Positions 1 through 33,270 of a DNA stretch of 33,270 nucleotides are shown piece by piece (position 1 is the stretch's first letter; each line of letters opens with the position of its first letter). The notes under the pieces were generated by a model that searched no databases, had not been told where the DNA came from, and was given only the letters and a program-made list of their open reading frames with translations. The stretch lies in NCBI GenBank assembly GCA_025449635.1, contig JANWIZ010000012.1, positions 1-33,270 on the forward strand, read 5' to 3'. Source of the DNA: Patescibacteria group bacterium. Lineage in GTDB: Bacteria; Patescibacteriota; Microgenomatia; Woykebacterales; RBG-16-39-9b. The position numbers were made by a program, and so were the translations under genes.

Positions 1-1299
1 ACTTTCAAACATATACCGCTGACTCCGTTTGTAGAACCAAACATCGTTGTCGCCGACCAGACCTGTGTCATCCAGAGGATCTGGGGGTGTGATTCCCTTC
101 AACTCTGCTTCCTTCTTGCGAAGGTTGGTGGCTACCTGTCCTAGATCGATGTTTCGTCCGCCGGAGATGATGACATGGCCGGTGGTCTCGTCCACTCTGA
201 CCAGAACATCCATCCCAAGGTCATTGCGCGCCAGGCGAGGGATTAGTACTGCATTGGTCTCCACGATACCAAGCTTAACTGGACGGCCTCTGTGCATCAA
301 CTCCTTAGGGTACTCTCGTACCTTAGAAAGTTCCGCACGAGCCGCTTCCCCCTCCTCAATCTCGGCTTGTACCGAGTCGAGGATCATGTCGACATAAGTC
401 GACGCTAACTCCGGCTCGTCGCTGAGAACCAGACTAAGGGCCTTGATTGCCCCAAGTGTGTTCTCCCAGCTAGAGCTAGAGTTCGGGCTCTCAAGCAGCT
501 TCTGCCAAATCGGGTGTCGCTCGACTCCAAGCCAATCACCTAATTGGGTCACCTGCTCGTTGAGCTCAAGCCACAGCTTCTTGAACTCTGGGTTGGCGTC
601 ATTCAACTCAAGCATTGACCGAATCGCTTCAGTCACTACTTCGTTGAGATAGTAGACCGCGGTCTGATCGTTCATGTATCCCAAGGACACAGTTCGGATC
701 ATACCTTGAGTCCGGGTCCAGCCGCCTGGTCCCTTACTAAAGACGCTGTGGTCCCAATCGCCGACCGTTTTCCTAATTGGGTCTGTGGATAGCCCTAGCA
801 GCTTAAGAGTATTGAGAACCACTGAATGGGTCTCGTCCTCTCTTGCAGGCTTGGAGAACGGGCCGTTACCAACGCAGATTGGGATCTGACCAGCTTCAAT
901 CAGCTTTTTCAGATCCGTCTCGGTTGGAGCGGCGGCTCGATCGGAAACGATGCTGAAGTTCCGGACATGGATACCAAGGCGGTGGCCTTTGGCAACCAAA
1001 TACCCCATCACTCCAAAGTCGTGCCGGCGGGCATGGCCGTGGAGAAAGAACGTAAAGTCCCTGGCTTGCGCCGAAGACTTTCGTTCATCTCGCTCTATCC
1101 GAATCCGCTGGAAGATTGGTCGCAGCATCCCGGCCGCCTTCGAAAGAAGACCTTCCGGGAATGTTTTTGGTTCGAATGAACCACTGACCCTCTCCCTTTG
1201 GATGCGCTTGCGACGCTCCTCGATCGAAAAGCCACCCAAAGTCTCCTCTGTGTCACCTTCGCTGAGTAACGCCTGAACGTTCCTATTTTCAGTTGTCAA
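1..1299 (-). CDS. Partial CDS (3' end off the left edge), conserved-looking protein of unknown function; weak resemblance to MYG1/DHH-like architecture
   Basis: Manual reverse-complement translation gives 433 in-frame codons with no stop from a TTG at 1299 to base 1 (LTTENRNVQALLSEGDTEETLGGFSIEERRKRIQ...DFTFFLHGHARRHDFGVMGYLVAKGHRLGIHV...IPICVGNGPFSKPARED...IISGGRNIDLGQVATNLRKKEAELKG...). AGGAG at 1308-1312 lies 8 nt upstream of the TTG. Absent from the ORF track, apparently because it has no stop in the window. Confidence 0.88.
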   Translation of the reverse strand, partial: MTTENRNVQALLSEGDTEETLGGFSIEERRKRIQRERVSGSFEPKTFPEGLLSKAAGMLRPIFQRIRIERDERKSSAQARDFTFFLHGHARRHDFGVMGYLVAKGHRLGIHVRNFSIVSDRAAAPTETDLKKLIEAGQIPICVGNGPFSKPAREDETHSVVLNTLKLLGLSTDPIRKTVGDWDHSVFSKGPGGWTRTQGMIRTVSLGYMNDQTAVYYLNEVVTEAIRSMLELNDANPEFKKLWLELNEQVTQLGDWLGVERHPIWQKLLESPNSSSSWENTLGAIKALSLVLSDEPELASTYVDMILDSVQAEIEEGEAARAELSKVREYPKELMHRGRPVKLGIVETNAVLIPRLARNDLGMDVLVRVDETTGHVIISGGRNIDLGQVATNLRKKEAELKGITPPDPLDDTGLVGDNDVWFYKRSQRYMFES

Positions 1300-1387
1300 A
1301 GAACACTCTCCTTCTACTGATCCTTACCGATATTCCTGGCTTGTGGCCAAGAAGCTATTTAACAATCCTGTTCTACAGCTTTTTGAA

Positions 1388-1413
1388 CACAAAAAGACCA
1401 CTCTGACTGGTCT
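1388..1413 (-). terminator. Intrinsic terminator between the structured leader and the 1-1299 gene
   Basis: Minus strand AGACCA-gtcagag-TGGTCT followed by TTTTTGTG. Confidence 0.7.
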
Positions 1414-1432
1414 CCTACTTTTAATTTCTAAG

Positions 1433-1512
1433 AATTTGGCCCTTAAGCTGCGGGGGTTGTTGTATTCACCTCCTTCTTTTAGAATTCCCCGTAATTTCTT
1501 ACGGGCCAAATT
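1433..1512 (-). ncRNA. Candidate structured RNA / 5' leader
   Basis: Minus-strand RNA: 10-bp stem AAUUUGGCCC/GGGCCAAAUU, G.A mismatch, 4-bp UAAG/CUUA, inner CGGGG/CCCCG, apical segment containing AAGGAGGUGA; a competing hairpin CCCGUAA-GAAA-UUACGGG is also possible. Confidence 0.6.
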
Positions 1513-1545
1513 TCCAAAAACTAAATATTCTCTTTATTGAGGTAA

Positions 1546-1574
1546 ATACTACCATAAATTAGAGGAAAAGTCAA
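1546..1574 (-). promoter_or_regulatory. Sigma70-type promoter for the structured leader and 1-1299 gene
   Basis: Minus strand TTGACT (1574-1569), 17 nt, TAGTAT (1551-1546). Confidence 0.6.
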
Positions 1575-1597
1575 GTACTATGGGTTAGTAATTGATA

Positions 1598-1629
1598 TGA
1601 AAATACCCGACAAGTGTTTCATCGGGTAT
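1598..1629 (-). terminator. Intrinsic terminator downstream of the 1619-1987 ORF
   Basis: Minus strand ATACCCGA-N11-TCGGGTAT followed by TTTC; overlaps the end of the ORF. Confidence 0.55.
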
Positions 1630-1987
1630 CATTAGTTTGTTCAGATGTTAGTTTTTTCGGTAACTCGTTGATCGCCCACTTATCTCTCTTCAATTGTGGG
1701 TGAACCTTGGCCAAAGCTGCGAACTCTTCTGAATACATGTTCCTTGACTCAATTTGAGTATTTGTCAATCTTAACCTCTCAACATACTCTCGAAAGAATC
1801 GTTTTTGGGAAAATTCAGTTGCCCATCTAACCAACTCGTAATTACTCTTACCAATTGACACACGATTCACAAAATGAATTATTATACATTCAAACCACTC
1901 ATTTCCCTGTGGAAGAGCAATCTTAAAGTACTCAACTCTCGCAACTTGGTAGAAAACTTTTCTAACTAATTTTTTAATCTCTCTCAC
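1619..1987 (-). CDS. Hypothetical protein, 122 aa
   Basis: ORF with GTG start, purine-rich GAGGAAAGGG upstream, terminator hairpin at the 3' end. Confidence 0.55.
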   Translation of the reverse strand: MREIKKLVRKVFYQVARVEYFKIALPQGNEWFECIIIHFVNRVSIGKSNYELVRWATEFSQKRFFREYVERLRLTNTQIESRNMYSEEFAALAKVHPQLKRDKWAINELPKKLTSEQTNDTR

Positions 1988-2005
1988 TAAGCTACCCTTT
2001 CCTCT

Positions 2006-2383
2006 TCACTTGACCAACGCTAACATAGGTGTTGCAGGAACGGTTAGTTTAGGAACCTGAGTCTTGATTATCTTCAAGCAAGTACTACAGAGAATAACCT
2101 TCGTTTTAGTGATTTCCGAAAGCTGCTTTTTGACTCTTCGGCGAACATTTATCGTTAGCAGATAACCAGTTGGTTCGTAAAACGATTCTCCGTCTGCTCG
2201 ACGACCAATACAACAACCACAAACGGAGCAGAAAACCGAGAGTCCAGTCAAAAAATTGACCTTAACTGCTTCTGAATTAGTTGGTAGTGAATATCTTTCC
2301 AAAAAAACATTTTGTTCCCGAAAACCCCGAATACCAGTAATAAGTTGACTCACTGCTTCCTGACTTTCGATAAGGATATTCAT
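2006..2383 (-). CDS. Small Cys-rich (zinc-ribbon-like) protein
   Basis: Start trimmed from 2500 to ATG 2383, preceded by GGAAAGGAGAGTGG; the longer ORF overlaps the uvrD-like gene. CSVCGCC...CSTC Cys pairs. Confidence 0.6.
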   Translation of the reverse strand: MNILIESQEAVSQLITGIRGFREQNVFLERYSLPTNSEAVKVNFLTGLSVFCSVCGCCIGRRADGESFYEPTGYLLTINVRRRVKKQLSEITKTKVILCSTCLKIIKTQVPKLTVPATPMLALVK

Positions 2384-2426
2384 CCACTCTCCTTTCCGAC
2401 TGATTATTATACACAACCCCGCCAAA

Positions 2427-5378
2427 TCAAACCTTCGAAGCTTTTGATAAAGGGCAAATACTGCTATAAACACAATAATTACAGGCTGGGACTCGGCCAA
2501 AATATTTCGGATTAGCAGGGAAGCTGTCTGTCAGTAAATTGTTCTGAATACTCTTAGCGACTTCAATGACTTGAGTTTCAGTTTCTTTGATCTTTTCTAA
2601 AGTCGGTTTGTAGCCACCGACAAGTGAAGAACCCAAATCATGTATTCCAACAAAATCCGGTACTCTCCCATAATTTTTATAATAAGCTAGAGTATAAACT
2701 TTGAGTTGAATACTATCCTTGGCATTTTTTTCTAATTCCTGTTCAGTTCGGTTTTCGGTTGATTTGTAATCAATAATTCTCACTTCTCCGCCAACTTCAT
2801 CGATTCGATCGTATCTCCCGGAAACTACAACTTCTACTTGATCAGTTTTCAAACCAAACCGAAACGGTTTTTCGATAAAAGTTGGTAAGATTTTATTACC
2901 TATTTCCCGATTATAAAAATTTTTTAGAACTTCTTTAGCCTGAATCAATCGCTGCTCTTCGTGAGCTGCTGTTAAAAAGCCTTCGTTGACCCAGGTATTT
3001 TCGAGAACTTCAAAGACATGGTCAAGGGTTGGTTTTTGTTTGTTAAGCCTCATTTGCCAAAAATCAGCTACAGCTGAGTGGAGTGCAAAACCATAAACAA
3101 CGGCGTGATGGCGTAAAATTGGTAGTCGAAGTATGTGAGCATAGCGATATTTGTAAGCACAAGTTTCGTAATCGTCGATTGAACCTTGGGAAAGCCGAAT
3201 TATCTTCGTACTCTTTTGGCTATGATTTAACTTTGGTTTTTCAACAAAATTAAATTGCTCAATTTTCTCGATTGGATCTCGATTTGATGGTTTGGCTTCA
3301 GTAAATGGTCTGTCTAGAGCTTCAAGAACAAAGGGGGAAACCTTTTTTAGTCGTTTACCACCCGTTTCCCGAGACCAAGTGTAGTAAAGTTTTCTTTTTG
3401 CCCGTGTCGAACCCACATAAAACAACCGTCGCTCCTCTTGCGTGTGAAAATCTTCTGAGGTAGCTATCTCCTTGATCAATTTATCTGGTAAAGGAAGTTG
3501 ATTAGACCTTTCTCGTGATGGAAACCTATCGGACACAAGAGCTACCATAAAAACCACTGGAAACTCAAGACCTTTGGCAGCGTGAACTGTCAAAATACTA
3601 ACGGCGTCGAGTTCGGGGTCAAACTCGGCACTTGAAGGATCATCCCCAACCGATCTCATAGTCTCGAGATAATCAACAAAGGCTTTGACAGATTCGTTTT
3701 GAACTAAATCAATAAATTCACGAATTTTATCGAAAAATCTTCCGATGTTTTGAATCTTCAATAACGATTCAACACTACCTTGGAGTTCCAAATTTTTGAG
3801 ATAGTTAGTTTTTTCTAGAAATCTATAGATTATTCTGCCAACATTTTCTTTCTTCGAAAGTTCAAGTAATTCTTCGAAATCATTATTTATTTTTTTGACT
3901 ATTTCTCTAGCTTTTTCAGAAATTTCCAATTCCTTAAGGTTATCTATGTTTTGAAATACATGATTTAAACTGCGATTCTCTCTTCTAGCTATGTTTGACA
4001 AGGTAATGCAATCTTTTAACGGGAGTTCGTAAATTTCACTAACCGCTAGGTTGTAAAGACTTAAACTATCATCAAAATTTGAAATTGAGTTTAACAAGGA
4101 TATAAGTAAACCTATTTCTGGCTGAGTATAGAGTCCGGAAATCCCCGAAAATTTATAAGGAATCCCACGAACATTCAATGCTCGTATAAAACTGTCTGCT
4201 TGGCTATTAGCTCTAACTAAAACCGCAATGTCTCGATAAGCTGTTTTTTTATCTTTGATAAGTTTCCCAATTTCACTGGCTACAAAATCAGACTCTTCGG
4301 AAAGAGTTTGAAACGAAAATTCTTTTGGACCCTCACCGTTTTCGGCATTAAATGATTTTAGTTTTTTATAAATTTTGTTTTTAAACTCTAACCTATCGGG
4401 GTTGTTAAACTGAATCAGCCGGTAACTGGCGTCAAGTATTCCTTGGCTTGAACGGTAATTTTGATTTAATACGATTTGTTTAGCTTTTTTGAAATCATTT
4501 TTGAATTTCAAGATATTAGAAATTGAAGCACCCCGAAACTTATAGATACTTTGATCATCATCTCCAACGACACAAATGTTTTTATGTTTTGCGGCTAATA
4601 GTTTGACTAGTTCATTCTGAGCGTAGTTAGTATCCTGAAACTCATCCACAAAAATATATTTAAATTTACTTTGATATTCTCTGAGAATTTCTGGCTTTTC
4701 CCTTAGCAATTTTAAAGTTAGGTAGACTTGATCCCCATAATCTATTCTTCCGCTAGTTCTCTTCAGATCTTCATATTTTGAATAGAAACTTGCCAACTCA
4801 CTTTGTCGAGCAAATTCCTCTGCTAACTCAACTTGGTTTGTACCAGTAGCTTTTTTGGCCTTTCTTGCCAAACTTTTTACAAACTTTAAATAGTCCTCTG
4901 AACTAATATCTTCATCTTTAGATCGACTAATCAATGAAAGAATTGCTTCTATAAATTTCGTTGGGTTGGAAAGTGGTCGATATATCTTAAGATCAAAGGC
5001 AAAGAGATTTTGTCGGACAAAAAGTATTTGCTGAGGTTTTGTTAGCACTTTAAAATCAGTAGGCAAACCAAGTTCCAAAGCTTTCTCACGAAGAATACGA
5101 TCGCCAAAAGCGTGAAATGTCGATATCCAAGTGTCGATGTAACCATAGGGAACCAGAACATCGACCCTCTCTTCCATCTCAGCAGCGGCTTTTTCCGTAA
5201 AAGTTAGGGCTAGGATTTCAGAAGGTTTAGCTAGTTTTTTTTCAATCAGATAGGCGATACGCCGAGAAATTACCGCCGTTTTCCCAGTCCCTGCACCAGC
5301 AATAACTAACAAAGGTCCTTTTGCAGTTTTTACAGCTTCAAATTGCTCTTTATTTAAACCCTCTAGTATTTTACTCAT
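2427..5378 (-). CDS. UvrD/REP-family ATP-dependent helicase with C-terminal RecB-like PD-(D/E)XK nuclease domain and possible Fe-S cluster
   Basis: GAGTGKTAVISRRIAYLI Walker A, VDEFQDTNYAQ, GDDDQSIYKFRGA, VHAAKGLEFPVVF, RRLFYVGSTRAK; nuclease VRIIDYKST; Cys set CAYKYRY...CNYCVYSSICP. Confidence 0.92.
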   Translation of the reverse strand: MSKILEGLNKEQFEAVKTAKGPLLVIAGAGTGKTAVISRRIAYLIEKKLAKPSEILALTFTEKAAAEMEERVDVLVPYGYIDTWISTFHAFGDRILREKALELGLPTDFKVLTKPQQILFVRQNLFAFDLKIYRPLSNPTKFIEAILSLISRSKDEDISSEDYLKFVKSLARKAKKATGTNQVELAEEFARQSELASFYSKYEDLKRTSGRIDYGDQVYLTLKLLREKPEILREYQSKFKYIFVDEFQDTNYAQNELVKLLAAKHKNICVVGDDDQSIYKFRGASISNILKFKNDFKKAKQIVLNQNYRSSQGILDASYRLIQFNNPDRLEFKNKIYKKLKSFNAENGEGPKEFSFQTLSEESDFVASEIGKLIKDKKTAYRDIAVLVRANSQADSFIRALNVRGIPYKFSGISGLYTQPEIGLLISLLNSISNFDDSLSLYNLAVSEIYELPLKDCITLSNIARRENRSLNHVFQNIDNLKELEISEKAREIVKKINNDFEELLELSKKENVGRIIYRFLEKTNYLKNLELQGSVESLLKIQNIGRFFDKIREFIDLVQNESVKAFVDYLETMRSVGDDPSSAEFDPELDAVSILTVHAAKGLEFPVVFMVALVSDRFPSRERSNQLPLPDKLIKEIATSEDFHTQEERRLFYVGSTRAKRKLYYTWSRETGGKRLKKVSPFVLEALDRPFTEAKPSNRDPIEKIEQFNFVEKPKLNHSQKSTKIIRLSQGSIDDYETCAYKYRYAHILRLPILRHHAVVYGFALHSAVADFWQMRLNKQKPTLDHVFEVLENTWVNEGFLTAAHEEQRLIQAKEVLKNFYNREIGNKILPTFIEKPFRFGLKTDQVEVVVSGRYDRIDEVGGEVRIIDYKSTENRTEQELEKNAKDSIQLKVYTLAYYKNYGRVPDFVGIHDLGSSLVGGYKPTLEKIKETETQVIEVAKSIQNNLLTDSFPANPKYFGRVPACNYCVYSSICPLSKASKV

Positions 5379-5437
5379 GAAAAATTTATTTTAACATCAA
5401 TGTTTTTTAGAAGGAAATTTATTTCAGGTTTAAAAAG

Positions 5438-6487
5438 TTATTTTTCAAGGACTTCTTCCGCTTCTTCAAGGGGCAAGGTTTCTGGTTCTTCGAGAGCTGG
5501 AGAATCGTCTTTTCCCTTCAAACCCTGTGCTGTCTCAATTTTGGAGTTTAGAGTAAGGTATCTGGAGTTGACTAGATCAGAAGTATTTTTAGCATTGTTA
5601 ATATGCTTGGTAAGTACCCCTAAAGCTTCACCAAATTTTTCACTCTCACCTTTGATCCCTCTTAATGCTCCAAGAATGGCCCGAGCCCGCTCTTCGATCT
5701 TTCTTCCCTCAAAACTCATTAAGATAGCTCTCATATATGCATAAAAAGTCGATGGAGAAACGGGCAAAACTCTTTTTTTGTGCGCATAGTCAGAGAGTTC
5801 GGGAATATTGCTCATCATTTCATAGTAAACTGGCTCACTCGGTACATACATCAGTGCGTAATCAATTGTCCCTTCTTCCGGTAAAATATATTTTCTAGCG
5901 ATATCATCGATATGCTTTTTTACATCTCGAGTAAAATCTTTCTCAAAAACTTTTCTTTCAGCTTCCGTCTCTACTTTCATCATGTTTTGGAAATTTTCCA
6001 TTGGGAACTTGGAATCTATAGGGATGACTCCGGATTCTGTTTTGATTGCCGCATCGACTATCTCACCACTTCGGAAGCGAAACTGTAAATGAAAACTTTC
6101 TTTTGGTAAAAACTGTCCCAAAAGCTCTTTAAGAACTTGCTCACCGATATTTCCTCGTAGTTTGGGTGAGCGCAAAAAATCCTGTAAATCCTTCATGGAG
6201 CGTCCGATTTCGCTCATCTGCCCAACTTCTTTACCAACACCGGCAATTACTCGAGCCGCGTTATCGAGCCGTTCATTTATAGCTTTGTTGGTAGCATCTA
6301 GTCTCTGCTGCATTGTTTCAGTGCTTTTATCGACTGACGACTGCATCCCTTTTAACCACTCTGTCAAAACCTTTGTACTTTCGCTATCTGAATTCTTTTC
6401 TTTTAACTCTTGGAGTTGTCGAAAAAGAACAATAATTCCAAACCCAAGTACAACAGCGATAATAATAATTAGTGTTTGTAGGTCCAT
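5438..6487 (-). CDS. rmuC: RmuC-family DNA recombination protein
   Basis: N-terminal TM, coiled coil, then SPKLRGNIGEQVLKELLGQFLPKESF...IPIDSKFPMENFQNM...YVPSEPVYYEM typical of RmuC. Confidence 0.9.
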   Translation of the reverse strand: MDLQTLIIIIAVVLGFGIIVLFRQLQELKEKNSDSESTKVLTEWLKGMQSSVDKSTETMQQRLDATNKAINERLDNAARVIAGVGKEVGQMSEIGRSMKDLQDFLRSPKLRGNIGEQVLKELLGQFLPKESFHLQFRFRSGEIVDAAIKTESGVIPIDSKFPMENFQNMMKVETEAERKVFEKDFTRDVKKHIDDIARKYILPEEGTIDYALMYVPSEPVYYEMMSNIPELSDYAHKKRVLPVSPSTFYAYMRAILMSFEGRKIEERARAILGALRGIKGESEKFGEALGVLTKHINNAKNTSDLVNSRYLTLNSKIETAQGLKGKDDSPALEEPETLPLEEAEEVLEK

Positions 6488-6557
6488 AAACTGTCCTGAT
6501 AGTAGCAGAGCTAGCTTTGCTTGTAAAACAAGGTGTGAAAGCTCTAGTATAAATTAC

Positions 6558-6956
6558 ATGACTCTGTTTCTCATACCGACAACAATTTTGACAATACTCA
6601 GTTTGATTGTCTTGTTATTTACGGTCTATTTTGTGTCTCCAGTTCAAAATGGGTCGCTTATTCCCATCAACCTTGCTTATTTTTTCATTTCCGCTTTCCT
6701 TAGCCTTGTTGGCACAGTTACCCTAGTGCTATACTGGTTCGGCAATTTAAGACTGAAGAAAACTCGAATAACTGACTTAGGTTCTATTCACAAACCGAGG
6801 CTAATTTTTCTACGAAGCTTAAGGCACGGGATTCTCATTGCGGCTGCTTTTGTCGGGTTTGGTTTACTAAAAACATTGGATTTTGCCAACCCTTTGAATG
6901 TAATTCTGTTGGTGTCTGCTTTGGTCTTGGTTGAGATCTACTTTTTCGGACATTAG
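6558..6956 (+). CDS. Small multi-TM membrane protein, 132 aa
   Basis: The ORF at 6162 is antisense to rmuC in its 5' half; ATG at 6558 gives MTLFLIPTTILTILSLIVLLFTVYFVSP..., several hydrophobic helices. Confidence 0.6.
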   Translation: MTLFLIPTTILTILSLIVLLFTVYFVSPVQNGSLIPINLAYFFISAFLSLVGTVTLVLYWFGNLRLKKTRITDLGSIHKPRLIFLRSLRHGILIAAAFVGFGLLKTLDFANPLNVILLVSALVLVEIYFFGH

Positions 6957-7006
6957 TATCCGAAAATGTGAACGAAAGTGATACTTTTTGGGCACTAATT
7001 TTTAAT

Positions 7007-8419
7007 ATGAGCAAGAAGTTTTTTGTTACAACACCAATCTATTATATAAATGATTTACCACATATTGGACATGCTTATGCTACTTTTGCGGCTGATATTT
7101 TAATTCGCTATCATAAACTTCTTGGCGAAAAAACCCTGCTTCTAACTGGTAGTGACGAAAACTCACAAAAGACACTTGATGCAGCTAAGAAACGGGGTGT
7201 AACTGTAGAAGACTATTCCTCTGGTATGGTTGCTAATTGGCAATCAACTTGGGGAAAACTTCAAATTGCTGATGGGGAATTTAAATTTGTCAGGACAACA
7301 AATATAGACCATGCAAAATTTGTCCAGGATTTTTTTCAAAAAATTTATGACAACGGCTATATCGAGGAAGGTGTTTACGAAGGTCTTTATTGTGTTGGAC
7401 ATGAAGCTTTCATCAAAGAATCTGATCTAGATGAGAGTGGGGTTTGTCCAGACCACAAAACAAAACCCCAACTCTTGAAAGAGAAAAACTATTTTTTCAA
7501 ACTTAAAGATTTTTCGAAGCAGCTTCTTGAGCTTTATTCGAAAAACCCTGACTTTATTCTTCCGACAGAAAGACGTAATGAGGTTGTTTCATTCGTTAGG
7601 TCTGGTTTGGAGAATATTTCAATTTCCAGAGAAGGTTCTAGCTGGGGTATAAAAGTCCCATTCGATCAAAACCAGGTCATTTATGTTTGGTTTGACGCAC
7701 TTCTAAGTTACTATTCCACAACGTCAAAAGAATTTTGGCCTGCTGATGTGCACATTATTGGTAAGGACATATTACGCTTTCACGCTGTTATTTGGCCCGC
7801 AATGCTTCTAGCTGCTGGTTTTGAAAACTATTTACCTAAGAAAATTTTTGCCCATGGTTTCTTTACTATCACCGGTACAAAGATAAGTAAATCTTTAGGT
7901 AACGCGATAGACCCAATAAAAGTCTCTGAGGAATTTGGGCTTGACACTCTTCGATATTTTCTTTTTAAAGAGCTACCTTTTGGTCATGATGGTGATTTTT
8001 CCTTGGAGCGTTTACGAGAAATTTATAACTCTGATCTCGCTAACGGTTTAGGGAATTTGGTCTCTCGGGTGGCAAAATTGGCTGAAAGTCTAGATCTAAC
8101 CGGAGTCAGGGAAAATAAAACACCTCTTTTTGATTCTACTTTTCGGATTCATTTGGACAAGCTAGAGTTTCACCAAGCATTGGAATATATCTGGAAAAAA
8201 ATTAAAGACGCTGATAAGAAATTGGAGTCAACAAAACCTTGGGAATTAGTCAAAACTGATAAAGAAGCCGCTGCTGCAATCGTTGAAAATCTGATCTTAC
8301 AGGTAATCGAGATTCAAGAACTGTTACTCCCCTTTATCCCTGATACTGCTGAAAAAATTCGACTACAGTTTTCAAAGAGCAAAATAAAGTCTACTAAGCC
8401 ACTTTTCCCAAGAAAATAG
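7007..8419 (+). CDS. metG: Methionyl-tRNA synthetase
   Basis: MSKKFFVTTPIYYINDLPHIGHAYATFAADILIRY; GTKISKSLGNAIDP; start moved from 6968 to the homologous Met. Confidence 0.95.
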   Translation: MSKKFFVTTPIYYINDLPHIGHAYATFAADILIRYHKLLGEKTLLLTGSDENSQKTLDAAKKRGVTVEDYSSGMVANWQSTWGKLQIADGEFKFVRTTNIDHAKFVQDFFQKIYDNGYIEEGVYEGLYCVGHEAFIKESDLDESGVCPDHKTKPQLLKEKNYFFKLKDFSKQLLELYSKNPDFILPTERRNEVVSFVRSGLENISISREGSSWGIKVPFDQNQVIYVWFDALLSYYSTTSKEFWPADVHIIGKDILRFHAVIWPAMLLAAGFENYLPKKIFAHGFFTITGTKISKSLGNAIDPIKVSEEFGLDTLRYFLFKELPFGHDGDFSLERLREIYNSDLANGLGNLVSRVAKLAESLDLTGVRENKTPLFDSTFRIHLDKLEFHQALEYIWKKIKDADKKLESTKPWELVKTDKEAAAAIVENLILQVIEIQELLLPFIPDTAEKIRLQFSKSKIKSTKPLFPRK

Positions 8420-8422
8420 ATT

Positions 8423-9193
8423 ATGAAACCTATCGACACTCATGCCCATCTTCAATTTGAAAAGTTTGATATGGATCAAGAGGATGTGATTAAAAGAAAT
8501 TCAGAGCAACTCGACGCAATAATTAATCCTGGAGCTGACTTGATCTCCTCTGAAAAAGCTATTGCTCTTGCAAACAAAGTTTCTAATTTCTACGCTGCCG
8601 TTGGGGTTCACCCGCACCATGTGGATAACTGGGACAACAATTATTTAACCAAATTGGAAAAATTAATCCATGCGGAAAAAGTCGTGGCTATAGGAGAAAT
8701 CGGTCTTGATAAATATCAATACACCGGTTATCCAAAATCAGATATAACCAAACAAACCAAAATATTAATCCCACAACTTGAACTTGCTATTAAATACAAA
8801 AAACCTATTCTGTTTCATTGTCGAGACGCGTATGATGAACTATATAGTGTGATTAAACATTACCAACCTTTGAAAGGATTGGTTCACTGTTTTATGGGAG
8901 ACGAAAGGCTAGCTAGTAAATTTGTCGAATTAGGGCTTTTAATTTCTTTCGCTGGGAATTTAACTTATAAAAATAACGATCATATGAGATTGGCTGCAAA
9001 AACCTTAGACGAAAGTAAAGTTTTAATTGAAACAGATTCGCCTTATCTTGCTCCTGAACCACTTCGTGGACAACGAAACGAACCAATAAACATCCTCTTG
9101 GTTGCTCAAGAAATTGCTAAGCAACGAAAGGTTAGTCTAGAACAAATAGTTTCAATTACATCAAATAATGCCCGTAAACTTTTTGACATATGA
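8423..9193 (+). CDS. tatD: TatD-family metal-dependent hydrolase/DNase
   Basis: MKPIDTHAHLQFEKFD...AVGVHPHH...AIGEIGLD...PILFHCRDA...LIETDSPYLAPEPLRGQRNEP. Confidence 0.93.
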   Translation: MKPIDTHAHLQFEKFDMDQEDVIKRNSEQLDAIINPGADLISSEKAIALANKVSNFYAAVGVHPHHVDNWDNNYLTKLEKLIHAEKVVAIGEIGLDKYQYTGYPKSDITKQTKILIPQLELAIKYKKPILFHCRDAYDELYSVIKHYQPLKGLVHCFMGDERLASKFVELGLLISFAGNLTYKNNDHMRLAAKTLDESKVLIETDSPYLAPEPLRGQRNEPINILLVAQEIAKQRKVSLEQIVSITSNNARKLFDI

Positions 9194-10671
9194 GTAGATT
9201 TTGGATTCGCTTTAGCGAGATAATAACGCCACTACTAGGATGGTTCCTATTAACGGCACCTTTTTGGGCTTCCTTTTTCCTCCCGACTATTGTCGTTTAT
9301 TTTATTTTAATTTTTGATATTTACTTCCTGTACAAAGCTGCCACTCTTGGGATTAATTCAATCAGATCGTATCTAAAAATTCGCCAAACTACAAAAATAG
9401 ACTGGTTACAAAAATTGGCAAAAAAACATAACGATTATGAAAAGGTTAAACACATAGTCTTTATTCCTACCTATAAAGAACCTTTAGCTGTCCTTGATAG
9501 AACTTTGTCGTTTTTATCTGAGCAAGAATTTCCTTCAAAGAATCTTGTAATCGTATTAGCGGGGGAAGATCGAGATAGCGCTTTTCTACCAAAAGCAAAT
9601 GAGTTAAAAGTAAAATTTGAAAACAACTTCTTTGGGTTTTTAATAACTGTCCACACTTTGAAAGAGGGTGAAGTGGCTGGGAAAAGTTCAAACCAGAACT
9701 ACGCAGTTGGAATCGTTAAGGATTTTATTGCCGAAAAGAATTTGGATAAAGACTTTCTAACCCTCACCTCTTGTGATGCCGATGTTTCTATCCACCCAAA
9801 ATACTTTTCTAATGTTACTTATTTATTTTTGGAAAACCCCAATCGTTACATCCGCTTTTGGCAAGGGGCCTTGGTTTTTTACAATAATATTTGGCGTGTA
9901 CCTCTTCCTGTGCGCGTCGTTCATACACTTTATTCAGTCATGGGTGTTGCCGAATTGATGCGTGCTCGATCAAATTTTATTTATTCGACTTACACAGGGA
10001 GCTGGGTCCTATTAGAAAGAACGGGTTTTTGGGATACTGACGTAATTAGTGAGGATTGGCATTTATTTTTCAAAGCCTTCTTCGCAACCGATGGTCAAGT
10101 CGAACTTGAACCTGTATTTCTACCTCTATATGGAGACGCAACTGAAGGGCCCAATTATTGGTCCTCCCTTTTAGCACAGTATCAGCAAAACCGTCGTTGG
10201 GCTTGGGGTGTAATAGATATCAGCTACGCCCTTTCGCAATTTATTAAACATAGAAAAAGTGTTTCTATTCCAAACTTCATTCTAAGATTCATCCGAGCCA
10301 TGGAACAACATTTACTTTGGCCAGTCAATTGGTGGGTCATCACTCTTGGTGCCAGCATTCCGCCTTTACTTAATACAGAACTTCGCTACACAACACTTGG
10401 TTTCTACCTACCAAAACTCTCAGGAATAATTCTTACAGGAAGTACTGTATTTCTTATTTGCATAATCATCATCGACTGGCTACTGAGACCACCTAGACCA
10501 CAAAACATAAAAAAACCATTTATCATCGTTACAATTCTTCAATATCTTACTTTGCCAATTACTGGCTTTATTTTCGGAGCCCTTCCAGGAATGGATGCTC
10601 ATACCAGACTTTTATTTGGAAAACGATTGGAGTATAAAGTAACTGAAAAATTTGATGGTAAAAAGAAATAA
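9190..10671 (+). CDS. Membrane-bound family 2 glycosyltransferase
   Basis: N-terminal TMs, HIVFIPTYKEP, DADVSIHPKYF, SEDWHLFFKAFF, QYQQNRRWAWG (Q..RW-like), C-terminal TMs; ATGA overlap with tatD. Confidence 0.85.
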   Translation: MSRFWIRFSEIITPLLGWFLLTAPFWASFFLPTIVVYFILIFDIYFLYKAATLGINSIRSYLKIRQTTKIDWLQKLAKKHNDYEKVKHIVFIPTYKEPLAVLDRTLSFLSEQEFPSKNLVIVLAGEDRDSAFLPKANELKVKFENNFFGFLITVHTLKEGEVAGKSSNQNYAVGIVKDFIAEKNLDKDFLTLTSCDADVSIHPKYFSNVTYLFLENPNRYIRFWQGALVFYNNIWRVPLPVRVVHTLYSVMGVAELMRARSNFIYSTYTGSWVLLERTGFWDTDVISEDWHLFFKAFFATDGQVELEPVFLPLYGDATEGPNYWSSLLAQYQQNRRWAWGVIDISYALSQFIKHRKSVSIPNFILRFIRAMEQHLLWPVNWWVITLGASIPPLLNTELRYTTLGFYLPKLSGIILTGSTVFLICIIIIDWLLRPPRPQNIKKPFIIVTILQYLTLPITGFIFGALPGMDAHTRLLFGKRLEYKVTEKFDGKKK

Positions 10672-11632
10672 CTATTCCGCTAAAATAAATACGATTTCCA
10701 ATGTAATAATTAAGAATAAAATAATTATTTTCTGCAGCATTTTTCTTTTTCTCTTACGGTTTCCGATTTTGTTTGAACCATTAATGAATAATCGAGAAGC
10801 TTACCTGATAACATACTCTTCTGGCTTATTACCTAAAGAGGCTACTTTAATGTTTCTTGATCTACCTGCAGTTGCTTTTATAAAAACAGCCTTTCTATTA
10901 TTTGGTAAAAATATCTGGTCGATAAAATTTCTTTTATCAATTTATTTTATAATTGGTTTTTTATTAGCAGCCTTAATTTTAAAAAGATTCTTCAGTGAAA
11001 AATACTTTACTGTAACTATTTTTTCATTTACCCTACTTTTCGGTTTACCGTATTTTGGTACAAATCAGATTAACTTTTCATTATACTTACCAGCTATTAT
11101 TATCGGTTTGCTCTTATTAATAAAGCAAACCCGCACATTTTCTAAATTTAACCCTCAATTTTTGTTAGTCTTACCAATACTTGCAGGTTTAGCATTGATG
11201 TTTTTAATTAACTCTCCTCTGAAACCAAACTATTACCCAGCTTTTATCGCGTATAGTTTTGCAAATCTCACAGAAGGGTCTACAGCTACTGAAAAATATT
11301 TCGAATCTTTCGGCAATGATATACAACAATCTTATTCACTCGCTTATTTTATTAAAGGGAAAACTTCCTCCAAGGACTATATCTTTGTCGCTGGAAATCA
11401 GTCTTCGATCTACTTTTTAGCAGAGAGGAGAGCGGCTTCTGTAAAAATACTTTCTGAGCAATTTAATGATGTTGATGAAATTTTGACTGATATCGAAGTT
11501 CAAAAACCAGCTATTATATTGCGCGATTTGAACAGCAGAAAACTTGAGGAATTGGACAGATTATTAAATAAATCTTATAATCTCACCGCCCAAGAAAACA
11601 ATGTCAAAATTTATTTTCGTAAACCCATTTAA
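10652..11632 (+). CDS. Polytopic membrane protein, possibly a short GT-C-like protein
   Basis: Multiple hydrophobic segments; LMNNREAYLITYSSGLL...AVAFIKTAFLLFGKNIWSIK resembles the loop-1 region of PMT/GT39-like proteins; overlaps the upstream GT. Confidence 0.6.
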   Translation: MMVKRNNYSAKINTISNVIIKNKIIIFCSIFLFLLRFPILFEPLMNNREAYLITYSSGLLPKEATLMFLDLPAVAFIKTAFLLFGKNIWSIKFLLSIYFIIGFLLAALILKRFFSEKYFTVTIFSFTLLFGLPYFGTNQINFSLYLPAIIIGLLLLIKQTRTFSKFNPQFLLVLPILAGLALMFLINSPLKPNYYPAFIAYSFANLTEGSTATEKYFESFGNDIQQSYSLAYFIKGKTSSKDYIFVAGNQSSIYFLAERRAASVKILSEQFNDVDEILTDIEVQKPAIILRDLNSRKLEELDRLLNKSYNLTAQENNVKIYFRKPI

Positions 11633-11951
11633 GCATCTTGATTCTTTTTTATTTCTTATTAATTTTTTCATAGTACTGCTTGGAGTATTGTTGATTTCTA
11701 TCCACAACAATTTACCATCCTTAATTCCTCTATGGTTTTCGAAAAATTGGGGAGAAAACCGATTGGCGAACCCTGTTTTTTTGTGGGTTATACCAGCAAT
11801 AGGGTTTGGCTCGTTTGTTTTGAATTTTGCGCTAGCTCAGTTTGTACATGAACAACGACCAACCTTAGCACGAATTCTCTCTGTCGGGTCCTTATTTATT
11901 TCACTAGTATTGCTATCTGCCGTTTATAAAATACTCCTGGTTGTGAGTTAG
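11601..11951 (+). CDS. Small membrane protein, DUF1648-like
   Basis: Three hydrophobic segments; LPSLIPLWFSKNWGENRLANPVFLWVIP; overlaps upstream gene. Confidence 0.6.
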   Translation: MSKFIFVNPFKHLDSFLFLINFFIVLLGVLLISIHNNLPSLIPLWFSKNWGENRLANPVFLWVIPAIGFGSFVLNFALAQFVHEQRPTLARILSVGSLFISLVLLSAVYKILLVVS

Positions 11952-11953
11952 TC

Positions 11954-13072
11954 ATGTGGCTTTGGATTACACTTGTTATTTCATTTTTGACCACTTTTTT
12001 GATAACCCCGTTCATCATTCGGTTAGGATTTAAATTTGGTTTTGTGGATGACCCAGCTCGAAATCACCCGGCTGTTATTCATAAAAAACCTATACCACGT
12101 GGCGGTGGTATTGCAACCTTTATTGGTTTCTCCTTTAGTATTATCGTTATCAATATTCTGAGTGGTGCTTTTTCTGTTTCAAAAAGCTTAATCGGTATTC
12201 TCCTATCTGGTTTGATAATTGTCTTAGTTGGTTTATTGGACGATCTATATGACCTAAGCCCGTACCTACGTTTGGTAACGAATATTCTGGTTGCAGGTAT
12301 CGTAGTCGGTGCTGGTGTTGGAATTACTAACTTTACCAACCCCTTCGGTGGTTTTGTACAGCTGGATTCAATTATCTACTATTTTTCACTACCTAGTTTC
12401 TTTGGGTTTTTTGCTGGTACTCATTCAATTATTCTCATTGCAGATATTGTCGCTTTCTTTTGGATTATTTGGATTATGAATGCTTTAAACTGGTCTAGTG
12501 GGGTTGATGGTCAACTTCCAGGAATAGCCGTAATAACCCTAACTATTTTAGCAATTGTTTCCAGCCAACTAATTACTTCAGACCCCAATCAATTTACAGT
12601 TGCCGTTATTGCTCTTGCCGCGGCGGGGGCATTCTTGGGTTTTTTACCTTGGAGTTTCTACCCGCAAAAAATCATGCCTGGTTATGGAGGATCAAGTTTA
12701 GCTGGATTTTTGATAGCAGTTTTGGCAATACTCTCAGGTGCGAAGTTGGCCACAGCTCTTTTAGTTTTACTTATACCTTTAGTTGATAGTATTTGGGCGG
12801 TTACTCGAAGAGTTTTAAGAGGCCAATCCCCGGTTTGGGGAGATTCGTTTCATCTGCATCATCAATTGCTAAAAATGGGTTGGTCTATTCCACAAATCTG
12901 TTTTCTTTACTATTTTCTAACTTTACTTCTTGGAGTCTTAGCTATTAATCTGGATACTCAAGAAAAATTCTTTGCGATCTTGATCTTAGGGACTATAATC
13001 TTTTCTCTTTTATTTACAAGCTTTGTAATTCTTAAAAAGACGGGGCTCAAACTCCATGATAAATCTCGGTAA
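11954..13072 (+). CDS. WecA/MraY-family polyprenyl-phosphate sugar-1-phosphate transferase, atypical motifs
   Basis: PRGGGIATFIGF, VGLLDDLYDLSPYLRL, NALNWSSGVDGQLPG, GDSFHLHHQLLKMG; multi-TM. Confidence 0.88.
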   Translation: MWLWITLVISFLTTFLITPFIIRLGFKFGFVDDPARNHPAVIHKKPIPRGGGIATFIGFSFSIIVINILSGAFSVSKSLIGILLSGLIIVLVGLLDDLYDLSPYLRLVTNILVAGIVVGAGVGITNFTNPFGGFVQLDSIIYYFSLPSFFGFFAGTHSIILIADIVAFFWIIWIMNALNWSSGVDGQLPGIAVITLTILAIVSSQLITSDPNQFTVAVIALAAAGAFLGFLPWSFYPQKIMPGYGGSSLAGFLIAVLAILSGAKLATALLVLLIPLVDSIWAVTRRVLRGQSPVWGDSFHLHHQLLKMGWSIPQICFLYYFLTLLLGVLAINLDTQEKFFAILILGTIIFSLLFTSFVILKKTGLKLHDKSR

Positions 13073-13991
13073 AACTTTTTATTACATACTAATTTCGTTA
13101 AGACCAAGACAATGGTTGAAGAATTTTTCTGTTTTTGCAGCGATTTTCTTTGGTGGCCGACTTTTGAACAGTGAGGATGTTTCCTCGGTTGCATTCCTAT
13201 TCTTTATCTTTTGTCTCTTGTCTTCAGCTATGTATCTGATCAATGATTTAGTTGACCAAGAGGCTGATAAGGTTCATTTTTCTAAAAAAAACCGACCTCT
13301 TGCTAGTGGTTTATTATCACAAAAAATTATAGTTTCAACCGCATTTTTTCTTTTACTGCTTGCTCTAAGTTTGGCTTTTTTGATTTCAGATTTAATATTC
13401 GCCACTTCAATTCTTTTTGTCACTGTACAAATACTTTATAGTTTCTTTCTTAAACGGTTAATTATTCTTGACATTATGGCTATTTCCTTTTCTTTTATGC
13501 TTCGGGTGTTCGCTGGATCCTTTATTATCTCTGAACCACTATCTTCCTGGTTAATTCTAACTGTAATGATGGTCTCCTTGTTTCTTGCAGTTGGAAAAAG
13601 ACGTAGTGAAGTCACACTTTTAACACACCAACAAGCAGTGAAGCATCGAGAAATCCTTAGCCACTACCCAATCAATTTTCTCGATGGGCTTACTTTTATG
13701 ATGGCTGTGGCAAGTTTATTAACCTACAGTTTGTTTACCTTTAATAGTGGTCGTGCTGACAATCTAAGCCCGATTATAAATTATTTACCAACTACCCTAA
13801 CAAACCCACGTTGGCTAATGTTCACAATTCCAATTGTAGTTTATGGAATCTTCCGCTATTTGTATCTAATCTTCGAAAAAAAGGAAGGGGAGTCTCCTGA
13901 AAAAATATTGCTAAAAGATCTTCCGCTATTTGTAGCCACCTCGATTTGGGTACTCACTTCATTTATCTTACTCTACGTTTTTTCTGGGTAA
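13056..13991 (+). CDS. UbiA-family prenyltransferase, decaprenyl-phosphate phosphoribosyltransferase-like
   Basis: LRPRQWLKNFSVFAAIFFGG, MYLINDLVDQEADKVHFSKKNRPLASG. Confidence 0.85.
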   Translation: MINLGKTFYYILISLRPRQWLKNFSVFAAIFFGGRLLNSEDVSSVAFLFFIFCLLSSAMYLINDLVDQEADKVHFSKKNRPLASGLLSQKIIVSTAFFLLLLALSLAFLISDLIFATSILFVTVQILYSFFLKRLIILDIMAISFSFMLRVFAGSFIISEPLSSWLILTVMMVSLFLAVGKRRSEVTLLTHQQAVKHREILSHYPINFLDGLTFMMAVASLLTYSLFTFNSGRADNLSPIINYLPTTLTNPRWLMFTIPIVVYGIFRYLYLIFEKKEGESPEKILLKDLPLFVATSIWVLTSFILLYVFSG

Positions 13992-14530
13992 TCTCTTACC
14001 AAATCTCTATAAAACGCTAGTGTAAGAGCCGTGTTTATTCCAATTCCAATACCAAGAACAAAAAACGAAGTAGTCCCAACCAAAACATTGTTAAGTACAA
14101 AAAACATTAGAAACCAAGAAGCAACTAGCCACACTGATTCTTGATGTAAACTTTCCTCGGCACTTAAAATAAGACCCTCTTGTGACTTCTGACGTAATTT
14201 AACTTCCGTCACAGGATGAATTAGGTCCTTCCTAAAAGTCCTAGATCTTAGTATTACCCATGAAAAACCAACACTGCTAATCACTAGCGCTGCTAGATCG
14301 GAGATATTGCTCACAATAATCAAATCGTTGAAGTGATCAAATGAGAAGAAAAGTAACCGGTTTTTAACCTCGCTATCAAAACTCCAACTAAAACCCAAAA
14401 TAATTGTTAAAATTAGTATACTAAGAAATTTTGTACCAATTATTAACGCAATTGGTATAATTGCCTCGTCAATAAACTTAAGAGCGGAAATTTTTGGCAT
14501 TAATTTAAAATTAGCAGTTTTAATACTCAA
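13973..14530 (-). CDS. Hypothetical multi-TM membrane protein
   Basis: Hydrophobic segments; 3' end overlaps the UbiA-like gene convergently. An internal ATG at 14497 is an alternative start. Confidence 0.6.
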   Translation of the reverse strand: MSIKTANFKLMPKISALKFIDEAIIPIALIIGTKFLSILILTIILGFSWSFDSEVKNRLLFFSFDHFNDLIIVSNISDLAALVISSVGFSWVILRSRTFRKDLIHPVTEVKLRQKSQEGLILSAEESLHQESVWLVASWFLMFFVLNNVLVGTTSFFVLGIGIGINTALTLAFYRDLVRDYPEKT

Positions 14531-14585
14531 TCACAAGTAAGGCTTCCCTAATCATTTAGGATATACTGTTACTTACGTTTTAATT

Positions 14586-15479
14586 ATGCGGACACTACTT
14601 AGTCTGACAGTTTTAATAGTTTTTATCTCCGTGGTAGGATTATTTGTTTTTAATTTTATTCAAAACAAACTTACTCCAAAAATTGGCCAGCTATCTGTAA
14701 ATACTTCCAATCAAAAGGCTCAGGTTTTTCTTGATGGGGAATTGATCGGAACATCACCTCTTTATCGAAAGGATCTACCGTTAGGTGATCACTTAGTTAC
14801 GATTAAGTTATTGAACTCTGGCCAAAACAGTTTTTCCTGGAAAACTGCAACAACGCTAACAACGTCAACTGTCAGTACAATTGATCTCGATCTTGCCCCC
14901 AACCTCTCCTTTTCTGCAGGGGAAAGTCTTTATTTCCAACCTGGTAATAAAACTGTTTCCTTACTCTCACGACCGGAAAAAGCAACGGTATTTATCGGTG
15001 AGAAAGATATGGGTCAAACTCCTTTGAAGCTTTCGTTAAACAAGGGGGTTCATGAGATAACCTTCAAGAAAGCTGGATATATCGACAGACAAGTTCCGAT
15101 AAATCTTGAGGATGGTTACAAACTCTCCGCTGTTGTCTATTTGGCGTTAAACCCATTTGAAACGGTTACAAAACTTACCGGGACCGATAAAATTTCATTA
15201 TTTAAATTATCGAACCCGCACTCCAACTTATCAAAAAATATACTAGATTGGGTTCAAGGAATAGATTACGTTCAAAAAACCTTCAATAGTATTGAGGAAA
15301 AATTTGACGCTCTTATAGATGAGAGTGGTAAAATTTATATTTTAAACCAGACTGAATGGGAAAATAAAAAGCAGACCAAAGCAGTGAGTGTTGTTGGTTA
15401 TTTAACCAGAGAGGATCAAACCGGGCTCTCTGAAGCAGCTAGCAAAACTTGGGAGCATGTGAAAGCAGAATTTAATTAG
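14586..15479 (+). CDS. PEGA-domain surface protein with N-terminal TM anchor
   Basis: Two PEGA-like repeats: QLSVNTSNQKAQVFLDGELIGTSPLYRKDLPLGDHLVTI and SLLSRPEKATVFIGEKDMGQTPLKLSLNKGVHEITFKKAGY. Confidence 0.85.
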   Translation: MRTLLSLTVLIVFISVVGLFVFNFIQNKLTPKIGQLSVNTSNQKAQVFLDGELIGTSPLYRKDLPLGDHLVTIKLLNSGQNSFSWKTATTLTTSTVSTIDLDLAPNLSFSAGESLYFQPGNKTVSLLSRPEKATVFIGEKDMGQTPLKLSLNKGVHEITFKKAGYIDRQVPINLEDGYKLSAVVYLALNPFETVTKLTGTDKISLFKLSNPHSNLSKNILDWVQGIDYVQKTFNSIEEKFDALIDESGKIYILNQTEWENKKQTKAVSVVGYLTREDQTGLSEAASKTWEHVKAEFN

Positions 15480-15492
15480 CCTGTGGCTAATT
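15474..15492 (+). terminator. Stem-loop at the end of the PEGA gene
   Basis: Perfect AATTAGCC-TGT-GGCTAATT spanning the stop codon; no strong T-tract, so terminator function is uncertain. Confidence 0.4.
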
Positions 15493-15565
15493 GTGCTATA
15501 ATTCGAATCCAGTAGAAACTACACACTTTCGTATATTCCAAACGTGGTGATGATTATGTTTAATG

Positions 15566-15571
15566 TATAAT
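15566..15571 (+). promoter_or_regulatory. Putative -10 box for tRNA-Cys
   Basis: TGTATAAT about 20 nt upstream of the tRNA; no clear -35. Confidence 0.4.
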
Positions 15572-15590
15572 CCAAGTTTGGCAAGTTTAA

Positions 15591-15664
15591 GGCGTCGTGA
15601 CCGAGTGGCTAGGTAGAGGTCTGCAAAACCTTTTACAGGGGTTCAATTCCCCTCGACGCCTCCA
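15591..15664 (+). tRNA. tRNA-Cys (GCA), CCA encoded
   Basis: GGCGTCG/CGACGCC acceptor, ACC/GGT D-stem, GAGGT-CTGCAAA-ACCTT anticodon arm, AGGGG-TTCAATT-CCCCT T-arm, U73 and CCA. Confidence 0.96.
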
Positions 15665-15686
15665 ACATAAACCATACCCCAAAGAG

Positions 15687-15715
15687 TTGACATCCTATAA
15701 TACTTCTGTTAGACT
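15687..15715 (+). promoter_or_regulatory. Putative promoter upstream of the M23 gene
   Basis: TTGACA, 17 nt, TAGACT. Confidence 0.5.
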
Positions 15716-15723
15716 ACGTCGGT

Positions 15724-15750
15724 CCTTCCAAATTTGTGGAAGGTTTTTTT
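15724..15750 (+). terminator. Strong intrinsic terminator between tRNA-Cys and the M23 gene
   Basis: CCTTCCA-AATTTG-TGGAAGG-TTTTTTT. Confidence 0.8.
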
Positions 15751-15753
15751 GTT

Positions 15754-15769
15754 CCTCCCGCTTGGGAGG
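15754..15769 (+). promoter_or_regulatory. SD-sequestering hairpin of the M23 gene
   Basis: CCTCCC-GCTT-GGGAGG; GGGAGG is the SD for the ATG at 15774. Confidence 0.55.
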
Positions 15770-15773
15770 ATTT

Positions 15774-16499
15774 ATGTTAAAACTAATTCTCACCGCAATT
15801 GTTACTGCCTGCGGTCTGCCCCTGAAGAAGCACCAATTTAATAGGTTAGTTTTACAAACCGAATCGGTTGTAAAAATGGTTTTAAAAACCATTGTAAATT
15901 ATCTCGCTGATATTTTTTCGGATTTACTTTTTCTAATCAAATTAACAACTATTCTTCGACCCAGAAATAGGCTTTTGTTACTTCGTTCTCTGTTTATTAC
16001 ATTTACCGCTCTTATTTATCTTTTCCTAGCCCCAAGTACTTTCGTCAATGCTGACATCCCTGAAAGGGTATTTCAAAACCAAACCGAAACTGCTTTAGTC
16101 TCGATAAAAGAGTCTGTGACTGTTGAGGCTGTACCAGAATTTAAAGCTCCAGTTTTTGGGTACATTTCAACTTATTATTCAAACCATCATCGTGGAATCG
16201 ATATTCCAAAGCCACAAGGTTCTCCTATTAAATCCTTTGCTGAAGGTGAGGTTATCTTTGCGGGATGGGCAACAGGGGGGTTTGGAAATACTGTTGAGAT
16301 TAAGCATAATCTTGGATATGTCTCAAAATATGCTCACCTCTCACGAATTGATGTTGTCGTAGGACAGACTGTTAAAGAAAACACTATAGTGGGTGGAGTA
16401 GGATCAACAGGAAATTCGACCGGGTCTCATCTCCATTTTGAACTTTATCAGGATGGTAGAACCGTAAATCCTTTAAATTATATTTCCTTAAAAAAATAA
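15774..16499 (+). CDS. M23-family (LytM-type) peptidase, membrane-anchored
   Basis: ATG 15774 with GGGAGGA upstream; the track start at 15597 lies inside the tRNA. HHRGIDIPKPQGSPIKSFAEGEVIFAG...GNTVEIKHNLGYVSKYAHLS...GSTGNSTGSHLHFEL. Confidence 0.88.
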   Translation: MLKLILTAIVTACGLPLKKHQFNRLVLQTESVVKMVLKTIVNYLADIFSDLLFLIKLTTILRPRNRLLLLRSLFITFTALIYLFLAPSTFVNADIPERVFQNQTETALVSIKESVTVEAVPEFKAPVFGYISTYYSNHHRGIDIPKPQGSPIKSFAEGEVIFAGWATGGFGNTVEIKHNLGYVSKYAHLSRIDVVVGQTVKENTIVGGVGSTGNSTGSHLHFELYQDGRTVNPLNYISLKK

Positions 16500-16500
16500 T

Positions 16501-17232
16501 TTAAATGAACTTGCTAATTTTCGCTTTTTTCTCTAGTTCTGAATACCAGGTTTGAAATTTCTCGTTAAGTTTATTTGATTTGATCGTCTTGCTAATTTCT
16601 TCACGAACCTTCTTGTCTTTTGGATCAGCGCCTTTTACAAATTGATCCTCTGGGTTTTGAGCAATGTAATCATCGATTTCCTTTTCCGAAACCTTAATAT
16701 CTTTCTCCAAAAGCTTCTCAACTAAAAGCTGAATTTTTATCTGATTTCTAAAATCATTTTCAGTAATATTACGACTGGTTAAAGCTGCTTTCAATTCTTC
16801 TTTACCGCCAACCTGGTCCTCAACCTCCTTAACTTTTTTATCAATGTCACTTGGGCTTACTATTATCCCTTTGCTAGCTGCTTCTTGTGAGATTATCTTG
16901 TCGCGAATAATTTGATCAAGAACCTCTTGACCGCTTTTAGCCTTGAGGTTTTGGTAAAATTCAATTGAAGTAACTGGTTGATTGTTTATTGTTGCGACTA
17001 CAAACCAATCCTTTTTCCAAAAAGCAAACATTCCGACAAGTAAAACAATTCCGATTACAATTAAGTAACGCGAATAAAGAGTTCGGTTTTTTTGCAGATT
17101 ACTTCTAACCGCTTCAAAATATTTTTTGAAATTTAAAGTTGTGCCTTTCTTTTTTGTTTGCTTTGTTCTGGTGGTTGGAGATTTTCTTTTTTCAGAAATC
17201 TCTGAATTTGTTTGTTTTTTAGCTCTTGCCAT
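16501..17232 (-). CDS. SurA N-terminal-domain-like membrane-anchored chaperone
   Basis: Lys-rich N-terminus, one TM, then VATINNQPVTSIEFYQNLKAKSGQEVLDQIIRDKIISQEAASKGIIVSPSDIDKKV; no PPIase domain evident. Confidence 0.75.
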   Translation of the reverse strand: MARAKKQTNSEISEKRKSPTTRTKQTKKKGTTLNFKKYFEAVRSNLQKNRTLYSRYLIVIGIVLLVGMFAFWKKDWFVVATINNQPVTSIEFYQNLKAKSGQEVLDQIIRDKIISQEAASKGIIVSPSDIDKKVKEVEDQVGGKEELKAALTSRNITENDFRNQIKIQLLVEKLLEKDIKVSEKEIDDYIAQNPEDQFVKGADPKDKKVREEISKTIKSNKLNEKFQTWYSELEKKAKISKFI

Positions 17233-17282
17233 AAGATTATGCTATTCTAGCTTATCCTTTAGAAATTTTTCAAGGGGTATTT

Positions 17283-18737
17283 CTACTGCGTAGATCGACG
17301 CATTTCTTCCAACAAAATAATATCGTGCGGATGTGACTCAGAAATACCTGACGGGGTATATTGGCGAAACTCCCGCTTCCATAAATCCTTTACCTTCACT
17401 GATGCGAGTTCGCACATGGAGGTTTTTATCCCAACAACTAATGTAGCTACAATTTTTTCTACAGGCCCTCTTAACGGTATTGCTGATTCGACTCCTTCGG
17501 GAACGCGGTTTTGCAAATAACGGCTAGAATACCGACCAGATTGAGCTCCAGATGAACCCATGCCACGATAAAGTTTAAAATTTGGATCTTCCGATAAAGG
17601 TTCATTAGGAGTTTCATCTGTTCCGGCAAACAATCTACCAGACATAATTGAACTTGATCCGGCAACAAACGCTTTTATAATATCTGCAGAAGAGCGGAGG
17701 CCACCATCTACTATCACTGGGATATTCTTTTTAACTATTGCCTCGGAAACTTCCAATACTGCGCTAAACTGGGGCATTCCGACTCCGGTTACATCAGTAC
17801 TTGTACAAATCGAGCCTACACCAATACCAACCTTTATCGCAGCTGCTCCACGTTTTATTTGTGCTAAAGCTCCTTTAGCCGTAACCACATTTGGAGGTAC
17901 AATTTCTATTTTTGGAAATTTGTTTTTTAATACTTCAAGTGCTTTGAGACTTGATTGATGATGACCGTTTTTTGCATCCATTACTAAAATATCAACACCT
18001 GCATCTACCAGAGCTTGTGCTCTAGGCAACAAATCGTCACCAAAAACTCCTATAGCGGCCCCCACCAATAATCTATCTTGATGATCAAGCGAAGCATTAG
18101 GATATTGTTGCTTTTTAGCGACGTCCTTCCAGGTATAAAGACCAACTATATTGTCATTCTTATCAACTAAAGGAAGCTTTTCCAACTTGTTCTTTATAAA
18201 AAATTTTAACGCTTCTTCACTTGTTGTGTTTGATTGTTGAGTCAGAAGTTTTGGTCTGGGGGTCATAACTTCTTTAACTAAGGTTTTTGGCGAATGTAGT
18301 CTGGTATCTCGATTGGTTATTAACCCCAAAAGTTTTTTCGTTCTAGAGTCAATGACAGGAAATCCAGAATTTTTATAGCGAGCACTTAACTGTTCAACCT
18401 CAGCTAGTGTTGTTGCTTCAGTAACAGTAACTGGGTTGGTGATCATTCCACTTTGAGATCTCTTAACGGCAATGACCTCTTCAACCTGATCCTCGATTGA
18501 AAAGTTACGATGAATGACTCCAACACCACCCAACCTAGCAATTGCAATTGCCATAGTAGAGGAAGTTACCGTATCCATTGCAGCAGTCCAAAAAGGGAGT
18601 TTAGTTTTTATGTTCTGAGTAAGTCGTGTTGAAAGATCAACGTTGTCTGGAAAGACATTTGAACCAGTTACAGGAGGCAAGAAAACGTCGTTAAAGCTAA
18701 GAGAAGATCCTTTGTAACGCTTTGAACTAAGGCTCAT
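17283..18737 (-). CDS. guaB: IMP dehydrogenase-family protein with tandem CBS domains
   Basis: SFNDVFLPP, WTAAMDTVTSSTMAIAIARLGGVGVIHRN, CBS region, VMDAKNGHHQ, VGSICTSTDVTGVG, VDGGLRSSADIIKAFVAG, YRGMGSSGA. Confidence 0.87.
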   Translation of the reverse strand: MSLSSKRYKGSSLSFNDVFLPPVTGSNVFPDNVDLSTRLTQNIKTKLPFWTAAMDTVTSSTMAIAIARLGGVGVIHRNFSIEDQVEEVIAVKRSQSGMITNPVTVTEATTLAEVEQLSARYKNSGFPVIDSRTKKLLGLITNRDTRLHSPKTLVKEVMTPRPKLLTQQSNTTSEEALKFFIKNKLEKLPLVDKNDNIVGLYTWKDVAKKQQYPNASLDHQDRLLVGAAIGVFGDDLLPRAQALVDAGVDILVMDAKNGHHQSSLKALEVLKNKFPKIEIVPPNVVTAKGALAQIKRGAAAIKVGIGVGSICTSTDVTGVGMPQFSAVLEVSEAIVKKNIPVIVDGGLRSSADIIKAFVAGSSSIMSGRLFAGTDETPNEPLSEDPNFKLYRGMGSSGAQSGRYSSRYLQNRVPEGVESAIPLRGPVEKIVATLVVGIKTSMCELASVKVKDLWKREFRQYTPSGISESHPHDIILLEEMRRSTQ

Positions 18738-18751
18738 CTAGATTATTAATC

Positions 18752-18780
18752 AGTCTAGCAATTAATACCTAGTTTATCAA
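18752..18780 (-). promoter_or_regulatory. Putative promoter of the IMPDH-like gene
   Basis: Minus strand TTGATA, 17 nt, TAGACT; predicted TSS very close to the ATG at 18737, so a very short leader. Confidence 0.4.
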
Positions 18781-18796
18781 GAAGCAAACAAGTCAA

Positions 18797-18828
18797 AGAA
18801 AAAGAGGCTATTTTGTGCCTCTTTTTCT
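18797..18828. terminator. Intrinsic terminator downstream of groEL
   Basis: AGAAAAAGAGGC-tattttgt-GCCTCTTTTTCT, 12-bp perfect stem, T-rich 3' arm on either strand. Confidence 0.75.
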
Positions 18829-18847
18829 AAACTAAATTTTATTTTGA

Positions 18848-20491
<1,644 letters not shown>

Positions 20492-20511
20492 TTATAATCC
20501 TCCTTAATAAC

Positions 20512-20808
20512 TTATTCGACTATTGCCATTACATCTTCAAACTTAACTAATTTAAACTCTTCACTTTCAATCTTTAATTCATCTCCGCCCCATTTTTTGT
20601 AAATTACCAAATCTCCAACGCTAAACTGGGCTTTTTCTTCGTGATTAGAGTGTCTAACTGAAGCACCAACAGCGACGACAATTCCTCGCGCTGGTCGCTC
20701 TTGAGCATTCTCTGGTAAATATAGTCCCGAAGCAGTCTTTGCCTCGCTTTCCTCAGGTTTTACTAAAGCGTAGCCCGCTAAAGGCTTAATTTTTGCAGTC
20801 TTAGCCAT
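20512..20808 (-). CDS. groES: Co-chaperonin GroES
   Basis: IKPLAGYALVKPEESEAKTASGLYLPENAQERPARGIVVAVG...FSVGDLVIYKKWGGDELKI; SD AAGGAGG upstream. Confidence 0.96.
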   Translation of the reverse strand: MAKTAKIKPLAGYALVKPEESEAKTASGLYLPENAQERPARGIVVAVGASVRHSNHEEKAQFSVGDLVIYKKWGGDELKIESEEFKLVKFEDVMAIVE

Positions 20809-20857
20809 AAAATATATTACCTCCTTAACTTTCTATGGGTTAATTGAATTTAATCTA

Positions 20858-20884
20858 TTCGCACTCTAGTAACTTAGGTGCTAA
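20858..20884 (-). promoter_or_regulatory. CIRCE-like (HrcA) operator upstream of groES
   Basis: Minus strand TTAGCACCT-N9-GAGTGCGAA versus consensus TTAGCACTC-N9-GAGTGCTAA; exact 9-9-9 spacing, downstream of the promoter. Confidence 0.75.
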
Positions 20885-20887
20885 AGT

Positions 20888-20916
20888 ATATTACTCATTT
20901 GTTTTTTTCTTGTCAA
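20888..20916 (-). promoter_or_regulatory. groESL promoter
   Basis: Minus strand TTGACA, 17 nt, TAATAT. Confidence 0.75.
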
Positions 20917-20937
20917 GCCTAAAGACCTGTGGCGATT

Positions 20938-22293
20938 TTATTTTGGAGCTAAGGTGGTTATAACCCCATATTTTTTTAGCAAAGGTTCTATCTCTGCGGC
21001 TAGCTTCTTAAGATTATTTTCTAAGCTTGAAGAGGTTTCGGCAACTATCATATATTTTTTAAAAATCTTAATTAAGTCACTGTTGAGACCTTCGTCAAAA
21101 GTATCGTCCTGCAAATACCAACTCTTTGCATTCATAGCCCCAGCTAAATACGCAGCCAAATATGGGTGTGTTGTCTGTTCCTTGGCCATTTCAACCCGAG
21201 GGTAAGCCCTACCAAAACCATTTACTTGAGTTTCGTTTTGGTAAACTTTTCTGAGTGATTCAGGTTCGAGTAAATATTTTGCGAACTGCCAAGCAGCTTC
21301 TTGCTTTTTACTATTCTGTGCAACTCCTAATGACCAATAACTTCCCCAAGTTATAGCTTGAGCGTCTGGCAATTGAGGTACTGGTTCAACCGCAAAATCG
21401 AGGGTTAAATTTCCTTCTTTTAAATACTCGAGTAATTTATGTATTTTATGTAAAGGAAGTAAAATCATAGCTGTTTTGCCCCTAGCGAAGGCTTCGACAC
21501 TATTTGGAAACGTATTGTCCCATGTTCGTGCTTTATTGGAAAAGGAAAAATAAAAATTAATTGCATCAATTGCAAGTTTGTTAGACTCTCGTTCCTTATT
21601 TTTATACATTTCTAGTTTCCCATCTTTAACGAAAGTAACTCCGTTCTGCAGTAAAAATAGACCTAGAATGTCAGAAAAATTTTCGACATTTTTAACCGAA
21701 CCAAGAGCAATAGCTGATGTAAAAATTTGTTTTTTATCATTGCTTGTTAGTGAGGGGGAGTAGTCTTGGTACAAAGTTGTCCAAGTTCTTGGCGGCTCTA
21801 AAAAATTCCGGCTAGCAAAGGTTTTTTTGTTATATAGAAGCGCTAAACCATCAAATTCAAGTGGAAAGCCTCGATATGATCCATTTAAACGAAGGTCGGT
21901 CTTGGCAATTGGATAAAAAGTGCTTTCATATGTTTTCTGACTCATCACACCTTCAGGCAGTGCTGCTAAATTATTTCTTAGTGCCGGACCCCAGCTCGAG
22001 TGCCACCAGAATAAGTCTGGTCCTAGAGTTTTTTTAGTTAGATCAGCTTTCAAATTTGCATAATAACGATCTGGGTTCTTTCTCTCGTATTCAATCGTAA
22101 CTTCAGGATGCTTGTCCTGAAACTCTTTTTTAACTACGTTGAAAACTTCTGTGTCCCAAAAACCAACTACTCGTAAAAAAACTGGCTCTGGTGCTTTTTG
22201 CTTAGGAAAGATAAAGCTAAGGGTTAAATAAACCGCAAAAAGGGTGATTACGAAAACGAGTAAACTAACTATAAAAGCCTTGGCAGGAATCAT
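20938..22293 (-). CDS. Membrane-anchored extracellular solute-binding protein (SBP_bac_1, sugar-type)
   Basis: N-terminal TM; LRVVGFWDTEVFNVVKKEFQDKHPEVTIEYERKN; GPDLFWWHSSW; GFPLEFDGLALLYNKKTF; AWQFAKYLLEPES. Confidence 0.82.
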   Translation of the reverse strand: MIPAKAFIVSLLVFVITLFAVYLTLSFIFPKQKAPEPVFLRVVGFWDTEVFNVVKKEFQDKHPEVTIEYERKNPDRYYANLKADLTKKTLGPDLFWWHSSWGPALRNNLAALPEGVMSQKTYESTFYPIAKTDLRLNGSYRGFPLEFDGLALLYNKKTFASRNFLEPPRTWTTLYQDYSPSLTSNDKKQIFTSAIALGSVKNVENFSDILGLFLLQNGVTFVKDGKLEMYKNKERESNKLAIDAINFYFSFSNKARTWDNTFPNSVEAFARGKTAMILLPLHKIHKLLEYLKEGNLTLDFAVEPVPQLPDAQAITWGSYWSLGVAQNSKKQEAAWQFAKYLLEPESLRKVYQNETQVNGFGRAYPRVEMAKEQTTHPYLAAYLAGAMNAKSWYLQDDTFDEGLNSDLIKIFKKYMIVAETSSSLENNLKKLAAEIEPLLKKYGVITTLAPK

Positions 22294-22294
22294 T

Positions 22295-23182
22295 CTAGTG
22301 TTTTTCTAAATCTCGCAATTTAATTAAATATTCCTTCAATTTTGTACTGGTAGCTTCGTTTCTTAAACCAAACTCAATGTTAGCTTCAATAAAACCCAAT
22401 TTATCACCCACATCATAATAACGCCCATCCTCAATCAAAGCTGTATACACCGGTTCATTCTTTATCAATTGCCCAATCGCATCAGAAAGCCAAAGTTCGT
22501 TTGATTTTCCTGGAACCAAATTGTCTAGATATTTCCAAATTGATGGGGTAAAAAGATAGGCTCCATGAGTCGCGATATCAGAGGGTGCTTCCTCAATCGT
22601 AGGTTTTTCAACAATCTCCTCAATTTGAAAAACATTTCCTTCTACAGGCTTGAGTTTGGCAATACCATACTTACTTAGATTTTCACGATCTTCAATTCTG
22701 ACCCCACTGATAACACTTGCATTATATTTTTCATAAGCTTCAATAAGTTGCTTGACTCGAGGTTTAGGTGAGTAAATAAACTCATCACCCCAAATTACAA
22801 TAAAAGGTTCGTTACGAACCAGATGCTTGGCATTGATTACCGGTGTTGCATTGCCAATCGGACCTTTTTGTCGTACATAAACAAAATTTGCCATTGTGGC
22901 AATTCTGCGAATTTCTTCAGCCTTATCTGCCTTACCAACTTTTTCGAGAAAGTCTTCTAGGTCAAAACTCCTATCAAAATGATCCTCTATGGGTCTTTTA
23001 GCACTACCCGTTACTATAATTATGTCCTCGATTCCAGAGGCAACCAGCTCCTCAACCACATATTGGATCACAGGTTTATCCACAATCGTTAGCATTTCTT
23101 TAGGCATTGCTTTTGTTGCCGGAAGAAACCTCGTTCCAAGCCCAGCTGCGGGAATTATTGCTTTGGTGATTTTTTCTGCCAT
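22295..23182 (-). CDS. galU: UTP-glucose-1-phosphate uridylyltransferase
   Basis: KAIIPAAGLGTRFLPATKAMPKEMLTIVDKPVIQYVVEELVASGIEDIIIVTG. Confidence 0.95.
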   Translation of the reverse strand: MAEKITKAIIPAAGLGTRFLPATKAMPKEMLTIVDKPVIQYVVEELVASGIEDIIIVTGSAKRPIEDHFDRSFDLEDFLEKVGKADKAEEIRRIATMANFVYVRQKGPIGNATPVINAKHLVRNEPFIVIWGDEFIYSPKPRVKQLIEAYEKYNASVISGVRIEDRENLSKYGIAKLKPVEGNVFQIEEIVEKPTIEEAPSDIATHGAYLFTPSIWKYLDNLVPGKSNELWLSDAIGQLIKNEPVYTALIEDGRYYDVGDKLGFIEANIEFGLRNEATSTKLKEYLIKLRDLEKH

Positions 23183-23273
23183 ATTTTCCTTTCGATATTA
23201 CTACTTATGGTATCATAGCTTAAGATTTATGAGCAATTGCGCTCTCTATTCTTAAGAAAGGTGGTGATAATTT

Positions 23274-23831
23274 TTGATAAAAAATCAATTTCAAAGGGTT
23301 GGAGTTTTTATCGATATTCAAAACCTCTATTATTCTGCCAAAAATTTGTATAACTCAAAGGTTAATTTTGGAAAAATTCTCGAGACTGCTGTTGCTGGTC
23401 GACAACTTATTCGCGCCTTTTCTTATGTTATTAGTGCTGATATTCCCGAAGAACAACCTTTTTTTGAAGCTTTGAGCAAATCTGGTTTTGAGGTAAAGAG
23501 TAAAGACATTCAGATTTTTCCTGGAGGAGTAAAAAAAGGGGATTGGGATGTTGGAATCGTTATAGACATGATTAGACTAAGTCCTCGGGTAGACGTGATC
23601 GTATTAGTGTCTGGGGACGGAGACTATGTGCCTGCTCTTGAATATCTAAAAAACCAAGGTCACTTGGTAGAAGTGATTGCTTTTGGTAAAAGTACCTCGG
23701 CAAAACTTATTGCTGAAGCTGATGAATTTACTGATATCGATCAAAATTCTCAAAAGTTCTTAATTCCCGCAAGAGTTAAGCCTCATCAGAAAGTTTACTC
23801 TTCTTCCAAAGCACCCTTGACCGAGCTGTAA
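23274..23831 (+). CDS. NYN-domain (LabA/DUF88-like) protein
   Basis: TTG start with AAAGGTGG SD; RVGVFIDIQNLYYSAKNLY...KKGDWDVGIVIDMIRLSPRVDVIVLVSGDGDYVPALEYLKNQGHLVEVIAF. Confidence 0.88.
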   Translation: MIKNQFQRVGVFIDIQNLYYSAKNLYNSKVNFGKILETAVAGRQLIRAFSYVISADIPEEQPFFEALSKSGFEVKSKDIQIFPGGVKKGDWDVGIVIDMIRLSPRVDVIVLVSGDGDYVPALEYLKNQGHLVEVIAFGKSTSAKLIAEADEFTDIDQNSQKFLIPARVKPHQKVYSSSKAPLTEL

Positions 23832-23896
23832 ACAACTTGCTCTCTTGAATAACTTTGATGAAAGACCTAAGTAATCTCTATGCTAAAATTGTTTTA

Positions 23897-24883
23897 ATGA
23901 GAATTTTGGGTATCGAAACTTCCTGTGATGAAACCGCAGCAAGCGTTGTTTCTGATGGGGTAAAAATACTTTCCAATACTGTTGCTAGCTCTCAAGAGTT
24001 GCATACAAAAACTGGTGGTATCATCCCCGAAACTGCTGCTAGGGAACAGGTTTTATCAATGATTCCGGTTATTTCTCAGTCACTTCAAGAAGCGGATTTA
24101 ACCCCTGATGATATTGATGCAGTCGCCGTAACCAACGGCCCTGGTCTTTTTGGCTCCCTAGTAATCGGTGTCGAAACAGCTAAAACTCTCTCTTACTCTT
24201 GGAAAAAACCGCTCGTACCAATAAACCATTTGGTCGGCCATATTTATGCCAATTGGTTGGAAAACACAGAGCCGCCAATTTTTCCCAATTTAAATTTAAT
24301 TGTTTCTGGCGGTCATTCTGAACTAGTTCTAATGGAATCTCACGGCAATTTTACCTGGCTAGGCGGCACTCGGGACGATGCAGCCGGAGAAGCTTTTGAC
24401 AAAACAGCTAGAGTCTTGGGTCTTAACTATCCTGGCGGCCCGTCCATCCAAAAAGCCTCTTTTGGGGTAAAAAAATTGAACACTTTATTCCCCCGTCCTT
24501 TAGCTAATAGTAGTGATTTTGATTTTTCCTTTAGCGGTCTCAAAACTGCAGTCGCTACTTTGGCTGCTGGGAAAACCTTTTCAAAAACCCAAATTGCCAA
24601 CTACGCAGCTGAAATACAAGAAGCAATTGTTGATTCCCTTCTAAATAAAACCTTAAAAGCAGCTCAAAAATACCAAACAAAACAACTTTTACTCTCTGGC
24701 GGTGTTGCGGCTAATACTCGCTTGGTTGAAAAAGCGAGGGAAAAATTCTCTGGAAAAGTATATGCCCCTTTACCAAAACTTTGTGTTGACAACGGAGCAA
24801 TGATAGCTTCAGCAGCTTATTTTAATTACAAACCGGTTTCTTGGGAAAAGATATCTGCGGACTCTGGTCTTTTCTTTGATTAA
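23897..24883 (+). CDS. tsaD: tRNA threonylcarbamoyladenosine biosynthesis protein TsaD
   Basis: MRILGIETSCDETAASVVSDG...HTKTGGIIPETAAREQ...VTNGPGLFGSLVIGVETAKTL; start trimmed from 23855. Confidence 0.95.
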   Translation: MRILGIETSCDETAASVVSDGVKILSNTVASSQELHTKTGGIIPETAAREQVLSMIPVISQSLQEADLTPDDIDAVAVTNGPGLFGSLVIGVETAKTLSYSWKKPLVPINHLVGHIYANWLENTEPPIFPNLNLIVSGGHSELVLMESHGNFTWLGGTRDDAAGEAFDKTARVLGLNYPGGPSIQKASFGVKKLNTLFPRPLANSSDFDFSFSGLKTAVATLAAGKTFSKTQIANYAAEIQEAIVDSLLNKTLKAAQKYQTKQLLLSGGVAANTRLVEKAREKFSGKVYAPLPKLCVDNGAMIASAAYFNYKPVSWEKISADSGLFFD

Positions 24884-24926
24884 ATTAATCTATATAATCG
24901 CTTCGCTTACTTAGGCAAAAACTAAA

Positions 24927-27023
24927 ATGGATAAAATTTACAACCACAAAGATGTTGAAGAAAAATGGTACTCGTTTTGGGAAGAAAACGGTTTCTTTAA
25001 ACCTAATGATTCAACCAAACATTTTTCGATCATACTTCCCCCTCCAAACGCAAATGGCCGGCTGCATATAGGGCATGCTATGTATGTGATTGAAGATATT
25101 ATGGTTCGTTATCACCGAATGCTTGGTGAGTCAACTCTTTGGTTACCAGGAGCCGATCATGCCGGTATTTTGACTCAGGTAGTTTATGAAAAGCAATTAG
25201 AAAAAGAAGGAAAAAGAAGAGAAGATCTTGGGCGAGAAGAGTTTTACAAACAAACTTACTCTTTTACCCAAAAGAATAAAAATGAAATGTACGATCAGCT
25301 CAAAGCCATGGGGTTTAGTTTAGACTGGTCCAGAGAAAAATTTACCCTTGATCCTAAAATCTCAGAAACTATCTATTCAACTTTTAAGAAGCTTTACGAT
25401 GATGGTTTAATTTATCGGGGAACTAGAATGATCAACTGGTGCCCAAGATGTAGTACAGTGCTTTCTGATCTTGAAGTAATTCACAAAGAGAAAGAGGGTA
25501 ATATCTGGTATATAAAATATCCTCTTAAAAATTCTGCTGCCTTCATTACTATAGCAACGACTCGTCCAGAAACCATGCTGGGTGATACCGCAGTCGCTGT
25601 TAACCCTGATGATAAAAGATATAAAGATTTCGTCGGAAAAACAGCAACTTTACCACTAATTGCTCGAGAGATCCCAGTAATTTCCGATACTTACGTAGAT
25701 CCCAAATTCGGAACAGGGGCGGTAAAAATTACCCCAGCACATGATCCGAATGATTATGAAATTGGGGAACGTCACAAACTCGAGCAAATTCAAGTTATAG
25801 GGTTCGATGATAAAATGACTGACAAATCAGCTCAATACTCTGGTCTGGACAAATATGTTGCTCGCAAAAAAATCATTGAGGAACTTGAATCTCTTGGATT
25901 ACTCGATAAAATTGAGCGTCATGTAACTAATATTGGAACCTGCGAGCGTTGCAGCACTGTAGTTGAACCGCTTATTTCCAAGCAATGGTTTGTCGCAGTT
26001 AATAAACCAGGTACTTCAGGGAAAAACCTTGCTCAAGACGCGCTTTCAGCTGTTAAGTCGGGGAAAATAAAAATAATTCCATCTCGATTTGAAAAAATTT
26101 ATTATAACTGGATGGAAAATCTTCACGATTGGTGTATTTCGCGTCAACTTTGGTGGGGTCATCAAATTCCAGTGTGGTACAAAGGCAATGAAGTTTTTGT
26201 CGGAGTTGACGCTCCAAAAGATTCTGGTTGGCAACAAGATCAGGACACCTTGGACACGTGGTTTTCTTCTGGACAATGGCCCTTTACCACTTTGGGCTAT
26301 GGGCAAAAAGATGACTTAGATTTTAAAAAATTCTACCCAACTTCTGTAATGGAAACTGGTTATGATATTCTTTTCTTTTGGGTGGCTCGAATGATTATGC
26401 TTGGATTATATGTAACCAACGAGGCACCGTTTAAGACCGTCTATCTTCACGGGTTAGTTCGGGATGAAAAAGGTCAAAAAATGAGCAAAAGTAAAGGTAA
26501 CGCTATCGATCCGTTAATCGCTGCTGATAAATATGGCGCCGATGCTGTGCGCATGGCACTTGTCTTTGGAACTGGTGCTGGCAATGATGCTACTATTGGC
26601 GAGGACAAAATCAAAGGTATGCGTAATTTTACCAATAAACTATGGAATATCGGTCGCTATATCATTGAGATGAAACCTGATAAGGTTAACTATGGGTCTG
26701 CACGTAATGATGTTGATGAGGCGCTACTTTCTGAACTTAATCAAGTTAAAGCAAAGGTAACTAAAGCTATTTCTGACTATAGGTTCTCCCAAGCCGCTGA
26801 GGAGCTTTATGACTTCGTTTGGCACAGCTTTGCCGATAAATACATTGAGGCCTCAAAAGACCGTCGTGGTGAATCTCAGGCTGTTCTAGAACAAGTTCTC
26901 GAAGAATCCCTTCGCCTACTCCACCCTTTCATGCCGCTGATCACCGAAGAAATTTGGCAAAAACTCCCGCGGAAAAGTGGTAAGTCAATTATGATTGCTC
27001 CATGGCCAAGTAATACAGGCTAA
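24927..27023 (+). CDS. valS: Valyl-tRNA synthetase (short form, 698 aa)
   Basis: PPPNANGRLHIGHAM, WLPGADHAGI, TTRPETMLGDTAVAVNP, KMSKSKGNAIDP; ends just after HPFMPLITEEIWQKLP. Confidence 0.95.
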   Translation: MDKIYNHKDVEEKWYSFWEENGFFKPNDSTKHFSIILPPPNANGRLHIGHAMYVIEDIMVRYHRMLGESTLWLPGADHAGILTQVVYEKQLEKEGKRREDLGREEFYKQTYSFTQKNKNEMYDQLKAMGFSLDWSREKFTLDPKISETIYSTFKKLYDDGLIYRGTRMINWCPRCSTVLSDLEVIHKEKEGNIWYIKYPLKNSAAFITIATTRPETMLGDTAVAVNPDDKRYKDFVGKTATLPLIAREIPVISDTYVDPKFGTGAVKITPAHDPNDYEIGERHKLEQIQVIGFDDKMTDKSAQYSGLDKYVARKKIIEELESLGLLDKIERHVTNIGTCERCSTVVEPLISKQWFVAVNKPGTSGKNLAQDALSAVKSGKIKIIPSRFEKIYYNWMENLHDWCISRQLWWGHQIPVWYKGNEVFVGVDAPKDSGWQQDQDTLDTWFSSGQWPFTTLGYGQKDDLDFKKFYPTSVMETGYDILFFWVARMIMLGLYVTNEAPFKTVYLHGLVRDEKGQKMSKSKGNAIDPLIAADKYGADAVRMALVFGTGAGNDATIGEDKIKGMRNFTNKLWNIGRYIIEMKPDKVNYGSARNDVDEALLSELNQVKAKVTKAISDYRFSQAAEELYDFVWHSFADKYIEASKDRRGESQAVLEQVLEESLRLLHPFMPLITEEIWQKLPRKSGKSIMIAPWPSNTG

Positions 27024-27053
27024 AAAAATTCAGACCTATTTAGTTTAATTTGA

Positions 27054-28337
27054 TTATTTTAGACCGTTGGTGGTTGTTTCGCTATTTTGGTTCAGTTTAT
27101 TTTTATAAGCCAGCCAAACAATTACTCCCAAAAGTACCGTTACCAAAACCACTAAAGCTAAGTAAGCACCAAACAACAAATTAGCACTTCCGATCTTTTG
27201 TGTCTTTACAGAATAAGACTGGGCTGTGAGTGGGGTGGCGGTTTCCTTAACGTCGATCTCTTGTGCAAAGGTTTGTCCATCTGTTTTTACAACCACAGAA
27301 TGCTTTTCTGGCGAAACGTCTGTAAACGTCGCAATTCCGGAATTATCTGTTCTTGTTTCCTGGGGATCAGAATAAAGCACTACTGTAACTCCCTTAAGGA
27401 GTTTGCCGGATTTATCAGTAATTTTAACTTTTACTGTGTAACCCTTTGTTTTGAATGTTGATACCTCCCCTTCAACTCTTTCCGCCCCAGCAGCAACACT
27501 AGAAACTTTAAAGAAAAACACTGTTCCTGGTAAAAGGGTACTACTATCGATAACCACTTTATGACTTGTAACTAAACTTGAATTTGAGGCTGATAGTTTC
27601 AGTGCTTTCTGCTGACTGTAGTTTACGATTGAAGTCGCTGGCTTATTTGTCTGCCAAGTAATTGTTGCTTGTTGAAGGCCTAAATCTGTAACTTTAATCG
27701 CTGTTATTTTCAGCTTCTCGCCTTCCTTTGGAGTATAGTTAGTTTTACCGGTTGAAGAGGGTGTTTGTGTTGGGGTAGTTGTTTTGGAGGAGTTGTTTTG
27801 TGAACTGTTGTTTGATGTAGTTGGTGGTGGTGTTGAAGCTGGAGGTGTAGTAGGAGAGTTAATAGTATAAGTACCACCTGTAGAAGTCCCTAGAATATTT
27901 TGACCTGAAGAGGCCACTTGAGAACCACTATCAAAACTTACCCCAGCAGACCCATTTGATACTGCTTTGAAGTTTACTACTGCTATCAAATAATCTCCGT
28001 TTATTGGTGCTTGTCCCCCATTCAACGCTCTAGCAATTCGTACAATGCCACTACCACCTGAGTTCTCTGCCTGTAATCCAAAAGCGCTGTTTGAGGAGTC
28101 AATGCTTTGAAATTCGAGTTTGTCTACTGGATAAGATAAGTTTACCTGTACCCCATTCATAGTACTCCCACTTGAATTGACCCGAATCGATATAGCTAAG
28201 TTCTGTCCATTTGTTATGGATGAATTAGCCGGAGTAAGATACAGAGTAGCCGTCGCTTTAACAAGATTTGGATTAAACAAAGCCACGAATAAAAAAACTA
28301 CAAAGGCAAATACACTTCCTGGTAAATTTACTTTCAT
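27054..28337 (-). CDS. Cohesin-domain-like surface protein: signal peptide, cohesin-like domain, P/T/S/N linker, FN3-like and carboxypeptidase-regulatory-like domains, C-terminal TM anchor
   Basis: ATLYLTPANSSITNGQNLAISIRVNSSGSTMNGVQVNLSYPVDKLEF...; linker TTPPASTPPPTTSNNSSQNNSSKTTTPTQTPSS; LFGAYLALVVLVTVLLGVIVWLAYKNK C-terminal TM. Confidence 0.8.
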   Translation of the reverse strand: MKVNLPGSVFAFVVFLFVALFNPNLVKATATLYLTPANSSITNGQNLAISIRVNSSGSTMNGVQVNLSYPVDKLEFQSIDSSNSAFGLQAENSGGSGIVRIARALNGGQAPINGDYLIAVVNFKAVSNGSAGVSFDSGSQVASSGQNILGTSTGGTYTINSPTTPPASTPPPTTSNNSSQNNSSKTTTPTQTPSSTGKTNYTPKEGEKLKITAIKVTDLGLQQATITWQTNKPATSIVNYSQQKALKLSASNSSLVTSHKVVIDSSTLLPGTVFFFKVSSVAAGAERVEGEVSTFKTKGYTVKVKITDKSGKLLKGVTVVLYSDPQETRTDNSGIATFTDVSPEKHSVVVKTDGQTFAQEIDVKETATPLTAQSYSVKTQKIGSANLLFGAYLALVVLVTVLLGVIVWLAYKNKLNQNSETTTNGLK

Positions 28338-28341
28338 GTTT

Positions 28342-29583
28342 CTAAGTTCCCCATTTTGTCAATAGAATACTAAGATCCAAGATTTCAACTACTCCACTTT
28401 GATTTAAATCAGCTGAAGAATTATTGGTGTTCCAATATGTAAGTAGCAAACTTAAATCAAGGATATCCACTTTAGTATCGTTATTTATATCACCTAGTTT
28501 TTTGTTCACTACTGTAATAGAAATTGCTGATGTTACATTATTCCCAATTCCATCAATAGCTTTCGCCTTTAGGCTATGTGATCCGTCTGTTGCGGTTATA
28601 CTATTCCACGAATAACTATAAGGAGAGCTTGTATCCGTAAAGAGCAACGTGTTGTCTAAATAAAATTCAACTCTGTTCACACTTTGATTGTCTGTTGCGG
28701 TGGCAGTAATATTTACTGTTCCAGAAACTGTCGCACCACTGGTTGGTGAAGTAATTGTTGCTGTTGGTAATGCGTTGTCTACGATTACGATCACTGAAGC
28801 AGTCACTGAGGTGCCTGAGTCATACGCTTTTGCTGATATCGAATGGCTAGCGTTTGAAAGTGATGTTGTATCTAGAGAGTAGTTGTATGGTGACGTTGTT
28901 AAGGTAGATCTAAGTACATTATCAACCAGAATTTCGACTTTAGTAATTGCTAAATCATCGTTTGCATTGGCAGCTATATTGACTGCCCCTGAGACTAAGG
29001 CGTTATTTGCAGGGCTAGTTATTGAAACTGTTGGTGGTGGGTTAATAATCGTATAAGTCCCTGGACTTGAAGTACCCAAAATATCAGTGTTATCAGTACT
29101 TCGTGCAATCAAAGAGCCCGTCGCAAAACTAACTGAAGTCGCACCTGCAACTGTTTTAGCTTTGAAAGTAACACTAGCGATTAATTTATCACCCGTAACA
29201 GCTGGTTGTCCTCCACTGACTCCTCTAGCAATTCTGATACTTCCGTTGCCACCACTACTTTCTGCTGCAACACCAAAAGCACTTCCAGCAAAATCTGTAC
29301 TAATATAATCCAACTTGGTGGCATCGTAAGAAAGATTTGCCTGCACTGCGTTTACGGGATCGTTATTACTATTTTCCCGAATTTGAACTGTAAAATTTGT
29401 ATTCTGATTTATGTTTTGAGTTGTCGGAGTTAGATAAAGTGTGGCCGTACCTGCAGCACGGCTTCGCAGTTCCCTAATCTTATTCAGTCCCCAAACTGTT
29501 AAAGGAATGCTGATTAAAAGAATAATGGTTAGATAAAGTGGTAGGTTCTTGCGGATATTGAGGTATTGGGCTAGTTTTTTCAT
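28342..29583 (-). CDS. Adaptor-like protein: N-terminal TM, cohesin-like domain, two Ig-like domains, dockerin-like C-terminus
   Basis: ATLYLTPTTQNINQNTNFTVQIRENSNNDPVNAVQANLSYDATKLDY...; two SITSPxxxATVSG... Ig repeats; LGDINNDTKVDILDLSLLLTYW...ADLNQSGVVEILDLSILLTKWGT. Confidence 0.82.
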   Translation of the reverse strand: MKKLAQYLNIRKNLPLYLTIILLISIPLTVWGLNKIRELRSRAAGTATLYLTPTTQNINQNTNFTVQIRENSNNDPVNAVQANLSYDATKLDYISTDFAGSAFGVAAESSGGNGSIRIARGVSGGQPAVTGDKLIASVTFKAKTVAGATSVSFATGSLIARSTDNTDILGTSSPGTYTIINPPPTVSITSPANNALVSGAVNIAANANDDLAITKVEILVDNVLRSTLTTSPYNYSLDTTSLSNASHSISAKAYDSGTSVTASVIVIVDNALPTATITSPTSGATVSGTVNITATATDNQSVNRVEFYLDNTLLFTDTSSPYSYSWNSITATDGSHSLKAKAIDGIGNNVTSAISITVVNKKLGDINNDTKVDILDLSLLLTYWNTNNSSADLNQSGVVEILDLSILLTKWGT

Positions 29584-29595
29584 TTTTTTTTGATT

Positions 29596-32500
29596 TTATG
29601 GGCTCCAATTAGATAATAAGATACTTAAGTCAACTATGTCTACAATTGAGTCTCTGTTTAGATCACCCGAGCTACTTGTTGCTCCCCACTTTGACAAAAT
29701 CACCGATAAATCAAGTACGTTCACTTTTGTATCTCCGTTTATATCTGGGTTAGCGTTGCCATTAGTTACTGTGACCGTAATTATAGATGAAATGGTCGAG
29801 TTATTAGCTGCGTCAAAAGCTTTCGCAGAAATTTGATGGCTATTATTTGACTCGCTGATCGTATTCCATGAATAACTGTAAGGAGCTATTGTATCTGTCG
29901 CCACCAAATTACCGTTGAGGTAAAACTCTACTTTTGTTACTCCAACATTATCTGAAGCGGTAGCTGATACATTTACCATTCCTGAAACTGTAGAGTTATT
30001 TGCAGGTGAGCTTATTGAGACTGAAGGGTTTTGTGTGTCAGCTTGAGCTGGTGTTGTTACTGTTGACGGAGAGGATAGGGTTGAAGTATTTGGTACGGCA
30101 TCGTAAGCACTGACAGTATAGGAATAGTTTGTACTGGCAACTACAGTACTGTCGCCAAAACTATTAGTCACTGAGGTAGCAATTTTTGTACTGTTCCTAA
30201 AAATATTGTAGCCGACTACCCCAACATTATCAGTACTAACAGTCCAACTGAGATTTACTTGACTATGACTAACTGCTGTTGCCACAAGATTGCTTGGGAT
30301 AGTCGGTGCTTGGGTATCTGGAATGGTATTGCTAACGGTTACATTTATGGCTGTGGAAACTTTGACATTTCCAGCAGCATCGTAAGCGTTGGCGATTAAT
30401 GTGTGGCTACCGTTTGTATAAGTCGTAGTGTCCCAAGAATACCTATACGGGTCAGTTGGATCCGTACCTTTCACTACACCGTCGACTAGAAACTCAACGT
30501 TAGTTACGCCAGTATTGTCAGTAGCAGCTGCATCTAAAATAACCGCTCCTGTAACCGTCGATCCGCTGGCTGGTGATGTTATCGAAACATTTGGTGCAGT
30601 ATTATCTACGGTTACATTTATCGCGTTAGAAGTAGTAATATTTCCAGCCGCATCGTAAGCTTTAACTGTCAATGAGTGGTTGGCGTTAGTTACCGCTGTT
30701 GTATTCCAAGAATATGAGTAAGGACTACTTGTGTCGCTATTTACAACAGAACCATCCACCAAAAACTGTACCTGCGTAACACTGTTATTATCACTCGCGT
30801 TTGCTGAATAAACTACCGTTCCTTTCAAAAATGCGTTCGCTACTGGTGTTGAAATAGAAGCAGTAGGCATTGAGTTATCAACCGTTACATTTACTAATGG
30901 TGAGGTTCCAATATTATTAGCACTGTCATACGCTTTCGCCGATACGCTTTTTGATCCGTTTGTTGTCAAAGTTGTGTTCCAAGAATAGCTATACGGAGAC
31001 GTTAAGTCTTCCCCAAGTTTTGTAGTTCCGGAGTAAAACTCGACTTTTATGACACCTATATTGTCCGACGCCGATGCTGTGACAGTTGTTGTTCCCGAAA
31101 TATTAGCTCCACTAGTTGGTGCAGTAACTGATACCGTTGGTGGTGTCGTATCGTTACTAGTAGTTACGTTAATCGACACACTTCGGGTATTACCTAGTGT
31201 ATCGTAAGCTGTCGCAGTTATAGTATGGGCTCCGTCTGAAGATAGTGTGGAGTTCCAAGAACAAGAGTACGGCGATGCTGAATCTGTGCAATATAGACTC
31301 CCGTCAATCAAAAACTCTACTTTGCTTACTGTTGAAGTAACATCGGTTGAGGTTGCATTAATATTAACTGAATTCCCAGAGACTGTAGCTCCGCTGGCTG
31401 GTGCTGTTATCGAAACATTTGGTGCAGTATTATCTACGGTTACTGACACCGCCGTTGAAGTACTTGAGTTATTTTGATTGTCATAAGCTTTGATTGTGAT
31501 AGAGTGTATTCCATCTGTTGCGGTAATTGTATTCCAAGAGCAAGAATATGATGAAGTAGTATCGGTACACTTGACTACCCCGTCAACCAAAAACTCGACT
31601 CTATTAATACCACTACCACCGCTATTGTCAGTCGCAGTCGCAGTGATATTAGTTGTCCCAATTAACTTAGTGTTTGCCGCTGGTGCTGTAAGAGAAACTG
31701 TGGGAGCTGAATTATCAACTTTCAGAGTTGTTGCTGTTGAGTTTGTACTGTTTTCTGCGTTATCGATTGCTTTGGCAACAATGGTATGGTTTCCGTTTGT
31801 CACAGTTGTTGTGTTCCATGACCAAGAATAGGGTGAAGATGTATCTGAGCTACTAGGAGAAGCGGCCCCATCAAGATAAAACTCAACTCTATTTACTCCA
31901 CTACCACCGGTATTATCAGTTGCCGTAGCAGTAACTACCACACTAGTCCCTGAAACAAACGATCCAGTAGTTGGAGCTGTCAGAGACACGGTTGGCGCGA
32001 TCGAGTCTGGCGGGATATACTTTACCCCCAGGTAAAAGGCTGCTGGCTGACCAGACTGTAAAGTAAGCACTTGAGTCCAGCCTTGATTATAACTACAACT
32101 AGTGCTCGCTGGACAGGATCCGTGGGCTCTGTTGGCTGAATAGCTTGTTACAACCCAATTAGTACTTGGCTGAGCCCTAAACTGATAGTATTTACCCACG
32201 TTCCGATGTTGAATATAAATCCCATTGGCAGGAATTAATGAGGTGATGTTCCTTTGTCCAGTGGCTGGGTTGTCGTCTGAATTCTCTGTAATAGTTGCCA
32301 CTGTCGAGGAGAAAGCAGGATTACTTGCGCTATTTAATGCTTCCCCTGAATCAAGTCTACCATTCGAATTCAAGTCATTAAAAACTTGTACATCCAGTTC
32401 TACTGTCGGTGGTTTGACCCCAAACCAAATATCCTTAGTTTGACCAGCGGTTAGATTACCTGAAACTGCATCAAAACCAGTAAGAGTCCAATTAGGAGCA

Positions 32501-33270
32501 TTTTGAGGCGCACCAGTTGCAGTCCAGCCCGATGGTGTGTTTAGAAATACATTATAGTTGCCAGTAACTAAATTACTGGCAAAATACCAGGGAGCAGTGT
32601 TGCAGTTAGTAAGTTTATATACCTGATTAAAACTGCTGGGGCCAAGAAGCTCTACCGAAAAACCAGCAAGGGGAAGCGTTGCTGGATCTGCACATCCAGT
32701 TCCAGGCTCTTCAATTAGCTTTTCGTTCGTATCATAAACTCCGTTTCCGTTTTGATCTATAAAAATTCTACCTACTATATTTCCAGTTGTGGGAGGAACA
32801 TTAACGTTAACTGTTATGTATGAGGGGATTTTACCCAAAACAGTTATACTTGCACCGCTTTTTGGATCAGTAAAGGTACTACCTACAGGAATAGCGGTCG
32901 AAAGTCTGTCAGCGGGAGGCGAAGGGTCAACCAGCAGTGACTCTGTTGCACCAGTATTGTAGTAAATGGCTATTTGAGCCCCATCGAATACATTTCCAGC
33001 CCCAGTAATCTGTGCATCATAACCTACCGGCTGCCTGTAATGAACGTAAAGAAAATCACCGTTTCCTCGCGGAATTTTTAATGCCTTAAGACCTCCCGCA
33101 GTTGCAAGAGGAGTAATGTTATAATTTCCGGAGGTTGGGGTAACAATTTCACCAGGATCTAGCCATCCAAACCGTTCTTTGTGTAGCGCTGTATGATGTT
33201 CCCCATAAAAACCCATTATAGATCCATGGTCGTTATAACCCTCGTTTGTACAACCCGAATCCGCAATACT
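29596..33270 (-). CDS. Partial CDS (5' end off the right edge): metzincin (M11/M6-like) protease remnant in window, SdrD B-like domains, seven Ig-like repeats, one FN3, C-terminal dockerin
   Basis: The ORF track begins at Met 33216 but the frame stays open to 33270: SIADSGCTNEGYNDHGSIMGFYGEHHTALHKERFGWLDPGEIV. SdrD-like GRIFIDQNGNGVYDTNEK and VFNDLNSNGRLDSGEA; dockerin NPDINGDTKVNVLDLSVILSKWG...GDLNRDSIVDIVDLSILLSNWSP. Confidence 0.85.
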   Translation of the reverse strand, partial: SIADSGCTNEGYNDHGSIMGFYGEHHTALHKERFGWLDPGEIVTPTSGNYNITPLATAGGLKALKIPRGNGDFLYVHYRQPVGYDAQITGAGNVFDGAQIAIYYNTGATESLLVDPSPPADRLSTAIPVGSTFTDPKSGASITVLGKIPSYITVNVNVPPTTGNIVGRIFIDQNGNGVYDTNEKLIEEPGTGCADPATLPLAGFSVELLGPSSFNQVYKLTNCNTAPWYFASNLVTGNYNVFLNTPSGWTATGAPQNAPNWTLTGFDAVSGNLTAGQTKDIWFGVKPPTVELDVQVFNDLNSNGRLDSGEALNSASNPAFSSTVATITENSDDNPATGQRNITSLIPANGIYIQHRNVGKYYQFRAQPSTNWVVTSYSANRAHGSCPASTSCSYNQGWTQVLTLQSGQPAAFYLGVKYIPPDSIAPTVSLTAPTTGSFVSGTSVVVTATATDNTGGSGVNRVEFYLDGAASPSSSDTSSPYSWSWNTTTVTNGNHTIVAKAIDNAENSTNSTATTLKVDNSAPTVSLTAPAANTKLIGTTNITATATDNSGGSGINRVEFLVDGVVKCTDTTSSYSCSWNTITATDGIHSITIKAYDNQNNSSTSTAVSVTVDNTAPNVSITAPASGATVSGNSVNINATSTDVTSTVSKVEFLIDGSLYCTDSASPYSCSWNSTLSSDGAHTITATAYDTLGNTRSVSINVTTSNDTTPPTVSVTAPTSGANISGTTTVTASASDNIGVIKVEFYSGTTKLGEDLTSPYSYSWNTTLTTNGSKSVSAKAYDSANNIGTSPLVNVTVDNSMPTASISTPVANAFLKGTVVYSANASDNNSVTQVQFLVDGSVVNSDTSSPYSYSWNTTAVTNANHSLTVKAYDAAGNITTSNAINVTVDNTAPNVSITSPASGSTVTGAVILDAAATDNTGVTNVEFLVDGVVKGTDPTDPYRYSWDTTTYTNGSHTLIANAYDAAGNVKVSTAINVTVSNTIPDTQAPTIPSNLVATAVSHSQVNLSWTVSTDNVGVVGYNIFRNSTKIATSVTNSFGDSTVVASTNYSYTVSAYDAVPNTSTLSSPSTVTTPAQADTQNPSVSISSPANNSTVSGMVNVSATASDNVGVTKVEFYLNGNLVATDTIAPYSYSWNTISESNNSHQISAKAFDAANNSTISSIITVTVTNGNANPDINGDTKVNVLDLSVILSKWGATSSSGDLNRDSIVDIVDLSILLSNWSP
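29766..32010 (-). repeat. Seven tandem Ig-like (Big_7-like) repeats, interrupted by one FN3 near 30040-30320
   Basis: Repeated protein pattern (A/S)xTSPxxGxxVSGxxxxxAxAxDNxGVxxVEFxxDGxxxxxDTxSPYSYSWNTxxxTNGSHxxxxKAxDxAGN about every 85-95 aa. Confidence 0.85.

Follow-up and report, generated by a model that had tools for sequence, protein, structure and literature searches.

A candidate family of structured RNAs with an extended, start-less Shine–Dalgarno loop in one family of Patescibacteria

Standalone structural RNAs of bacteria, 6S RNA (RF00013) among them, are short, highly structured and without a fixed downstream gene, and decoys of the CsrB/RsmZ type titrate a factor, CsrA, by presenting its recognition sequence in loops. 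To our knowledge, few regulatory RNAs have been described in lineages of the candidate-phyla-radiation type, to which the bacteria considered here, with genomes of 0.5–1.5 Mb, appear to belong. Here, we analyse a candidate RNA on the minus strand of a 33,270-nucleotide stretch of patescibacterial DNA (the window). Like 6S RNA, it is short and structured, has in the window its own promoter and terminator and lacks a conserved downstream gene, but instead of a long apical helix past an open bubble it carries an extended Shine–Dalgarno (SD)-like loop, and the 6S covariance model does not match it even at E values up to 5. With CsrB/RsmZ-type decoys it shares the idea of titration by a loop-displayed recognition sequence, but it has one loop rather than many, would target the 16S rRNA tail rather than CsrA and has no CsrB-family match; CsrA-type binding and a 6S identity were considered and set aside. 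In the window, its promoter, alternative helices and terminator stand in series as in transcription-attenuation riboswitches, from which it differs in having no conserved downstream gene, no universal alternative hairpin and no match in Rfam. Finally, extended SD initiation regions have the same AAGGAGGUGA core and the same pairing with the 16S tail as its loop, and the SDs of protein genes in the family share its flanking pattern (AAGGAGGUGAAUAC), whereas in the RNA the site is displayed by the loop of a hairpin whose stem has 22 bp and neither an AUG, GUG or UUG nor a conserved frame follows. In a literature search, we came across no description of an RNA whose loop displays an SD lacking a start codon.

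The element consists of a promoter, a hairpin and a terminator (Table 1). An earlier note on this DNA had read from the letters a TTGACT-17-TAGTAT promoter, an inner CGGGG/CCCCG helix, an alternative CCCGUAA-GAAA-UUACGGG hairpin and a separate terminator with a U-tract, followed by the SD and TTG of a gene at 1–1299. We find each of these in place: the promoter has in addition a TG ahead of its −10 hexamer, the terminator-like hairpin ends in a run of five Ts, and 3′ of it AAGGAG precedes the TTG start. The closing stem, given there as an interrupted 14 bp, also exists but is longer, with 22 positions and one mismatch in the window, and the loop sequence AAGGAGGUGA had been missed. The 9-of-12 match of the promoter hexamers is at chance level (mean 1.7 in shuffles), and the terminator-like hairpin was read by eye and seen in the predicted fold; the promoter scan did not flag it on the minus strand. 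The 18-nucleotide box AACCCATAGTACTTGACT (1586–1569) occurs once in the window, with 0.02 occurrences expected, and recurs ahead of various unrelated genes in the order and the class (L004–L009) as well as on contig C19 of the window's own assembly. Being unique in the window and recurrent at other loci of relatives, it looks like a promoter signature of the lineage, apparently a lineage-wide element longer than the usual −35. The promoter predicts a transcription start near 1539.

Table 1 Features of the RNA locus in the window (all on the minus strand)
Feature	Positions	Strand	Details	Basis
Promoter	1546..1586	−	Upstream box AACCCATAGTAC; −35 TTGACT 1574–1569; spacer 17 nt; extended −10 TG-N-TAGTAT, hexamer 1551–1546	Promoter scan
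Candidate RNA, ~149 nt	1391..1539	−	Fold z-score −4.5	Inferred from promoter and terminator positions
Closing stem P1, 5′ strand	1503..1524	−	1524–1503 pairs with 1442–1421	Covariation, five homologues
Closing stem P1, 3′ strand	1421..1442	−		Covariation, five homologues
Alternative hairpin	1488..1505	−	CCCGUAA-GAAA-UUACGGG, GNRA loop	Kept in window, G004 and G001; absent from G003 and G006
Inner helix	1451..1491	−	CGGGG/CCCCG, 1491–1487 with 1455–1451; encloses ribosome-binding-like loop	Folding
AAGGAGGUGA	1466..1475	−	Extended SD complementary to 16S 3′ tail; no start codon at working distance	
Terminator-like hairpin	1391..1413	−	AGACCA-GUCAGAG-UGGUCU, T run 1395–1391	Sequence reading and predicted fold
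UvrD/PcrA-type helicase with PD-(D/E)XK nuclease domain	2427..5378	−	Conserved upstream neighbour of RNA	
ORF 1–1299	1..1299	−	TTG start, 433 aa, runs off contig; GC about 0.55 compared to about 0.37 nearby	

Besides the assembly of the window (G000), we searched six other genomes of the family (G001–G006) and found homologues of the RNA in four of them. Those in G004 and G001 are similar at the DNA level (81% and 79%), and a covariance model built on these two and the window (R1) found diverged copies in stretches around the same locus in G003 (38 bits, E value 1 × 10−7) and G006 (28.8 bits, E value 2.6 × 10−5). A five-sequence model (R2) scores 64–101 bits in all five members, partly by construction, and 25–38 bits on the opposite strand. 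The contig of G002 stops inside the helicase gene. G005 keeps the FemAB-family neighbour and the end of a GC-rich open reading frame (ORF) and has no match to the RNA, which is thus not essential in the family.

Across 382 genomes of the class and 381 of the phylum, R2 found, among the matches inspected, no convincing member beyond the family; two further matches in the phylum have E values of 0.004–0.007. DNA similarity searches of the 382 class genomes gave matches in the family only, the rest being short chance matches or promoter and SD matches. The weak matches of R1 beyond the family are tandem repeats, SDs of protein genes or low-complexity sequence, and a pattern search of viral contigs returned no such RNA. 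At the gathering thresholds of Rfam (4,227 families), a tRNA is the only match in the window (the earlier note had recognized no known riboswitch class); under relaxed thresholds, the best sub-threshold matches are chance hits to miRNA models (22–26 bits compared to thresholds of 86–90). We regard these sequences as a candidate new RNA family, limited in the searches made to one bacterial family.

The region folds more stably than shuffled sequence (z-score −4.5 for 1388–1545 and −2.7 for 1425–1530), and the closing stem P1 covaries, as the earlier note had proposed to look for in homologues. In the five-sequence alignment, 94.4% of the P1 stem cells are paired, and 9 of the 22 pairs are altered on both sides among five homologues from five genera; in 500 shuffles, not one of the five measures was equalled, sliding the partner strand by a single column lowers the pairing to 51–55%, and RNAalifold agrees. 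This covariation rests on five sequences, of which the two distant ones entered through the structure model but come from the locus where a homologue was expected. Read in the minus-strand sense, G-U pairs number 13 against 3 A-C mismatches, which identifies the minus-strand RNA as the folded object. Judged from these comparisons, the element is a structured non-coding RNA with a helix that covaries beyond chance.

Beyond the stem, what all five homologues share is an extended SD sequence in the loop (AGAAGGAGGUGAAUAC in the window, GGAAAGGUGGUGAAUAC in G004, GAAAAGGAGGUGAAUAU in G001, AAAAGGAGGUGAUUAA in G003 and AAAAAGGAGGUGAAAAC in G006). MAFFT and the model place the loop of G003 several columns off, and loop conservation was therefore judged by reading rather than by column counts. 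AAGGAGGUGA itself occurs once in the 33-kb window, where 0.04 occurrences are expected. The 3′ tail of 16S rRNA, read in G001, G003 and G004 (the 16S gene is missing from the G000 assembly), is GGATCACCTCCTTTCT, with the tail segment GGAUCACCUCCUUUCU, and the most conserved segment of the loop is the one complementary to it, kept in five of five. For each of the five, the duplex predicted between loop and tail lies between −17.8 and −20.8 kcal/mol, a level attained by 45 of 60,000 random 22-mers from family DNA. The loop core of G004 differs (GGUGG), yet its duplex is still predicted at −17.8 kcal/mol. At the level of sequence, the complementarity of the loop to the 16S tail is conserved, which need not mean function. 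Folding predictions pair part of the loop, with an unpaired probability that is low in G006 and most of G003 and intermediate in the window, G004 and G001; docking may therefore need the loop to open, especially in G003 and G006.

None of the five homologues has an AUG, GUG or UUG at working distance behind the loop SD, and, by reading of the sequences, the frames behind it differ and none is shared. In five genomes of the family, 47 of 66 distinct AAGGAGGTGA sites inspected are followed at 3–12 nucleotides by an ATG, GTG or TTG that opens an ORF of at least 25 amino acids, mostly at a spacing of 6–12 nucleotides. The remaining sites include two antisense to 16S, a few ahead of frames that seem to open at AUA or AUC, two that directly precede a terminator, and those of the RNA, whose four copies with the exact 10-mer have no ORF of that kind behind the site. 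The G000 assembly holds 12 AAGGAGGTGA sites, one of them in the window (0.04 expected), compared to 2 of a reversed control. With an SD-like loop and no start codon, the RNA thus has the form of the lineage's strong initiation signals minus the start.

Such signals are not the rule at the gene starts of the window, of which 16 of 18 form a duplex with the 16S tail weaker than −8 kcal/mol, so a strong SD seems to be the exception in the lineage. Start-less AAGGAGGTGA sites also occur elsewhere: two RNAs that resemble each other, one in G001 (L136, ~1400–1560) and one in G003 (L173, ~200–290), carry one with AGCAAAGGAGGTGAAA...TTAG right before a terminator, the G001 copy following what reads as a cobalamin-riboswitch-like stretch (GCCGGGTGTGATTCCCGGGGAGTGCCGCTACTGT). 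In G006, a second one (L057, 747–756) lies ~140 nucleotides downstream of the RNA, past a terminator-like hairpin.

A near-perfect ribosome-binding sequence without a start codon makes ribosome docking more probable than a riboswitch. Our preferred reading, to which we give a probability of roughly 0.4, is that the non-coding RNA uses the anti-SD tail to dock on the 30S subunit, as a decoy or a tether. The 22-bp stem, about two A-form turns, would hold out the loop with its extended, start-less SD; the loop would pair with 16S rRNA at the 3′ tail, which is free in the 30S subunit; and the docked RNA would occupy the mRNA platform, where the lack of a start codon would preclude initiation. As a ribosome decoy or tether, the RNA could in this way tune translation. 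Its transcription, its binding to the 30S subunit and its physiological effect are what we infer from sequence.

The genomic setting provides the main rival. In all four RNA-bearing relatives, the RNA lies between the gene for the UvrD/PcrA-type helicase with a PD-(D/E)XK domain (64–66% identical to that of the window in G004 and G001, and 57% over most of G003; the G006 contig holds only its last codons) and a convergent FemAB-family gene (44–61% identical among the four). A promoter just past the helicase gene and about 500–600 bp ahead of the RNA would there yield a transcript of ~700 nucleotides facing FemAB, with the RNA near its 3′ end. Its order is a T-run leader with a boxA-like TTTTTGT.CTTTGAAAA, comparable to GTACTTTAACAACCGAAAATG before 16S in G003, then a GC-rich ORF of 55–58 amino acids and a GC-rich hairpin; the RNA follows, and in most of the relatives a terminator closes the series. 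The RNA could accordingly be a stable 3′-end hairpin, or a processing stem of the RNase III type, with an SD-like loop that is incidental or merely purine-rich. A 22-bp stem would suit a double-strand-specific nuclease, the stem's own T run in G003 could terminate transcription, and the place past a short ORF and before a terminator fits. In the window, however, the order is promoter, RNA, terminator and only then the GC-rich ORF 1–1299, so that no ORF precedes the RNA, which stands behind its own promoter, and a plain stability hairpin needs no 16S-complementary loop of the kind kept in all five homologues. We hold this explanation to be doubtful, though a serious competitor to docking on the ribosome.

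The ORFs at the helicase–FemAB locus are GC-rich (55–62%; 1–1299 in the window, L026 6030–6310, L027 5670–5850, L054 1087–1259, L057 312–479 and L058 1–310) in a lineage otherwise at ~37% GC, stand behind strong promoters and are without detected relatives. A relationship is seen between the small ORFs of G003 and G006 (z-score 9.8) but not for those of G004 and G001. From genus to genus most of the ORFs are unrelated, the picture given by an expression site that can exchange its cargo. The persistence of the RNA beside such differing neighbours speaks for a role independent of them. At the proposed TTG of ORF 1–1299, TGTTCTTTGACAACTGAAAATAGG (1282–1305, minus strand) closely resembles the boxA of rRNA leaders (GTACTTTAACAACCGAAAATG in G003 and GTACTTTGACAATCGAAAAG in G009); antitermination of the rRNA type may therefore act there, and the TTG start is uncertain.

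The same neighbours, without Pfam matches where tested and mostly non-homologous between relatives as in a gene-capture spot, could place the element on the border of a variable site of gene exchange, as an inverted repeat that serves recombination or replication as DNA and not as RNA. We consider this improbable: the excess of G-U over A-C and the higher model scores on the RNA strand both point to RNA, the loop is conserved in a way that fits the 16S tail, and the conserved sequence is found where the stem meets the loop rather than at the outer ends.

The apical part of the RNA, less settled than the closing stem, bears on the layout that the earlier note had taken for transcription attenuation. 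In the window, G004 and G001, a 7-bp GNRA hairpin, invariant but for its loop (GAAA, GCAA and GUGA, respectively), competes with an arrangement of UAAG/CUUA and CGGGG/CCCCG, and the fold containing it is less stable than the minimum free energy fold by 4.6, 3.4 and 2.2 kcal/mol, respectively. A three-way junction with the full closing stem and a 4-bp GNRA hairpin is a further possible apical fold. G003 and G006 have simple loops and neither of the competing arrangements, and, as the GNRA hairpin is missing from two of five homologues, a helix switch is not a conserved core feature. A riboswitch-like attenuator leading ORF 1–1299, in which the two arrangements control the terminator, draws on the closeness in energy of the two folds and on the order of elements in the window, which runs from promoter and competing helices to terminator, SD and TTG. 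However, neither apical alternative overlaps the terminator stem, Rfam offers no riboswitch match, and the ORF has no homologue in the RNA-bearing relatives, where what lies past the RNA is a convergent FemAB gene. ORF 1–1299 matches nothing in Pfam, NCBIfam, PHROGs or PADLOC and has no homologue in 190 other genomes of the class, among which are the nine remaining members of the order with the four RNA-bearing ones; it is therefore unlikely to be a target that the RNA has kept. With neither downstream gene nor alternative hairpin conserved, a riboswitch is very improbable, and of the earlier proposal, a riboswitch-like leader or small RNA, the covarying stem and the empty Rfam search favour the second half, while the first half is unsupported; an attenuation role specific to the window is possible.

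Several strong AAGGAGGTGA sites elsewhere (L144, offset 122, minus strand; L163; L181; L120) are followed by frames that apparently open at AUA or AUC, which suggests unusual start codons in the RNA-bearing family. Also very improbable is that the RNA leads a very short peptide with such a start (AUA, AUU or AUC) behind its strong SD, as these sites, an AUU at 7 nucleotides in G006 and an AUA at 6 in G003 might allow, because the only such codon in the window, G004 and G001 lies 3 nucleotides from GGAGG, closer than at almost any other site (mostly 6–12), and the products, about 6–19 amino acids long, would be unrelated.

Returning to docking on the 30S subunit, its strongest form would be a natural ribosome decoy: a dedicated RNA family in bacteria with ultra-small genomes, whose start-less loop signal binds the anti-SD and sets aside or tethers 30S subunits, a proposal that we make tentatively and hold to be rather unlikely as a whole. 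If true, a start-less ribosome-binding site on a small RNA would be an unusual kind of translation control, one that competes for the ribosome rather than for the mRNA.
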